DNA of 64,000 nt from assembly GCA_040743155.1 (NCBI GenBank), contig JBFLJU010000001.1, forward strand, positions 310,001-374,000, in the 5' to 3' direction. Made by a program: the position numbers and the translations under genes. Positions within the stretch are counted from its first letter, which is position 1; every line of letters starts with the position of its first letter. This stretch comes from Cycloclasticus sp. (GTDB lineage: Bacteria > Pseudomonadota > Gammaproteobacteria > Methylococcales > Cycloclasticaceae). The notes below the pieces were generated by a model. The model was not told where the DNA came from, searched no databases, and worked only from the letters and a program-made list of their open reading frames with translations. Below are positions 1 through 64,000 of the stretch, piece by piece.

Positions 1-20
1 TATCTAGCTTTAAAGCATGG

Positions 21-50
21 TTGCGGGCATCAAAAGTATAAAATTATGCT
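21..50 (+). promoter_or_regulatory. Candidate sigma-70 promoter of petABC
   Basis: TTGCGG at 21-26 and TATGCT at 45-50 are separated by 18 bases and precede petA by about 70 bases. The match to the consensus is only fair, and an overlapping TATAAA lies nearby. A GGAG ribosome site at 109-112 then serves the petA ATG. Predicted by eye only. Confidence 0.3.
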
Positions 51-118
51 AAAATTTCGCAGATAAGTGCTGTGCAAAAATTGTATACGCAATTTACGAT
101 GATTTTATGGAGATTTAG

Positions 119-712
119 ATGAGCGAACAGGTAGTAGATAAGCGCAGACGCCTTTTTTTAACGGCTGCAGCTACTGCGGTAACGGGTGTTGGTGCGGCTT
201 ATGTGGCAGTTCCATTCTTAGCGTCAATGAACCCAAGCGATCGTGCGAAAGCAGCGGGTGCTCCCGTTGAAGCTGATATTGCGAAGCTAGAACCAGGCCA
301 GTTAATTCGTGTTGAATGGCGTGGAAAACCAGTTTGGATTTTAAAGCGTACAAAAGAAATATTAGCTCAACTGGAAGAAATGACGGAGAAATTAAGAGAC
401 CCTGGTTCTAATGAATCCGAACAACCAGAATCATGTAAAAATGTTTCTCGTTCACTCAAGCCGGAAGTTTTTTTAGCGGTTGGTATCTGTACTCACCTAG
501 GTTGCTCTCCTACCTTTAGACCTGATGTAGCCCCAGAAGATTTAGGCCCTGATTGGCAAGGTGGTTTTTTCTGCCCGTGTCATGGATCTCGTTTTGATCT
601 GTCTGGTCGTGTATATGCTGGCGTGCCGGCACCATTGAACTTGGTTGTACCACCACACCAGTATTTAACAGATACCAGAATATTAATTGGTTCAGACGGA
701 GGGCAAGCATAA
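119..712 (+). CDS. petA: Ubiquinol-cytochrome c reductase, Rieske iron-sulfur subunit
   Basis: This is the Rieske [2Fe-2S] subunit of the cytochrome bc1 complex, which takes the first electron from ubiquinol on the periplasmic side. The 197-residue protein starts with a basic twin-arginine-like stretch (KRRR near residue 9) and one membrane helix at about 13-35. The two cluster-binding boxes are CTHLGC (124-129) and CPCHGS (152-157), giving ligands C124, H126, C152 and H155 and a disulfide C129-C154. The start has a GGAG site six bases upstream. It shares one base with the petB start, so the three pet genes form one translationally coupled operon. Confidence 0.97.
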
Positions 713-1938
713 TGAGTGGCTTTTTGAAAAATGCATTAGGTTGGGTGGATGATCGTTTTCCGCTAACTAAAGTATGGAATGAACACCTTGCAGAATACTA
801 TGCGCCGAAAAACTTCAACTGGATGTATTACTTCGGTTCGTTGGCGATGTTGGTATTGGTAAACCAGATTATTACGGGTATTTTCTTAACGATTAACTAC
901 AAACCCGATGCGAAGTTAGCGTTTGATTCTGTTGAATACATCATGCGTGATGTTGAATGGGGTTGGTTAATCCGTTATATGCATTCGACCGGCGCATCAG
1001 CGTTTTTTATTGTGGTCTATTTGCATATGTTCCGTGGCTTAGTTTATGGCTCGTTTAAAAAACCTCGTGAATTAGTTTGGACATTTGGCATGATCATTTA
1101 TGTGGCGCTAATGGCTGAAGCATTCATGGGCTACTTACTGCCTTGGGGTCAGATGTCTTATTGGGGCGCGCAAGTTATTGTGTCCTTATTCGGTGCCATT
1201 CCATACGTGGGCGAAGACCTTGCACTATGGTTACGTGGCGATTACGTTATTTCTGATGCGACACTAAACCGCTTCTTTGCTTTCCACGTTATTGCTATCC
1301 CATTAGTGTTGGTTATATTGGTCTTTATGCACATTGTGGCCTTGCATGCTGTGGGTTCAAATAACCCAGAAGGTATTGAGATTAAAAAACACAAGGATGA
1401 TAAAGGGGTGCCTTTAGACGGTATTCCTTTCCACCCATATTATTCAGTTAAAGATTTAGTGGGTGTCGCAGTATTCTTGTTCATTTTTGCACTCATTATT
1501 TTCTATGTACCTGAAATGGGTGGTTACTTCTTGGAGCACGCAAACTTTATTCCTGCTGACCCACTAAAGACGCCAGAACACATTGCGCCAGTTTGGTACT
1601 TCACACCTTTCTATGCGGTATTGAGAGCGGTGCCTGATAAGTTCTTGGGCGTTGTTGCAATGGCGGGTGCGATTATTGTTTTATTCTTATTGCCTTGGCT
1701 AGACAGAGGGGTGAATAAATCTATACGTTATAGAGGCCCTGTGTTTAAAGCAGCTATTGTGGCATTTTGTATCAGCTTCATAGGTTTAGGCTACTTTGGG
1801 ATGCAACCAGTTACAACCGTGGGAACATGGTTCTCTAGGTTCTTCTCACTTGTTTATTTTGCATTCTTCTTATTGATGCCTTTTTATTCAAATATTGGCC
1901 AAGATAAATATGTTCCAGAGAGGGTAGAAGAGAAATGA
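712..1938 (+). CDS. petB: Cytochrome b subunit of the bc1 complex
   Basis: This is the di-haem, quinol-oxidising and quinone-reducing membrane subunit of complex III. It has 408 residues and about eight or nine predicted helices, and carries both cytochrome b domains in one chain. Haem-ligand candidates are H91 and H105 on one helix and H192 and H207 on another. The Qo loop reads PVWY instead of the mitochondrial PEWY, a variant I recall from beta- and gammaproteobacteria, so it is not anomalous. The start overlaps the petA stop (TAATG), and the stop overlaps the petC start (ATGA). Confidence 0.97.
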   Translation: MSGFLKNALGWVDDRFPLTKVWNEHLAEYYAPKNFNWMYYFGSLAMLVLVNQIITGIFLTINYKPDAKLAFDSVEYIMRDVEWGWLIRYMHSTGASAFFIVVYLHMFRGLVYGSFKKPRELVWTFGMIIYVALMAEAFMGYLLPWGQMSYWGAQVIVSLFGAIPYVGEDLALWLRGDYVISDATLNRFFAFHVIAIPLVLVILVFMHIVALHAVGSNNPEGIEIKKHKDDKGVPLDGIPFHPYYSVKDLVGVAVFLFIFALIIFYVPEMGGYFLEHANFIPADPLKTPEHIAPVWYFTPFYAVLRAVPDKFLGVVAMAGAIIVLFLLPWLDRGVNKSIRYRGPVFKAAIVAFCISFIGLGYFGMQPVTTVGTWFSRFFSLVYFAFFLLMPFYSNIGQDKYVPERVEEK

Positions 1939-2672
1939 GAAAACTAAGTATAGTTTTATTGGTATTGTTCTCGTCGCAGTTATATGCGGCTGGTGGACAT
2001 ATTGAACTTCAGTCAGCAACAATAGACCTGAATAACAAAGCGTCTTTACAAAGGGGTGCTAAATACTTTGTGAACTATTGTTTAAGTTGCCATTCAGCCA
2101 AGCAACTTAGGTATTCAAGAATGGCAAAAGACTTAGAGATTTCGCCAGAATTGGTAGAGCTAAACCTAATGTTCACTGGTGATAAAATATTTGATGGGAT
2201 GACGATATCAATGCGTCCTGAAGATGCAGAAAAATGGTTTGGTGTTAACCCGCCAGATTTATCTCTGATTGCACGTTCTCGTGGTCCGGACTGGTTATAT
2301 ACCTACCTCAAAAGTTTCTATATAGATGAGGAGCGTCCATTTGGTGTCGATAATGCGCTGTTCCCTAAAGTAGGTATGCCTCATGTGTTAGCGGATCTTC
2401 AAGGCTTACAAAAAGCTGTCTATATAGATGTAGAGAATGAAGATGGTACTGTAAAAAAAGTGATGGATCGACTAGAAATTGAGAAACCGGGTCGAATGAA
2501 CGAGAGAGAATACGATAAGGCGATGAATGACCTTGTTAATTTCATGACTTATATGGGTGAACCAGCAAAACTAGAACGCCAACGACTTGGCTGGAAAGTG
2601 TTGGCATTTATCTTGGTGATGATGGGTGTATTCTACTTATTGAAGAAAGAGTATTGGAAAGATATCCATTAG
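1935..2672 (+). CDS. petC: Cytochrome c1 subunit of the bc1 complex
   Basis: This is the haem-c subunit that passes electrons from the Rieske protein to periplasmic cytochrome c. A cleavable signal peptide ends near residue 18 (LYA-AGG). The haem attachment motif CLSCH is at 49-53, and a C-terminal anchor helix lies at about 220-237, followed by a basic tail. The length of 245 residues is normal for a proteobacterial cytochrome c1. It overlaps petB by four bases. A strong terminator follows at 2696-2729, so the petABC transcript probably ends there. Confidence 0.96.
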   Translation: MRKLSIVLLVLFSSQLYAAGGHIELQSATIDLNNKASLQRGAKYFVNYCLSCHSAKQLRYSRMAKDLEISPELVELNLMFTGDKIFDGMTISMRPEDAEKWFGVNPPDLSLIARSRGPDWLYTYLKSFYIDEERPFGVDNALFPKVGMPHVLADLQGLQKAVYIDVENEDGTVKKVMDRLEIEKPGRMNEREYDKAMNDLVNFMTYMGEPAKLERQRLGWKVLAFILVMMGVFYLLKKEYWKDIH

Positions 2673-2695
2673 TAAGACAAATAAGCTTTAAAGTT

Positions 2696-2729
2696 AAAGA
2701 GCTTTGTGCAAAACGCAAAGCTCTTTTTT
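2696..2729 (+). terminator. Rho-independent terminator after petABC
   Basis: The 11-base arm at 2696-2706 pairs perfectly with 2716-2726 around a nine-base loop and runs into six T residues (2724-2729). It lies 23 bases after the petC stop and ends before the sspA ATG, which argues that sspA has its own promoter or depends on readthrough. Confidence 0.85.
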
Positions 2730-2753
2730 ACATTTAATAAAACGGAAAAAACG

Positions 2754-3401
2754 ATGATAAACGCACTTAATAGAAAATCAATCATGACACTTTTTGCAGA
2801 CCCAGTGTGTCACTACAGTCATAGGGCGCGCTTCATTTTGCGTGAGAAAAGTGCTTCTGCTGATGTTGAGTTTGTAGATGGCAAAGAGTTCCCAGAAGAC
2901 CTACAAGAACTCAACCCATATGGAACGTTACCGATCCTAATTGATAGAGATTTAGCATTGTTCAATTCCAGAATTATTATGGAATACCTAGATGAGCGTT
3001 TTCCTCATCCGCCTTTATATCCTATTGATCCAGTTTCAAGAGCGCGTTCACGCCTATTAATTCACCGTATTGATCAGGACTGGTATACATTATTGGACGA
3101 CATTATTAATGCAGGTGAGAAGAAAGCCGCTAAAGCAAAAAAATTGCTTAGGGAAAATTTGATTGCTGCCGTGCCATTGTTCGAAGCAAATAAATACTTT
3201 TTAAGTGATGACTTTACATTGGTAGACGGTGTGTTGGCTCCTTTATTATGGCGCTTACCACTCTATGGTATTGAGTTACCTAAGGAAGCAAAAGCGATTA
3301 CTGACTATGTTGCACTTGTCACTAAGCGTGAAACATTCCAAGAAAGCATGAGCAAAGAAGAGATTGATATGATGGAAAGCCACTTGTTAATGGCCTCTTA
3401 A
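2754..3401 (+). CDS. sspA: Stringent starvation protein A
   Basis: SspA is an RNA-polymerase-associated protein with a glutathione-transferase fold that affects transcription in stationary phase and stress. The N-terminal thioredoxin-like half begins KSIMTLFADP and lines up with E. coli SspA; the helical half follows. The ATG at 2754 is chosen over an in-frame GTG at 2706 because the GTG sits inside the terminator hairpin, and 2754 gives the family's N-terminus. The product is 215 residues, close to E. coli SspA. sspB follows after six bases, and the bc1-sspAB gene order is common in proteobacteria. Confidence 0.93.
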   Translation: MINALNRKSIMTLFADPVCHYSHRARFILREKSASADVEFVDGKEFPEDLQELNPYGTLPILIDRDLALFNSRIIMEYLDERFPHPPLYPIDPVSRARSRLLIHRIDQDWYTLLDDIINAGEKKAAKAKKLLRENLIAAVPLFEANKYFLSDDFTLVDGVLAPLLWRLPLYGIELPKEAKAITDYVALVTKRETFQESMSKEEIDMMESHLLMAS

Positions 3402-3407
3402 CTCTAC

Positions 3408-3797
3408 ATGACTCCTCTGAAACCCTACCTCGTTCGCTCGCTGCATGAGTGGATACTAGAAAATGGTATGACACCATACTTACTGGTGGATGCAAATTAT
3501 GAAGGTGTTATTGTACCAACGGCTTATGTATCCGATGACAGAATAATTTTAAATACACACCCTTCTGCCATCCAAGATTGGGTTATAGATAACGAGGCTA
3601 TATCATTTTCTGCAAGGTTCTCAGGTCGACCTGAGAACCTATATGTTCCTATCAATGCAATATTGGCAACATATGCAAAAGAAAATGGTAAAGGCATGAT
3701 GTTTGATGAGCACTTCGAAGATGATGTGCCGCCGGATCCTCAAGATTCAGCGCCAAAAGTGACAGCAAAAAAACCTGTTCTAAGAATAGTTAAGTAA
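3408..3797 (+). CDS. sspB: Stringent starvation protein B, ClpXP adaptor
   Basis: SspB delivers ssrA-tagged and other substrates to the ClpXP protease. The 129-residue protein has the family layout: an N-terminal substrate-binding domain (about 1-105, with an FSARFSGRP strand near 65), an acidic linker (DEHFEDDVPPDPQ), and a short basic C-terminal tail ending KPVLRIVK that corresponds to the ClpX-binding peptide. It lies six bases after sspA and is almost certainly co-transcribed with it. Confidence 0.93.
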   Translation: MTPLKPYLVRSLHEWILENGMTPYLLVDANYEGVIVPTAYVSDDRIILNTHPSAIQDWVIDNEAISFSARFSGRPENLYVPINAILATYAKENGKGMMFDEHFEDDVPPDPQDSAPKVTAKKPVLRIVK

Positions 3798-3889
3798 TTT
3801 GATTTATCCACAAATTTTATGAACTTTTCATCTGCTGTCAAATCAAACTCGGAAGAATTAGAAACGTAAATAAAAATTAAAGTAATCAA

Positions 3890-4270
3890 ATGACAGCATC
3901 TGATAAAAAAATCACTATAGTTTTCTTTGTATTGTTCATTATTTCATCGTTATTTTTCTTTGATGTTGTACGTATTGATATGGAAGATGAAACGAAGTCT
4001 TATCCAGTATTTGTCTCTGGGGAACCAGCAGATATGCCGGTTATAGAGGAGCGTTTTGGAGTAGTTGAAGCGGCCTTATGCAGCACGACTAAGAAGGGTG
4101 AAAAGATTGTTAGGCTAGCGGCAATTTCAGTATTACAACATGCGGTGGATGATCTTGGCGGTAATGGGATTATTGAGCTAGTGACAAGTTATGGTAAACA
4201 CAATGACTTACATAAAGACTGCCCATATGGCGTAGCTGTCCAGGGTACGGCAGTACTATTTACTGATTAA
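3890..4270 (+). CDS. Membrane-anchored small protein, possibly RcsF/YbjQ-like fold
   Basis: The 126-residue protein is not firmly recognised. It has one N-terminal hydrophobic segment (residues 9-26) and a soluble part expected in the periplasm. The stretch from about 55 to 124 (VVEAALCSTT, a helix with ISVLQHAVDDLGGNGIIELV, then CPYGVAVQGTAVLF) has the strand-helix-strand layout and paired Cys (C57, C108) that remind me of RcsF and YbjQ-type domains. That resemblance is a visual impression only. It lies alone between sspB and the DUF523 gene, with about 90 bases of spacer upstream. Confidence 0.55.
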   Translation: MTASDKKITIVFFVLFIISSLFFFDVVRIDMEDETKSYPVFVSGEPADMPVIEERFGVVEAALCSTTKKGEKIVRLAAISVLQHAVDDLGGNGIIELVTSYGKHNDLHKDCPYGVAVQGTAVLFTD

Positions 4271-4295
4271 CCTTTGTATTTAGTCAGCAAAAAAG

Positions 4296-4997
4296 GTGCA
4301 TTCGTTACCTATTAGAATTGGAATTAGCCGGTGCTTAATCGGTGATTCTGTTCGATATGATGGCGCAAACAAGTACTCAAAAATTTGTTGTACTGAACTC
4401 TCGAAGGGCTTTCAGTTAATTCCTATCTGCCCAGAGGTGGGTGCTGGTCTTTCTGTTCCAAGACCGCCGGTCGAGCTTATTCAGCATATTGATGGCACTA
4501 AAGTAATAGGGCGAGATGATTCCTCTATTGATGTCACGGATAAGTTGATTAGATTTTTCGATAGCCAAGTACCAGTATTAAATTCACTGGCAGGGTTTGT
4601 ACTAACGCCTCGTTCGCCAAGTTGTGGTTTAACGACGGTACCTATTAAATCTCCCAACGGCCGGCTACTTAGTAAAACCGGTAATGGTTTTTTTACGACA
4701 TCACTGATCAATCATTTTCCCTATTTACCTCTTATTGAAGAGCCTTTTTTGGCTGATCAGCGTGAGTTGTTATTGTTCCAAATCCGCGTTATCTTCTATT
4801 ACCTTATTCATCAGAATATACTGTTTTGCAATCAGTTCACCGAGCATGTTATTTGTGACAAATTACTGACTAACATAGACGTCGGGGATTCTAAAAACAA
4901 GAAAATGATTACCCTTAACACTTTACTAACTGGCATGAACAGCGAACAGTTAGATCCCTTATTAAATATATTAAGAGAGCGCCTAAATGACAAATAA
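4296..4997 (+). CDS. DUF523 family protein
   Basis: The N-terminal ~150 residues match the DUF523 family: ISRCLIGDSVRYDG at 9-22, ICPEVGAGLSVPRPPVEL around residues 45-62, and SPSCGL near 107, with the conserved Cys residues typical of this group. The biochemical function is not established. The C-terminal ~80 residues are helical and may be a shortened DUF1722-like extension, since the two domains often occur together. The start is a GTG preceded immediately by an A/G-rich stretch (AAAAAAGG); no better ATG gives the conserved N-terminus. The stop overlaps the next gene by 11 bases, so the two are probably coupled. Confidence 0.75.
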   Translation: MHSLPIRIGISRCLIGDSVRYDGANKYSKICCTELSKGFQLIPICPEVGAGLSVPRPPVELIQHIDGTKVIGRDDSSIDVTDKLIRFFDSQVPVLNSLAGFVLTPRSPSCGLTTVPIKSPNGRLLSKTGNGFFTTSLINHFPYLPLIEEPFLADQRELLLFQIRVIFYYLIHQNILFCNQFTEHVICDKLLTNIDVGDSKNKKMITLNTLLTGMNSEQLDPLLNILRERLNDK

Positions 4998-6528
4998 CCC
5001 TTCTTTAATCGATGCCTTTAATGCCGCTGCTGATGAATATGCGGATTGTGAGTCTGTGATTGAAAATGATCAATCGTATACCTTCGCAGAGCTAAAAACT
5101 GCCTCTGATAAATTCGCTGTTGGCCTACTTAGGCAGGGTATTGAAAAGGGTGATAGGGTTGCACTTTACTGTATTAATAGCGTTGAATTTGCCGTTGCCT
5201 ATATGGGTATCGTTAAATCGGGTGCGGTGGTGGTGCCGATCAACCTGCTTCAAAAACCAGCTGAAGTTATTTATATAATGAATAATGCAGAGGTGAAAGC
5301 CTTGGTTTATCACGATAGCTTTCGGGCTAATGTGGATGAGATTATTCCGGCGTTAACGATACCTATTTTGAGTGTTCAAATAAGTTCAGTTCAAAGTGAA
5401 TCGAGTGATTGGCTGCAATTGTTTGAAAATGATGGTTTACTTCCAGCTGTAACAATTGATGTGGAAAACGATTTAGTTGCAATTTTGTATACCTCGGGTA
5501 CGACCGGTAAACCAAAGGGTGCGATGTTGACACACCACAATTTGGTGACCAATACCGCCAGTGTATTTCAGGCGATGAAATGGCAAGCTGGCAAGGAAGT
5601 AGTCACCTTAGTATTACCAATGTTTCACGCCTTTGCAGCAACCGTTGGTATGTTAACGCCACTGACGCACGGTTGTAGCTTTGTTCCTATCGCAAAATTT
5701 GAGCCGGATAAATTACTGAAGATAATTAAAAAAACCAACAGCAGCGTTTTTCTCGGGGTTCCCAGTATGTACAACGTATTATTGAATACCAAAGACGACA
5801 AGAAGAGTCACTTTGGCTCAATAAAGCTCTGTATATCGGGTGGTGCCTCGATGCCCGTGGATGTGATGAATCGTTTTGAAGAGAAATTTGGTGTAGCTAT
5901 TTATGAAGGTGATGGGCCGACAGAGTGCTCTCCTGTTACCTGTGTTAATCCTGTCGGTGGTGTTCGAAAAATAGGAACGGTTGGTTTACCAGTGCCGAAC
6001 GTTGAAATGAAAATTTTAGATGAGAGCGGCAAAGAAATGGCTCGCGGTGAGATTGGCGAAATAGCCGTAAGAGGCGACAGCGTTATGAAGGGTTATTGGA
6101 AACAACCCGAAGCCACAGCAGAATCATTTGTTGATGACTGGTTTTTGACCGGCGACTTAGGAAATGAGGATGAAGAGGGTTACTTCAGCATTCTTGACCG
6201 TAAAAAAGACATGGTTATTGTCAATGGGATGAATGTTTATCCTAGAATTATTGAAGAAGTGCTTTATCGTTTTGACTCGGTATTAGAAGCCGCGGTGATT
6301 GGACACAGCGACAAACTACACGGTGAAATACCTGTTGCTTATATCGTGTTAAAAGATGGGTTTGAAGCTGATTCAGCAGATATAAGGCGGTGGTGCCGAG
6401 AACACTTGGGAAGCTACGAGGTGCCAAGAAAAGTAGTGTTTATGGACGCCTTACCAAAGAATGGGGCAGGCAAAATAGTTAAACGTGTACTCAATAAGCA
6501 AGGCGAAGTAGAACGAGGAGTTCAGTGA
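4987..6528 (+). CDS. AMP-dependent acyl-CoA synthetase (fatty-acid CoA ligase family)
   Basis: This enzyme should activate a carboxylic acid to its CoA thioester via an acyl-adenylate. The 513 residues show the adenylate-forming motifs: YTSGTTGKPKG at 168-178 (phosphate loop), GPTECSPV near 315, the TGDLG hinge region with DRKKDMVIVNGMNVYP, and the C-terminal catalytic lysine in GAGKIVKR. It resembles medium- or long-chain FadD-like ligases, but the chain length cannot be read from sequence. It overlaps the DUF523 gene by 11 bases. It could feed acids derived from hydrocarbon oxidation into beta-oxidation. Confidence 0.9.
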   Translation: MTNNPSLIDAFNAAADEYADCESVIENDQSYTFAELKTASDKFAVGLLRQGIEKGDRVALYCINSVEFAVAYMGIVKSGAVVVPINLLQKPAEVIYIMNNAEVKALVYHDSFRANVDEIIPALTIPILSVQISSVQSESSDWLQLFENDGLLPAVTIDVENDLVAILYTSGTTGKPKGAMLTHHNLVTNTASVFQAMKWQAGKEVVTLVLPMFHAFAATVGMLTPLTHGCSFVPIAKFEPDKLLKIIKKTNSSVFLGVPSMYNVLLNTKDDKKSHFGSIKLCISGGASMPVDVMNRFEEKFGVAIYEGDGPTECSPVTCVNPVGGVRKIGTVGLPVPNVEMKILDESGKEMARGEIGEIAVRGDSVMKGYWKQPEATAESFVDDWFLTGDLGNEDEEGYFSILDRKKDMVIVNGMNVYPRIIEEVLYRFDSVLEAAVIGHSDKLHGEIPVAYIVLKDGFEADSADIRRWCREHLGSYEVPRKVVFMDALPKNGAGKIVKRVLNKQGEVERGVQ

Positions 6529-6533
6529 GCTAA

Positions 6534-6866
6534 ATGCTGATTGAAGCTGTTGATGTTGATTTTTGGCGTGAGGAAAATATTCTTACGATCTGGCAAGCAG
6601 CTTTTTTGATGAATAACATTGAACCGTGGGATGAGCCTATTTCGAGTAATGCTAAAGTACCGAAAAAAGTGGAAGAAATGCGAGGCAGATTGTTGGCAGA
6701 TATCCCTCATTACGAAACAGGTCAAATCTTCGCTCAGCAAGGCTGGTCTTGCAAAATGCAACGTCCAGCACAGCTATCGGGCTATTATTTTAGCCGTGAA
6801 GCACTGATAGAATGGGCTAACGATAATTTTTCGGTGCCTAAAATACCTTTATTTATAGTCAAATAA
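6534..6866 (+). CDS. Unrecognised 110-residue protein
   Basis: I do not recognise a family. The protein is soluble, with no signal or membrane segment, a tryptophan- and acidic-rich N-terminus (VDFWREENILTIWQAAFLMNNIEPW), a basic middle with KVPKKVEEMR, and a C-terminal segment YYFSREALIEWANDNF. The latter looks like the end of a small helical, possibly nucleic-acid-binding, domain. It begins five bases after the acyl-CoA synthetase stop and ends seven bases from the convergent NosR-like gene. The same DNA has a second, shorter frame (6619-6807), but this frame is longer and better placed. Confidence 0.6.
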   Translation: MLIEAVDVDFWREENILTIWQAAFLMNNIEPWDEPISSNAKVPKKVEEMRGRLLADIPHYETGQIFAQQGWSCKMQRPAQLSGYYFSREALIEWANDNFSVPKIPLFIVK

Positions 6867-6873
6867 GCGGTGG

Positions 6874-9024
6874 CTATTTCAATTCCACGAACTGCTTTCT
6901 AGCGCGTTTCTTTTGCAGCATAACCGGTGCGCACTGGTGTTCGTCATTATAAATAACAAGACATTCAAGGCATTGAATGCACTCGTTGTAATCAACTTTA
7001 CCTACCTTTGAAATAGCCTTGATTTCGCAGCGAACCGTACAAACTTGGCAAGGTTTGCCGCAATCGTCACGACGGTCTAACCATTCAAAGAGATGGAACC
7101 GGCCTAACATAGCCAGCCCAGCGCCCAGTGGACACACGTAACGGCAATAGAATTTATGAATAAACATACCGATGGCTAACAAGCTAACGGCAAATGCTAC
7201 AAAGTACCATTCACGGTCAAAGACTAATGTAATGCTGGTTTTAAAGGGTTCAACTTCCGACAGTGTTTGCGCCAAACCCAAGTCGTAAAAACAAATAGCC
7301 GATAGCCCTATAACTATTAGGTATTTCAGCTTTTGTAGTACACGATGTACCGGTTCTTTGATCTTAATTTGGGGGAATTTTAAGACCTTACCTACCCAGG
7401 CGAGCATCTCTTGAAGTGCGCCAAAAGGACATAGCCAACCACAAAATACCCCGCGGCCCCAAATAAACAGGGTTACAAAGGTATACGTCCAAATGATGAA
7501 AAGCACAGGGTCGAGTAAGAAAAGATCAAGCTTAAAACCATCTTGTAGCGATAATAAAACGGTGTAAATGTTCACCACAGATAGTTGCCCTTGGGCATAA
7601 AATCCAATAAAAAACAGGGTGAATAAAAGGAATGCCCAGCGACTGTATTTAACAACCTTGGGGTGCTTGGACAGGGAACGTTGTTTGATAAAGATTAGCG
7701 TTAGCAAAATGAGTGAAACAATGGTGATGCTAATTTCCATTACCCTAGAATTCCATAAACGCTTCCAGATTGGGATACGTTCTTCTTCAATAATCTCTGG
7801 TTTGTAGAAAAGTTCGGCCGGCAATTGATGAGCGCTTTTCTGGTTAATGTTATCGCCAAGAAGGTAGTTTTGGCGTAAATCGTAATTTAGTTGAATGGTG
7901 AGTTCTTTCGATGGATCAAAGCCTGCGTTGCCTTTGATTTTTAGTAACCTAAAATTAGGCAAGTCAGGCACGCTTTCAGCTAGGTTTTTATCGTAATAGC
8001 GGTAAAAAGCCATGTCTCTAATTAACAGCGGCAGTTCATTTTGGTATAAAGATAATCGCGTTGGTATTTTTCCCGGTCTGAAATCATCTTCTAGGTAATC
8101 GTACGGCCCTGTAGACATCACCCCGATGATATGTTCGCCGGGTTTGGTGGATTCTAATAAACGCGCGTAATCTTGCTCACCCAGTAAATTTCTGCCGATA
8201 ATAGGTGCGTTTAAATATGCGTAATAAATGTCGGATACAACGGTTAAGTCAGGATCATCAAAGCCATGGTTGGGGTAATCGGTTAGCTCTCTTCCTAAGG
8301 CTGTTTCCAGCTGCTCTCGGCTAACAAGCCAGTGCCCCACTAGTTTCTTGTCTAATAATTGTTGCCAGTTAAGTGGCTCGAATAAATCCATTTTTGGTAA
8401 CGAAGCTGTGTCTTGCACAAACTTACCTAAGACTTTTCGAGCGACCTCTAAGGCGGCAGTCAGTAAAGTATCGTTTGCAGCAATGACCGAGACAGTGGCC
8501 TTAGTGACGCCATCAAAGATCAAACTGCCTTCACCAGTAGAGGAAACCGAACGTGAGCGACTACTATCAACGATGATACGTTCTGACACACTGTGACCGG
8601 GGTATTGATCAAGAAATTTTTCTAATGCTTGAGGCCCCAGACCGTGCATAAAAATGGGTTCGTGTTGGAAGAGCACGCGCACCCCCATGATTTGCCCCTC
8701 GTTATCAATGCCGATCAGTAAATTAATGATGTCGCCAGCAAAGCCTTGAATTTGAATAAAGTCTTTACTCTCGAAGGCATATCCCTCCTGTTGAAAGGCA
8801 ACATAAATAGGCCAGACGTGCGTTTTAGGGTCCTTTTTATCAATGCGTGTGGCATTAGGGAAAATCTCTTTAATAAGGCCCTCAATCCTGCCATTAACGA
8901 GAGTACTTTTAGTAAACGAGTTTGTACCCATGTCGGGCGCCTCTTCAGCTAAGACAGGGCCTCCCGTGAATAAGCAAAAGATAAAGGTAAAAAGTAGCTG
9001 TTTATAATTATTATTAGAAAGCAT
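6874..9024 (-). CDS. NosR/NirI-family flavo-iron-sulfur membrane protein
   Basis: The 716-residue protein has a signal peptide (1-26) and a periplasmic FMN-binding domain at about 90-195. The flavin-attachment region is DGVTKATVSV (171-180), which resembles the NosR Thr site. A long periplasmic linker follows, then about five or six helices starting near residue 430. Two CxxxCP motifs (FCGWLCP and YCRYVCP) lie between helices, with a C-terminal Cys-rich region (CGKPCQVCTVRC, CIQCLECL) that can hold [4Fe-4S] clusters. NosR supports nitrous oxide reductase and NirI nitrite reductase, probably as electron donors. No nosZ, nosDFY or nir gene is adjacent, so the partner here is unknown. Confidence 0.88.
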   Translation of the reverse strand: MLSNNNYKQLLFTFIFCLFTGGPVLAEEAPDMGTNSFTKSTLVNGRIEGLIKEIFPNATRIDKKDPKTHVWPIYVAFQQEGYAFESKDFIQIQGFAGDIINLLIGIDNEGQIMGVRVLFQHEPIFMHGLGPQALEKFLDQYPGHSVSERIIVDSSRSRSVSSTGEGSLIFDGVTKATVSVIAANDTLLTAALEVARKVLGKFVQDTASLPKMDLFEPLNWQQLLDKKLVGHWLVSREQLETALGRELTDYPNHGFDDPDLTVVSDIYYAYLNAPIIGRNLLGEQDYARLLESTKPGEHIIGVMSTGPYDYLEDDFRPGKIPTRLSLYQNELPLLIRDMAFYRYYDKNLAESVPDLPNFRLLKIKGNAGFDPSKELTIQLNYDLRQNYLLGDNINQKSAHQLPAELFYKPEIIEEERIPIWKRLWNSRVMEISITIVSLILLTLIFIKQRSLSKHPKVVKYSRWAFLLFTLFFIGFYAQGQLSVVNIYTVLLSLQDGFKLDLFLLDPVLFIIWTYTFVTLFIWGRGVFCGWLCPFGALQEMLAWVGKVLKFPQIKIKEPVHRVLQKLKYLIVIGLSAICFYDLGLAQTLSEVEPFKTSITLVFDREWYFVAFAVSLLAIGMFIHKFYCRYVCPLGAGLAMLGRFHLFEWLDRRDDCGKPCQVCTVRCEIKAISKVGKVDYNECIQCLECLVIYNDEHQCAPVMLQKKRARKQFVELK

Positions 9025-9407
9025 ATTATTTTTGAATATAAGAACTAAGTGTCAATATTTAATTGGCTATGATAGCAAACTAATAAGCAAAATTTTAGCG
9101 ACTGCTTTAGCCCTCTCAAACTCATTCATATTACTTAATGGGGGTTAGCCATTATGGCTATAGTGAACCGAGCGAATGCTTGAAACTGAGATTTAGGTTG
9201 TGATGTTCGCTAGACCAAGCTCCTTGAGATAGCGGCTGTGTTGCTGCTTTTAAAGGATTTTGGCTAGGTGTTTACTGTGAATATTCTCGCGGCTAAAGCA
9301 GGGTTTTAGTCGGTCATTCGTCAATGGCTGTGTTAAAACGGCGGTTTTTTAATTAACAAAATGGGTTACAGGCTAAATCTAGCGCTTGTTTAGACTGTTT
9401 TTCAGCT
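9025..9407. other. Non-coding spacer between ispG and the NosR-like gene
   Basis: The 383 bases hold no credible open reading frame on either strand and no clear RNA gene. It should include the promoter of the minus-strand NosR-like gene near its left end and untranslated sequence after ispG. I see no strong hairpin plus T-run for the ispG transcript. Confidence 0.5.
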
Positions 9408-10610
9408 TTATTGTTGGTAAGTTTTAATAACATAGCGTTCGACAATTTGTTGGAATTGTTCTGCGATATTATCGCCCTTTAGGGTGACATCTTTTTGACC
9501 ATCGATATAAACGGGAGCGACCGGTTTTTCACCAGTTCCGGGTAGGCTAATGCCGATATTGGCGTTTTTGCTTTCCCCAGGACCATTAACAACACAACCC
9601 ATGACGGCTACTTTCATCTCTTCAACACCGGCATATTGAGTTTTCCACTCAGGCATTTTATGGCGTAAATAAGTCTGAATATCTTGCGCTAGCTGTTGGA
9701 AATAGTCGCTTGTCGTTCGACCGCATCCTGGACAGGAGATAACGGCGGGGGTAAATGAGCGTAATCCCATCGACTGCAAAATTTCTTGTGCTACCACGAC
9801 TTCTTTGCAGCGATCGCCGCCTGGCTCAGGTGTTAAGGAAATTCGAATGGTGTTGCCAATACCTTGTTGTAGTAAAACAGCTAATGCGGCGGTGGATGAC
9901 ACGACACCCTTGCTGCCCATACCGGCTTCAGTTAGCCCAAGGTGAAGTGGATAATCACAACGTGAGGCAAGGTCTTGGTAAACAGAGATAAGGTCTTGAA
10001 CGCCACTCATCTTGCAAGATAGGATTATTTTTTCTTTTGCTAAACCTAACTTATTGGCTGTTTCAGCGCTTTCTAATGCCGATGTAATAACCGCATCGTG
10101 CATCACCGCGATAGAGTCTCTAGGTGTGCTAGATGACGAGTTTTCGTCCATTAGCCGCGCCAACACAGACTGATCAAGGCTGCCCCAATTAACCCCAATG
10201 CGCACTGGTTTGTCGTATTGGATGGCAAACTCAATCATTTGAGCAAACTGAGGGTCACGTTTACTACCGCGACCAACATTACCGGGGTTAATACGGTACT
10301 TAGCCAATGCTTGTGCACAAGATGGGTGCTTAGCGAGCAATTTATGACCATTAAAGTGGAAATCACCGACTAAAGGAACATCGCAACCTAATTCATCAAG
10401 TTGTTGCCTAATGGTGGCGACAGCCGCCGCGGCCGCTTCAGAATTCACCGTAATTCGAACCAGTTCAGAACCAGCCTGAGCTAATTGGTAAACTTGCTTA
10501 ACGGTTCTTTCAATATCAGCGGTATCCGTGTTGGTCATTGACTGAATGACGATGGGGTGCTGATGACCTATTAAAATTGAACCTACTTTGACCGTTAAAG
10601 ACTTTTGCAT
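9408..10610 (-). CDS. ispG: 4-hydroxy-3-methylbut-2-enyl diphosphate synthase (IspG/GcpE)
   Basis: IspG is the [4Fe-4S] enzyme that reductively opens methylerythritol cyclodiphosphate in the non-mevalonate isoprenoid pathway. The 400 residues begin with the substrate-barrel motif [15 protein letters not shown] and the basic [10 protein letters not shown]. They end with the cluster domain: [12 protein letters not shown] around 292-303 and [17 protein letters not shown] around 335-352, which supply the three cluster Cys and the conserved Glu. It stands alone here, without the RodZ- or HisS-type neighbours often seen. The downstream IspB enzyme in this window uses products of the same pathway. 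Confidence 0.96.
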
Positions 10611-10761
10611 GATGAATTTTTTGGATGTGTAAAAAATGACTTTTGTAGCGACTATTATAACGTTTTAGAGCAATGGGTAAGGCATTTGACGGTCCCGTTA
10701 AATAGCAACGCTCAATCTTTAATAATAAGTCGCCTGCTATCAGTAGTGGATACCGTTGTTT

Positions 10762-11901
10762 TTAACAAACCTTATGAAATTGCTCAATAACTGTAAAAGC
10801 ACGATCAATAATACTATAGGGCGTGTAAAAGTGCGGTGAAAATCGAATACCACCACCTCGCTTCGCGCAAACGACATTATGTGCCGTTAAGTATTCAAAA
10901 AGCTCATTCGTTTTAGCATTGGAAGGCTTGAAAACAACAATATTATTTCCATGGCGGTCGGGGCTTGTTAATAATTCTAAAGAGGGGGTTTTTAGAACTT
11001 GATCAATTACGTACTGCCCGCGCTTAACAACATTTTCCGATACGCTCTGCATGCCAATATCCAGTAACAAACCAATGCTAGCTGATAGCGCATGGATACT
11101 GAGCATATTGGGACTGCCGCACTCGAAACGCCTTGCAGATTGGGCGGTTGTCCACTCTGGCGCATCATAGTTGCCCATGTCTTCAACCATATGCCAGCCG
11201 AACTGGCTTAATTTAAGCTTACTGATCGCTTGTTTTCGGCAGTAGAAGAAGCCTAGGCCTTCAGGGCCGAGCATCCATTTATGCCCATCAGCCATCATAA
11301 AGTCAGCTTTATATTTTTCTACATCAACGGGAAATGCACCGACCGATTGAATCGCGTCGATACAAAATAGAACGCCTTTTTGTTGGCAGGCTTCGCCTAA
11401 ACGTTCGAGGTCAACGCGTAAGCCAGACGCGTATTGAACCGAACTGATTGTTAACAGTTTGGTGTTACTATCGATATTGTTGATGAGAGCTTCGGTAGGG
11501 TCAGCAGCATCTTTAAGGCGTGTTTTTTTTACTTCGACGTCTTGGTTGGAAAGCGACTCCCAAGGAATCATATTGGAAGGGAATTCTTCGTCGCTTGTCA
11601 CAATGTTATCACTAGTAGCCCAGTCTATCCCGTAAGCGACAAAGGAAAGAGCCTCGGAGGTGTTTTTAACGAGTGCGATCTCATCAACGGAAGTCGCATT
11701 GATCAATTGTGCGAGTTGTTGCTTTAGCTGGGCTTCAACTTTTAACCAGTTTGCATATTTTTTAGAACCGATAGTGACGTTTTCGCGACAAAAGGCGACA
11801 ACGGCTTTTTCCGTTCGTACAGGCCATGGTGCAACCGCTGCGTGGTTTAGATAAATAACATCATCATCTAAATTAAATTCACTGCTAAAGTGGTTATTCA
11901 T
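10762..11901 (-). CDS. Class V (PLP) aminotransferase / cysteine-desulfurase-like protein
   Basis: This is a fold-type I PLP enzyme of 379 residues. The N-terminus IYLNHAAVAPWP, the SSVQYASGLRVDLERLG segment, CIDAIQSVGAFPVD with the PLP-stacking and Asp region, and MADGHKWMLGPEGLGF with the Schiff-base Lys are all in the expected order. The family includes cysteine desulfurases, isopenicillin-N epimerase-like and kynureninase-like proteins. Sulfur-assembly partners (sufE, iscU) are absent nearby and I see no SufS-type active-site Cys loop, so the substrate stays open. Confidence 0.85.
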   Translation of the reverse strand: MNNHFSSEFNLDDDVIYLNHAAVAPWPVRTEKAVVAFCRENVTIGSKKYANWLKVEAQLKQQLAQLINATSVDEIALVKNTSEALSFVAYGIDWATSDNIVTSDEEFPSNMIPWESLSNQDVEVKKTRLKDAADPTEALINNIDSNTKLLTISSVQYASGLRVDLERLGEACQQKGVLFCIDAIQSVGAFPVDVEKYKADFMMADGHKWMLGPEGLGFFYCRKQAISKLKLSQFGWHMVEDMGNYDAPEWTTAQSARRFECGSPNMLSIHALSASIGLLLDIGMQSVSENVVKRGQYVIDQVLKTPSLELLTSPDRHGNNIVVFKPSNAKTNELFEYLTAHNVVCAKRGGGIRFSPHFYTPYSIIDRAFTVIEQFHKVC

Positions 11902-11999
11902 TTGTGTTGTGCCGTTAAAAAAGTAGCATTCTATCCTTTTTTAAAATTTCCTTATAGACTTAGCTTGTTGATTGCACAGTCTATGCTAAGGAGAATGGT

Positions 12000-12683
12000 A
12001 TGTTAACTATTGGGCACAGAGGAGCCATGGGTTACGCACCTGAGAACACCTTGTTGTCGGTTCGTAAAGCCATCGAGCTAGGCGCTGATTGTGTGGAAGT
12101 GGATGTGTATCTAGTGGGCAAAACGCTAGTGGTTATTCATGACCCTACCTTGGATAGAACGACCGATGGAAAGGGCAAGCTCGACAGTCATAGTTTTGCT
12201 GAGCTAAGGGCGCTCGATGCGGGGCAAGGCCAGCAAATACCCACTTTGCAAGAAGTCATTGATGTCACGAAGGGCAAAGTTGGTTTAAATGTTGAGTTGA
12301 AAGGCGCGGGGATGGCCTGTGCTTGTGTGAAGTTGGTTAATACGTTGGTAGAGGCCGAGAAACAGCAGATTCTGCTGTCATCATTTCTTATGGGTGAGCT
12401 GGCGGTAGTCTCACAGTTAGATGTGAGCCTGAACATAGGCGTATTGGCGAGTAAAAATATTGACGATTCTTTTGTTTGGGCTGGCCGGCTTAAAGCCTTT
12501 TCAATTCACTTAAATGAACGGAGTGTGACACCCCGTCTAATTGAGCGAGCGCACTTTGAGGGGCTAAAGCTCTATGTTTATACGGTGAATGGGCTCAAGG
12601 ATATTGAGCGAATGAAAAATATGGGCGTTGATGGTGTATTTAGTAATTATCCAGATCGAGTATTAGCGGCTTGTTCAGACTAA
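12000..12683 (+). CDS. ugpQ: Glycerophosphodiester phosphodiesterase, cytoplasmic type
   Basis: The enzyme hydrolyses glycerophosphodiesters from phospholipid turnover to glycerol-3-phosphate and an alcohol. The 227 residues contain the catalytic and metal motifs GHRGAMGYAPENT at 4-16, ADCVEVDVYL near 30-38, VVIHDPTLDRTTDGKG near 45-60 and VELKGAG near 97. There is no signal peptide, so it is the cytosolic UgpQ-like type. An AAGGAGA site (11988-11994) sets the start. It overlaps the convergent MATE gene by nine bases. Confidence 0.93.
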   Translation: MLTIGHRGAMGYAPENTLLSVRKAIELGADCVEVDVYLVGKTLVVIHDPTLDRTTDGKGKLDSHSFAELRALDAGQGQQIPTLQEVIDVTKGKVGLNVELKGAGMACACVKLVNTLVEAEKQQILLSSFLMGELAVVSQLDVSLNIGVLASKNIDDSFVWAGRLKAFSIHLNERSVTPRLIERAHFEGLKLYVYTVNGLKDIERMKNMGVDGVFSNYPDRVLAACSD

Positions 12684-14012
12684 TTGCTTGAGCTTTGACC
12701 GTGTGTATAGCAGGGTAATGATCATGCTGAAAAATACAATAAGCGCGACAGAGCCAAATAGCCAGTTGATGCCATAACCGAGATGGAGGATCAAAAAATA
12801 GTTGACGGTTAGCGGTAAAATTAATTGTCGAAATAAACCCATAATGACCGGAAAGTCGGGCTGTTTAATGGCCTGTAGAGTGGCAACGCTAATAAAAAGA
12901 GACACATAACAGAAAAAAGCCAAGGCATCGATTCTTAGATAGGTGGTGCCTACCTCGATAATAGTTTCTTTGTGGCTAAAGAAGCCCATTAAAAGGGGCG
13001 ACAAAAAAATCATAATGGGAATGCACACAAGAGAAATAGAAAAGCTGAGTATTAAACCCTTACGGTAAGTCTCTGCGATGCGACGGAAGTTCTTAGCGCC
13101 AAAGTTCTGCCCAGAAATCGCTAAAACAGCTGCATTGAGCCCTAGGGCTGGGAGTAACAAGACCTGTTCAAGCCTTAAACCAACGGAGTAGCCGGCAACC
13201 GCGTAATCACCAAACCTGCTGACAAACCCTGTGATCATGAGGCTACCGATAATCATAATAGAAAAATTAAAACTGGCCGGTAATACTTGTCTCAGAATGG
13301 CTAAAGAGGTGCGTTTATCAATGTAAGGAAAAGGCGTATAGCCTAATTTTTTACATAAAATAATGAGTAAATACAGCGCTGACGCCAACTTAATGATGAG
13401 GGTTGCCCAAGCCAGACCAGCAACACCCATCTCAAAACCGAAGGTCAATAATGGGTTAAGTCCTAGGTTAGCAAAAAAACCAACGATGAGCGCATTACGG
13501 TTAGAGGTGGTGTCGCCTAGGGCCATTAGCGCACCCGCCGCAATAGTGCTAAAGGAGAAAGCAATATTGCCAACAATCAGAATCTGAATATAGTCCCAGG
13601 CTAATTCGGTTACCTTGTCTTCGGTGCTCAACCAATCAATAGTGTCTTTGGCAAATGCTAAGCCCAACACAATAATGATCATTGAAAAAATAATACCGAC
13701 ACCGAAGGCGTTTTTAATGATGTTTTTTAATTGATGGGTTTGCTTTAGGCCAATTTCTGTTGCCACCATCACTGAGGTGCCGTTTTGTAAGCCCGCTAGC
13801 AATCCAATGAAAAGGTAAAAAACGATACTGGAAATAGATAAGCCGACGAGGGCATCATCCGACACCTTACCTGCGAACCAATTGTCGGTTAGATTATAGA
13901 GCGTGTTAAAAAACATGCCCATTGAAGCGGGTATGGCAAGTTGAATTAAGTGGCGATAAATGGAGCCCGTGGTTAAATCTTGATAAGGCTTGGGGGGAAG
14001 CATAGGTTTCAA
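12675..14012 (-). CDS. MATE-family multidrug efflux protein
   Basis: This 445-residue, 12-helix protein belongs to the MATE (multi antimicrobial extrusion) family, which exports cationic drugs using H+ or Na+. Family features are the N-terminal LAIPASMGMFFNTLYNLTDNWF and the internal repetition of two six-helix bundles, with a second IPASFNFSIMIIGSL copy near residue 250. It looks like the NorM/DinF side of the family. The substrate cannot be inferred. It is monocistronic and convergent with ugpQ. Confidence 0.92.
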   Translation of the reverse strand: MKPMLPPKPYQDLTTGSIYRHLIQLAIPASMGMFFNTLYNLTDNWFAGKVSDDALVGLSISSIVFYLFIGLLAGLQNGTSVMVATEIGLKQTHQLKNIIKNAFGVGIIFSMIIIVLGLAFAKDTIDWLSTEDKVTELAWDYIQILIVGNIAFSFSTIAAGALMALGDTTSNRNALIVGFFANLGLNPLLTFGFEMGVAGLAWATLIIKLASALYLLIILCKKLGYTPFPYIDKRTSLAILRQVLPASFNFSIMIIGSLMITGFVSRFGDYAVAGYSVGLRLEQVLLLPALGLNAAVLAISGQNFGAKNFRRIAETYRKGLILSFSISLVCIPIMIFLSPLLMGFFSHKETIIEVGTTYLRIDALAFFCYVSLFISVATLQAIKQPDFPVIMGLFRQLILPLTVNYFLILHLGYGINWLFGSVALIVFFSMIITLLYTRSKLKQLV

Positions 14013-14255
14013 AACAGTGGACGTTAGAGTAATTATAGTCGCTTAAAAAACAAGCGCTCATGAAAATTAGTGGTGTGGTATTTTATTATTTGATAGGAGT
14101 GTTTAATTTGACTGCCTTAAGTCATTATGTGATAAAAATTAATTGGTTATCATGATATTGTTTATTCAGCGGCAAATAATAGGATGTGATATTTGGCATT
14201 AGTATTGCTGCAGGTCTATTGTTTTTTATAATAAAAATTAGAGAGGGTAAGAGCA

Positions 14256-14714
14256 ATGAGTATTCCATTACCAACCAACTGCATGAGTATTGATGATTTA
14301 AGCATCGGCATGCGTAAGGAAAAAACCTACAAGATTGAACATGAAGACGCGGTTCAATTTTCCAAAATGTCTGGGGACTGGAACCCCGCACATCACGATG
14401 AAGACTACGCTGCAAAAAGTATTTTTAAACAGCGAGTTGCACACGGCATGTTTTCTGTCATTCAGTTTTCTGGTGTCTTGGGTATGGACCTTCCTGGTTT
14501 AGGCACTTTGTGGCTTAAACAAACGGTGGAGTTCTTAAGACCGGCCTTTTTTGGGAGTGAGTATCGCGCTGTTGTTGAAGTGTTGGCGATTGATAAAGAG
14601 AAAAATACGGTGACCTTTAGTACGGAATGTTTTGACCACGAAGGCAATAAGATTATTACAGGAGAGGCTGTTGTTAAACCAATTCCAGCCAAATTAAAAG
14701 CAGTAACGAACTGA
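14256..14714 (+). CDS. MaoC-like (R)-specific enoyl-CoA hydratase
   Basis: This is a single hot-dog domain of 152 residues. The hydratase-2 motif FSKMSGDWNPAHHDEDYA (about 30-47) carries the catalytic Asp and His. The downstream RVAHGMFSV and a Pro-containing EFLRPAFFGSEY loop complete the family signature. Enzymes of this type hydrate enoyl-CoA to (R)-3-hydroxyacyl-CoA, for example to supply polyhydroxyalkanoate synthesis (PhaJ). A GAGAGGGTAAGAG ribosome site precedes the ATG. It is ten bases upstream of the big ferredoxin oxidoreductase gene, so both are probably one operon. Confidence 0.9.
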   Translation: MSIPLPTNCMSIDDLSIGMRKEKTYKIEHEDAVQFSKMSGDWNPAHHDEDYAAKSIFKQRVAHGMFSVIQFSGVLGMDLPGLGTLWLKQTVEFLRPAFFGSEYRAVVEVLAIDKEKNTVTFSTECFDHEGNKIITGEAVVKPIPAKLKAVTN

Positions 14715-14724
14715 TTGAGGGACT

Positions 14725-17700
14725 ATGTCAAATTCTAAAGAAGATAAATTTATACGCCAAGAAGGACCTGTTTTTTTATCGGGTAACCAAGCTTATTTAC
14801 GCTTAACTTTTGAACAACAACGCCGTGACCGAGAAGCAGGTTTAAATACGGGCGGTTTTATTTCTGGATATCGAGGTTCACCCTTTGGTATGTTCGATAT
14901 GGAAGCCAAAGGTGTAGAACAAGCGCTAAACGAGCGAGATATTCATTTCAATCCCGGTGTTAACGAGGCAATGGCTGCGACGTCCATTTGGGGTTCACAG
15001 CAAATAGATTTCTTTGAAGGTAATAAGTTTGATGGCGCATTTGGTCTTTGGTACGGCAAAGGACCCGGCATAGATCAAGCAGCTGATGCACTTCATCACG
15101 CGAATTTATGGGGCACGAGTAAACACGGTGGCGTAGTAATGGCGGTGGGCGATGATCCGATGAGTCGTTCGTCCAGTATTCAACAACAAAGTGAGTATGT
15201 TTTGTCGGGTTTATGTATTCCGATTATGCATTGCTCATCGGTACAAGATATTTATGACTTTGGCCTTATTGCTTATCAAATGTCACGCTATGCTGGAGTG
15301 TGGGTTGCTGTTAAATCGGTGTCCGATATTGCCGAGTCTTGGTATATGGTTGATATTGATCCAAAGCGTACGGAAACGGTGCTGCCACCGGCGGATGACT
15401 TTGTTATTCCTGCCAGCGGCGTTCACACACGTTGGCCAGATCGTTCGGTGGATCAAGATGAGCGGATCGTAAATGCACGACTTCCAGCCGTTAAAGCGTT
15501 TACTCGAGCAAATAAACTTAACAAAGTAACGCTGGACGCCAAACAGCGTCGGGTAGGTATTATTACCGCAGGCAAAAGTTACTTAGATACGCTGGAGGCA
15601 CTGGATGACCTGCGTATTGATGAGGCAATGCGTGATGAACTAGGGCTGGCGGTGTTTAAAATTGCCGTTATTTGGCCGCTTGAAGAAACCTTGGTTCGTG
15701 AGTTTGCTGAGTCTGTTGACGAAATTTTGATTGTTGAAGAATCACGACCATTTTTAGAAACTCAAGTAAAAGACATTTTATTTGATATGCCGATGGATAT
15801 CCGTCCGCTTGTGATGGGTAAAAAAGGCCGTGACCAGCAAGTACAATTCCCATCAAATGGAGAGTTAACGCCTGCGCTTATTTCAAAAGTTTTGGTGGAG
15901 TGGTTAAAGCCCTATAAAACAACGGATTCAATGAATAAATGGGTGGAGGTGCTTGATGCGACAAGCAAACAGCTCAGCATTCCTCGTAATACAGTGGAGC
16001 GTACGCCCTATTTTTGCTCAGGCTGTCCACACAGTTCATCCACCAAAATTCCAGAAGGCAGTGAGCAACTTATCGGTATTGGTTGCCATTTCTTGGTTGG
16101 TTTGATGGATCGTAATGGCGTTACATATACTCAAATGGGCGGTGAAGGTGCAACTTGGGCCGGTGCTTCGCCGTTTTTAGGTAATCGTCATACCTTTGTC
16201 AATGTAGGTGATGGAACCTTCTATCACTCTGGGTCTAATGCCATTCGTCAGGCAATAGCATCGAACATTAATATTACTTATAAAATTCTATTTAATGATG
16301 CCGTTGCGATGACCGGTGGGCAAGCTTTTGATGGCCCTCTATCCGTTGCCAGTATTACTCAACAAATGAAAGCAGAGGGTGCGGCACGTGTGGTGGTGGT
16401 TTCAAGAGAGCCGGATGAACTTAATAAGTCTCAATTTGCGACAGGTACAGATGTCTATCACCGTGATGATTTGCAAAAGGTTATGCACGAATTGGCAGAC
16501 ATCAAGGGTGTCACCATTTTGGTTTATGAACAAACCTGCGCAACAGAATTACGCCGCCGACGTAAACGTAAAATTGTCGAAACGCCTAAAAAACGGACGT
16601 TTATTAATTCACGTGTTTGTGAGGGTTGTGGGGATTGTGGTATTCAATCGAATTGCCTTTCAGTACAACCATTGGAAACAGAGTTAGGTAGAAAGCGTGT
16701 TATTGATCAATCAGGCTGTAATTTAGATTTTAGTTGCGTTAAAGGGTTTTGTCCTAGCTTTGTTACGGTCGAAGGTGGGGAGCTAGCGAGAGGTAATGCG
16801 GTTAGCTTGTCAGATGAGCTTTTTGCAGAATTACCCGAACCGACACCCAAACCACTTGATGGCGTATTTGGCTCACTCGTTTGTGGTATTGGCGGTACGG
16901 GGGTTGTGACCATTTCATCCATGATTGGTGAAGCAGCAAAATCTGAAGGCTTTGCCTCTCAAGTGCTTGACTTAACCGGTATGGCGCAAAAATTTGGTGC
17001 GGTTTACTGTCACCTTAAAGTCGCTAATAATGTTGATGAACTGAATTCCACGAGACTATCAATTGGCAAAGCCGATTTATTGATTGGTGCGGATATCGTT
17101 ACGAGTGCCGGCGATGAAGGGATGTCGCGTTTAAGAGAAGGGCATACTAAAGGCGTGGTTAATTCTCATGAGATTGTGACGGGTGCCTTTACGCGTGACG
17201 GTGATTTCAGTATTCCTGTTGATGATATGAAACAAGCTTTAGAGCGGTTCACGGGGGCAGGAAACTGTGACTTCTTTGATTCGACTCACGTTGCAGAAAC
17301 ACTAACTGGGAATACGATTGGTGCAAACATGATGTTGCTTGGCTATGCCTGTCAAAAAGGCTGGTTACCGGTCAAGGTTCAATCGTTAGAAAAAGCGATT
17401 ACTGATAATGGCGTTGCCGTGGCTTATAACCAACAGGTGTTTAAAATTGGTCGGTTAATGGCGCATGACCCTAAGCAGGTTGAGTTACTGATGGAACAGG
17501 GTGCGGCAATACCCGAGTGGGAAGTACTATCACTGACGACTGATGAACTTATTGCTCGTCGCGAGAGTGATCTTGTTGATTATCAAAGTAAATCATATGC
17601 AAAAAAGTTCACCACGTTAATTAATCAGGTACGTGAAGCTGAAGCAAAACTAGCTGGTGATAACGAAGACATTACAGAAGCTGCCGCTCGATACTTATAT

Positions 17701-18207
17701 AAGCTGATGGCCTATAAAGATGAGTTGGAAGTAGCACGTTTGTACACGGATGGCACTTGGCAGAAACAAATCGAAGAGAACTTCTCTGGCGATTATGAAA
17801 TCAAATTCCATATGGCACCGCCACTTATTTCTAAACGCGACCCTATAACGGGTCAGCTAAAGAAACGTGAATTTGGTGGCTGGATGTTATCTGCTCTGAA
17901 ATTGGCCTCTAAGTTTAAAGGCATGAGAAATACACCACTAAACCCTTTTGGTTATTCAGCAGAACGCAAAGAAGATAAGGAGATTTTGAGCCAGTATGAG
18001 TCTGTGTTGAAGCAAATTATCAGCGGTTTGAATGAAGAGAACAAAGAGGTAGCCTTGGAGATGGCACATGTTCCCGAGTTTATCCGTGGTTATGGACACG
18101 TAAGAACTGAAAATGTTGAGGTGGCTCAACGCCGCTGGACAACACTGAATGAGCAGTTTAAGAACCCGTTGAAGATTATTAAAGTCACAACAGGTACGGC
18201 GGCTTAA
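14725..18207 (+). CDS. Fused indolepyruvate-type 2-oxoacid:ferredoxin oxidoreductase
   Basis: This giant fusion of 1160 residues is expected to convert a 2-oxoacid to acyl-CoA with reduction of ferredoxin. The order is a PP/Pyr-like N-terminal domain (about 20-400), a TPP-binding region with GDGTFYHSGSNAIRQA and NDAVAMTGGQ (about 480-530), a ferredoxin-like CEGCGDCGIQSNC stretch (about 632-644), then the gamma domain (VCGIGGTGVV at about 718-727) and a C-terminal domain. Aerobic proteobacteria use such fusions for branched-chain or aromatic 2-oxoacids. The actual substrate is not evident. A terminator follows directly. Confidence 0.9.
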   Translation: MSNSKEDKFIRQEGPVFLSGNQAYLRLTFEQQRRDREAGLNTGGFISGYRGSPFGMFDMEAKGVEQALNERDIHFNPGVNEAMAATSIWGSQQIDFFEGNKFDGAFGLWYGKGPGIDQAADALHHANLWGTSKHGGVVMAVGDDPMSRSSSIQQQSEYVLSGLCIPIMHCSSVQDIYDFGLIAYQMSRYAGVWVAVKSVSDIAESWYMVDIDPKRTETVLPPADDFVIPASGVHTRWPDRSVDQDERIVNARLPAVKAFTRANKLNKVTLDAKQRRVGIITAGKSYLDTLEALDDLRIDEAMRDELGLAVFKIAVIWPLEETLVREFAESVDEILIVEESRPFLETQVKDILFDMPMDIRPLVMGKKGRDQQVQFPSNGELTPALISKVLVEWLKPYKTTDSMNKWVEVLDATSKQLSIPRNTVERTPYFCSGCPHSSSTKIPEGSEQLIGIGCHFLVGLMDRNGVTYTQMGGEGATWAGASPFLGNRHTFVNVGDGTFYHSGSNAIRQAIASNINITYKILFNDAVAMTGGQAFDGPLSVASITQQMKAEGAARVVVVSREPDELNKSQFATGTDVYHRDDLQKVMHELADIKGVTILVYEQTCATELRRRRKRKIVETPKKRTFINSRVCEGCGDCGIQSNCLSVQPLETELGRKRVIDQSGCNLDFSCVKGFCPSFVTVEGGELARGNAVSLSDELFAELPEPTPKPLDGVFGSLVCGIGGTGVVTISSMIGEAAKSEGFASQVLDLTGMAQKFGAVYCHLKVANNVDELNSTRLSIGKADLLIGADIVTSAGDEGMSRLREGHTKGVVNSHEIVTGAFTRDGDFSIPVDDMKQALERFTGAGNCDFFDSTHVAETLTGNTIGANMMLLGYACQKGWLPVKVQSLEKAITDNGVAVAYNQQVFKIGRLMAHDPKQVELLMEQGAAIPEWEVLSLTTDELIARRESDLVDYQSKSYAKKFTTLINQVREAEAKLAGDNEDITEAAARYLYKLMAYKDELEVARLYTDGTWQKQIEENFSGDYEIKFHMAPPLISKRDPITGQLKKREFGGWMLSALKLASKFKGMRNTPLNPFGYSAERKEDKEILSQYESVLKQIISGLNEENKEVALEMAHVPEFIRGYGHVRTENVEVAQRRWTTLNEQFKNPLKIIKVTTGTAA

Positions 18208-18540
18208 TTTTAGAATAAAGCAGTACTCAAAAGGCCCTGGTGAAAGCTAGGGCCTTTTTTTTAACGTATTACTCCCAGTTAGGCTTGAAGGGTAAATGCC
18301 AACTCAAGGCAGTTATGCGTTGTTATTCATTTCATACTAGCAACAACGAGGCCATCTATGCTTTAGGTTTTACCTTTATAGCCAACGCCAACACTGTAAA
18401 TTTGCATTGCCACACGACGGATGAGCCCTGTGTTCTGTACGGGCATGCCTATAGGCAGGGTGCTAATGTTAATGGTGCTATGTGGGTGTGTTCTAACTTC
18501 AGTCGATGTGAGTCGACTACAAACGAGCCTTAAGGTTGAC
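18208..18540. other. Spacer between the ferredoxin oxidoreductase and hydrolase genes
   Basis: Apart from the terminator at its left end, this 333-base stretch shows no credible gene. An open frame at 18240-18533 starts inside the terminator hairpin and encodes no recognisable sequence. Confidence 0.5.
18229..18262 (+). terminator. Terminator after the ferredoxin oxidoreductase gene
   Basis: The ten-base arm AAAAGGCCCT (18229-18238) pairs with 18249-18258 around a ten-base loop and continues into a T-run up to 18262. It lies 21 bases after the stop codon. Confidence 0.88.
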
Positions 18541-19317
18541 TTAAGAGTCGAATTTCGAGCAAAAATCCTTTATCGCTCCAACGACACCTTGTTTAGCCTC
18601 TAGGTGAACATAATGCCCAGCGTCGGGAATCTCGATGATAGATAAATCGCTTGAAATATGTTTTTTTGAAAGTTTTAGGTTTGGCAGGTAGCCAAATTCA
18701 TCACTTTTGCCGTAAATTTGTAAAACGGGGCAGGTTATTTGGCTGAGATAATGGGAACAATCTTCTTTCTGGTAATTTTCATCATAGACCCGCTGAACCC
18801 AGTCATAAAATAAGGTATCGACGCCTTCTCCATGAAATTTAGCAAGTTTTTCGCGCAGGTTACCGTTTTCAAAATTTTCTTTCGCATTTTCTAGGCCTGC
18901 GACACAAAGCGGGTGTATGACCATTTGCGGCACGAGGGATACCACACCACAAACTTGCTCTGGGTGATGGCTTGCGGCGATAAGGGAAATGACGCCGCCA
19001 TAACTATGACCGACCAAAATAACCTTATTTAAACCATAGTGTTGGAATAAATCATCAAGAGGTTCGTCGGCTTCTTCTATACGCGTATCACCTTTCCGAA
19101 AGCAGGATAAAGGCTCAGACTTCCCATGCCCCCAGCGCTCGTATGTGATTACAGGCAGTTGGGTTTTTTCATGTACCTGCTGCGGGAAATCACGCCACAT
19201 TTCGATGCTGTCTATCGCGCCATGCAGAAAGACCAGAGTGGGTTTGTCCGTTTCTATTGTTCCTATCAGAACAGAGCGGATTCGTCGCTTGGCTGCTTGA
19301 AGGTAGTTTTCTTGCAT
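18541..19317 (-). CDS. Alpha/beta-fold hydrolase
   Basis: This 258-residue hydrolase has the nucleophile elbow GHSYGG (Ser near residue 106), a lid region, a candidate catalytic Asp in IYGKSDEFG and the catalytic His in DAGHYVHLEA near the C-terminus. The oxyanion strand motif is VFLHGAIDS. There is no signal peptide, so it is cytoplasmic. It belongs to the broad group that includes meta-cleavage product hydrolases and esterases, and the substrate is unknown. It begins only three bases after the porin stop and is the last gene of the FadL / flavin reductase / porin operon. Confidence 0.85.
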   Translation of the reverse strand: MQENYLQAAKRRIRSVLIGTIETDKPTLVFLHGAIDSIEMWRDFPQQVHEKTQLPVITYERWGHGKSEPLSCFRKGDTRIEEADEPLDDLFQHYGLNKVILVGHSYGGVISLIAASHHPEQVCGVVSLVPQMVIHPLCVAGLENAKENFENGNLREKLAKFHGEGVDTLFYDWVQRVYDENYQKEDCSHYLSQITCPVLQIYGKSDEFGYLPNLKLSKKHISSDLSIIEIPDAGHYVHLEAKQGVVGAIKDFCSKFDS

Positions 19318-19320
19318 GAT

Positions 19321-20700
19321 TTAGAACCCTATTTGTAATTGGCTGATAAAGGCGGGGTAGCTGAAGCCGCCATCTGTTGGCTTATAATATGACAATTCAT
19401 TGATCAACCTAATGTTGTCATCAAACTGCCAAGTGAACATGGCCTGATAAACGCTTCCTTGGTCCATACCACGAGCTAATTCATCGTCTGATTTGCCAGT
19501 TAAAGGCCTAAAGAACCCCGTTCTGGAAGGATGTTCGTTATTCACATGTTGGTACTGTAGTGCCCATGCCCAGCCCATGCTCTCAGAGTTCAATAAATAA
19601 GCGCGACTAAGTCCCAGAGTAAGGGCTGTTGAATTAAGCGTTCCTGTTGATTCGCCTTGTGCATTGGTAGCCATGCCACCTTTCGCATCGGACTCAAATT
19701 GTGCCCACGAAGCCCAACCCCACCAATGGTGAGCTTGAACATCAGCAAATGCACCTAGCCATTCATTGTTCAAACGTGTCCCCGCAGGTTGGAATTTTGT
19801 GTCGAGTGTTGCGCTGTCTTTAGACGCACTATAAGACGCACCAAAGCTGTATGAGAGTGGGCGATCCTTAAATTGATATTCATCGTCGCTGGGCGATACG
19901 CCAGTGGGACGAATAGAAAAGGCCGCCGCGAACATTAGGTCATTGTTGTCGTTATTTAAAGAAAGGTCGGGGCTGTTAAATAAGCCAACGGAGTAGTGTA
20001 AGCGGTTATCGAAATAGCCCTTGGAGCTGGTTTCCGGTAGCCCCATATTGCCTTTTCGTATCGATAGGCCACGGACACGACCAACGGCCCCTGGGGATAA
20101 ATATTCACTAAATTTACGCTCGACACTGGCAGAAGTATGCGGACGGCGCGTATAGCCGGGAACAAACTGCTGACCGACCGTGATACTACCAATGGTGTCG
20201 TCAAAATGCTTAAAGCTCACCCAAGCGTCGAGCAGCCTTTGTGCACTGGGTAGACCCGGTACTTCATTTGCTGCCTCGTATTGAAAGCGGTAGCCGATTT
20301 TGTCAACAAGATAGCCGTGGAAACCAAAACGTGCTCTGCGTAGAGTGACGCTGTTGGTGCCCTCTAAGCCGTTTTTAGATGGGACGAAAGTATAACGTGG
20401 CTGTAATATGCCCCAAAAGTTTACGTCTGATCGTGTTTTAACTCTATTGCCTTTGCTAGTCGTAATCTTTTTAGCAGTGGCGACTAAAAAGTTACTATCT
20501 GGTTTAACAGGCTCTTTAATTTGAGCTTGAGACTCCGCTTGCATGGCCTGTTGTTTAATGTTGCTAACATCTTGCTGGCTTAATAAGCCTTTATTTTGCA
20601 GCGCATCCAGTACGGCATTAGCATACGCGTGTGAAGAGTTGGCCATGCTTGAGCTGCTAGTTAAGATAAGGCATACGAAGGAAAGTTTTTTTAATAGCAT
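19321..20700 (-). CDS. Phosphate-selective-type porin (OprO/OprP family)
   Basis: This outer-membrane beta-barrel protein of 459 residues has a signal peptide (1-20, cleaved near SMA-NSS). A short helical, Gln-rich segment at about 25-65 follows, and alternating strands from about 90 to the C-terminal phenylalanine (QLQIGF), the usual outer-membrane assembly signal. The R-R-A-R-F-G-F-H-G-Y motif near 125 is typical of the O/P porin family, whose members are not all phosphate porins. Its place between a flavin ene-reductase and a hydrolase suggests uptake of a small anionic or polar substrate. That is inference. Confidence 0.82.
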   Translation of the reverse strand: MLLKKLSFVCLILTSSSSMANSSHAYANAVLDALQNKGLLSQQDVSNIKQQAMQAESQAQIKEPVKPDSNFLVATAKKITTSKGNRVKTRSDVNFWGILQPRYTFVPSKNGLEGTNSVTLRRARFGFHGYLVDKIGYRFQYEAANEVPGLPSAQRLLDAWVSFKHFDDTIGSITVGQQFVPGYTRRPHTSASVERKFSEYLSPGAVGRVRGLSIRKGNMGLPETSSKGYFDNRLHYSVGLFNSPDLSLNNDNNDLMFAAAFSIRPTGVSPSDDEYQFKDRPLSYSFGASYSASKDSATLDTKFQPAGTRLNNEWLGAFADVQAHHWWGWASWAQFESDAKGGMATNAQGESTGTLNSTALTLGLSRAYLLNSESMGWAWALQYQHVNNEHPSRTGFFRPLTGKSDDELARGMDQGSVYQAMFTWQFDDNIRLINELSYYKPTDGGFSYPAFISQLQIGF

Positions 20701-20750
20701 AATAGTGTTGTGTTGATGATTATCGTCAATAGAAGTTGTTTATGTGTGCT

Positions 20751-21824
20751 TTAGTCAAGGCTTGGATAGTCTGTATATCCGTCGGCAGTGCCACCATAAA
20801 AGCTGCTGGGGTCTGCTTTATTAAGCGTAGCGTCTTTTTTATACCGTTCGACTAAATCGGGATTAGAAATCAGTGGCACGCCAAAGGCGACAGCATCACA
20901 GATGTTTTGTTTAATGGCATTGTTTCCCCTTTCTTTATTGTAGCCAGCATTAGTGACGTACACGCCGTCAAATAATGAGCGAAGGTTCGTCAAATCAAAC
21001 GCTGGACCTGCGGCGCCCGGTGACTCAGAGCCCATTTCTGTTACATGAAGGTAAGCAAGTCCGAGCTCATTTAATTGTTTAACAACATAGCCGAAAAGAG
21101 TTTCTGGGGAAGAGTCTTTCATGTCATTAAACGGCTGTAACGGTGATAACCTGACCGCGACACGATCGGCATCCCATACTTCACTAATAACCTTAACAAT
21201 ATCGAGTAAGAACCGAGAGCGATTTGCTAATGAGCCGCCGTAATTGTCTTCACGTTGGTTTGTTCCATCGCGTAAAAATTGATCTATTAAATATCCATTA
21301 GCGGCATGAATTTCAACGCCATCAAACCCTGCTTGCAAGGCGCATTTAGCTGCGTGAGCATAATCGGCAATAATGTCTTGAATGGCTTCGGCCGTTAATG
21401 CTTCCGGTGTTATAAAAGGTTTGGGGCCTTGCAGCGTCATTGCCTCGCCTTCCGGTTTAATGGCAGAAGGCGCGACAGGGCATTTGTTATCTTCTTGTAA
21501 ATCGGGGTGCGAAATTCTCCCTACATGCCATAACTGGCAAAAGATACGCCCGCCTTGTTGGTGTACGGCATCTGTAATTTTTTTCCAACCAACCACTTGA
21601 TCGCTGGTATGGATGCCTGGTGTTCCAGGGTAACCAATGGCTTGCGACGAAACCTGAGAGCCTTCTGAAATAATTAAGCCAGAACTAGCGCGTTGGCTAT
21701 AGTAAGTTCTCATCAACTCATTAGGGGCAGTTGTAGGTGCTCTATTGCGCGTCATGGGGGCCATAAAGATGCGGTTGGGTAGAGTGAGTGGCCCAAGTTT
21801 TATCGGTGTAAATAAATCAGTCAT
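20751..21824 (-). CDS. Old Yellow Enzyme family ene-reductase (NemA-like)
   Basis: This FMN-dependent NAD(P)H:flavin oxidoreductase has 357 residues. Family marks are LPNRIFMAPMTRNRA at about 15-29, QLWHVGRISHP near 100, EIHAANGYLIDQFL near 182 with the substrate-binding His and Asn, and NYGGSLANRSRF following it. Such enzymes reduce activated C=C bonds, nitro groups and nitrate esters. It is 30 bases downstream of the FadL-type gene and 50 bases upstream of the porin gene. A role in catabolising an unsaturated or nitro compound is plausible but not shown. Confidence 0.93.
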   Translation of the reverse strand: MTDLFTPIKLGPLTLPNRIFMAPMTRNRAPTTAPNELMRTYYSQRASSGLIISEGSQVSSQAIGYPGTPGIHTSDQVVGWKKITDAVHQQGGRIFCQLWHVGRISHPDLQEDNKCPVAPSAIKPEGEAMTLQGPKPFITPEALTAEAIQDIIADYAHAAKCALQAGFDGVEIHAANGYLIDQFLRDGTNQREDNYGGSLANRSRFLLDIVKVISEVWDADRVAVRLSPLQPFNDMKDSSPETLFGYVVKQLNELGLAYLHVTEMGSESPGAAGPAFDLTNLRSLFDGVYVTNAGYNKERGNNAIKQNICDAVAFGVPLISNPDLVERYKKDATLNKADPSSFYGGTADGYTDYPSLD

Positions 21825-21854
21825 CGGATAGTTTTTTGGTTGTTGAGGGGTGTC

Positions 21855-23144
21855 TTAAAAGTGGCGGGTATAGCCTATATCTAGCGTTGTTTCGTTGATG
21901 CCAAACTTAACGTCGGATCCAAAAAATGCCGTATCTTTGGCGGTCATCTCGTTTCGAAACGCATGCATAACGGCTAAAGTCCATTCGGAATCATCAGAGG
22001 TTTTATAACTAAAACCGGCTGTTAAGTGTTTAGACGGCATGGCGGGGGTGATGAGGTTCAAAATACTGGATTTTCTGGGTATTTGCTCTTCACCATAGTT
22101 TGCACCTACGCGAAGTGTTATTTTGTCGTCAAGGATATAACGGGCGCCTAGCTTATAGCCAGTGATGCTCTTCCAGCCAAATCCAACACCGTCTTTTGCT
22201 CCAAGCAGCCTGTCAGCTGAAAAACCACCCGTGAATTCTGTAACTGTTGGTACAGGATTAGATAGTGCGTCGATTTCATGATAGTTAATACGCGTTACAT
22301 CAAAAGCCACTGAAAACTGTTTTGAAAAATTAACCGCCAGACCAACGCCAAAATTTGAAGGAATATCAAAGTCACCATTATTAGCTAGTAACCCAGAATA
22401 TTTTTTCATTTTAGTCATTTGCATTTTGGGGGCATAAAAAGCGCCAAATTGGAATGTGTCGTTTGGTTTATAAAACCAGCCAAATTTCACACCTAAGCCA
22501 TAAGCGACTTCATCACCCTTATTGGTAAGGCTGCCGGGATCGGATGAAAGTCCCTGAAAAAAATCTAGGCCTTGTGCACTAAATTTCTGAATGCCGAATA
22601 ATGGCGCGATAGCAATATAGTTTTTGGGGCTGACTTCGTAGGTATATGTTGTAGCGATAATGACTTGGGCAAAGTCGACGCCTAAATGACCATTTGTCGT
22701 AATGCTGGGTGCGCCTAGAACCCGCTCAGCGGTCTCTGTAAAGAGGCGACGTCTATAGGCCGTATTGATGCCGCCATTGCCATAGACAGTAACACCGAGA
22801 GTGCTTTTATCGCTTAGACGTTTATTCCATCCAAAATTTGGGATCATCCAGTAATCACGTGTACTATCATCTCGGACAATCTCGTCGCAAGCGCCGATAC
22901 CACGGCAATCAAACTCTGCATCACGGGGTAAGTGAAGAAACCTCGCGCCTACATCCCAGCCTTCTACCTGGGACATGCCTGCAGGGTTAATGGCAGCAGC
23001 CAGTGTATCTTGTGGAAAAGCGATGCTGGCACCGGCCATGCCGGTCATCTTTGCCCCGTATGCGATGGCAAAATAACCGTTGATTGCGCTAGCTGATTGG
23101 CTAGCAAATAATAAAATTAATGCGAGTGATTTTGAAAATTTCAT
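21855..23144 (-). CDS. OmpP1/FadL-family hydrophobic-compound channel
   Basis: This is an outer-membrane transporter of the FadL type, 429 residues. It has a signal peptide (1-20) followed by INGYFAIAYGAKMTGMAGASIAFPQDTLAAAINPAGM, the typical N-terminal hatch region. It ends in a final aromatic strand (LDIGYTRHF). FadL proteins pass long-chain fatty acids, and relatives in hydrocarbon degraders pass toluene or alkanes. C79 and C84 in the first loop may form a disulfide. It is the first gene of the minus-strand operon and is divergent from the LysR regulator. Confidence 0.92.
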   Translation of the reverse strand: MKFSKSLALILLFASQSASAINGYFAIAYGAKMTGMAGASIAFPQDTLAAAINPAGMSQVEGWDVGARFLHLPRDAEFDCRGIGACDEIVRDDSTRDYWMIPNFGWNKRLSDKSTLGVTVYGNGGINTAYRRRLFTETAERVLGAPSITTNGHLGVDFAQVIIATTYTYEVSPKNYIAIAPLFGIQKFSAQGLDFFQGLSSDPGSLTNKGDEVAYGLGVKFGWFYKPNDTFQFGAFYAPKMQMTKMKKYSGLLANNGDFDIPSNFGVGLAVNFSKQFSVAFDVTRINYHEIDALSNPVPTVTEFTGGFSADRLLGAKDGVGFGWKSITGYKLGARYILDDKITLRVGANYGEEQIPRKSSILNLITPAMPSKHLTAGFSYKTSDDSEWTLAVMHAFRNEMTAKDTAFFGSDVKFGINETTLDIGYTRHF

Positions 23145-23233
23145 TGGTGGAATATTAAAGTTAAGGTTTATTGTGTAAATGATAATAAGTTATACGTAAA
23201 ATAACAATGCAGTAAAATTTACATAACCTGTTC

Positions 23234-23250
23234 TATTATTGAGAATAATA
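23234..23250. promoter_or_regulatory. Small inverted repeat between fadL-type and lysR genes
   Basis: TATTATT and AATAATA form a seven-base inverted repeat around GAG, five bases before the lysR ATG. It could be an autoregulatory operator, but the sequence is AT-rich and such repeats arise by chance. Confidence 0.25.
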
Positions 23251-23255
23251 AAATT

Positions 23256-24158
23256 ATGCAAAACCTCAAACGAATGATGATTTTTTACCATGTTGTTGAT
23301 TTGGGGAGCTTTACCCAAGCGGCAATAAAGCTGAAGGTCGCTAAATCAGCCGTTAGCAGACATGTCACCTTATTGGAAAAACAGTTAGGTGCGAAGTTAT
23401 TGAATCGTACAACAAGGCGGCTTGGTTTAACCGAAGTGGGCCGTACCTACTTCCAAAGTTGTCAGCGTATATTTGAGGAGACTCAAGTGATGCACAACGA
23501 AATTAGTATGTTGCAAAACCAACCGGTTGGCTCATTAAAAATTGCCGCGACAAATTTATTAGGTAATAAATATATTACGCCGCTAATTGTTGAGTTTACG
23601 CGGCTATATCCAAAGCTAAATATTGAGTTAATGCTTCAAGATCAAGTGGTAGACATGGTTGAAGAAGGGATTGATATTAGTGTTCGGGTCGGCTGGCTAC
23701 AAGATTCCGACTTAGTGGCGCAAAAAATAGCAGATTCAAAGCTTGTACTGGCGGCTAGCCCTGCTTATTTGAAAAAACACGAGCCGTTAATATCTCCAAT
23801 GCAGCTTGAGAAACACCAATGGATTACATTTTCATTGTTACCGAACCCTAACGAATGGGTGTTCAAACAAAAGAAGCAATCGAAGGCCGTGTCTGTTCAG
23901 GGAAGCATTAAAACAAATAGCGCAGACGCCGTTAGAACTTTATTAGTGCAAGGAGCAGGGGTTTCTGTGTTGTCACATTTCATTATCGCTGACGACTTGC
24001 GTGAAGGTCGTTTGGTAGAGCTGTTGCCTATGTATGAGCTTGGTTCAGCGGGAATTTATTTAGTCTGTCAGAGTAAGCAATTTAAACAATTAAAGCTGCA
24101 GCTCTTTATGGATTTTATTAGTCAAAAAATAAATTTGGGCTACGACTGGCGTGAGTGA
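23256..24158 (+). CDS. LysR-family transcriptional regulator
   Basis: The 300-residue protein has an N-terminal winged helix-turn-helix (SFTQAAIKLKVAKSAVSRHVTLLEKQLG, about 18-45; then LLNRTTRRLGLTEVG) and a periplasmic-binding-protein-like effector domain (about 90-290). The effector half has the segment ISVRVGWLQDSDLVAQKIA seen in the AaeR/CrgA-type subgroup. It is divergently transcribed from the FadL-type gene with 111 bases between them, the usual LysR arrangement, so that operon is the likely target. The effector is unknown. Confidence 0.94.
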   Translation: MQNLKRMMIFYHVVDLGSFTQAAIKLKVAKSAVSRHVTLLEKQLGAKLLNRTTRRLGLTEVGRTYFQSCQRIFEETQVMHNEISMLQNQPVGSLKIAATNLLGNKYITPLIVEFTRLYPKLNIELMLQDQVVDMVEEGIDISVRVGWLQDSDLVAQKIADSKLVLAASPAYLKKHEPLISPMQLEKHQWITFSLLPNPNEWVFKQKKQSKAVSVQGSIKTNSADAVRTLLVQGAGVSVLSHFIIADDLREGRLVELLPMYELGSAGIYLVCQSKQFKQLKLQLFMDFISQKINLGYDWRE

Positions 24159-24322
24159 AAAATGAGTTGAGGTGCAGTGACCTTACTAAGGACATGGCGG
24201 CTAATTTCAGGTTGAATAATGGGTGCTGTAATAGCTACAGTTAGGATGCTCTTTGCATTGAAAACTTCCCTTTTACCTTTAAGTAGTGCCTTTTGAAGTT
24301 GTATTTACCTATAATACAAAGC

Positions 24323-24667
24323 ATGGAAGCCTTATCATTTTTCAAATGTTTGTCTGATCAAACTCGTTTAACCTGTCTTATGCTCATTCAGCAAGAAGGG
24401 GAGTTGTGTGTCTGTGAATTAATGGAAGCGTTGCAGGAAAGTCAGCCTAAAATTTCTAGGCACCTTGCACAACTTAGACGGTTTGATTTGCTGTCTGATA
24501 GGCGTCAGGGTCAATGGGTTTTTTATAGTATTAATCCGTCATTACCTGCGTGGGCCAAAGACATTTTAAAAACAACCTCACGATCCAATGCGGCGTTTAT
24601 TGAAAAGGGTCTTAATAATTTATCTTTGATGCGTTCACGCCCTGAGCGTGAGCGTATTTGTTGTTAA
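24323..24667 (+). CDS. arsR: ArsR-family arsenic-responsive repressor
   Basis: This small winged-helix metalloregulator has 114 residues. The recognition helix region SQPKISRHLAQLRRFDLL is preceded by the arsenite-sensing ELCVCEL segment with two Cys. Where the E. coli protein has a third Cys (ELCVCDLC), this one has Met, leaving a C-x-C pair plus a C-terminal Cys-Cys at the very end. The ATG at 24323 matches the E. coli N-terminus; a TTG ten codons earlier is the only longer choice. A GAPDH and an ArsJ transporter follow, so it very probably represses them in the absence of arsenic. Confidence 0.92.
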   Translation: MEALSFFKCLSDQTRLTCLMLIQQEGELCVCELMEALQESQPKISRHLAQLRRFDLLSDRRQGQWVFYSINPSLPAWAKDILKTTSRSNAAFIEKGLNNLSLMRSRPERERICC

Positions 24668-24727
24668 CACCTTAACTTAGTTATTCCACTTAGATATTCG
24701 ATTTTTAATCGTATTGAATTAGTAAAC

Positions 24728-24743
24728 ATATGAAATTTCATAT
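24728..24743. promoter_or_regulatory. Candidate ArsR operator palindrome
   Basis: The 16 bases ATATGAAATTTCATAT are a perfect palindrome between arsR and the GAPDH gene. A TATAAT (-10-like) sits at 24747-24752 right after it, and a further CATATG follows, so bound repressor would block polymerase. Assigning it to ArsR is inference from position. Confidence 0.55.
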
Positions 24744-24802
24744 ATGTATAATTCCATATGTGATTTATTGTTGAATAGTAACGGTTGATAAAGGGAGTTC
24801 GT

Positions 24803-25819
24803 ATGACTATAAAAGTAGGCGTTAATGGGTTTGGCCGAATGGGCCGTTTGTCCTTTAGAGCAGGATTTGGCTCTGATGAAATAGAGTTTATTCGTATAAA
24901 CGATCCTGCGGGTAACGCTGAAACTTTAGCGCACCTTCTAAATTTTGATTCTGTACACGGCAGGTGGGCTCACGAGGCTAGCCATTCAGATGATTGCATT
25001 TACATTGGCGATAAAGTTATCAAGACGAGCCAAAACCTGCTGATCGATGAAACGGATTGGTCGGATTGTGACGTCGTTATTGAAGCATCTGGCAAAATGA
25101 AGACAAAAGCCTTGTTGCAGCCTTATCTTGATCAGGGAGTTAAGCGTGTTGTGGTGACCGCGCCGGTGAAGGAAGACGGCGTATTAAATGTTGTTTTAGG
25201 GGTCAATGAAGAGCTTTATGATAAGGAGCAGCACCGTATCGTTACTGCGGCTTCTTGTACTACAAATTGCATCGCGCCGGTTGTTAAGGTCATCCATGAG
25301 AACCTTAAAATTGTGCATGGTTCGATAACAACCATTCACGATGTCACCAATACACAAACTATACTAGATGCGCCTCACAAGGACTTAAGGCGGGCTCGAG
25401 CGTGTGGAATGAGTCTCATTCCAACGTCAACAGGCTCTGCAACGGCTATTACTCACATATTCCCAGAGTTAAAAGGTAAGTTGAACGGGCACGCAGTACG
25501 GGTCCCTTTAGCAAATGCATCGCTGACAGATTGTGTATTCGAGGTGGCTAAAAAAACAACGGCTGATGAAGTGAATCAACTGCTGAAAGTTGCGGCCGAT
25601 AATGAATTGAGCGGGATTTTAGGTTACGAAGAACGCCCCTTGGTATCAATTGACTATAAAACAGATCCACGCTCAAGCATTGTTGATGCCTTGTCTACAA
25701 TGGTTGTGAATGGCACGCAGGTGAAAATATACGCTTGGTACGATAACGAGTGGGGGTATGCTAACCGTACGATTGAGTTGGTCAACATGGTGGGTGAACT
25801 GGATAAGCCTAATCATTAA
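24803..25819 (+). CDS. ArsJ-associated glyceraldehyde-3-phosphate dehydrogenase
   Basis: In arsenate resistance modules this enzyme uses arsenate in place of phosphate to make 1-arseno-3-phosphoglycerate, which ArsJ exports. The 338 residues contain the Rossmann GFGRMGRL at about 9-16, the catalytic Cys in AASCTTNC and the [11 protein letters not shown] segment with the catalytic His region. The ATG at 24803 is chosen because AAGGGAG lies five bases before it; an in-frame earlier start lacks a ribosome site. It is separate in sequence and length from the second GAPDH at 60838-62286. The arsJ ATG follows one base after the stop. Confidence 0.93.
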
Positions 25820-25820
25820 T

Positions 25821-27059
25821 ATGTACATGCTGTCGAAACTTCCCAAGAGTATTCAGCAATACTTGATTATTACCGGTAATTATTGGGTATTTACACTGAC
25901 CGATGGTGCGTTACGTATGTTGGTCGTGTTGCATTTTCATGGGTTGGGCTATACGCCACTTCAAATAGCGATGCTGTTCATATTTTACGAGTTGTTTGGC
26001 ATTATCACGAATCTTTTAGGTGGCTGGCTAGGGACGGTAGTCGGCTTAAACACCACGATGAACATTGGTTTAGCTTTGCAAGTTATTGCTCTGTCAATGT
26101 TGTTGGTTCCGGCTGACATGTTGAGTGTTTTTTGGGTGATGATGGCGCAAGCGGTATCTGGTGTTGCGAAGGACCTTAATAAGATGAGTGCTAAAAGTGC
26201 CATTAAATTATTAGTGCCTAGCGGTGCCGATAATAAACTTTATAAGTGGGTGGCGTTGCTGACGGGGTCAAAAAACACGCTTAAAGGTGTGGGTTTTTTT
26301 CTGGGTGGAGTACTTCTTAGTCAATTTGGTTTTCACGATGGCATTTTGTCAATGGTTTGCCTGCTGTTAATTGTGTGGGTCGTCAGTATTTTTTCGTTAC
26401 AAAGTGAAATGGGCAAAGTGACGAGTAAACCCAAGTTTAAGCAGCTTTTTTCAAAACGCCCCGCCATTAACTGCCTATCCAGTGCGCGATTGTTTTTATT
26501 TGCGGCTAGAGATGTTTGGTTTGTTGTGGCGTTGCCGGTGTATTTAACGAGTCAACTTGGTTGGGATTATTCACATGTTGGTGGAGTACTTGCTTTATGG
26601 GTGATTGGATATGGTGTTGTTCAATCGCTCGCCCCAACACTATCGGGCCATCGAAAGGCTGAATCGCAAGATGGTTACCGTTTGTTTAAATGGGCTGTTA
26701 CTCTGTCAGCCGTACCGGCGCTGATGGCAGTGGCCCTGTATTCTGACGTTCAAGAAGGCGCTGTATTGTTAGCAGGGCTAGTGGTGTTTGGTGTGTTGTT
26801 TGCGATTAACTCGTCATTGCATAGTTATTTGATAGTAAGTTATGCCCACAGGGATGCTGTGTCACTAGACGTTGGTTTTTATTACATGGCAAATGCAGCC
26901 GGTAGATTGCTAGGGACTGTCTTGTCGGGCTGGTTATATCAAAACTATAATTTTGAAATATGTTTATGGGTATCGGCGCTATTTATTTTTATGTCAGCCA
27001 TCATCGCAAAAGCTTTGCCAGACAAGTCTACGAGTGTACCGGTACCATTAAGTGCCTAA
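25821..27059 (+). CDS. arsJ: Organoarsenical efflux MFS transporter ArsJ
   Basis: ArsJ exports the unstable 1-arseno-3-phosphoglycerate, which then breaks down outside to arsenate. The 412-residue protein has about 11 or 12 helices and the family-typical start NYWVFTLTDGALRMLVVLHFH, then FYELFGIITNLLGGWLG and SKNTLKGVGFFLGG. The start is ATG 25821 (a second in-frame ATG is at 25827), just after the GAPDH stop. A longer frame overlaps the GAPDH and is rejected. The arsR-GAPDH-arsJ order is a recognised arsenate resistance arrangement. Confidence 0.93.
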   Translation: MYMLSKLPKSIQQYLIITGNYWVFTLTDGALRMLVVLHFHGLGYTPLQIAMLFIFYELFGIITNLLGGWLGTVVGLNTTMNIGLALQVIALSMLLVPADMLSVFWVMMAQAVSGVAKDLNKMSAKSAIKLLVPSGADNKLYKWVALLTGSKNTLKGVGFFLGGVLLSQFGFHDGILSMVCLLLIVWVVSIFSLQSEMGKVTSKPKFKQLFSKRPAINCLSSARLFLFAARDVWFVVALPVYLTSQLGWDYSHVGGVLALWVIGYGVVQSLAPTLSGHRKAESQDGYRLFKWAVTLSAVPALMAVALYSDVQEGAVLLAGLVVFGVLFAINSSLHSYLIVSYAHRDAVSLDVGFYYMANAAGRLLGTVLSGWLYQNYNFEICLWVSALFIFMSAIIAKALPDKSTSVPVPLSA

Positions 27060-27208
27060 TATAGCCATTGTGGTGAGTAGGCCGTACGGTGAAATAAAGA
27101 CTTCTATAGAGAAGTGATGAAGCTTTTCAAAGGGATATGTTTGGCAATTGTTGATTAGGTGCTGGCTTTAAATGCGCCTTGATAATAAATATTTTAAAAG
27201 CCATTAAC

Positions 27209-27245
27209 GCTAGAAAAAACCGTTTGTTAAGTGGTTTTCTCTAGC
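27209..27245. terminator. Candidate bidirectional terminator after arsJ
   Basis: Thirteen-base arms at 27209-27221 and 27233-27245 pair with one mismatch around an 11-base loop. A-rich and T-rich tracts fall inside the arms, not clearly after them. Position between the convergent arsJ and His-rich protein genes suggests termination from either side. Confidence 0.45.
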
Positions 27246-27310
27246 ATTGATGGGTAATTTACAAGTATTAGAGGTTTGTCGTTCAGTGCTTTTGGTGGTC
27301 TCTACGCACC

Positions 27311-28315
27311 TTATAGTGCGAACGAAAGCCCAGCGACAATTCGAGTGTCTACATCTGTCTGAATGCCTTTTTGGTTTTCAATGATCGGCACACCGATAGA
27401 AATAAAGCCGCCAAAACCACCAGCAGATACTTTAATCCCTGGCGATAAGTAAACGGTTGTGCCACCAGAGTTCTCTTCTATGTGACCAGACACCTTGTTT
27501 TCACGGCGTGTTTCACCATTAGCTTCAAGTGAAATGTCCCACTTAATTTCATTAGACTTGTGTGTGTGATGATGTCCATGGCCGGCGTGGTCATGACTTG
27601 CTAATCGGTAAGTTAGCGCAACATTGTAAGACAGTGCATCACCAACTTCTGTGTGTTGTGAGCCTTCAGTTGTTTTGTTATAAAGAATATTGGCGTGGTA
27701 ACCAACACGGCCGTTTGATTGACTAATGGCGGCGCCCAATAAGTAGTCCCAAGAACCGGTTCCTGATTGAAATTCAGCTTCAAAACGTTCTCCATGATCA
27801 TCTTTATCGTGTGTTTCGCCAGTTGGTGCTTTCACGCCAAATAGAATAGAGGCGTCTAATTGATCAGTTTTAAAAAAACGATAATTGCCCATCAATAAAA
27901 TGTCACCAAAGCCAGATGAATCACCGTGTGAATGAGCTTCACCAACGCCTTCTTCTTCCTCCTCGCTTTCACGAATGTTTTTTCTTTCTATATAAGGAAG
28001 GCGCGCGCTAATGGTTAGGTCTTCAGTTAATCCGTAAGCGGCAGATAATGATGTGCTTCTAATTTCATCAACACTGTGCACACCTTCTTCACCAATTGCG
28101 CCAAAATTCTCAAGCTCTCCTGTGGTGAATCGGTCGTTATTAATAATTTCGGTCCTAAGGCCAAATGCTAAGGCCCCCTTGGGCGCAGTTGTGCTGGAAA
28201 TTGTATTGATTGGACCTGCTGACTCTAACCCGAATGCTACGGTTGGGTGGTCCGCAACAGCAACGCTGCTTATGCTGATGAGTGCAATAGGAAGTATTCT
28301 GAGTAGGTGTTTCAT
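27311..28315 (-). CDS. His-rich predicted outer-membrane beta-barrel protein
   Basis: The 334-residue protein has a signal peptide (1-21, VAVA-DHP) and then alternating strands consistent with a small outer-membrane barrel. It ends RIVAGLSFAL, with a terminal Leu instead of Phe. It resembles generic 'transporter' or MetA-pathway phenol-degradation outer-membrane proteins, though the family assignment is loose. Two loops stand out: an acidic run with EEEEE and HSHGD at 118-131, and a His cluster HDHAGHGHHHTH at 241-252, which could bind Cu, Zn or Ni. It is divergent from the copper monooxygenase subunit C gene, so a copper role is plausible. Confidence 0.7.
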   Translation of the reverse strand: MKHLLRILPIALISISSVAVADHPTVAFGLESAGPINTISSTTAPKGALAFGLRTEIINNDRFTTGELENFGAIGEEGVHSVDEIRSTSLSAAYGLTEDLTISARLPYIERKNIRESEEEEEGVGEAHSHGDSSGFGDILLMGNYRFFKTDQLDASILFGVKAPTGETHDKDDHGERFEAEFQSGTGSWDYLLGAAISQSNGRVGYHANILYNKTTEGSQHTEVGDALSYNVALTYRLASHDHAGHGHHHTHKSNEIKWDISLEANGETRRENKVSGHIEENSGGTTVYLSPGIKVSAGGFGGFISIGVPIIENQKGIQTDVDTRIVAGLSFAL

Positions 28316-28366
28316 TCTGTATTATGGTTTCTAGTTATATTGAGATGTTATTTTATGACATATCGT

Positions 28367-28407
28367 AATACCCATACCTGCGACAAATTGTCGCAGGTAT
28401 GGGTATT
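28367..28407. repeat. Perfect inverted repeat, 20-base arms, one-base centre
   Basis: The arm at 28367-28386 is the exact reverse complement of 28388-28407, with a single A (28387) between them. No T-run follows on either side, and it lies between divergent starts, so a terminator is unlikely. It could be a dimeric regulator's operator, a cruciform-forming site or a mobile-repeat remnant. I did not see a second copy in the window. Confidence 0.9.
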
Positions 28408-28730
28408 GGGTTGTTTGTCTGGCAATGACTGAGCTTAATCGGAGTAAAAATATCGTGTCATTAAATCAAGGTGCGCAATATTTTCAGTGAATTATTGTCG
28501 ACACAGCTGATCTGGACAGTGGCACGAATGTGCTTGTTGTAGACTAGTGACGGCATTATTAGAATGAGGCAAGACGGTTAATGGCCAATACGGAAGATAG
28601 GTAGGATGCCTATAAGCATGTGATTAGGCTGTATTTCATTTTTACAGGCGAAAATAGACGAATATATTGAACTATATAATAGAACAAATGACTAATCGGT
28701 ACGCTCAGTGTTTTGTGCAATGAGTAGAAC

Positions 28731-28760
28731 TTGTTGGACTTAACGGAACGGTGTTATTAT
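28731..28760 (+). promoter_or_regulatory. Candidate promoter of the monooxygenase subunit C gene
   Basis: TTGTTG (28731-28736) with TATTAT (28755-28760) gives an 18-base spacer; the overlapping TTGGAC would give 15. Initiation about seven bases later would leave a leader of roughly 60 bases. The strength and use are unknown. Confidence 0.3.
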
Positions 28761-28779
28761 CCGAATCGTTGGAAACAAC

Positions 28780-28797
28780 ACTTTTTTGCAAAAAAGT
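28780..28797. promoter_or_regulatory. 18-base palindrome in the monooxygenase leader
   Basis: ACTTTTTTGCAAAAAAGT is perfectly self-complementary and sits 18 bases before the ribosome site of the subunit C gene. It may be a protein-binding site just downstream of the promoter. Confidence 0.5.
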
Positions 28798-28828
28798 TAA
28801 TTATTAAATAATAAAAGAGGAAAATATT

Positions 28829-29605
28829 ATGAGTACACCTTCAGTAGAAATGGGTGGTGATGTCTCTAAAGGCCTAATTGGCGGAAAGAGAATTGCTATC
28901 ATTTTCTTTTCAGTTTTAGCAGTCATGATCACTTGGCGAATTTACCAGCAGTTATTTGCTTGGGATAAAGGCATGGATTCGTTTGAGCCAGAATTCCAAA
29001 TTTATTGGATGAACCTTTTGTACGCACAGTGGATTGCTGAATTTACAATAGCGGCGGTTCTTTGGGGTTACTTGCTTAAAACACGTGATAAAAACGTATT
29101 TAACATCACTCCAAAAGAAGAGTTAAAACGGTACTTCACATTATTGGCTTGGTTGTTTTGCTATGTTTGGATTGTGTACTGGGCTGCTAGCTTCTTTGCA
29201 GAACAAGACGCATCATGGCATCAAGTCACTGTGCGTGATACTGACTTCACTCCGAGTCATATAGTGTTGTTTTACGGCACGATGCCTTGTTACATTCTAG
29301 CGGGTGTGGGTGCATTCTTATATGCTCGTACGCGTTTGCCTCAGTTTGCAGAAAGAATCTCTATTCCTTTCGTTATTGCAGTGGTTGGGCCTTTCATGAT
29401 TCTTCCAAATGTTGGTTTGAATGAATGGGGTCATACCTTCTGGTTTATGGAAGAGTTATTCTCAGCCTCTTTACATTGGGGTTTTGTTGTCCTAGGTTGG
29501 ACGGCACTAGCATTAGGCGGGTTATTGATTCAAATCGTATTGCGTTTTATTCAATTGACTAAACTTGATGATGAAGTGTTGGTTACTGAAGACATGAATG
29601 ACTAA
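28829..29605 (+). CDS. Particulate copper monooxygenase subunit C (PmoC/AmoC/HmoC)
   Basis: This is the membrane subunit that carries the essential CuC/CuD copper region of the monooxygenase. It has 258 residues and about six helices. It follows the Methylococcus PmoC sequence closely as I recall it. The CuC ligands are present as D127, H131 (EQDASWHQ) and H144 (DTDFTPSH), and the CuD ligands as N198, H202 (LNEWGHTFWF) and H216. All six are conserved, so the site should be functional. The enzyme inserts one O2 atom into methane, ammonia or short hydrocarbons; this sequence does not decide which. AGAGGA lies seven bases upstream. A terminator follows. Confidence 0.95.
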   Translation: MSTPSVEMGGDVSKGLIGGKRIAIIFFSVLAVMITWRIYQQLFAWDKGMDSFEPEFQIYWMNLLYAQWIAEFTIAAVLWGYLLKTRDKNVFNITPKEELKRYFTLLAWLFCYVWIVYWAASFFAEQDASWHQVTVRDTDFTPSHIVLFYGTMPCYILAGVGAFLYARTRLPQFAERISIPFVIAVVGPFMILPNVGLNEWGHTFWFMEELFSASLHWGFVVLGWTALALGGLLIQIVLRFIQLTKLDDEVLVTEDMND

Positions 29606-29628
29606 AATTTAGTTATTCATTAGAATTT

Positions 29629-29658
29629 AAAAAAGGGTGCTTCAGCACCCTTTTTTTT
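29629..29658 (+). terminator. Terminator between subunits C and A
   Basis: GGGTGC (29635-29640) pairs with GCACCC (29645-29650) around a TTCA loop, extended by six A on the left and eight T on the right. It is a textbook intrinsic terminator 24 bases after the subunit C stop, so subunits A and B probably use a separate promoter or controlled readthrough. Confidence 0.9.
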
Positions 29659-29919
29659 GTCCTGTTACTTTTATTTATCATTGAATGATGAATCTGATTG
29701 CGAGAAAAAATTAATGAAATGCCGGTTTAAAAACAACGCAATAAGGAAGGAGTAAATGGTTAGAAAGGTGTGTAGATAATACGCTTGATAACGACTGTAG
29801 GCGCTTTGAAAGAATTAATGAGTAACATATTGATATTAGGATATGTTGCTTTGTTTGAAGCATGGGTTTACTATCAAGACAGCAAATTGCTTGGTTAATA
29901 TAGGCTATGGCATGAGCGG

Positions 29920-29925
29920 TATAAT
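29920..29925 (+). promoter_or_regulatory. Candidate -10 element before subunit A
   Basis: A TATAAT lies 28 bases before the subunit A ATG. No good -35 is found at 16-18 bases (TTGGTT at 29891-29896 is 23 away), so this is weak. It would give a leader of about 20 bases containing AGGAGG. Confidence 0.3.
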
Positions 29926-29952
29926 AATTTTTATAATAATTAGGAGGTCGAG

Positions 29953-30696
29953 ATGAGTGCAGTACAATCTGCTATTACCACTGCTGAGCAGCAGCACAGA
30001 ATATATAAAGCTTTTGATTTGATAGTCATTCCAATTGTTACTTTAGTTATAATTGGAGCATTCCATATCCACTTTATGTTAACAGCTGGAGATTGGGATT
30101 TTTGGATTGATTGGAAAGATAGGCGTTGGTGGGTAACGGTTACACCTATTACGCTTATTTTCTTTCCCGCAGCACTTCATTACTTACTATGGACTAACTT
30201 TAGATTGCCTATTGGGGCGACATTAAGTTGCGCTGGTTTGTTAGTTGGTGAATGGATGAATAGGGTGTTTAACTTTGTTGGTTGGGCATATTTCCCACTT
30301 AACATGGTTGTACCAGCTGAAATCATTCCGATGGCGCTTATACTGGATGCGATACTAATTATTAGTAGAAGTTTGACAGTAACAGGGATTATAGGATCAA
30401 TGGTATGGGGCATTATTTTTTACCCAGCAAACTGGGCATTGATCGCGCCTTTCCATGTGCCTATTGAATACAACGGCACTATGATGTCAGTAGCCGATTT
30501 GATTGGTTATAACTATGTAAGAACAGGTACTCCAGAATATATCCGTATTATCGAAGAAGGTACGCTACGTACTTTCGGTGAAGACGTCACGCCCGTATCA
30601 GCTTTCTTTGCTGGCTTTATCTCGGTGTTTGCGTACTTTACTTGGATTGGTTTTGGCAAAGTCCTATCTAGTACTAAATGGGTGAAACGTCTGTAG
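29953..30696 (+). CDS. Particulate copper monooxygenase subunit A (PmoA/AmoA/HmoA)
   Basis: This is the membrane subunit widely used as a marker gene for copper monooxygenases, 247 residues with about six or seven helices. The diagnostic GDWDFW (46-51) is followed by DWKDRRWWVTVTPI. Later segments GEWMNRVFNF, HVPIEYNGTMMS and YNYVRTGTPEYIR also match the gammaproteobacterial PmoA pattern I recall. It looks closer to gammaproteobacterial PmoA/EmoA-like proteins than to betaproteobacterial AmoA, but a tree is required to place it. AGGAGG at 29942-29947 fixes the start. Subunit B follows 92 bases later. Confidence 0.95.
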   Translation: MSAVQSAITTAEQQHRIYKAFDLIVIPIVTLVIIGAFHIHFMLTAGDWDFWIDWKDRRWWVTVTPITLIFFPAALHYLLWTNFRLPIGATLSCAGLLVGEWMNRVFNFVGWAYFPLNMVVPAEIIPMALILDAILIISRSLTVTGIIGSMVWGIIFYPANWALIAPFHVPIEYNGTMMSVADLIGYNYVRTGTPEYIRIIEEGTLRTFGEDVTPVSAFFAGFISVFAYFTWIGFGKVLSSTKWVKRL

Positions 30697-30788
30697 AATT
30701 TAAGCTAATTAATGTAAGTGGTAACACTAACGTTAATGCTTAAATTTAGGTTCATTACATAAATATAATTAAAAGATTGAGGAAGATT

Positions 30789-32024
30789 ATGTTAAATATT
30801 AAAAAAACAATTGCTGTGCTAATAGCAATCGCGTCAGGCTTTATCGCCTTGTATGCGGCCCCTGCGCTGGCACATGGTGAAAAGTCACAGGCAGCTTATT
30901 TGAGAATGCGTACCTTGTTATGGTATGACATAGAGGTATCTACAACGAAGCTGAAAGTGAACGAAGAAATGACAATGACGGGCAAGTTTTATTGGTTCTA
31001 TGATTGGCCAGCAAATATTGCAAGACCTGAGTTGGCGTTCTTAAATATTGGGATTCCAGGGCCTGTATTCGTTAGAAAGGCGTCCTATATTAATGGCGTG
31101 AGTGGAACTAACTCTACACGTTTTGAAGTTGGCGAAACATATGAATTTAAAGTCATCTTGAGAGCACGTCGTGCAGCTAGGGTTCATATGCATGCGTTGA
31201 TGAACGTTTCTGAGGCGGGTCCGTTAATTGGACCAGGTCGCTGGGTTGAAGTAACAGGTGATATGGCTGACTTTACAAACGAAGTAACGACATTAACGGG
31301 TGAAACTATTGATCTTGAAACTTACGGTTTGGCAAATGCCATTAAATGGCACGTATTTTGGGGCGTGATTGCTGCAGCTTGGTTGTTATATTGGATTTTC
31401 CAAGGACCGATCTTAATTCCACGCTATAAAACAGTGAAAATCTTAGGTGATGACGCTGATGATATGGTCACGACATTTCAACGTACGTTAGGCCTTGTGT
31501 TGTTGATTGGTACGATGGGCGTTGTTACTTGGAGTTATTATAATGCGCACTCGCAATACCCAGTAACCATTCCATTACAAAGTGGGCAAATTACTATACC
31601 TGCGTTACCAGATGCTGCTCGCGGTGTTAATGCTGAAATGGTTGATGCTAAATACCGTGTTCCTGGTCGAGCATTGGAATATACGCTTAAAGTAACCAAT
31701 AACACGAATTCAGCAATCAAAATTGGCGAATTTACATCAGCTAATATTAGATGGATGAATCCTGAGGTTTCAACGGCAGAGCCTGCTGATAGTCATGACC
31801 CCGTGGCTGTTAATGGTCTGAAGTATGAAGGCGGTGCGGTAATGCCAGGTGAAACGAAACTTCTTAAAGTAACGTGTACAGATGCGGCTTGGGAGACATA
31901 TCGTTTAGCTAAACTGATTTACGATCCAGATAGTCGTTTCGGTGGTCTAGTATTCTTCTTTGACGAAGAAGGAAACCGTTCAGTAGTTGCTATTGGTGGA
32001 CCATTACTTCCTGTGTTTATCTAG
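30789..32024 (+). CDS. Particulate copper monooxygenase subunit B (PmoB/AmoB/HmoB)
   Basis: This subunit has two periplasmic cupredoxin-like domains joined by two membrane helices. The 411-residue precursor has a signal peptide ending ALA-HGEKSQ, so the mature protein starts with His29. CuB ligands H29, H133 and H135 (RVHMHALMN) are conserved. The His at Methylococcus positions 48 and 72 are replaced, as I align them, by L44 and Y68. The C-terminal end (YDPDSRFGGLVFFFDEEGNR) is typical. ATG 30789 is chosen: GAGGAAG is three bases upstream, and it gives the family's N-terminus. A TTG at 30777 is rejected. Confidence 0.94.
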   Translation: MLNIKKTIAVLIAIASGFIALYAAPALAHGEKSQAAYLRMRTLLWYDIEVSTTKLKVNEEMTMTGKFYWFYDWPANIARPELAFLNIGIPGPVFVRKASYINGVSGTNSTRFEVGETYEFKVILRARRAARVHMHALMNVSEAGPLIGPGRWVEVTGDMADFTNEVTTLTGETIDLETYGLANAIKWHVFWGVIAAAWLLYWIFQGPILIPRYKTVKILGDDADDMVTTFQRTLGLVLLIGTMGVVTWSYYNAHSQYPVTIPLQSGQITIPALPDAARGVNAEMVDAKYRVPGRALEYTLKVTNNTNSAIKIGEFTSANIRWMNPEVSTAEPADSHDPVAVNGLKYEGGAVMPGETKLLKVTCTDAAWETYRLAKLIYDPDSRFGGLVFFFDEEGNRSVVAIGGPLLPVFI

Positions 32025-32045
32025 AGGCAAGTGATTTAAGTTAGG

Positions 32046-32074
32046 AAAAAGCCCCGTGTATCGGGGCTTTTTTT
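32046..32074 (+). terminator. Terminator after subunit B
   Basis: AAAAAGCCCCG (32046-32056) pairs with CGGGGCTTTTT (32062-32072) around a five-base loop, with a T-run to 32074. It separates subunits AB from the downstream copper-protein operon. Confidence 0.9.
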
Positions 32075-32153
32075 GTTAATGCTTATTAGTTCAGAACTAA
32101 ATAACATATAATGTGTCATAAGAATTTTAAAAGGTATAACGAGGAGAAGATTA

Positions 32154-32750
32154 ATGTTTAGAGGTATCAATGCGTTAGTATTAGTTTTAATGAGTACACT
32201 GGCATGGGGACATGGTGGTGTTATGAATGAAGGTAATGAATGTAAGTTGCGTGTCGGTCCCTACGTGATGAATTTCTCTGGATACCAACCAGAAAATAAT
32301 GTTTCCAAACAGTTTTGTGATGATATGCCTACAATAGGTAAATCAATCATTGTTTTAGACTTTATCGATAATAAGTTGCGGGATATGACGGTTAACTTTA
32401 GGGTTATTAAGTCTGACGCTGCAGCCTTGGGTAATGAAAAAGACGGTGTGGTTGATGATGCTGAATTAGCCCAAATACCATTCTTTGAAATACCAGCTAA
32501 GCGTTACCCATCTGGAACAATGACTATAACTCAGAATTTTATAGAGAAAGGACATTTTGTCGGTTATGTTGTAGTTGAAGGTGAAAATGAGAAGTTTATA
32601 TCTAGATTTCCTTTTTCAGTTGGCTATCCAAAACAGGGTATTCCTGCAGCATTAAGAGTGCCGATTGCGGTGTTCTTAGTGGTAGTAATCATTATGATTT
32701 GGTTTGCACGTAGAAAGCCGGTGGTTTTGAATGAGAAAAAAGAAGATTAA
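32154..32750 (+). CDS. Periplasmic membrane-anchored protein of the copper monooxygenase locus
   Basis: This 198-residue protein has a signal peptide (1-19). If cleaved at AWG-HGG, the mature protein begins His-Gly-Gly, as in subunit B, which could bind copper through its N-terminus. C30 and C55 (NECKLRV, KQFCDDMP) may form a disulfide. A single helix at about 166-185 with a basic stop (ARRK) anchors the C-terminus. I recall similar HG...YQP...FC-type proteins next to ammonia monooxygenase genes (orf5/AmoD), but this is from memory. It starts a five-gene operon with AGGAG-like sites; multicopper oxidase follows 12 bases later. Confidence 0.65.
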   Translation: MFRGINALVLVLMSTLAWGHGGVMNEGNECKLRVGPYVMNFSGYQPENNVSKQFCDDMPTIGKSIIVLDFIDNKLRDMTVNFRVIKSDAAALGNEKDGVVDDAELAQIPFFEIPAKRYPSGTMTITQNFIEKGHFVGYVVVEGENEKFISRFPFSVGYPKQGIPAALRVPIAVFLVVVIIMIWFARRKPVVLNEKKED

Positions 32751-32762
32751 CTATCGTCAGTT

Positions 32763-34478
32763 ATGAAAATGAGAAGATTCTCAATTATTGGATTAATAAT
32801 AAGCGCAATAGTACTGAGTGTTATTGCACTTTTTCTTTATGACCCTTATTTACTGTATTCGAGATTCTTTGAATATACAGGGGTGCCAACATATCAAGCA
32901 CCTCCGAATTCAAGCCCTAAGCCAGATATTGGGCAAGTAACTGTTTGCGACGAGCAGTATCCTGAATGGCGTAAAAGTTACAAAATCGGTGGAGTTGATA
33001 TACAAGCTTCAGATGCATGTAATCCAGATAATCCATTTGAAGTGGCTGCATTTGTCAGAGGTACAAATAATGTCATTATGCCGGTGTTAATGAAAACACT
33101 GTTATCTGATGATGCAGTCGTCAAGACTAATGACATTGATGGTGATGGTGACCCTGATGACATTGTTATTCGTATCGAGGTGGCCGAGCTTAATGGGCGT
33201 TCACCAGATGAATTAGAGTTTGTCCCTGGTTTTGAAATAGCTCCAGGTATTAGACCGGGCGCTTGGGTGTTCGCACCAAAAAGTCGTGGAATGTCTACAG
33301 TTAATCGCGTGGATTTAACGGCTAATCATCTGCTGCGTTTGCCTTCAGCACCTATTCGTGTGGAAGCAGGTGATAATGTCACTTTAATATTAGAAAACAC
33401 ACATTATTTCCCTCATACGATTCATTTGCACGGGGTAGACCATAGCTATGAAAATAACGATGGTGTCCCTCAGACGAGTGAAAAAATGACCATGCCGGGC
33501 GAGCAACATATATACAAAATCAAACCTCGTCACGCCGGTACGATGATGTATCACTGCCATGTTCAAGTCCAAGTCCACCTTATGATGGGTTTACAGGGCT
33601 TATTTATCGTTGAGGAAAACAAGCCGAATAATTGGGTGCAAACATTCAACGTTGGGGCTGGCAAGGTAAGAAAACCGTCTGTCGGAGTGCTAGAGGATTA
33701 TGCCCAAGAGTATGATTTGCATTATCAAGCCATTGATACAGAGCTAAATAATCTGATTCAGACATCAAATGACCCTCGTCAATTGGCGAAGAGAATGAAC
33801 CGTTTATATGATATTACAGACGGTACGGACGATTACTTCATGCTCAATGGTCGCTCCTTCCCTTATACATTAAGGGAATCGCTCATTACGGTTGATCCGG
33901 ATCAACATACAAAATTACGTGTTTTAAATGGTACGCCAGATACTTTGTCGCTACACACACACGGGCACAAGGCGACAATTACTGCGTACGATGGTGTGGA
34001 TGTAAATCCGTTAAACCAGATAACACGCGATGTTTATGCGCTGTCGGCTGCTCAACGCGTAGATTTGGATTTATATACGAAAGACGACGGACTTCACAGC
34101 TATGGTGAGGGGATTTGGCTTTTTCATGATCATGCTGAAAGAGCCATTACAAGTAATGGGATTGCACCTGGTGGTAATGTCTCTTCAATCGTCTATCGAA
34201 AGTATTTAAATAAACACGCGTTACCAAACGGGCAAGGTGAAGATGTAAGCGCTTACTTCAGCCCAGACTACTATGCAGGAGACATTCCGTCGTGGACCCA
34301 AGCTGATGCTTTTGGCTTCTTTGATGATGCTGGTGGCAGAAATGTTGAGTCGTATAAAGACGTAATACTCTTTATCGTACTAGGCTTATTATTAGGCGTT
34401 TTATTTTTACTGTTTAATGCGCTGTATAGTTTTTTTCATGATATTTCCATTAAGTTAAAAGACGGGAGCTCATCATGA
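32763..34478 (+). CDS. Membrane-anchored multicopper oxidase
   Basis: This multicopper oxidase has 571 residues. An N-terminal helix (7-26) and a C-terminal helix (about 540-560) would hold it at the periplasmic face. Copper motifs in order: HTIHLHG (218-224), HCH with a second His five residues on (264-272), HTHGH (398-402), and FHDH (454-457). The HCHxxxxxH spacing differs from classic laccases and resembles two-domain laccase / nitrite-reductase relatives. A Ca-binding-like run DIDGDGDPDD lies at 124-133. The substrate is unknown; oxidation of Cu(I) or electron delivery to O2 are options. The stop overlaps the next start by four bases. Confidence 0.85.
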   Translation: MKMRRFSIIGLIISAIVLSVIALFLYDPYLLYSRFFEYTGVPTYQAPPNSSPKPDIGQVTVCDEQYPEWRKSYKIGGVDIQASDACNPDNPFEVAAFVRGTNNVIMPVLMKTLLSDDAVVKTNDIDGDGDPDDIVIRIEVAELNGRSPDELEFVPGFEIAPGIRPGAWVFAPKSRGMSTVNRVDLTANHLLRLPSAPIRVEAGDNVTLILENTHYFPHTIHLHGVDHSYENNDGVPQTSEKMTMPGEQHIYKIKPRHAGTMMYHCHVQVQVHLMMGLQGLFIVEENKPNNWVQTFNVGAGKVRKPSVGVLEDYAQEYDLHYQAIDTELNNLIQTSNDPRQLAKRMNRLYDITDGTDDYFMLNGRSFPYTLRESLITVDPDQHTKLRVLNGTPDTLSLHTHGHKATITAYDGVDVNPLNQITRDVYALSAAQRVDLDLYTKDDGLHSYGEGIWLFHDHAERAITSNGIAPGGNVSSIVYRKYLNKHALPNGQGEDVSAYFSPDYYAGDIPSWTQADAFGFFDDAGGRNVESYKDVILFIVLGLLLGVLFLLFNALYSFFHDISIKLKDGSSS

Positions 34479-35101
34479 GGCTAACTCTCATAGCGTTAAT
34501 AATCATGTTGTTCAGTATGAGTGCATCAGCTGCAATGCGTATGGGAGATTGGGGCATGGTGATGAATGAGAACCATGAAGAGCTTCCTCAAGGGTGTGAA
34601 AGTGTTGCAGGCGAAGAAGATATTACAATCAAGGCGGGACGGGAGTATGCTAAAGAGTTTCCAGGGACTATTTTTGGTTATAGTCAGCACGAATTTAGCC
34701 TACCTAAGTGCACACGCATAAACGTAACGTTTATCAATGAAGACGACATTCGTCACCAGTTTATGGTTCATGGCCTGCCAACATATTTACACCCTCAGGG
34801 TATGTTCCATATGGAGCTATACGGTAGAGGAGAAACAACAGGTACCTTCATTACACCTAAGACAGAGCAAACATACTTAGCCCATTGCGATGTTGCTCAG
34901 CATATGGAAAAAGGCATGAAAGCACAGGTTCTTGTTGGAGGAGGAAGTGGAAACTTGCCGTCTATTCCAGGTATTTCTGGGCAATTAAATAGAGACTATT
35001 ATGAACTCGATACGGGCGTACAAAATCTAGTATTAATATTTGTTTTATTACTGTTAGGTTTTTCAAGTTGTATGTTTTTCTTTATTTGGAATAAAAAGTA
35101 A
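34475..35101 (+). CDS. Membrane-anchored blue-copper (cupredoxin-like) protein
   Basis: The 208-residue precursor has a signal peptide (1-19), and the mature end AMRMGDWGMVM is Met-rich. A cupredoxin-type core has H94 (DDIRHQFMVHG), C138 (AHCDVAQHMEKGM), H143 and M148 as a plausible type 1 copper set. A C-terminal anchor helix lies at about 183-205. It may shuttle electrons to the multicopper oxidase whose stop it overlaps (ATGA), or hold copper for the monooxygenase. PmoD-type proteins share the signal/cupredoxin/tail-anchor layout, but I cannot show orthology. No oxidase-type second copper site is visible. Confidence 0.8.
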   Translation: MRLTLIALIIMLFSMSASAAMRMGDWGMVMNENHEELPQGCESVAGEEDITIKAGREYAKEFPGTIFGYSQHEFSLPKCTRINVTFINEDDIRHQFMVHGLPTYLHPQGMFHMELYGRGETTGTFITPKTEQTYLAHCDVAQHMEKGMKAQVLVGGGSGNLPSIPGISGQLNRDYYELDTGVQNLVLIFVLLLLGFSSCMFFFIWNKK

Positions 35102-35112
35102 GCGATCCTTTT

Positions 35113-35547
35113 ATGTTTGATGAGCTGGTTGAGTCATATGGTGTATTGGGCTTGTTCGTTAGTGCTTTTGTGTCATCTACACTTGCACCAGGTGGTTCTG
35201 AAGCCGTACTAGCCTACCTTCTGTTGAACGGGGAGCATGTGTCGATTTATTTGGTTATCGTGGCTACCATTGGTAATACATTAGGCGCGTTAACCACTTT
35301 TTACTTAGGTCATATTGCGTCAGCAAAATATCCACCCAAAAAAATTAACCCTCAACACTTTTACAAAGCCAATGTGCTGATTCAACGATACGGTAGTATC
35401 TCGTTGTTAATGAGTTGGTTGCCTGTGTTGGGTGATGTTCTTTGCTTGGTCGCAGGCTGGTTACGACTTAATTTTTTAAAAGCCTTGTTTTTTATTACGC
35501 TGGGTAAATTTGCTCGGTATTTCTTAATTTCGATAATGCTTAACTAA
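35113..35547 (+). CDS. YqaA-family (DedA-like) membrane protein
   Basis: This 144-residue protein has about four helices. Features of the YqaA / SNARE-associated group are VSSTLAPGGSEAVLAYLL near 20-38, IGNTLGALTTFYLGH near 58-72, and SWLPVLGDVLCLVAGWLR near 99-116. The biochemical role is not established; DedA relatives have been linked to lipid scrambling. It starts 11 bases after the cupredoxin stop and so belongs to the same transcript, an unusual companion for copper enzymes. Confidence 0.85.
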   Translation: MFDELVESYGVLGLFVSAFVSSTLAPGGSEAVLAYLLLNGEHVSIYLVIVATIGNTLGALTTFYLGHIASAKYPPKKINPQHFYKANVLIQRYGSISLLMSWLPVLGDVLCLVAGWLRLNFLKALFFITLGKFARYFLISIMLN

Positions 35548-35553
35548 TTCAGA

Positions 35554-36456
35554 ATGTCTAAAAGTATCATGCGCATAGAAAAAGATATTGATCATCGTAC
35601 TAATGTACGTGATGATTTGAGAAGCGATATAGCGGACTATTATGACCAAAGCTATTGGGATTACAGAACCTCTTGGTTAAACAGTAAGAATTTAGCTATT
35701 CATTATGGTTATTGGGCTGATGATACACAGTCACATAGTGATTCTTTATTAAAGATGAATGAGGTGTTAGCTGGCCAATTAGACCTAAAGCCTGGCGATC
35801 ACGTTCTTGACGCGGGTTGCGGGATTGGTGGTAGCTCTATCTGGTTAGCTGAAAACTTTGGTGTGAAAGTGACAGGCATTACTATTTCACCGACACAAAT
35901 TGACCAAGCTGTTAAGAATGCAAAGAAGCGCGGGGTAGACCATCTAGTTGACTTTAAGCTGGAGGACTATACGCAGACGTCCTTTGATGATGAAAAATTT
36001 GATCACGTTTGGGGTTTGGAGAGTGTTTGTTATGCGCTTAAAAAGTCAGACTTTGTTAAAGAGGCGCATCGTGTGTTAAAAAAAGGCGGCTGTTTTGCAG
36101 TCGCTGACGGCTTTGCTAACAAGCGCGATGTAACGCTCAAAGAATGGAAACATGTGCTAAAAGTCTTGAATGGCTGGGCTATGCCGAATATGTCTACGCC
36201 AAGTGAGTTCGAGGCTTTTATGAAGGGCAGTGGCTTTACAGATATATATTATCGAGATATTACAAAAAATACGTTGCCGTCATCTAAACGACTGTATTAC
36301 ACGGCGTTGTTAACGTACCCAATGGAAAAGGTTATGAGTGTTTTGCGTTTAAGGTCTTCGGTACAAAGCGGAAATTTTGATGCTTGTTTCGGCCAATATC
36401 ATGTTTTGCATGACGGGATTGGCTGCTATGGTTTGTTTTCTGCAAAGAAAGCGTAA
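35554..36456 (+). CDS. SAM-dependent methyltransferase
   Basis: This class I methyltransferase has 300 residues. Motif I reads VLDAGCGIGGSS (84-95), followed by VTGITISPTQID and a post-motif with WGLESVCYALKKSDFVKEAHRVLKKGG. It resembles the gamma-tocopherol / sarcosine / sterol-type small-molecule methyltransferases, but the acceptor is unknown. The start is six bases after the YqaA stop, so it closes the copper-locus operon. Methylation of a quinone-like or lipid acceptor is possible, but nothing here proves it. Confidence 0.85.
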   Translation: MSKSIMRIEKDIDHRTNVRDDLRSDIADYYDQSYWDYRTSWLNSKNLAIHYGYWADDTQSHSDSLLKMNEVLAGQLDLKPGDHVLDAGCGIGGSSIWLAENFGVKVTGITISPTQIDQAVKNAKKRGVDHLVDFKLEDYTQTSFDDEKFDHVWGLESVCYALKKSDFVKEAHRVLKKGGCFAVADGFANKRDVTLKEWKHVLKVLNGWAMPNMSTPSEFEAFMKGSGFTDIYYRDITKNTLPSSKRLYYTALLTYPMEKVMSVLRLRSSVQSGNFDACFGQYHVLHDGIGCYGLFSAKKA

Positions 36457-36477
36457 GCATAGCTACACTTACGCTTT
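36448..36477. terminator. Candidate bidirectional terminator after the copper operon
   Basis: Ten-base arms at 36448-36457 and 36468-36477 pair perfectly around a ten-base loop; AAA precedes and TTT follows. It overlaps the methyltransferase stop and faces the convergent lipoprotein gene. The T-run is short. Confidence 0.55.
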
Positions 36478-36492
36478 ATTATTGAGTGACGA

Positions 36493-37053
36493 TTAAGGTC
36501 TAAAAAGGGTGATATCTTTTTGACGTTTGTTCCATTCTTTATAAGCTAACAAGCTTAACGATGTGTCCTGATAGGTCATCACAAGCTGAAGCTTTTCTGG
36601 AGTCAGTGATCGTTCACACTCGATGGTGACTTCACGTTGGTTGTCTTCACGAATTTTCCATTTATTGCCCTCTTCAGTTACTTTAAGCGCAGACGTATCG
36701 CCAAGAGAGGCCAGTGTTTCTTTAATTAATTCTTGACGTTGTAGCATACAGCTTTCTTTTGCTACTTCTCGGGCGCCCTTTGTTTTAATGCCGTAAATAG
36801 TGTGAGTGTTTGGTGTAATTGAATAAGTGTAAATAACAAAGTGAGGGTGTGTTGGTTGCGGTGTAAAGTCGAAAGCTTTATTGTCAATAATATAACCCTC
36901 AGGAAGACCTCGGCCTTGCTCACCAATATTTACACCAAATGCTCCCTGTATTTTAAATACCTTGTTTGGGTCCGATGTGGCAGTTTGCTCGCCGCAGGCT
37001 GATAGTAGTAAGGTGAGTGAGGCGATGGCCAGTAAGTTTTTTAAAATATTCAT
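36493..37053 (-). CDS. Predicted lipoprotein of unknown function
   Basis: This 186-residue protein has a lipoprotein signal (lipobox LSAC, lipidated C20). The rest is soluble, with a beta-rich middle and an internal Cys pair (CMLQ, CERS). I recognise no family. The copper operon is convergent with it and it stands alone, with about 280 bases of untranslated spacer on its other side. Confidence 0.65.
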   Translation of the reverse strand: MNILKNLLAIASLTLLLSACGEQTATSDPNKVFKIQGAFGVNIGEQGRGLPEGYIIDNKAFDFTPQPTHPHFVIYTYSITPNTHTIYGIKTKGAREVAKESCMLQRQELIKETLASLGDTSALKVTEEGNKWKIREDNQREVTIECERSLTPEKLQLVMTYQDTSLSLLAYKEWNKRQKDITLFRP

Positions 37054-37333
37054 AGTGAAGTGACTCTATTCGTTGTTTTGGACGGTCTAATGTGATGAAT
37101 TTTACCGCTATAGCCGATGCATAGCATAGATGTTTTCACGTTTATCCCACGTCAAACTATATGAAAACGACTAAGCCGGTTTATATGTTCGAGAGATACC
37201 GCGATAGTACATTTTAATATAAGTCATCAGATACGTCGTTTAACCGACAGTGACACAAAATGACGGGCAAGCTCTTTTTATCACCTATCTAGGTTCAAAA
37301 AACTAAAAGCGGCTCAATAGAGAAGGTGGTTTT

Positions 37334-39145
37334 CTAATGCTGCCTTTCTCCATATAGCTTTGCGTACAGGCCTTGCTGTTCAATTAGACTGTCGTGACTG
37401 CCTTGTTCGCTAATCATGCCATCTTCAAAAACATAGACATGATTAGCCTGCTTTACGGCACTTAATCGATGCGCGATTATAATGGTGGTTCGACCGTGTA
37501 AAAACTTTTTCATGGCCTTGTGTAACTGAAATTCGGTTTCGCTATCGAGTGCTGAAGTGGCTTCATCTAAAATGACCACCTTAGGCTTGCTGAGAACCAT
37601 CCGTGCAACAGCCAGTCGTTGACGCTGCCCACCAGATAACCTCACACCCTGACGTCCTACAAGCGTATCAAGCTGTTTTGGCATTTCCTCGATAGTTGTT
37701 TTTAGTTGAGCGATAGCGAGTGCGTTCCACAACTCGTCATCACCCAATATTCGTCCCATGCATAAGTTGTCGCGTACCGAACTATTAAATAATACGGGGT
37801 GTTGAAGAACCGTTGAGACGTTGTCTCGCACGGTATCAAAACCAATTTTATTGATGGGTATATTATCAAAGTAGATCATACCTTGACTGATGGGGTATAA
37901 GCCGAGCAAGGCTTGGACTAGCGTGGATTTGCCGCCACCACTAGCGCCGACTAAGGCAATTTGTTCGCCAGCTTTGATGTTAAGCGTAACACCATTAAGA
38001 ACGTCCGATTGGCCGCCGTATGAAAAATGTATGTTTTCCATTTGAATAGAGACGGTGTTCTTTTTACTGAACGGGTTCACTTGATGCGGATAACGGGGCT
38101 CATCGTTTAAAGCAATGAGTGAATTGATTCGTCCAAGCGCTGCTTTAGCGGAGAAAAAGCTTAGTTGAACACTGAGTATTTCTTGTACGGGGCCCATCAT
38201 AAACCACAGATAACCAAAAACGGCAAACATCTGACCAATGCTTAAATCTGAATAAACCACCATAAACATCGCAATAGCGCGGAAAACATCAAAACCGAAT
38301 AAGAAAACCATAAAACTCAATCGGTTTGCGGTATCACTTTTCCATGAGTAACTACTAGCACGCGTTTTGATGGTGCTCGCTTTTTCCGTTAACAAAGCCG
38401 TGTAATGTTTGCTTCTATTATTAGCGCGAATTTCTCCAATTGCGTCTAGCGTTTCGGTTAATGATTGCTGGAAGTCCTCAAAGGCTAAATTTTCATTAGC
38501 TTTTAAGTGTTTAACGCGTTTAGCAAATATGGTGGTGAAATAGATCACAGCCGGGTTAAGGAAAAGAATAAAAAGTGCCAACTGCCAGTGCATCCAAAGT
38601 AACACGGCGGAGGTTCCAATAACGGTCAAAATGGCGACCAGTAGTTTGCTGGTCGTACTACCGATGAATTGATCGATGGTTTCAATGTCGGTAATAAAAT
38701 GACTGGCAACGGTGCCACTTCCAACCGTCTCAAAATCGGCCATAGAAATATATTGCAAGCGGTGCAATATGTTTTTACGAATTTGAAAAGTAATATCCTT
38801 AGCGGTGAGGGTGAATAAGCGCGTTTGAATAACGTTAAAACTAAGAGATATGCCGCGTAATAACAGCGTTAATAGCAGTAAGGCGCAAATATAGAGGACA
38901 GGACCATGCCAAGCTAGGGGAGATATTGCTTGGATAGCTTGAATGGCAATAGCTGGTTGATTTAGTAGTACCTCGTCAACTAATAAGGGCATTAAAAGAG
39001 GGACAGGTACACTCGCTAGAACCGCTAACATAGCAATGATATTGGCTTTAATTAAGGAGCGTCTATGTTTTTTCGCCATCTCTAACAAAGTCTGCCAGCG
39101 GTAGGCAGAGTGAGAGGTATTGTGTTTTGCTCGACTTGATAACAT
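37334..39145 (-). CDS. ABC exporter with fused membrane and ATPase domains
   Basis: This type IV ABC exporter half-transporter has 603 residues. The six-helix membrane domain covers about 25-330. The ATPase domain has Walker A GASGGGKST, signature LSGGQRQRLAVARM and Walker B VVILDEATSALD. It is similar in layout to MsbA, MdlB and HlyB without the peptidase. No membrane-fusion or substrate gene is adjacent, so it could be a homodimeric lipid or drug exporter. It is monocistronic and divergent from the gene at 39316. Confidence 0.92.
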   Translation of the reverse strand: MLSSRAKHNTSHSAYRWQTLLEMAKKHRRSLIKANIIAMLAVLASVPVPLLMPLLVDEVLLNQPAIAIQAIQAISPLAWHGPVLYICALLLLTLLLRGISLSFNVIQTRLFTLTAKDITFQIRKNILHRLQYISMADFETVGSGTVASHFITDIETIDQFIGSTTSKLLVAILTVIGTSAVLLWMHWQLALFILFLNPAVIYFTTIFAKRVKHLKANENLAFEDFQQSLTETLDAIGEIRANNRSKHYTALLTEKASTIKTRASSYSWKSDTANRLSFMVFLFGFDVFRAIAMFMVVYSDLSIGQMFAVFGYLWFMMGPVQEILSVQLSFFSAKAALGRINSLIALNDEPRYPHQVNPFSKKNTVSIQMENIHFSYGGQSDVLNGVTLNIKAGEQIALVGASGGGKSTLVQALLGLYPISQGMIYFDNIPINKIGFDTVRDNVSTVLQHPVLFNSSVRDNLCMGRILGDDELWNALAIAQLKTTIEEMPKQLDTLVGRQGVRLSGGQRQRLAVARMVLSKPKVVILDEATSALDSETEFQLHKAMKKFLHGRTTIIIAHRLSAVKQANHVYVFEDGMISEQGSHDSLIEQQGLYAKLYGERQH

Positions 39146-39315
39146 AAGGCCTAAACAGATGTTTTAAAAATCATATGAAATATTTTAAATGATCATGAGT
39201 GAACTATGTTGTGCCATTAATGGTCAATTGCCTGGAAGCTGAAAAGCGTTTGATTTTTGCTATGCTTGCACAGCGAGTGAGATAGAATAAGAACCAATAT
39301 TAAGGAGAAATTTTA

Positions 39316-39852
39316 ATGTTTACCCACCTACTGCAAATTGCATCATTTAAATCAAAACCACAGAATTTTGAGAGTCCTGTATGGGTTATTTTACTTTTGG
39401 CTACTATGTTTGTTGGCGTGCAAGGTTACGCATTAAGTTTATCACCAGGTAATGAACTTATAAGAATGTTCGTGGCCAGCAGCATAAAGTTAGTGGTTGT
39501 TGCTGGGATATTGTATGTGTGGATTCGATCTGTTGACGCGGGCTCTTATTTTAAATCGACGTTAGTTGTTATTATTTTCGCCTCATTACTGACGGAAATC
39601 GTCAAGTTGCCACTCTCTACGATGATACGGCAGACGGAGCAAGATGCTGATGTGGTGATGGCTATTCTCTACTCGCTACCACTGTGGGGGGTGATCGTTT
39701 GGCAGTATTGGGTCTGGTTTTATGCGATGAAAGAATCATCAGAGCGTTCGAAAACAGAAGTTATTACTATGATGATTACACTGATATTGATTTCTGAAGT
39801 GGCGGGCTCTGTTTTAAGTAAAATTGGTGGGCCTGTGGAGGGGTTTAGTTAA
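39316..39852 (+). CDS. Multi-pass membrane protein, possibly Yip1-like
   Basis: The 178-residue protein has about five predicted helices (near 26-44, 52-70, 80-100, 112-132 and 148-168). The layout and the STMIRQTEQDADVV loop suggest a Yip1-like membrane protein, but I do not recognise a definite family. The start has AAGGAG eight bases upstream. The stop is directly followed by the ATG of the ZapG-like gene, so the two are co-translated. Confidence 0.6.
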   Translation: MFTHLLQIASFKSKPQNFESPVWVILLLATMFVGVQGYALSLSPGNELIRMFVASSIKLVVVAGILYVWIRSVDAGSYFKSTLVVIIFASLLTEIVKLPLSTMIRQTEQDADVVMAILYSLPLWGVIVWQYWVWFYAMKESSERSKTEVITMMITLILISEVAGSVLSKIGGPVEGFS

Positions 39853-40371
39853 ATGGGTATCGATTTAATGTTGGGTTTGGTTATCGGGCTGGTATTGGGT
39901 TTTGGTTTGTCGCTATTCTTTAATAAAGGAAATGAGAGCGCATCAAAGTTAAAGGAGTTAGAAACTAAACACGAGAAATACCGTAAACAAGTGGATGATC
40001 ACTTTGTTAATACGGCCGTGTTGTTTAAAGGCTTAACCAACCAATATCGTGATGTTTATCGTCATATAGCTTCTGGTGCTGGTGAATTATGTTCTGAGGA
40101 GGCAAAAGCAATCCAAATTGATTTAGAAGAAACGGCTTTGCTTGCCACATCATCTGCTGAAATTGAAGTTGCTGAGCAATTGCAGTCCGAGGTTTCAAAT
40201 GAATCAGTGGAAGGCAGTGAGCCGCTTGATAGCGATATAGCTGAAGCTGTTGAACGATCAAATGAAGCCTCAATAAAGGATGACGATGAAGTACCACTTG
40301 CAAGTGAAGTGGAGATGCCCGCTGACCTTGCAAAAGAAATAAAAAGTCAGGCAAGTAAAAAGGGTAGTTGA
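39853..40371 (+). CDS. ZapG/YhcB-like (DUF1043) inner-membrane protein
   Basis: This 172-residue protein has one N-terminal helix (6-22), a basic coiled-coil segment (about 27-50, KLKELETKHEKYRKQVDDHF) and the conserved LFKGLTNQYRDVYRHIA region near 57-73, followed by a long acidic, low-complexity tail. E. coli ZapG (YhcB) links division and envelope growth. The core is well matched, and the tail is longer and more acidic than in E. coli. It starts directly after the previous stop. Confidence 0.85.
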   Translation: MGIDLMLGLVIGLVLGFGLSLFFNKGNESASKLKELETKHEKYRKQVDDHFVNTAVLFKGLTNQYRDVYRHIASGAGELCSEEAKAIQIDLEETALLATSSAEIEVAEQLQSEVSNESVEGSEPLDSDIAEAVERSNEASIKDDDEVPLASEVEMPADLAKEIKSQASKKGS

Positions 40372-40433
40372 ACTTTATTCAGTAATGACAGGCTTATTGC
40401 TAGTGATTTTTAGGCTGTAAGGAAAAGGGGTGG

Positions 40434-41357
40434 TTGAGTTTGTCTAACGCTGCAAAAGCCGATATTTGGTTGATACTCGTCACTATATTAGGGGCTGTTG
40501 GCTGGGTGCTTTCAAAAGAGGCTGTCTTGCAAATGCCGCCTTTTTTGTTTATCAGCTCGCGTTTTTTGCTGGCTGGTTTATTACTATTGGCAGTCGGCTT
40601 TGGCCAATTTCGGGCTTTGAGTTGGAATCAATATAAACAAGCTATGTTGGTCGGGAGTATATTCGCCATTGGAATGTGCTTTTGGATCATGGGCTTGTAT
40701 ACAGGTGTCAGTATAAGCGTTGGAAGCTTTATAATGAGTTCAGCGGTTATCTTTTCACCGATTATTGCGAATATTTTTTTTAATGAAAAGGTGCCCATTA
40801 GTACATGGAGCTCTATGCCCGTAGCCTTGTTGGGGCTGGGCTATCTGACACTAACAGAAGGTTTTGAGGTGCAAAAAGGGCAGCTTTTATTTATTTTGTC
40901 GGCACTTTTTTTAGCCCTGTTTTTTGTGTTGAATTCTCGAGCAGCAAATCACCATGAAGGCGCTGGTGCTAATGAGAAAGTTCCTGCGTTGCCATTAACG
41001 ACCATTTCACTGTTGACGGTGGGCGTGTCAGTAGCTTTTGTATCTTTTGCAATGGAAAGTTGGTTATCTGCGGCAGAAAACTTTTCAACTAACTTGCTTG
41101 CTTGGGTGTTAGCGAGTGCCTTTATAGCAACGGCGTTACGTTTTTTTATGCAAACCTATGCACAGAGTCTATCAATGGCCAGCCATGGAGTAGTCATTAT
41201 GGTTGTCGAGCCGATTTGGACGGCACTGTTAGCAGCGGCATGGTTTGCTGAAAGCTTGTCAGGAAATGACTTAATAGGTTGCGTGCTTATTTTTGCCGCC
41301 GTTATCATTATTCGCTGGACCTTAATACAAGGTTTATTTAAACGCTCTACGGGTTGA
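40434..41357 (+). CDS. EamA/DMT-family transporter
   Basis: This ten-helix transporter of about 307 residues has two EamA repeats: WVLSKEAVLQMPPFLFISSRFLLAG (near 22-46), and a second repeat starting near 165. The family exports metabolites such as amino acids or nucleotides, and the substrate is unknown. The start is a TTG, either at 40434 or two codons later at 40440; an AAGGAAAAGGGG tract lies just upstream, and no ATG gives the conserved N-terminus. Confidence 0.85.
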   Translation: MSLSNAAKADIWLILVTILGAVGWVLSKEAVLQMPPFLFISSRFLLAGLLLLAVGFGQFRALSWNQYKQAMLVGSIFAIGMCFWIMGLYTGVSISVGSFIMSSAVIFSPIIANIFFNEKVPISTWSSMPVALLGLGYLTLTEGFEVQKGQLLFILSALFLALFFVLNSRAANHHEGAGANEKVPALPLTTISLLTVGVSVAFVSFAMESWLSAAENFSTNLLAWVLASAFIATALRFFMQTYAQSLSMASHGVVIMVVEPIWTALLAAAWFAESLSGNDLIGCVLIFAAVIIIRWTLIQGLFKRSTG

Positions 41358-41529
41358 GCCGTAACCAAGACCCAGAATATTTCTTAATATCGCGCCAGCT
41401 CAGCCAGTCAGCAACTTGTTGTAAAAATCTTTGCTTGTCAGCTGACAAAATGATTCATTGAGCGCTATAAAATATTACATTATCCCTTTAAAATATAGCT
41501 TTAAACTTGATTAACCAACTGGTAACCAT

Positions 41530-42729
41530 ATGATCATTAAACCAAAGACTCGTGGCTTTATCTGTACAACAGCGCACCCTGTCGGCTGTGCCGAGAATGT
41601 AAAAGAGCAAATTAGAATTACGCAACAGCAAGGCGCTGTGGATGGTGGCCCTAAGAAAGTGCTCATTATTGGTTCATCGAGTGGTTATGGCATGGCTTCT
41701 CGAGTTACCGCGGCGTTTGGTTCGGGGGCTGCAACAATTGGTGTGTTTTTTGAAAAACCAAGTACAGAAAAAAAGACGGGCTCTGCTGGTTGGTACAACA
41801 CTGCTGCATTCGATGCTGAGGCGAAAAAAGCAGGTTTATATGCTAAGCATGTTAATGGCGATGCTTTTTCAAATGAAGCAAAACAAAAAACAATAGATTT
41901 AATAAAAGAAGATCTTGGCCAAGTGGATCTAGTTGTTTACTCACTGGCCTCGCCAGTTCGTAAAGTCCCAGGTACGGATGACTTGGTTCGTTCATGTTTA
42001 AAGCCCATAGGGGAAACATATCGTTCGACTGCGATTGATACTAATAAAGACATTATTATTGAAGCAGAAGTGGAACCGGCTACAGAGCAAGAGGTTAAAG
42101 ACACCGTCACCGTTATGGGCGGAGAAGACTGGGAGCTTTGGATGAATGCACTTATTGATGCCGATGTGCTTTCAGAAGGCTGTCAGTCTGTTGCCTATAG
42201 CTATATTGGAACCTCAATTACCTGGCCTATCTATTGGGATGGTGCTTTGGGTAAAGCAAAAATGGATTTAGACCGAGCCGCAAAAGCCATTGATAGCAAA
42301 CTGAAAGGATCAAATGGAGGGGCTAATGTAGCGGTCTTAAAATCTGTTGTGACACAAGCTAGTTCTGCCATTCCTGTTATGCCACTTTATATTTCAATGG
42401 TATTTAAGGTGATGAAGGAAGCGGGTATTCACGAAGGCTGTATCGAGCAAATAAATCGCCTGTTTAGAACGCAGTTATTTAATGGCGGGGCCGAACAGAA
42501 CTTAGACGATGCCAATCGTTTACGTTTAGATGATTGGGAATTACGCGATGATGTTCAACAACAGTGTGTCGATATTTGGCCAGCTGTTACAACAGAAAAC
42601 TTGTTCGAACTAACCGATTACGCGAGTTATAAGGAAGAGTTCCTTAACTTATTTGGTTTTGAATTAGCGTCCGTTAATTATGATGACGATGTCAATCCAT
42701 TGGTAGAGTTTGATTTAGAAACTCTTTAG
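41530..42729 (+). CDS. fabV: NADH-dependent trans-2-enoyl-ACP/CoA reductase FabV
   Basis: FabV performs the last reduction of each fatty acid elongation cycle and is resistant to triclosan. The 399 residues contain the NADH site [12 protein letters not shown] (48-59), YSLASPVRK (137-145) and the catalytic Tyr-8x-Lys pair, Y235 and K244, matching the positions reported for the Yersinia enzyme. A weak ribosome site precedes the ATG. It is monocistronic, with about 170 bases of spacer on the left and none of the other fab genes nearby. Confidence 0.96.
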
Positions 42730-42784
42730 TAACGGTATTTAAACATTAACGTAAAATGCTTGGTTGAGCAGGCAAATATTTTTT

Positions 42785-43579
42785 ATGGATAAAAGAGACG
42801 CGCACATCATTGTGTTAGGCAATGAGAAAGGAGGGACAGGGAAGTCAACGTTGGCTATGCATATCGTTGTCGGTCTGCTTGAGGTTGGTAAAAAAGTAGC
42901 GGTGATCGACTTAGATTCACGGCAAAAAAGCGTTGCTCGATATTTACAAAATAGGCAAACTTTTATGGCTAATGGCGGCGCTAACGTTGCTATGCCCGAT
43001 TTCAAAGTTGTTAAGCAATCCCATGCAAGTTTGGTAAAAGATAGGGAAATTGAGGATCAAAAAAACCTGCAAGCAGGCTTAGATGCGTTCAACAAAGAGA
43101 TGGATTTTATTGTTATTGATTGCCCTGGCAATGACACCTACCTGTCGCGCTTGGCACATGCGCTTGCCGATACGCTAGTGACCCCATTGAATGATAGTTT
43201 CATTGATTTAGATTTGTTGGGTGAAATATCAGCATCAGATTTCCAAGTAAAAAAACTTAGTTTTTATACAGAAATGGTTTGGGAAAGCCGGAAGTTTCGA
43301 TCAGCAAGTGGTCGGCCGCCGATGGATTGGGTTGTGGTGCGTACGCGATTAGCTTCACTTGGCTCACGAAATAATAAACGTGTGCATGATGCACTCGAAG
43401 CACTGCAAAAACGGATTATGTTTCGTTATGTGCCGGGTTTATACGAGCGATCTATCTACAAAGAATTGTTTCCGAGTGGTCTAACAATTTTGGATCTTGA
43501 AAAGGCGAATAGTTTGTCTCACGTAGCTGCTCGGCAGGAAGTTCGCTCGTTAGTAGACAACCTGAATTTGTTTGAATGA
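42785..43579 (+). CDS. MipZ-like ParA-family ATPase
   Basis: This deviant Walker A ATPase has 264 residues. It tracks alphaproteobacterial MipZ closely as I remember it: NEKGGTGKSTLA at 13-24, KVAVIDLDSRQKS, DFIVIDCPGND, TPLNDSFIDLDLLG, MDWVVVRTRLASL and RSIYKELFPSGLT. MipZ positions the division plane in Caulobacter; here the function is open. The ATG at 42785 is taken over a TTG at 42764 because it fits the family N-terminus. It overlaps the SprT-like gene by four bases. No parB or ftsZ is near. Confidence 0.88.
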   Translation: MDKRDAHIIVLGNEKGGTGKSTLAMHIVVGLLEVGKKVAVIDLDSRQKSVARYLQNRQTFMANGGANVAMPDFKVVKQSHASLVKDREIEDQKNLQAGLDAFNKEMDFIVIDCPGNDTYLSRLAHALADTLVTPLNDSFIDLDLLGEISASDFQVKKLSFYTEMVWESRKFRSASGRPPMDWVVVRTRLASLGSRNNKRVHDALEALQKRIMFRYVPGLYERSIYKELFPSGLTILDLEKANSLSHVAARQEVRSLVDNLNLFE

Positions 43580-44088
43580 GCGAGGCATTAAGTCAAACAC
43601 AGAAAAAAATAGTTGTTGATGAGACAAGTAAGTTTATTAGGCTAGCTAATCAGCTTTTTCAAGCAAATTATCCACTCATTCCTGTTCAGTTTGACTTAAC
43701 CGGGCACACCATTGGAATGTATAAACAATGGAAGAATAAAAAAGTTATTCGTTATAACGAATTAATATTTTCAAAATATTTTGAAGAGAATGTTAGAGAT
43801 ACTGTGCCACATGAGGTGGCGCACTATATTGCAGGTATGCAATATAGTAAAAAAGTGGTCCGTCCACACGGGCTTGAATGGCGCTCAATTATGGCGCAGT
43901 TCGGGGCGGATGCGAGTCGAACGGCGCGGTATGACTTAACGGGTATTCCAAAACGACAGTACTCAACAATACCGTACCGGTGTAGCTGTCAGGCACATCA
44001 ATTGGGTATTCGAAGACATAATAAGGTGACCCAACGAAAAACAGACTATTACTGTCGAGATTGCGGGGATCTTCTCAAGGCGGTATGA
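43576..44088 (+). CDS. SprT-like zinc metalloprotease
   Basis: This protein has 170 residues. The metalloprotease motif HEVAH (near 77-81), with a downstream HGLEWRSIM third-ligand region, and a C-terminal zinc ribbon (CSC...CRDC) are the SprT family plan. Eukaryotic SPRTN relatives cleave DNA-protein crosslinks; the bacterial function is less clear. The start overlaps the MipZ-like stop (ATGA) and the stop overlaps the next start (ATGA). Confidence 0.9.
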   Translation: MSEALSQTQKKIVVDETSKFIRLANQLFQANYPLIPVQFDLTGHTIGMYKQWKNKKVIRYNELIFSKYFEENVRDTVPHEVAHYIAGMQYSKKVVRPHGLEWRSIMAQFGADASRTARYDLTGIPKRQYSTIPYRCSCQAHQLGIRRHNKVTQRKTDYYCRDCGDLLKAV

Positions 44089-44327
44089 GCTGGTTCGTTT
44101 ACATTATCGAGGCGAGTGATAATAGTTTATACACCGGCATCACGACCGATTTAGAGCGGCGTTTTCAGCAGCATTCTTGCGGTACGGGGGCGAAATACTT
44201 TAACGGCCGAAGCCCCGTTAAATTTGTGTATACGGAAGTCGCTGATAATAGAAGTCGCGCCAGTGTACGGGAGGCGCAGATAAAGAAATTAACGAGGGCG
44301 CAAAAGCAGCAATTAATTATGCGTTGA
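44085..44327 (+). CDS. GIY-YIG domain protein (YhbQ-like)
   Basis: This small single-domain GIY-YIG nuclease family protein has 80 residues: FVYIIEASDNSLYTGIT near 4-20, LERRFQQHSCGTGAKY, and a C-terminal basic helix with AQIKKLTRAQKQ. The ATG at 44085 overlaps the SprT stop (ATGA) and is preferred over an earlier TTG. Family members act on DNA near damage, which fits the neighbouring SprT-like protein; this is inference. Confidence 0.88.
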   Translation: MSWFVYIIEASDNSLYTGITTDLERRFQQHSCGTGAKYFNGRSPVKFVYTEVADNRSRASVREAQIKKLTRAQKQQLIMR

Positions 44328-44383
44328 ATTTCGTGATTTAACCTCCATATTTAAAGCATCAATAAGGAATTAGAATTAAAACC

Positions 44384-44818
44384 ATGTCAGATTCAATAAA
44401 GGTTGTCTGTGTGAACTGTGATGCAGTTAATAAATTACCCAGCGATAAACTAAATGCCGGTGGAACCTGTGGCAAATGTAAGAAAAAGTTATTTGCTGGA
44501 AAATATGTGACCTTAAAAGCGGCAAATGCACAGAGGTATTTTGAGCAAAGTGATATTCCGGTAGTGGTTGACTGCTGGGCTAGTTGGTGTGGCCCGTGTA
44601 AATCATTCGCACCTACATTTGATCAGGCAATAAAAAAGCTAGAGCCAAAAGCACGGTTTGCCAAGTTAGACACTGAAAAAGAACAGCGCTTAGCGGCTCG
44701 CTTTCAAATTAGAAGTATTCCGACGTTGTTGGTGATGAAAAACGGTAAAGAAGTGGCTAGGCAAGCCGGTGTTATGAATTTATCTCAGTTTGAGCAATGG
44801 TTAAAGCCTTATCTTTAA
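44384..44818 (+). CDS. trxC: Thioredoxin 2 with N-terminal zinc ribbon
   Basis: This 144-residue thioredoxin has the trxC-type extra zinc finger (VCVNCDAVNK and CGKCKKKL, four Cys at about 9-36) and the redox site WASWCGPCKSF near 66-76. The conserved cis-Pro segment IRSIPTLLVMKNG follows. Thioredoxin 2 is an oxidative-stress disulfide reductase in the cytosol. It follows the GIY-YIG gene after about 55 bases, with a poorly spaced AAGGA upstream. Confidence 0.94.
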   Translation: MSDSIKVVCVNCDAVNKLPSDKLNAGGTCGKCKKKLFAGKYVTLKAANAQRYFEQSDIPVVVDCWASWCGPCKSFAPTFDQAIKKLEPKARFAKLDTEKEQRLAARFQIRSIPTLLVMKNGKEVARQAGVMNLSQFEQWLKPYL

Positions 44819-44837
44819 TGCTAGCAAGCAATTAGGC

Positions 44838-45281
44838 TTATAGATTTATGTCCTTGGGTTTTGGAAAGCTCAATATCTCTTGGTTAGGGTAAGCTTGGGT
44901 GCATTGCTCAACACTGTCTTTAGTAATAGCACGCTTTAGGGCAGTATCGGCCATTAACCATTCCTTGAGCAAATGTTCAGCCAGTCCAAATTCTTCTAAA
45001 GATTCTTTTAGCAAGCGTTGGCGTAATGTAAATAAGTCTTCAGTAATATGAATATGTTGGTGGGCCATTCTTGGTGTTTTTCCAGCATACCTTTTAGGGC
45101 CGCCAATCAGCTGGGCCATAAAGTCTGTTTGCTGGTCTTCAAGCAGCGTTTGAGGCTTATCTGTGAAATACAGCTTTAACCACTCATGAGAGTATGCCTT
45201 GTCATAAAAAATTCTATGCACTTTTTGTAGTGTCTCTAAACCGCCAATACGTTTAAAGAGTGTTTTGTCTATCACGGACAT
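44838..45281 (-). CDS. Truncated haemoglobin family protein
   Basis: This 147-residue globin-like protein has the N-terminal LFKRIGGLETLQKVHRIFYDKA typical of truncated globins, a central FMAQLIGGPKRYAGKTPRMAHQHIHI region with candidate proximal His residues, and a C-terminal helix with ALKRAI. Subgroup 1 against 2 is not resolved. Such globins bind O2 or NO. It is convergent with trxC and lies 107 bases from the Hsp33 stop. Confidence 0.82.
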   Translation of the reverse strand: MSVIDKTLFKRIGGLETLQKVHRIFYDKAYSHEWLKLYFTDKPQTLLEDQQTDFMAQLIGGPKRYAGKTPRMAHQHIHITEDLFTLRQRLLKESLEEFGLAEHLLKEWLMADTALKRAITKDSVEQCTQAYPNQEILSFPKPKDINL

Positions 45282-45388
45282 ATAGAAAAATTAAGTAGCT
45301 TAAGGTTTTTCATTTCTGAATGAAGGTGTCGTTAAGATAAATTAAAGCCCCTAGGTATCGGTACTCATTTTTATCGAAAAAATGCGTA

Positions 45389-46258
45389 TTAATGGCGTAC
45401 TTGAGAGCCACCTGTTTTTCCATCACTAAACAACTGCTCAATATCCACGGCATCAAAATGATAGTGCTTATTGCAGAAATCACAATGCGTTTCAACCGAA
45501 CCCTTTTCTTTAATGAGGGATAATAATTCCGCCTGTCCTACTGTGAGTAATCCAGCTTCCACTTTTTCCCTAGAGCAATCGCACTTAAAAATAACGGTTT
45601 GTGGTTGATACAACCTAATAGATTCTTCGTGAAAAAGGCGGTGAATCACATCATTGCTTGGTAAGTTTAATAATTCATTATCGGTAATGGTATCAGCTAA
45701 CATTTCTATGCGTTGCCAATCGGCTTGTTGGCCAGCACGCGCAGGTAATTCTTGAACTAACAAACCTACCGCTTTATCAGCATTAACCGCAAACCAAAGC
45801 CGTGTTTTAAGTTGTTCCGATTGTGCGAAGTAAGACTCGAGCGCATCAGATAATGAATCACCTTCTAAACTAACGATTCCTTGGTAGGCTTTACCTTTTG
45901 TTGGCTTAATGGTGAGTACCAGTCGGCCATCACCAAATAAAGAGGCCAAATTTCCAGTTTCAACTTCGCCGTCCCAAAGCGCTAAACCACGCACAGTTTG
46001 TTGATTACTAGACTGAGCAACTAGCATGCTGATAGGGCCGTCACCTTGGATTTGCAGGATCAACGAGCCATCAAACTTTAAGGTGGCGGATAACAAGACA
46101 GAGGCCGCAAGCACTTGCCCTAATTGTTCGGCAACAACGGCTGGGTATTGGTGTAGTGCTAAGGCGGCTTGAAAGCTTGCATCTAACGACACAATTTCAC
46201 CGCGCACGCCCAGTTCTTCAAAGAGAAAACGAGAGAGGTGGTCTTTGTTAGTGGTCAT
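45389..46258 (-). CDS. hslO: Redox-regulated chaperone Hsp33
   Basis: Hsp33 becomes an active holdase when oxidised. The 289 residues have the N-terminal substrate domain (LSRFLFEELGVRGEIVSLD at about 8-26) and the C-terminal zinc switch with CDC (near 226-228) and CDFC (near 259-262). The spacing is as in E. coli Hsp33. It is alone on this strand, with the globin gene downstream. Confidence 0.95.
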   Translation of the reverse strand: MTTNKDHLSRFLFEELGVRGEIVSLDASFQAALALHQYPAVVAEQLGQVLAASVLLSATLKFDGSLILQIQGDGPISMLVAQSSNQQTVRGLALWDGEVETGNLASLFGDGRLVLTIKPTKGKAYQGIVSLEGDSLSDALESYFAQSEQLKTRLWFAVNADKAVGLLVQELPARAGQQADWQRIEMLADTITDNELLNLPSNDVIHRLFHEESIRLYQPQTVIFKCDCSREKVEAGLLTVGQAELLSLIKEKGSVETHCDFCNKHYHFDAVDIEQLFSDGKTGGSQVRH

Positions 46259-46479
46259 TATTCCAAGGCTTCTAAAGTTATTGACACGCAGGGGTGTAAG
46301 GAGGGGCTATATTATGACAGATTAAGTTACCACTGCCGTGCGGGAGTTTGTTTCTTTTGTATTGCAAAATAAAGGAATATTTATCACTTAGCTAGGCTAG
46401 CTGAGTGGGTGCACGGGCCTTAAAAACAGGTGCGCCTTCAAGAGCTTTAGGCAGGACCCTAATTTATAAGGTAAAATTA

Positions 46480-47115
46480 ATGCTTATGTTTAATGATAAA
46501 TCTGCTTTGCCAACAAAAGATCAAGCGTTAGTGGGGCGTGCTGAGGCTATGCGAGTACCCAGTGCGCATTTTGTTTATCGCGATCATAGCTTAGTTGCAC
46601 CATTCCCTGAGGGCTATAAAACAGCGGTGTTTGGCCTAGGGTGTTTTTGGGGTGCTGAGCGTAAATTTTGGTTACTGGATGGCGTGTATTCAACAGCGGT
46701 AGGCTACGCTGCAGGCTATACACCTAATCCAACGTATGAAGAGGTATGTTCTGGGCAAACGGCGCATAACGAGGTTGTACTGGTGGTGTATAACCCGGCC
46801 ATTACTTCATATGCCTCGTTACTCACGGTGTTCTGGGAGTCGCATAACCCAACGCAAGGTATGCGCCAAGGGAATGATGCGGGTACGCAGTATCGTTCGG
46901 GTATTTACTATGCGTCAGAAGGCGAAGCTGAATCGGCACGGCAAACACGCGATACTTTTCAGCAACGTTTAAATGACGCGGGTTACGGCGCTATTACGAC
47001 TGAAATTTTGCCGCTGCCTACCTTTTATTATGCAGAGCATTACCATCAACAATATTTAGCTAAGAACCCCGGTGGATACTGCGGCTTAGGTGGAACGGGC
47101 GTTATACTGGGCTAG
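46480..47115 (+). CDS. msrA: Peptide methionine-S-sulfoxide reductase
   Basis: This repairs oxidised methionine. The active-site motif [11 protein letters not shown] carries the catalytic Cys, followed by [27 protein letters not shown], and the C-terminal [11 protein letters not shown]. With ATG 46480 the product is 211 residues, close to E. coli MsrA (212), with AAGG eight bases upstream. A GTG at 46405 gives an N-terminal extension not seen in the family and is rejected. It overlaps the convergent ung gene by 14 bases. Confidence 0.95.
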
Positions 47116-47794
47116 CGAGTTTAGGTAACTCCCAGTGAATAGGCTGTTTGCCGTGCCGCTCTAAATATTGATTGGTTTGGCTGAAATGCTCACAGCCTAA
47201 AAATCCACGGTGTGCCGACAACGGTGATGGGTGTGGTGCCTTTAAAACGAGGTGCCGCTGGCTGTCTATGAAGCCGCCTTTTTTTTGTGCATAACTTCCC
47301 CACAGTAAAAACACCACGTGTTCGTTTTGTTCGGCAACGGTTTGGATAACCTTATCGGTAAAAGTCTCCCAGCCTTTGTTTTTATGAGCGTTGGGTGTGT
47401 TGTATTCAACCGTTAATACGCTATTGAGCAATAAGACGCCTTGTTTTGCCCAGCTTTCTAAACAGCCGTGTAGGGCCATTGGAATATCTAAATCGGCTTG
47501 TAATTCTTTGTAAATATTACGCAGTGATGGTGGTATTTTCACATCGGGCTGCACAGAGAAACATAGGCCGTGCGCTTGGTGGTGTTGATGATAAGGATCC
47601 TGACCTAAAATGACCACGTTAACGTTTTCTAATGGCGTTAATTCAAGCGCGTGAAACCAGTTTGACGAGTGGGGATAAATAACTTTGTGGTCATTTTTTT
47701 CAAGCCGTAAAAACTCTTTTAGCGTCAGCATATAGGGTTTATCGAGTTCGTCGTCTAAAAACGGTTTCCAACTGTTCGCGTTTGATAAGGGCAT
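47102..47794 (-). CDS. ung: Uracil-DNA glycosylase
   Basis: This removes uracil from DNA. The 230 residues hold the catalytic water-activating GQDPYHQ (near 64-70), [10 protein letters not shown] with the conserved Asn, and [11 protein letters not shown] (near 188-198). It begins four bases after the ADP-ribosylglycohydrolase gene and is convergent with msrA. Confidence 0.97.
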
Positions 47795-47798
47795 AGCG

Positions 47799-48848
47799 TT
47801 AAGCGCTGATGTGTGAGGCTAGATTTTGTGCGCGTACTAATAATTCTTCTGACTGTTCTAAGCCATCAATAAAACGCTGTGGTATGCCGTGGATACCCAC
47901 TTGTGCGCCGACCAGTGCGCCGGTGAGCATGGCGCGGGCCATGTTTTGCCCGCCACCATTAATGGCGTGTAACACGGCGGATTCAAAGTCATCTGAATAA
48001 CGCGCAGCGAGGTAATAACAGGCTGGGAATTGGTGATAAACAGCGCAGGGCATGCCATAAACAATGGATACTTTCCAAGCGGGCTGGATTAAATCCTCAT
48101 GCGCTGCACGCGCAATGCTTGAAGGCGATAATAGTGCATCAGGTGAGGCAAACGTGCCAGCGCTAGACGGTTTGCTTCCGGGTATGCTCATGGCGTGAAA
48201 CGGTAGTTCTTGGTTGCCGACTAATTGCATTAACTTGCCTGACAATTCTTCGTCTAACGGCTGACCTTGTACTAACATGCCTAGCACCGCGCCGTAGGCA
48301 ACAGTCATGGCGTTAATGGTTTCATCACATTGCGTTAACAGTGTGTTGCTAGACACCGCCTTCGCTAGTTTGGTTGGTTCTGTTGCGTAACGAACGGCAA
48401 GGGCAAGGGTTCTTTCGGCAGCTTCTGTGTTGTCGGTGAAACCGGCTAACTCTCCCCATGGTTTATTTTGTTGGGTACGCAGTGCCCACGCCTCACGAAT
48501 AGATTGACTGGTAAAACCGCCCGGGCCGACGTTAGGCGTACCGTCTAATAGTGGGAATAATTCAGTATCTAAACGATGACAAAAGTCGGTCTCATCATAG
48601 TCTTGATGTGCCAGCGTAGAGTCGATCAGCATGTTTAAGATCAAGCCAGATTGAGACTGTTGCCCCGCTTTCATACCGCCGTGATAACGGTCTGGTTGAG
48701 GGTCGGTGTAGTCGTCTATCCAGTCGCCGTATTGTTGCCGCTGTTCATCAAGGTCGTAATACCAATGTGGGCCTAAGCCTAAGGCGTCTCCGATATAGGC
48801 GCCCATAATGGCACCAGCGGCGCGTTCTTGAATAGTGGTGTTAGCCAT
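47799..48848 (-). CDS. ADP-ribosylglycohydrolase family protein
   Basis: This 349-residue member of the ADP-ribosylglycohydrolase (DraG/ARH) fold has [21 protein letters not shown] near 13-33, and the second metal-binding region [21 protein letters not shown] near 299-319. The family removes ADP-ribose from arginine or other acceptors. No nitrogenase gene is close, so a DraG role is not supported. It is probably co-transcribed with ung. Confidence 0.9.
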
Positions 48849-48946
48849 GTGTACTGCCTATGTTCTATTTTCTTGTTGTTATAGCATTTTGCAAGCAGCC
48901 ATGCATCTACTTAAAGCGGGCTAACGTTCTCTGTTAAAATGAATGG

Positions 48947-49813
48947 ATGAATAGCGTAGATAAAACTAGAACTAGATTTAACAAGCTTCAAAAACGTTTA
49001 CGGCGTGAAATGGGGCAGGCGATTGCTGACTATAATATGGTCGAAGACGGTGATCGAATTATGGTGTGTTTATCAGGGGGCAAAGACTCCTACACCATGT
49101 TGGATATTTTGATAAATTTACGCAATAGTGCACCGGTCGATTTTGAATTGTTAGCGGTGAATTTAGATCAAAAGCAGCCGGGATTTCCAGAGCATATTCT
49201 GCCTGAATACTTGCAATCAATTGATGTGCCGTATCACGTGATTGAGCAGGATACCTATAGCGTCGTCACCCGTGTTGTGCCCGAGGGGAAAACAACCTGT
49301 GGCTTATGCTCAAGAATGCGCCGCGGCGCATTGTATGCCTATGCAGAGGAGCATGGCTTTAACAAAATTGCCTTAGGGCACCACCGTGATGACATCATAG
49401 AAACGTTTTTTCTGAATATGTTTCATGGTGGGCAATTAAAGGCAATGCCGGCAAAGTTAAAAAGTGATAACGGTAAGCACATTGTGATTCGCCCGTTGTC
49501 GTATTCGAGAGAAAAAGACATCGCTGAGTTTGCCGGTCTCAAAGCTTATCCAATTATTCCCTGCAACCTGTGCGGCAGCCAAGAAAACTTACAACGTGTA
49601 CAGATGAAAAATATGCTGAAACAATGGGATAAGGAATTTCCGGGGCGCGTGGAAAGTATTTTCAATAGCTTGAAAAATATAAAACCGTCGCAATTATTAG
49701 ACAGGCAGATGTTTGATTTCGAAAATTTAACGCAAGCGGTAGAAGCTCAGGATGAGAAAGTGACTCAATATCAACCCATTATTTTTCCAGCCATGCAGAC
49801 GAATAAACAGTAA
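48947..49813 (+). CDS. ttcA: tRNA 2-thiocytidine synthetase TtcA
   Basis: TtcA thiolates C32 of several tRNAs. The PP-loop SGGKDS (near 44-49) and the two CxxC pairs CGLC (near 122-125) and CNLC (near 213-216), which hold the iron-sulfur cluster, are in place within 288 residues. The stop overlaps the plsB ATG (TAATG), so the two genes are translationally coupled. Confidence 0.96.
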
Positions 49814-52224
49814 TGGTCGGCTCATTTTTATTGCGCTGGTTGTTGTCTTTTTGGGTAAAGGCTAAGGTTTTACCAAAAGATGATGAGTGGTTCGACACGC
49901 TTAAAAATAAGAAAGTGTGTTACGTGACTTTTAGCGATGCCTGTGCAAAACAGATCGTTTTAGAGCAAGCGTGTAGAGACCTGAACCTGCCCTTGCCTTC
50001 CGATGGTATTGAGGCCGGAGCGGCCGTTGAGCCCTATGCCTTGTTTGCATTGGAAAGTCTAAAGGATCGTAAAGGGTTCGCAGCGCCAAAGCGTTTGGCT
50101 CGATTAATTGACGCGGCTGAATCATCAGATGAAGATATTCTGATTGTTCCAGTCTCTATTTTTTGGGGCCGTGGGCCTCGAAAGACAGACAGTTTTTGGG
50201 GTAGTTTGTTTACGGATGAAGGGGGTAAATCAAACGTATTTTCCCGCGCGTTATCCATACTATTCAATGGACGTTCTACACTCCTAAGGTTTGGTGAGCC
50301 TGTTTCTCTAAAACAATTAAGCTCAGATGAGCAAGGCACACAGTTTTTAACGAGAAAGTTAACTCGAGTATTACGCGTTCATTTTGCTAGAACACGTTTA
50401 ATGACGATCGGGCCAGACCAGTTATCGTCAAAAAAACTGGCTGAAGACTTAATAAAAACGGACCTTGTTCAATTAGCCATCCAGCGCGAAATGAAGCGAA
50501 ATAAGGTGTCTAAACTGGAGGCGGAAAAACAGGCAAAAGCCTATGCCATTGAAATTGCTGCGGTGATCAACATTCGTGCGGCTATTGTTTTGGAGAAGAT
50601 CTTAGGCTGGCTATGGAACAAGTTATACGACGGTATTGTGCTCCATCACTTTGCACGAGTGGAGCGTTTGTCACGCAAACATCAAATAATTTATGTGCCG
50701 AGTCATCAAAGTCACATGGACTATTTAGTCTTGTCTTACGCCTTGTTTACACGAGGTCTTGCGCCGCCCCATGTGGCTGCCGGTGTCAATTTGAACATAC
50801 CGATCGCAGGCCCTTGGATTAGGCGCTGTGGTGCGTTTTTTTTACGTCGGACATTCAAGGGTAACGTTGTCTATGGTGCCGTGTTTGAAGCCTATATGGG
50901 GCATTTAGCCAGTACTGGTACCGCAGTAGAGTACTTTGTGGAGGGTGGGCGTAGTCGTACTGGACGTAAGCTGAAAGCAAAGCCCGGTTTATTAGCAATG
51001 AGCGTACGAAGTTATCTTAGAAACCACAAACGTTCAGTTGTTTTTCTGCCCGTTAATTTCGCTTATGAAAAACTGGTTGAAGGTGAAACTTACGTTAACG
51101 AGTTGAGTGGTAAGCCAAAGAAAACTGAGTCGGTGATGGGGGTATTAAGGTCATTTAAGGCACTGAAGGATCACTTTGGACAAGTGCACGTGAACTTTGG
51201 TTCGCCCATTTATTTGGATAAGTTGATTGATGCTGAGTACCCACAATGGCGGCGTGAAGAGTGCGCCGATAATAAAGAGCTAGTTAATAAGGTCGTCACT
51301 AAGTTGGGCTCGCAGATTATGTCTGGCATCAATGAAGCGACACACGTCAACGCAATGGGCTTATTGGCGATGGCGTTGTTAAATGCGCCGGAGCAATCGA
51401 TGAGTGAGGCGGCTTTAATAAAGCAATTGGACGTGTATTTAGCGCTATTAGAAGCAGCTCCCTATTCTAAAGAGGTGACACAGGTCGAGTTAAATTCGGT
51501 GCAAACGATCGCCTATGGTGAACAATTCGGCATTTTAAAAAGAGAGTCGAATGACGGCGCTGAGCGGCTATTTGTAGAAGGCAGTGATGCCGTACTGCTG
51601 ACCTACTTTAGAAACAATGTTGTGCATTTGTTCGTGTTGCCCTCATTTATTGCGTGTTGTTTCTTAAGTCATCCATCGTTGAGGAAGAAGCAAGTGGTGC
51701 ATTGGTTTAGGTTGCTGTACCCATTTTTGAAAGATGAGCTTTCAATGTATTGGAGTAATAGACAGGTCAGTTATAGCGCCAACAAAGTGATTAGCTGTCT
51801 GGTTGATCAAGGCTTGCTTAATCAATCATCTGATACCTTGTCTGTGAACAACGGCCAACAACAAACGATAGCGCATTTGTCTCGTGGCGTGCTGCTCAGT
51901 TTAGAGCGTTTTTATTTAACGGTACTGCTTTTAAAGCAAAAAGGAGAGGGTGCGTTCACGCGGTTTGAATTGGAAAAAGCTTGTGGCGGCGCCGCTGAAA
52001 AGCTATCAACGCTGAATGGTTTAAACTCACCAGAATTTTTCGATAAGGTGTTATTTAAGGGCTTTATTGAAATGCTTTATAACGAAGGAATTATTTGGGC
52101 CAACGACAAAGGGAAATTGACCTATGGTGCTGTGCTTGACTCAATCATAGATGATGCTGGCCTAGTGATGAGCCAGCAGGTACGCAAAAACCTTCATCAA
52201 CTGATTGAGTCTTCTGTTAACTGA
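49813..52224 (+). CDS. plsB: Glycerol-3-phosphate acyltransferase PlsB
   Basis: This large membrane-associated enzyme of 803 residues performs the first acylation in phospholipid synthesis. The acyltransferase block I is SHQSHMDYLVLSY (near 297-309; E. coli has HRSHMDYLLL), followed by GAFFLRRTF and VEGGRSRTGRKL. The N-terminal ~270 residues and the C-terminal ~300 are the usual PlsB extensions. It overlaps the convergent TraB-family gene by eight bases. Confidence 0.95.
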   Translation: MVGSFLLRWLLSFWVKAKVLPKDDEWFDTLKNKKVCYVTFSDACAKQIVLEQACRDLNLPLPSDGIEAGAAVEPYALFALESLKDRKGFAAPKRLARLIDAAESSDEDILIVPVSIFWGRGPRKTDSFWGSLFTDEGGKSNVFSRALSILFNGRSTLLRFGEPVSLKQLSSDEQGTQFLTRKLTRVLRVHFARTRLMTIGPDQLSSKKLAEDLIKTDLVQLAIQREMKRNKVSKLEAEKQAKAYAIEIAAVINIRAAIVLEKILGWLWNKLYDGIVLHHFARVERLSRKHQIIYVPSHQSHMDYLVLSYALFTRGLAPPHVAAGVNLNIPIAGPWIRRCGAFFLRRTFKGNVVYGAVFEAYMGHLASTGTAVEYFVEGGRSRTGRKLKAKPGLLAMSVRSYLRNHKRSVVFLPVNFAYEKLVEGETYVNELSGKPKKTESVMGVLRSFKALKDHFGQVHVNFGSPIYLDKLIDAEYPQWRREECADNKELVNKVVTKLGSQIMSGINEATHVNAMGLLAMALLNAPEQSMSEAALIKQLDVYLALLEAAPYSKEVTQVELNSVQTIAYGEQFGILKRESNDGAERLFVEGSDAVLLTYFRNNVVHLFVLPSFIACCFLSHPSLRKKQVVHWFRLLYPFLKDELSMYWSNRQVSYSANKVISCLVDQGLLNQSSDTLSVNNGQQQTIAHLSRGVLLSLERFYLTVLLLKQKGEGAFTRFELEKACGGAAEKLSTLNGLNSPEFFDKVLFKGFIEMLYNEGIIWANDKGKLTYGAVLDSIIDDAGLVMSQQVRKNLHQLIESSVN

Positions 52225-53407
52225 GCTGTTCGAAAATCCTAAACCCAGCGATGTAAGTACCGGCGGCGGAGCCAACGGTACTAAACAAGAACACCAATAA
52301 GGTACGAGAGACTCGGTTTTTCCACCAACCGCCAATGTTCACGGTGTCATATTTTAGTGTTGAAAAGTCACCTACGCGTGGTTTTCTTAGCCATGCTTCG
52401 GTTGCAGCGGTGACCATGCCAGCGCCAACGGTTGGGTTAAGCGAGGTGAGAGGCGCGGCTAAAAACGCAATGATAATGGTGAGTGGGTGGGCGTTCGCTA
52501 ATAAAGCGCCTATCGCGGACAGACCGCCGTTAATGACAACCCATTCGGCGACGAGTTGCCAACCTAGTTCAGGTGCTCGGTTAAAGCCGATACTAAAGCC
52601 TGTCAAAATTAGCCCGACAATAATCCATGGAATAATTTTTGGCCATCGGCTGGCGGCGGGAATGCTTTCCAGTTCTTCAATGCTTTTTGTACCCTGAAGT
52701 TGCGAGTTAATATACGTTTTAATGCCTTTTAAGTGACCGGCACCAATAACAACCAATATGCTTTTATATTTGCCGGAATTTGCATCATCAGATATACGGT
52801 GAGCCATATATTGGTCTCGCTCATTGACCAAAGGCGTATAAATTTCACTGGAGGATTCAGCAAATTGGGAAAAAGTGGCGTCTAACACATCGCCTTCTTT
52901 TAGCTTTTCAATATCTTCTTCGCTGACTTTTTCTGAAAACATGACGCTGGCAAGCAAGCCGGAAAAAAGCTCTATGCGTTTCCACCAAGGTACATTACGG
53001 TACACACGCTTGAGGGTGATGCCAACTTCGCGATCAATCAATAACACGGGTTTATGAGACTGGATTGCCAATTCGGCGGCTACTTTCATTTCAGCGCCAG
53101 GTTCAATGCCTAGTTCATCAGCCATTTTTTGTTGGAAGGCACCTAGGGCTAAGCTGGCGGTGACCATACTGGCTTTGCCGCTCTTAATGACATTAAATAG
53201 ATCCATTTGAGCGAGGCTATCGGGGTCGATTAATGCATTGTATCGGCTGGGGCAAAGCTCAATCGCGACGGCATCGTAATCGTTTGTTGAAATCAGCGTT
53301 TCGACAGCATCGACACTCGCTTTCGAGACGTGCGCCGTGCCCAGTAACGTAACCTGACAGTCGTTAATGATAAGGGTTTCTATGGGTTGGTCGACATCGT
53401 TGTTCAA
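52217..53407 (-). CDS. TraB/GumN-family protein
   Basis: This 396-residue protein has the TraB domain (about 10-240): LLGTAHVSKASV near 18-29 and VVIGAGHLKGI near 220-230, the two motifs that in relatives bind metal. Four or so C-terminal helices follow (about 255-390). Members include the TIKI metalloproteases and a conserved bacterial/archaeal membrane form; no activity is assigned here. It is convergent with plsB. Confidence 0.85.
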   Translation of the reverse strand: MNNDVDQPIETLIINDCQVTLLGTAHVSKASVDAVETLISTNDYDAVAIELCPSRYNALIDPDSLAQMDLFNVIKSGKASMVTASLALGAFQQKMADELGIEPGAEMKVAAELAIQSHKPVLLIDREVGITLKRVYRNVPWWKRIELFSGLLASVMFSEKVSEEDIEKLKEGDVLDATFSQFAESSSEIYTPLVNERDQYMAHRISDDANSGKYKSILVVIGAGHLKGIKTYINSQLQGTKSIEELESIPAASRWPKIIPWIIVGLILTGFSIGFNRAPELGWQLVAEWVVINGGLSAIGALLANAHPLTIIIAFLAAPLTSLNPTVGAGMVTAATEAWLRKPRVGDFSTLKYDTVNIGGWWKNRVSRTLLVFLFSTVGSAAGTYIAGFRIFEQLS

Positions 53408-53430
53408 GGCAATTCTCTATTTGTAGTGTG

Positions 53431-54372
53431 TTAATGATTAACGGTATTATCGGTGATGTTTAAATCTTTCGCCCAGCCTTTTGCGACCAAAAAGACACGT
53501 TTACTTTCTTGGTCTGTTTGTTTCTCCGCTGAGAAACCAGCTAAGCATAAGGGTAAAGAGTGTAGCCTATTGGCAAAATATTGAAGGATCTCCTCAGTGG
53601 AGTAATAGCTGTTATTCGATGAATAGTGCTGGGGAGCTAGCCATTGGTCCTTTTCTAAAGGCTGCCACTGAAGGTTTGATGACTTAAAGTGTTGCCAAAA
53701 GTCATCTGGCCGCGCCCATTCTCCACGCTGATGTAAGTTTGAAACAAGCCCAGGGTAACAATGATTTGATAGTCCGAGGGGGTGAAATAGCCGACCCTTC
53801 ATCAAGCAAATATGCTCGTCAATGGTAATGTTTAGTTGCTTAAGCTTATGTTGTGCCGCAGGGTGCGAGGACAATTGGCTTTGGCGTGTTTGCATCGTTT
53901 TGTATTTGATGTCTAAGCGGTCTTTTAACATCGGGCCGACCCAATGATGAGTTTGAGCGGTGTCTCCTATACCTAAGTAAAATTTACAAGATACTTCCCA
54001 GTGCTGAACCTTATTATTTAAGTTGTCTTGCACAATAAAATCAAACTCACCAATGGTTCTGCTGGAATCTTGTATCTGCAGGCTCTGAGCTAAAATATTG
54101 TATCGGCCACTATGGCGAAACCAATAAGTGAGTAAGGTTTCAAAGCGATGTCCTAAACGATGGTCATGCTGTTGTTCTAATAAGCCAACCAACTCGGTGG
54201 GGTCTTCGTTTAGCGCGTCTAGTTGTTGCTGAAAATGCTGATAAGATCGCGCCCAATCAGCTGCGCTAGTCCAATTTTGAGCTTGCTGGGTTCCTTGGAT
54301 AATGGGTGGGTTAGCAATAACCCAGGCGAGATCTCTGACGTACGGATGTTGTAAGAAGCACGTTGTAGGCAA
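53431..54372 (-). CDS. DUF1853 family protein
   Basis: The family-like sequence begins QHPYVRDLAWVIANPPII and continues with LGHRFETLLTYWFRH, QDNLNNKVQHWEVSCKFYLG and KGRLFHPLG, a pattern of the uncharacterised DUF1853 group, which has a nuclease-like look in its EFDFIVQD...HWEVSCKF segment. The longest frame starts at 54468 and overlaps the UPF0149 gene by 89 bases. I prefer the TTG at 54372, eight bases after that gene's stop, although no clear ribosome site is visible. The start is uncertain. Confidence 0.75.
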   Translation of the reverse strand: MPTTCFLQHPYVRDLAWVIANPPIIQGTQQAQNWTSAADWARSYQHFQQQLDALNEDPTELVGLLEQQHDHRLGHRFETLLTYWFRHSGRYNILAQSLQIQDSSRTIGEFDFIVQDNLNNKVQHWEVSCKFYLGIGDTAQTHHWVGPMLKDRLDIKYKTMQTRQSQLSSHPAAQHKLKQLNITIDEHICLMKGRLFHPLGLSNHCYPGLVSNLHQRGEWARPDDFWQHFKSSNLQWQPLEKDQWLAPQHYSSNNSYYSTEEILQYFANRLHSLPLCLAGFSAEKQTDQESKRVFLVAKGWAKDLNITDNTVNH

Positions 54373-54379
54373 GGCTGAA

Positions 54380-54895
54380 TTACACGTTTTCTGGGCTATT
54401 AAACAATAGGTATAAATCAATGACGCAATCTGGAATTTTATCGGCCATGTCGTCGAGTAGCTCATCATTTAGGCTGATATCACCCAGATCATCTTCCAAT
54501 AACTCGGAACAACTGAGAATCGGTAGCGTGAGCTCTGCAACTTCTTCTGGATGAGTTTCGAACCATGCTTTTTCTTGACTGAAGACACCTTGCATAAAAC
54601 CAGACGCCCAAAGGGTGAGGGAGTCTTCGTCATCCTCAGCATCACTAGGGTTTGGAAAATCGCCGTTTAATAAGGCCTGTTCAATGTCTTTTTGCAAGTC
54701 GAAAATGGCTGATGAAACAGAGGGGCTAGCGACATTGTCAGCTAATATTTCAGCCAGGATTTGTTCCTGTGTTGAAGAGCCTGCTTGAACAACTAAACTG
54801 GTTAAAAATCCATGCATTTCAAGGAAGTACATGGCATCTTCTGTTAGTTCGTCAGAATCAAAGAAGTGACTTAAAAGGTCTGTAGAGGTTGACAT
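54380..54895 (-). CDS. UPF0149 (YgfB/YecA) family protein
   Basis: This 171-residue acidic, helical protein carries the UPF0149 pattern: AMYFLEMHGFLTSLVVQAG near 21-39 and TLWASGFMQGVF near 113-124. YgfB-type proteins are small adapters of poorly known function. It lies between the CDGSH gene and the DUF1853 gene on the same strand with short gaps, so a shared transcript is likely. Confidence 0.8.
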   Translation of the reverse strand: MSTSTDLLSHFFDSDELTEDAMYFLEMHGFLTSLVVQAGSSTQEQILAEILADNVASPSVSSAIFDLQKDIEQALLNGDFPNPSDAEDDEDSLTLWASGFMQGVFSQEKAWFETHPEEVAELTLPILSCSELLEDDLGDISLNDELLDDMADKIPDCVIDLYLLFNSPENV

Positions 54896-54909
54896 ATTGT
54901 GATTGAATT

Positions 54910-55137
54910 TTATTTGTTATGGGTGCCGTCACACCATGGCATATTGGCGGAATTGCCGCAGCCGCAGATTGTGAGGGATTCGTCTTTTTGGGGCCTGTAA
55001 ATTAACGGCCGAATGCCGTCAGTTTGTTTATGGCTACCATCACAGTGAGGGGCGTCTTGTGTTTTGCCACATTGACAGATGTAGACCTCTTCACCCTTTT
55101 TTACGGTAATGCAGTACGGGTATTGCTGGCTGTACAT
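54910..55137 (-). CDS. Double CDGSH iron-sulfur protein
   Basis: This 75-residue protein consists of two CDGSH [2Fe-2S] motifs: CQCGKTQDAPHCDGSH (near 20-35) and CGCGNSANMPWCDGTH (near 58-73). Each supplies three Cys and one His. Such double-CDGSH proteins occur in many bacteria, with functions in redox or cluster handling that are not settled. It is the first gene of a possible three-gene minus-strand run. Confidence 0.93.
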   Translation of the reverse strand: MYSQQYPYCITVKKGEEVYICQCGKTQDAPHCDGSHKQTDGIRPLIYRPQKDESLTICGCGNSANMPWCDGTHNK

Positions 55138-55253
55138 AATGTCTATCTCTTAAGTGAATGAATGGATTGAATACGTTTAAGCTGTAATAATACAAGAGAG
55201 GGTAAAGCCCTTTGGGTGTTCTACCAAACTTCACTATAGATGACAAAAAACGT

Positions 55254-56603
55254 ATGGAAACATTAACACAACTGCTTAACTCAATCAGTAGTTTTGTTTG
55301 GGGCCCCGTTATTTTAGCGTTGCTGCTTGGAACGGGCGTTTACTTAATGCTGGGCTTGTTCTTCCTGCCGATTCGACAATTACCCGCGGCGTTCAAATTG
55401 ATGTGGCGGGGCCGTACGAGTAACGATTTGGCGGATGGGGAAATTAGCCCCTTTAACGCCTTGATGACGTCGTTAGCCGCCACGATTGGCACGGGTAATA
55501 TTGCCGGTGTGGCAACGGCGATCTTTTTAGGTGGTCCAGGCGCTATCTTTTGGATGTGGCTGACGGCATTTGTGGGTATGGCGACTAAATATGCGGAAGC
55601 CGTGTTGGCCGTCAACTATAGAGAAGTTGATGAGAAGGGTGCTTATGTTGGCGGTCCGATGTATTACATTAAAAATGGATTGGGTAAGCATTGGCAATGG
55701 CTGGGTTTTTTGTTTTCTTTATTTGGCGCCATTGCAGCATTTGGTATCGGAAATACCATTCAAGCGAATTCTGTTGCTGATGTATTGAGTAGCACCTTAG
55801 GCGTGCCAAAATGGCAAACGGGGCTTGTCATGGCTGTTGTCGTTTATGCGGTATTGGTTGGTGGTATTAAGCGCATTGGCCATGTGGCATCTAAACTGGT
55901 GCCGTTTATGGGGGTCGCCTACGTTATGGGTGCCGGCATTGTTATTATTCAACGCTTAGACTCTGTACCAACGGCTCTTTTATTGATTGTTAATGACGCC
56001 TTTACAGGAACAGCCGCCGCGGGTGGTTTCGCTGGAGCAGGACTGATGGCGGCGATTCGTTTTGGTGTGGCACGCGGTGTCTTTTCTAATGAAGCGGGAC
56101 TTGGAACAGCGCCGATCGCTCATGCGGCGGCAAAAACGAACAACCCGGTGCAGCAAGGTAAGATTGCAATGCTGGGTACATTCATTGATACCATTATTGT
56201 GTGTACGATGACCGCGCTGGTTATTATTTTAACGGGCAGCTGGACCAGTGGAGAAACCGGTGCATCCTTGTCTGCTCATGCGTTTAGTATGGGCTTGCCG
56301 GGTTATGGTGAGTATGTTGTGAGCTTCGGCTTGGCTATTTTTGCGCTGACAACTTTATTGGGCTGGAGTTATTACGGCGAGCGATGTGCCGAATATATTC
56401 TAGGTGTGGGTGTGATTCGTTGGTACCGAATTGTATGGGTGCTGGCGATCCCTGTGGGCGCAGTAATGAACTTAGATTTCTTATGGCTGCTGGCTGACGT
56501 ATTAAATGGCTTGATGGCGATCCCAAATTTGATTGCTCTGTTGTTGCTTAGCCCAGTTGTTTTTAAACTCAGCAAAAAGCCAAGCGCTGAATTTAAGCGT
56601 TAA
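55254..56603 (+). CDS. Alanine/glycine:cation symporter (AGCS family)
   Basis: This sodium- or proton-coupled amino-acid transporter has 449 residues and 10-11 helices. The AGCS signature appears as VGGPMYYIKNGLG and FSNEAGLGTAPIAHAAAKT. Further hallmarks are ATIGTGNIAGVATAI near 78-92 and WSYYGERCAEYI near the C-terminus. The ATG at 55254 gives the family's N-terminus; a TTG at 55212 would add 14 residues. The stop overlaps the convergent DUF1249 gene by 11 bases. Confidence 0.93.
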   Translation: METLTQLLNSISSFVWGPVILALLLGTGVYLMLGLFFLPIRQLPAAFKLMWRGRTSNDLADGEISPFNALMTSLAATIGTGNIAGVATAIFLGGPGAIFWMWLTAFVGMATKYAEAVLAVNYREVDEKGAYVGGPMYYIKNGLGKHWQWLGFLFSLFGAIAAFGIGNTIQANSVADVLSSTLGVPKWQTGLVMAVVVYAVLVGGIKRIGHVASKLVPFMGVAYVMGAGIVIIQRLDSVPTALLLIVNDAFTGTAAAGGFAGAGLMAAIRFGVARGVFSNEAGLGTAPIAHAAAKTNNPVQQGKIAMLGTFIDTIIVCTMTALVIILTGSWTSGETGASLSAHAFSMGLPGYGEYVVSFGLAIFALTTLLGWSYYGERCAEYILGVGVIRWYRIVWVLAIPVGAVMNLDFLWLLADVLNGLMAIPNLIALLLLSPVVFKLSKKPSAEFKR

Positions 56604-57012
56604 TGGCTTGTGGGTGAAGCTCTTCGGTACTGGATAAACCTTGTTGAAACATGAGCCACTTTTCAAAAAAATAATTTAACGCCCATTTCTTATTTAAGGT
56701 GTCTTTTGGCGATGCGGTTTGCTGTTGATCCTGCATCATATGCCCGTCGATACTGATCACCTCAACCGACTTTGTGTCTAAGTAAATACGGCACTTGAAA
56801 CGGGGTTGTGGTGGTTCCGCGTTAAGAGTTACTTGGTGCAAATAAACGGTATAAGTAAAAGGGCCTATTGCTAGAACGTCAGAATGAATGGCCGTGCTAC
56901 TGAAGTCATTTCGTTGAATATTAGGGATAAGCCTAAACAGTTTCAGGTAGTTTTCTTCACAAAGCATTTGTAGGCAGAAAGATTTATTAATCGGCCTTAC
57001 GGTATGTAACAT
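56593..57012 (-). CDS. DUF1249 (YqiB-like) protein
   Basis: This 139-residue protein is similar in plan to E. coli YqiB: MLCEENYLKLFRLIP near 16-30, a mid domain with TYTVYLHQVTLN, and a conserved C-terminal NKKWALNYFFEKWLMF. Its function is not known. It begins at the last base of the queD-like gene's stop, so the two are translationally coupled. Confidence 0.8.
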   Translation of the reverse strand: MLHTVRPINKSFCLQMLCEENYLKLFRLIPNIQRNDFSSTAIHSDVLAIGPFTYTVYLHQVTLNAEPPQPRFKCRIYLDTKSVEVISIDGHMMQDQQQTASPKDTLNKKWALNYFFEKWLMFQQGLSSTEELHPQAINA

Positions 57013-57416
57013 TAATTTGTTGAGTAACTAGCGTTCGCGCTATCGGTCTCCCAGACAGAAACGTTTGTGACAGGGAAGCCCCCTTTTGCCACATAGTCAT
57101 AAATGAGTTTGGCCAGAAATTCTGCTGTAGGGTGTTCGTCTACAACCATTAAACGTTCTCCGGCTTCTTGTAGGAGGGGTAGCACGGGATCATTTTTGTG
57201 TAAAAGCATATTGTGATCCAGCGTTTCACTAATCCATTTGCCGACAAATTGCTTAAGGTCGGAGAAATCGCAAACCATTCCTTGTTCATTAAGTTCTGCT
57301 GACTCCAAGGTAATGGCAACACGGGCAGAATGACCATGCAGATGACGGCATTTGCCAGGGTGGTTCATGAGGCGATGGCCATAACAAAAGCTTAGTTTTT
57401 TGGTGATGCGGTACAA
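57012..57416 (-). CDS. 6-carboxytetrahydropterin synthase / PTPS-like (QueD family)
   Basis: This 134-residue T-fold enzyme has the zinc and catalytic plan YGHRL, HPGKCRHLHGHS (with the catalytic Cys) and MVCDFSDLK, then LDHNMLL. QueD makes the queuosine precursor carboxytetrahydropterin from GTP-derived dihydroneopterin triphosphate. The window has no queC or queE, and the alternative folate-type PTPS role is possible. It is coupled to the DUF1249 gene. Confidence 0.85.
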   Translation of the reverse strand: MYRITKKLSFCYGHRLMNHPGKCRHLHGHSARVAITLESAELNEQGMVCDFSDLKQFVGKWISETLDHNMLLHKNDPVLPLLQEAGERLMVVDEHPTAEFLAKLIYDYVAKGGFPVTNVSVWETDSANASYSTN

Positions 57417-57438
57417 ATTTTATCCTATGTGTTAAGCG

Positions 57439-57738
57439 TTAAGCGCCTTTAATGCCTTCGATGGTAGCGGCTACTTCATATTCGCCGCTGTCAACTGGGA
57501 TGACGCGAATAACCTCTATAAGTGCATTGAGAGGTGGTGTGATTGGGTTGACAGGTTTTACCATAATTTCTAAGGAACAGCCTTGAGTCAGTTTTTCCTT
57601 GGTTCTAAAAAGAATACCAGCAGCGCTTAAGTTGATGCTGTTAGCGGTACCTTTTGAACCAGTGCCAGGGTGGGTGAACTCCATATCACATTCAGCATTC
57701 ATCCGCGCGAACTTACGATGATTTGATGATTCAAGCAT
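57439..57738 (-). CDS. PilZ-domain protein (candidate c-di-GMP receptor)
   Basis: This single PilZ domain has 99 residues. The RxxxR-like HRKFARM (near 7-13) and the NLSAAGI (near 36-42) form the usual c-di-GMP-binding pair, with Asn in place of the more common Asp in (D/N)xSxxG. It lies 22 bases upstream of the queD-like gene on the same strand. The target process cannot be read from the sequence. Confidence 0.82.
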   Translation of the reverse strand: MLESSNHRKFARMNAECDMEFTHPGTGSKGTANSINLSAAGILFRTKEKLTQGCSLEIMVKPVNPITPPLNALIEVIRVIPVDSGEYEVAATIEGIKGA

Positions 57739-58026
57739 ATTTAAAACCCCAGCCTTAATTGGTTAAAAGTAAATTCAGTTTAGCCTAAAACTTGAAAAAA
57801 GTAACAGCGGATTAATAAATAACAAAAGTCTTCTTCCCTATACTGAGAAACGTATGAAAGCAAAATCTTTGTCACAGATAATTTTACTTGTAAATCAATG
57901 GGGATTTTGGCAGTATCGGGGTGGTTCATTCAAGTTGATGGGCTATAACGACCTAGATAGCTGTTAAGTGATTTGGGTGTAAGGGAGCTTATCTAGGTAT
58001 CAAAATTTAATTCTGAGGGGAAGCAG

Positions 58027-58764
58027 ATGAGTCAACGAGTTGCGTTAGTAACAGGTGGTACAGGCGGTATTGGTGAAGCAGTATGTCAGCGTTTTGTGCA
58101 AGACGGTTATAAGGTGGTTGCCGGATATAACAATAAAGAAAAAGCAAAGGCGTGGCAAATTACTCAAAAGGAAGCGGGGTTTGATATTGAAATCGTTCAT
58201 TGCCCAGTCACTGACTTTGAAGCATGTGGTGCTGCAATCGAATGGGTTGAAGAGAATGTGGGCCCTATTGATATTTTGGTTAATAATGCAGGTATTACTA
58301 AGGATGGTATGTTTAAAAAAATGCCAATTGAGCGTTGGGATGCAGTTATTGATACGAATTTGAATAGTGTGTTCAATATGGCGCGTCAAATCTTTGAAGG
58401 GATGATTGATCGTGGCTTTGGTCGTATCATCAATGTCTCTTCTGTCAATGGCCAGTTGGGTCAAATGGGACAAGTTAATTATTCTGCTGCTAAAGCCGGC
58501 ATGCACGGTTTCACCAAAGCCTTAGCGCGTGAAACGGCACGTAAAGGCGTTACCGTTAATACAATATCTCCAGGTTATGTTGCAACACCGATGGTGATGG
58601 CCATTGCTGAAGATGTTCGCAAAAAGATTGAAAACGGCATTCCAACGGGCCGTTTATGTAAACCTGAAGAAATTGCTCATGGCATCTCATTTTTAGCGAG
58701 TGATCTAGCGGCTTATACAACGGGCTCTGACTTGAGTATGAATGGCGGTTTGTTCATGCATTAA
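58027..58764 (+). CDS. phaB: Acetoacetyl-CoA reductase (PhaB)
   Basis: This SDR enzyme uses NADPH to make (R)-3-hydroxybutyryl-CoA for polyhydroxybutyrate. It has 245 residues: NADPH site VTGGTGGIG (7-15), NNAG, and catalytic Ser-Tyr-Lys in NVSSVNGQLGQMGQVNYSAAKAG. The family marks ISPGYVATPMVMA and SDLSMNGGLFMH fit PhaB better than FabG. GAGGGGA is five bases before the ATG. No phaA or phaC is in the window, so the pathway's other genes must lie elsewhere. Confidence 0.9.
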   Translation: MSQRVALVTGGTGGIGEAVCQRFVQDGYKVVAGYNNKEKAKAWQITQKEAGFDIEIVHCPVTDFEACGAAIEWVEENVGPIDILVNNAGITKDGMFKKMPIERWDAVIDTNLNSVFNMARQIFEGMIDRGFGRIINVSSVNGQLGQMGQVNYSAAKAGMHGFTKALARETARKGVTVNTISPGYVATPMVMAIAEDVRKKIENGIPTGRLCKPEEIAHGISFLASDLAAYTTGSDLSMNGGLFMH

Positions 58765-58771
58765 AAATTGC

Positions 58772-58798
58772 AAGGGCAGTGAATTCGCTGCCCTTTTT
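58772..58798 (+). terminator. Terminator after phaB
   Basis: AAGGGCAG (58772-58779) pairs with CTGCCCTT (58788-58795), extended inside by a GAATTC, with a T-run to 58798. It separates phaB from acs. Confidence 0.85.
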
Positions 58799-58830
58799 AT
58801 AAAAAAAACATATAGGGGAAAAGGATAAAA

Positions 58831-60768
58831 ATGTCAGAAAGTCACATATACAAGGTGCCCAGCGAGGTCGCTGCACATGCACATATCAATAAAGAACGGT
58901 ATGAAGCTGAATATAAGCGTTCGATTGAAGATACTGAAGGCTTCTGGAATGAAAAAGCTAGAGAGTTTTTAACGTGGTCTAAAGAGTGGGAGACAACGGT
59001 CGAATATGATTTTCCAAAGGGTGAAGTTAAGTGGTTTGAAGGTGGCAAGTTAAATGTCAGTGTTAATTGCTTAGACCGTCATCTGGAAACACGTGGTGAT
59101 CAGCCGGCGATTATTTGGGAAAGCGATGACCCCGAAGTGGATAAAACGTATACCTATAAAGAACTTCACGCCGAAGTATGTCGGTTTGCTAATGGTTTGA
59201 AAGCCGAAGGTGTGAAAAAAGGTGACCGTGTTTGTATTTATATGCCGATGGTTGCTGAAGCGGCTATAGCGATGCTCGCTTGCGCTAGAATTGGCGCAGT
59301 GCATTTAATTGTTTTTGGTGGCTTTTCTCCTGACGCACTAAAGGATCGAATTATCGATTCTGAAGCAGCCGTCATTATCGTCACGGATGAAAGTGTACGC
59401 GGTGGTAAGGCCGTCCCTCTCAAAGCTAATGCCGATAAGGCGTTAGAGAATTGCCCGTTGGTTAAGTCGGTGGTTGTTGTGAAACGGACAGGTGGCAATA
59501 TCGGCTGGACGGAAGGCCGTGATGTTTGGTATCACGACTTGCTTGAGAACGCATCGGGTGATTGCCCTGCAGAAGAAATGGACTCAGAAGATCCGTTATT
59601 TATTTTGTACACGTCTGGTTCAACGGGTAAACCTAAAGGCGTTGTCCACACAACGGGTGGTTATTTATTACACGCTGCGATGTCGCATAAATATATCTTT
59701 GATTATCATGACGGTGATATTTATTGGTGTACCGCTGACGTCGGTTGGGTGACAGGTCATTCGTATATCGTTTATGGCCCGTTAACGAATGGTGCTCAGA
59801 CCTTAATGTTTGAAGGGGTGCCAACTTATCCTGATGCGTCGCGCTTTTGGAAGGTTGTTGAGAAACATAAAGTGAATATCTTTTATACCGCGCCAACGGC
59901 GATTCGCGCCTTAATGGCAAAAGGTGATGATTATGTCAAAGCCTGTGATTTGAGCTCATTACGCATCTTAGGGAGTGTCGGTGAGCCTATTAACCCTGAA
60001 GCATGGGAGTGGTATTACCACACAGTTGGGGGCAGTCGTTGCCCGATTGTCGATACGTGGTGGCAAACTGAAACAGGCGGGATTCTAATGACACCGCTGC
60101 CTGGTGCAACTGATTTAAAACCAGGTTCTGCAATGCAACCGTTCTTTGGCGTGGAGTTTGGGCTAGTTGATAACGACGGTAAGGAAGTAATAGGAAATCC
60201 TGCAGAAGGCATTTTGGTCATTAAAAAGCCATGGCCTGGAATATTTAGAACCTTGCATGGTGATCATCAACGGTATATTGATGCGTATTTTGCAAATTAC
60301 CCCGGTATGTATTTCCCGGGAGACGGTGCGCGTCGTGATGAAGATGGGGACTATTGGATAACAGGCCGTGTTGATGATGTGATTAACGTTTCTGGTCATC
60401 GTATGGGTACAGCAGAAGTTGAAAGTGCGTTAGTGCTTCATCCGGCGGTTGCTGAAGCGGCTGTTATTGGTTATCCGCACGATATAAAGGGTCAAGGGAT
60501 TTATTCATTTGTTACGCTGATGGATGGTGTAGAAGCTACAGATGAACTACGTAAAGCGCTAGTGGCACACGTGCGTAAAGAGATTGGACCGATTGCATCG
60601 CCGGATGTCATTCAGTGGGCGCCAGGCTTGCCTAAAACGCGGTCAGGTAAAATCATGCGCAGGATTTTACGTAAAATTTCTGAAAACTTAATCGATGAAT
60701 TAGGGGATACGTCAACATTAGCGGACCCATCAGTTGTCGATGAGCTTATCGCAAATCGCCCTGAATAA
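58831..60768 (+). CDS. acs: Acetyl-CoA synthetase
   Basis: This enzyme activates acetate with ATP and CoA. The 645 residues carry [19 protein letters not shown] (near 261-279), [10 protein letters not shown] (near 408-417), the [14 protein letters not shown] hinge and the C-terminal [11 protein letters not shown] with the regulatory lysine. AAGGAT lies six bases before the ATG. The protein is close in length to E. coli Acs. It follows the phaB terminator by 30 bases. Confidence 0.96.
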
Positions 60769-60786
60769 GGCGTCAACGTTAGACAT

Positions 60787-60817
60787 AAAAAAGCCCGCTT
60801 TAAAGCGGGTTTTTTTT
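60787..60817. terminator. Bidirectional terminator between acs and the GAPDH gene
   Basis: CCCGCTTTAAAGCGGG (60794-60809) is a perfect palindrome flanked by six A and eight T, so it can end transcription of acs (+) and of the convergent GAPDH gene (-). Confidence 0.9.
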
Positions 60818-60837
60818 ATGATAAGAAAAATAATGGG

Positions 60838-62286
60838 CTAATTTGTTGGTAAGGATGGGAAGTCCAGTCCCGCCATTTTTTGCATTATACGAATGACCTG
60901 GCAGCTATAACCGAATTCGTTGTCATACCAAAGATACAGCACACATGAATCACCTGTCGCAATGGTTGCTGTTGAGTCAATTGTGCAGGCTTTACGAGCG
61001 CCAACTAAATCCGTTGAAACAATTTCAGTTGATGTGGTGAAGTCAATTTGTTCACGCATAGAAGAATGAAGAGCTGTTTCACGTAGAAAGCTGTTCAATG
61101 ACTGCTTGTCTGTTTCTTTTTCTAAGCTCAAGTTCAAGATTGCCATAGAAACATTAGGCGTTGGAACACGAATAGCATTACCGGTTAATTTACCTTCAAG
61201 TTCAGGCAGTGCTTTAGAGACAGCTTTAGCGGCACCTGTTTCAGTCAGCACCATATTGAGTGCTGCTGCACGTCCACGGCGTTCGCCTTTATGGTAGTTG
61301 TCAATTAGGTTTTGATCGTTGGTGTACGAGTGAACCGTTTCAACGTGACCTTTGATAATGCCAAACTCATCATTGATTGCTTTCAATGTGGGTGTGATTG
61401 CGTTGGTCGTACAGCTAGCGGCAGAAATGATTTTATCATCAGCTTTGATGTCATCAGTATTGACCCCAAATACGATGTTTTTAACGTCTTTTCCTGGGGC
61501 TGTTAGTAAGGCTTTAGCGGCGCCTTTCGCTAAGAAATGCTCGCTCAACTGGGCTTCGTCACGACGAATACCCGTGTTATCGACAATCAATGCATCGTGG
61601 ATACCGTATTGGGTGTAATCAATTTCTTTCGGATGGCTGGCGTATATAACTTGAATTAAGTTACCGTTGGCCATAATGGTATTGTTATCTTCGTCAACTT
61701 TGATAGTGCCTTTGAACGAGCCGTGAACAGAATCACGGCGAAGTAAGCTGGCGCGTTTTTGTAAATCGTTGTCGCTACCTTTACGTACAACAATGGCGCG
61801 CAGGCGCATTTTATTGCCAGAACCTGTGCGTTCAATGAGCAAGCGTGCCAACAAACGACCAATACGACCGAAGCCGTAAAGTACAACGTCTCTTGGTGCT
61901 GAATCCAATTGCTCTTGGACTTGGCGGACACCTTCGCCAAGTTTTTCAGCAAGAAAAGCATCCAGTTCTAGGCCGCGTGTGTCGTTGTTGAATTGAACGG
62001 CCAAAATACCCAGATCAATACGTACGGGCCCTAGTTTCATTTTTTGTAAGGCAATTAAAACTTTGAAGCTGTCGTGAATAGAAAGCTCAGTTTTTTCAAA
62101 CTGGCGAACATAGCGATGGAGTTTAAGTAGAGTGACGGGTGAGGCGTTAATCAATGTTCGGCCATAAATTTTGAGGACGACCCCGCTTCCACGGTACATT
62201 TTGCCAATGATAGGAATCATGCTTTCAGCAATTTCTTGGCGACTTTCCCACTCAGCTAAATATTGATCGTGTTGTTCTACACTCAT
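60838..62286 (-). CDS. Glyceraldehyde-3-phosphate dehydrogenase, long (~480-residue) type
   Basis: This GAPDH of 482 residues has an N-terminal extension of about 125 residues ahead of the Rossmann motif YGFGRIGRLLARLL, and the active-site AASCTTNAITPTLK. The extension is found in a distinct GAPDH group seen in Pseudomonas and marine gammaproteobacteria, and differs from the shorter arsenic-linked enzyme at 24803-25819. It is likely the central-metabolism enzyme; direction (glycolytic or gluconeogenic) cannot be told. Confidence 0.9.
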   Translation of the reverse strand: MSVEQHDQYLAEWESRQEIAESMIPIIGKMYRGSGVVLKIYGRTLINASPVTLLKLHRYVRQFEKTELSIHDSFKVLIALQKMKLGPVRIDLGILAVQFNNDTRGLELDAFLAEKLGEGVRQVQEQLDSAPRDVVLYGFGRIGRLLARLLIERTGSGNKMRLRAIVVRKGSDNDLQKRASLLRRDSVHGSFKGTIKVDEDNNTIMANGNLIQVIYASHPKEIDYTQYGIHDALIVDNTGIRRDEAQLSEHFLAKGAAKALLTAPGKDVKNIVFGVNTDDIKADDKIISAASCTTNAITPTLKAINDEFGIIKGHVETVHSYTNDQNLIDNYHKGERRGRAAALNMVLTETGAAKAVSKALPELEGKLTGNAIRVPTPNVSMAILNLSLEKETDKQSLNSFLRETALHSSMREQIDFTTSTEIVSTDLVGARKACTIDSTATIATGDSCVLYLWYDNEFGYSCQVIRIMQKMAGLDFPSLPTN

Positions 62287-62422
62287 AAAAGGTACCTGTA
62301 TTTTTAAAAATTAAAGAAAAATTATATCAAACATTAACAGCAAATTGTGCGGCGCAACTTTGGCCGCGGCATTTTAAACGAGCTTAACGTTGGGTATTAA
62401 AATTAAGCTGAACTGTTAAGGC

Positions 62423-63427
62423 TTAGTAACTGCGTTGAATGGAAAATAAAGCGAGTTGTTCCATCGCTTGCTTGTAATTGCTATCGGGAATATTACTTAA
62501 GGCATCAATGGCTTTTTGGGCTTCTTGGTCAGCGAGCTGTGCCGTGTAGTCTAAAGAACCTGTTGACTTAATGATGGCCAGAATATCAAGGTATGCATCA
62601 CGGTTGCCATTTTTAATGGTCTCCTTAATGAACTTGGACTGTTCTGCCGTTCCGTGCGCCATGGCGTGAATTAAGGGGAGAGTCGGTTTGCCTTCCGCCA
62701 AATCATCTCCGAGATTTTTACCGAGCTCTGCTACGTCTGCGGTGTAATCGAGCATGTCATCCATAATTTGGAAGGCATTGCCTAAGTGAAGGCCATAGGT
62801 GGAGAGCGCTTTTTCAGTTTCCTCATCTTTGTTTGCCAATACAGCACCTAGTCGGGTGCCGGCTTCAAAAAGTTTTGCCGTTTTTCGTCGAATAACTTCA
62901 AGGTATTGTGCTTCACTGGTGTCTGGGTTGTTGATGTTGAGGAGCTGTAATACCTCGCCTTCAGCAATGGCGTTCGTGGCGTGGGACAAAATATCCATTA
63001 CGCGCATATTGTTGACGCCAACCATCATTTCAAATGAACGTGAATACAAGAAATCACCCACTAGAACGCTAGCGGCATTGCCCCATATGGCATTCGCAGT
63101 CTCATCGCCACGCCGCATGTCTGATTCGTCAACAACATCGTCGTGTAATAAGGTGGCGGTGTGAATAAATTCAATAACAGCGGCCAGTGTTGTGTGGTCT
63201 TTTCCTTCATAGCCTAATGCGCACGCCGATAATGCAACTAGCATGGGTCTTAGGCGCTTGCCACCACTATTAACAATGTGAAAACCAATTTGATTGATTA
63301 GCACGACGTCTGAATTTAACTCTTGTAAAATCTCTTTATCAACTTGAGCCATGATGGGCGACATCAGCTGCTGAATTGTTTTAAAGTCTATTGGTTGTGA
63401 TGCTGCTGATGAATTTGTGCTGCTCAT
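62423..63427 (-). CDS. ispB: Octaprenyl diphosphate synthase
   Basis: This makes the C40 isoprenoid tail of ubiquinone. Two Asp-rich motifs, LLHDDVVDESD and FQIMDDMLDYTAD, and the GGKRLRP sequence are in order in a 334-residue protein. I use the ATG at 63427, where the sequence then follows E. coli IspB; an ATG 18 codons earlier is possible, but no ribosome site supports it. It is divergent from rplU, the usual arrangement. Confidence 0.94.
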   Translation of the reverse strand: MSSTNSSAASQPIDFKTIQQLMSPIMAQVDKEILQELNSDVVLINQIGFHIVNSGGKRLRPMLVALSACALGYEGKDHTTLAAVIEFIHTATLLHDDVVDESDMRRGDETANAIWGNAASVLVGDFLYSRSFEMMVGVNNMRVMDILSHATNAIAEGEVLQLLNINNPDTSEAQYLEVIRRKTAKLFEAGTRLGAVLANKDEETEKALSTYGLHLGNAFQIMDDMLDYTADVAELGKNLGDDLAEGKPTLPLIHAMAHGTAEQSKFIKETIKNGNRDAYLDILAIIKSTGSLDYTAQLADQEAQKAIDALSNIPDSNYKQAMEQLALFSIQRSY

Positions 63428-63593
63428 GTGGCGGTAATGTGAAGTAAAATGAATTAATGGAGTATGATAACAAGGATTCATGCTTTTTAAGAAAAAGCTT
63501 TTCTATGTTTATTTGGGATTGACCAAATGCGCGCTAAAGGATAAAATTCGCCTCTTTTTTAAAACCACCCACAAACTAGGGAGTCTCTAGACA

Positions 63594-63908
63594 ATGTACG
63601 CGGTAATTCAAACAGGCGGTAAACAATATAAGGTCGCCGAGGGTGATTTCCTTAAGATCGAAAAATTAGACGTTGAAGAAGGTAGCGAAGTTACTTTTGA
63701 ATCAGTTCTATTGGTGAATGGTGAAGCGGGCCTTAAGGTTGGCACACCTAATATTGATGGGGCAACGGTTACAGCAACTGTGAAATCTCAAGGGCGTCAC
63801 AAAAAAATACATATCATTAAATTCAAACGTAGAAAACACCATATGAAGAAAATGGGTCATCGTCAGTATTACACTGAAGTACTCATTACTGGTATTTCTG
63901 CGGCTTAA
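63594..63908 (+). CDS. rplU: Ribosomal protein L21
   Basis: This is the 50S protein L21, 104 residues: [18 protein letters not shown] at the start and [18 protein letters not shown] near 72-90 are family hallmarks. It is followed after 18 bases by rpmA, the universal rplU-rpmA pair. An AGGGAGTC site lies just upstream. Confidence 0.98.

Positions 63909-64000
<92 letters not shown>

Follow-up and report, generated by a model that had tools for sequence, protein, structure and literature searches.

Layout of the cluster and its transcription signals

The locus lies in a 64,000-nucleotide window, the whole stretch analysed, from a Cycloclasticus genome with three copper monooxygenases (CuMMOs). 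All coordinates given here are positions in that window and every listed feature is on the + strand. The context is set by the genes for CuMMO subunits C (pmoC/amoC-type, 28829..29605; PF04896, 1e-104), A (pmoA/amoA-type, 29953..30696; PF02461, 2e-107) and B (pmoB/amoB-type, 30786..32024; PF04744, 1e-143). Five same-strand genes follow at 32154..36456, spaced in ORF coordinates by 12, -4, 11 and 6 bases. They encode a PmoD homologue (32154..32750), a membrane-anchored multicopper oxidase (32763..34478), a tail-anchored cupredoxin (34475..35101), a short VTT/DedA-family, YqaA-like membrane protein (35113..35547; PF09335, 4e-12) and a class I SAM-dependent small-molecule methyltransferase (35554..36456; PF08241, 2e-20), for which the top NCBIfam matches are far under cut-off. 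Pfam names four of the genes, as multicopper oxidase, cupredoxin, VTT (YqaA/DedA) and methyltransferase. A weak hairpin after the methyltransferase gene (36448..36477, z -1.98) could mark the end of the operon, and an Rfam scan of the window gave no match. The initial annotation had described this set with the same spacings and had taken the first three proteins to be exported and anchored. All the ORFs were found as described, and PmoD, the oxidase and the cupredoxin each have an N-terminal export or anchor segment and a C-terminal helix in their sequences, with helices also predicted for the latter two.

The cluster had further been placed behind the monooxygenase. This is correct as a statement of position but not otherwise, because a conserved terminator and a promoter-like element intervene between pmoB and pmoD. 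The intrinsic terminator-like hairpin 3' of pmoB (32044..32074; -19.1 kcal/mol, z -4.86) is kept in 7/7 examined Cycloclasticus loci where the cluster follows pmoB. The element 5' of pmoD, GAACT-N10-TATAAT-N2-GTC (32094..32117), is also present in an unlinked locus (L081). We infer its promoter function from this conservation, since a consensus promoter scan returned fewer matches than in shuffled sequences. Both signals speak against the five genes being a mere tail of the pmoCAB transcript, even if some read-through may occur, and the cluster is probably a separate transcription unit.

Three anchored copper proteins

Two clear copper proteins had been counted at the locus. Both stand but the count becomes three, because the first gene product, earlier called an 'HG-protein', is PmoD by profile search (6cpd_A, profile positions 29-150, E=2.1e-19), while Pfam, NCBIfam and PHROGs searches gave it no name. 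It has a periplasmic cupredoxin-like domain, and the sequences of all homologues share a signal peptide and a single C-terminal TM helix. C30 and C55, which match the 6CPD cysteines in the alignment, do not vary across 10 homologues. The motif CKLRVGPYVMNF...C is of the Cx8MxnC type; the CuA-forming Cx7MxHxnC motif has no match in this PmoD, which thus lacks a CuA ligand set. PmoDs bind copper, the structure of Methylocystis PmoD is known (PDB 6CPD; Fisher et al. 2018, PMC6189053), deletion of pmoD abolishes copper-dependent growth on methane, and PmoDs of the Cx8MxnC class are commonly near multicopper oxidases (PMC6189053). In M. capsulatus the PmoD gene MCA2130 adjoins a multicopper oxidase gene and is down-regulated without copper (PMC6688271). 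The copper response of MCA2130 is taken from that source, since the main text of the Methylococcus transcriptome paper (PMC4831470) mentions neither MCA2130 nor multicopper oxidases. The adjacency of PmoD and oxidase is therefore already published (PMC6189053, PMC6688271). Given this and the structure and knockout phenotype of PmoD, parts of the set are characterised, although the initial annotation knew of no characterised system with all five.

By profile (3g5w, 4e-28) and by model (pLDDT 72; VIA Z 24.9 to 3g5w and 2zwn; for 3g5w, rmsd 3.5 over 283 aligned residues), the second product is a type-C two-domain multicopper oxidase, and O2 reduction is predicted for it. Domain 1 has the T1 ligands H218, C265, H272 and M275, which align with those of 3g5w, and the trinuclear-site histidines are H221, H223, H264, H266, H398, H400, H455 and H457; all copper ligands are invariant among 33 oxidases. 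Domain 2 is without a T1 site, as HDH (D456) replaces HCH there with the HxH pairs invariant. An additional N-terminal domain contains an invariant DxDGDGDPD (124-132), and predicted helices anchor the protein in the membrane at both ends. We rejected membership in the CueO/CopA cuprous-oxidase families (TIGR01480, 43.6 vs 478.95 bits; NF008205, 28.1 vs 525) as well as a copper nitrite reductase (TIGR02376, 36.6 vs a cut-off of 296.3 bits).

The third product is, by Pfam, ligand conservation and predicted fold, a membrane-anchored type-1 cupredoxin. Its T1 set (H94, C138, H143, M148) is invariant in 37 sequences and a membrane anchor is predicted in nearly all cupredoxins. An N-terminal MxM...GMxM motif occurs in 82/92 of them, and tails rich in His and Met are present in some, with as many as 27 His+Met per 70 residues. 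The predicted fold matches auracyanin and multicopper oxidase domains; a profile search against PDB sequences found no match, so that kinship to PDB entries is seen only at the fold level. The oxidase stop and cupredoxin start overlap (ATGA or GTGA) in 62/78 loci.

Occurrence with copper monooxygenases

The five-gene order is the same in every Cycloclasticus genome with a complete locus, so the arrangement is not due to chance. The cluster is present in 13/13 pmoB-bearing and 0/5 pmoB-lacking genomes of the Cycloclasticus family (Fisher p=1e-4). Among 370 Gammaproteobacteria, 11 have both the cupredoxin and pmoB, one has each alone and 357 have neither (p=4e-19). The cupredoxin is found in 97/100 genomes of a Methylococcales order sample and in 89/90 of those with pmoB. 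The proposed tie between this copper-protein cluster and CuMMOs is thus borne out at the level of genomes. A check on whether the gene order recurs beside CuMMO genes gave a mixed answer, as genome-level co-occurrence is perfect in Cycloclasticus, but in at least four of the 13 genomes the cluster is no longer physically linked to pmoCAB. Since the cluster is retained where the neighbouring CuMMO is absent or elsewhere (G007, G009, G014, G017), it would act in trans; in G017, PmoD remains beside the oxidase and not beside pmoCAB.

Outside Cycloclasticus only the oxidase and cupredoxin are constant. YqaA seldom recurs and no methyltransferase was found at the non-Cycloclasticus loci examined, so we rejected these two as general CuMMO partners; the constancy claimed for them applies inside Cycloclasticus only. 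In most Methylococcales loci searched, PmoD is away from the oxidase-cupredoxin pair. Some CuMMO genomes are without the cupredoxin (G206, and G533, a member of a different class within the phylum), which is therefore not obligatory for CuMMO. Conversely, the CuMMO-free genome G057 has a PmoD-oxidase-cupredoxin trio behind the operon of cytochrome c oxidase, another membrane copper enzyme, and in G301 the pair adjoins genes resembling norC/norB.

A possible copper-handling module

Gene order, families, copper ligands, anchors, transcription signals and CuMMO co-occurrence are established by sequence and prediction. The reading that fits best, already raised as copper loading or oxidation in the initial annotation, is that the cluster oxidises Cu(I) and supplies copper to membrane copper enzymes, above all CuMMOs, and we consider the chances of this to be about even. 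The self-standing operon would provide a periplasmic module tethered to the inner membrane, in which copper may be held at the surface of the membrane by PmoD, through its Cx8MxnC motif, and by the cupredoxin, through its Met-rich N-terminus. A type-1 site, that of the cupredoxin and/or the oxidase, would take up electrons from Cu(I) and hand them on to the oxidase's trinuclear cluster, where O2 would be reduced to water. Copper would thereby be oxidised and kept near the CuMMO, giving protection against Cu(I) and loading or reloading of the enzyme, with YqaA and the methyltransferase as Cycloclasticus add-ons. We infer copper as the substrate, the direction of electron flow and physical contact with the CuMMO. 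In favor of this reading we count the co-occurrence statistics, the retention of the cluster away from any CuMMO, the invariant ligands, the stop/start overlap, the Met motif and His/Met-rich tails, the G057 trio and the published findings on PmoD and MCA2130; against it, the oxidase scores far under the CueO/CopA cut-offs, the usual separation of PmoD from the pair and the CuMMO genomes without cupredoxin.

The same cupredoxin could instead relay electrons between a quinol/cytochrome pool and the CuMMO; the oxidase would then be an O2 sink for overflow or regulation. The cupredoxin's intact T1 site, near-constant anchor, near-universal presence in Methylococcales and a fold common to electron carriers such as auracyanin and to multicopper oxidase domains would all suit this. 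We consider it unlikely, given that an O2-reducing oxidase co-translated with the cupredoxin would drain the CuMMO's electrons, that the trio exists in a CuMMO-free genome, that some CuMMO genomes do without the cupredoxin and that the Met motif and His/Met tails would be superfluous for electron transfer. Less probable still is a laccase-like enzyme of alkane metabolism, oxidising quinols, phenols or hydrocarbon products; the cupredoxin would be its redox partner, and its product would be modified by the methyltransferase. The metagenomic two-domain laccase 2zwn is among the nearest solved structures and a methyltransferase gene does end the cluster, but it is missing from non-Cycloclasticus loci, the pair is common to methane oxidizers, whose carbon products differ, and the tie to copper enzymes is strict. 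We give very little weight to a role in handling nitrite or NO, as for the nirK-cluster oxidase NcgA/BCO of Nitrosomonas: the N. europaea blue copper oxidase is the closest structure, the fold is common to copper nitrite reductases and the G301 pair adjoins norC/norB-like genes, but no nirK or nor genes lie beside the Cycloclasticus cluster and the score for the nitrite reductase family is that far under its cut-off.

Returning to the copper-handling module, nearly every gamma-proteobacterial methane oxidizer has the oxidase-cupredoxin core, and the cluster is therefore probably the CuMMO copper-handling partner. As a near-universal companion the pair appears undescribed in the literature searched. 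A bolder and rather doubtful version is that it is the missing near-universal gamma-proteobacterial CuMMO accessory, a membrane-bound copper-loading or reductant system keeping pMMO active; if true, the need for it would help explain the activity loss of purified pMMO. These findings bear on how copper and electrons are supplied in cells to a globally important enzyme family, and on why pMMO shows less activity once purified than whole cells do. The pair, with its cupredoxin in nearly all pmoB-bearing Methylococcales, is a concrete, knock-out-ready candidate, and Cycloclasticus, a marine oil-spill responder, shares its copper accessory set with methane oxidizers.

Several known systems resemble parts of this cluster. 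Like other PmoD/AmoD proteins, the Cycloclasticus PmoD combines a signal peptide, a cupredoxin-like periplasmic domain, two invariant cysteines and a C-terminal TM helix in a CuMMO-bearing genome, but it differs in lacking Cx7MxHxnC CuA ligands and in going with an oxidase operon that has its own promoter-like element and not with pmoCAB. The extended amo/pmo operons (amoCABED-copCD; pmoCABD-copCD-PCuAC) also place PmoD and copper proteins behind CuMMO, whereas the present cluster has an oxidase and a cupredoxin, no copC, copD (none by Pfam) or PCuAC, and is probably transcribed separately. CueO and CopA(PcoA) share the proposed periplasmic Cu(I) oxidation and a Met-rich copper-binding segment within the system, but are three-domain enzymes of another family (28-44 bits for our oxidase vs cut-offs of 479-525). 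The type-C oxidases 3g5w and 2zwn have the same two cupredoxin domains with T1 only in domain 1, the complete trinuclear histidine set and the same fold (Z 24.9), whereas the Cycloclasticus oxidase adds the DxDGDGDPD domain and anchors at both ends, and its gene is coupled to a cupredoxin gene by a 4-base overlap among other gene neighbours.

The cluster and its products

The five ORFs at 32154-36456 have the coordinates and spacings that the initial annotation gave them, and our family search of the window placed a complete pmoC-pmoA-pmoB set, encoding a copper monooxygenase (CuMMO), 5' of them in a source genome that is a single contig of 2.56 Mb and 99.9% complete. The first product, the "HG-protein", gave no match in Pfam and NCBIfam searches. 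A profile of ten homologues matches the Methylocystis PmoD crystal structure 6CPD (E=2e-19) with both invariant cysteines aligned, which identifies it, by profile comparison, as a PmoD homologue. Its motif is C-x8-M...C and not the CuA-forming C-x7-M-x-H...C; a representative Cx8MxnC PmoD binds copper without forming CuA, and multicopper oxidase genes are common near genes of this class (Fisher et al., PMC6189053). The third CuMMO of the source genome is followed by two differing PmoD homologues (loci L070:6698-11443, G000:C1 ~493.7-498.4 kb, and L068), the second of which is 60-69% identical to the cluster PmoD and has Ile or Leu for Met39.

Judged from its ligands, the second product is a type-C two-domain multicopper oxidase: the T1 ligands are confined to domain 1, domain 2 has HDH where HCH is expected, and all trinuclear-site histidines are invariant in an alignment of 33 relatives. 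The predicted structure resembles the N. europaea blue copper oxidase 3g5w and the metagenomic laccase 2zwn (Z 24.9). There is a helix at each end and an additional N-terminal domain, whose invariant acidic DxDGDGDPD stretch appears calcium-like. In one Cycloclasticus genome (G009, L059/L075) PmoD and oxidase both look frameshifted among seemingly intact neighbours, reflecting assembly error or decay. The third product, a cupredoxin, is tail-anchored; its T1 set is intact, and its N-terminal MxM...GMxM motif is conserved. Family searches make the fourth a VTT/DedA-family membrane protein and the fifth a SAM methyltransferase remote from every named family.

Transcription and surroundings

pmoB and pmoD are separated by a hairpin (-19.1 kcal/mol, z -4.9) carrying a T run, kept in 7/7 examined Cycloclasticus loci where both genes are adjacent. 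After it comes a GAACT-N10-TATAAT-N2-GTC element, likewise conserved: most of these loci show it clearly, L078 has a diverged version, and L081, which is unlinked to pmoCAB, retains it. Because both features are conserved, the cluster is probably its own operon. The GAACT-N16-GTC spacing (32094-32117) is itself conserved and resembles an ECF-sigma promoter overlapping the TATAAT box; it could mark a dedicated stress or copper regulon.

Convergent to the cluster is a small lipoprotein gene (36493-37053, minus strand), conserved and often tandem-duplicated here in Cycloclasticus. Adjoining pmoC is a Phenol_MetA_deg-family outer-membrane-like protein (27311-28315, minus strand) with His-rich stretches (HDHAGHGHHHTH), possibly a metal-related channel, and a near-perfect 20-pair inverted repeat between the two genes (28366-28408) is probably a terminator. 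Consecutive ArsR-type regulator, GAPDH and MFS transporter genes (24293-27059, plus strand) resemble the GAPDH-ArsJ arsenate resistance set.

Distribution and gene neighbourhoods

In our sample of 18 family genomes, oxidase relatives, counted whether full-length or contig-cut, occur in 13/13 genomes with pmoB and 0/5 without (p=1e-4), and all complete loci share the order pmoD-oxidase-cupredoxin-VTT-methyltransferase. The cluster is directly 3' of pmoCAB in seven genomes, stops at contig ends in G008 and G013, and lies elsewhere in G007, G009, G014 and G017. In the first three of these four the only CuMMO that turned up is of another type, with a divergent PmoD of its own 3' of pmoB in each genome; in G017 PmoD remains beside the oxidase. 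The copper module therefore works in trans and is not tied to a single CuMMO operon.

Of 370 Gammaproteobacteria genomes, 11 have both pmoB and a strong cupredoxin match, one has pmoB alone and one the cupredoxin match alone (p=4e-19). Across 100 Methylococcales genomes (methane oxidizers and Cycloclasticus) the cupredoxin is present in 97, including 89 of the 90 with pmoB; two of the three lacking it are pmoB-negative Cycloclasticus. Eight have the cupredoxin and no pmoB found; their assemblies are drafts in 60 to 510 contigs, from which binning may have lost repeated pmo operons. Named relatives range over Methylobacter, Methylomonas, Crenothrix, Methyloglobulus and Binatota. G206 and G533 have a CuMMO but lack the cupredoxin.

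The constant unit is oxidase then cupredoxin on the same strand, with an ATGA/GTGA overlap in 62/78. Checked for recurrence beside CuMMO genes elsewhere, this pair recurs with pmoCAB; the methyltransferase, proposed as a constant partner, accompanies it only in Cycloclasticus. The arrangement is pmoCAB-PmoD-oxidase-cupredoxin in Cycloclasticus and G025, oxidase-cupredoxin-pmoCAB in several lake Methylobacter-like MAGs (L102, L124, L131, L133, L148), pmoCAB ahead of the pair on a Binatota contig (L146), and PmoD-cupredoxin-VTT without oxidase in L161 and L166. Since pair-linked CuMMOs are distributed over several separate PmoB clades, the linkage recurs. In the gammaproteobacterial genome G057, a single contig 99% complete in which neither pmoB nor pmoC was found, PmoD-oxidase-cupredoxin lies directly 3' of a cytochrome c oxidase operon (COX2, COX1, COX3, COX3, COX4; L155, G057:C1:1437000-1451000). 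As PmoD had been found solely in CuMMO genomes (PMC6189053), G057 either contradicts this pattern or has lost its CuMMO.

Proposed function and known systems

What these settings have in common, whether CuMMO or, in G057, cytochrome oxidase, is a membrane copper enzyme. A representative PmoD of this class binds copper, the cupredoxins have Met motifs and, in some, His/Met-rich tails, and a putatively O2-reducing copper oxidase is anchored in the same membrane, which suggests that the module would locally oxidise Cu(I) and supply copper there. We infer both substrate and direction, and give this reading roughly an even chance. Its main rival, in which the proteins would instead relay electrons to the CuMMO, we hold to be rather improbable. 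The copper-supply reading agrees with the reported loss of copper-dependent growth on methane on deleting a pmoD other than the cluster's (PMC6189053), and with the reported down-regulation without copper of MCA2130, a PmoD beside an oxidase (PMC6688271).

In the literature we searched, with most subscription journals outside its scope, we found nothing that describes the oxidase-cupredoxin pair as accompanying CuMMO almost throughout Methylococcales, as having an operon structure of its own, or as being linked to a cytochrome oxidase operon. PmoD and type-C oxidases were known before, and so was the adjacency of PmoD and oxidase genes.
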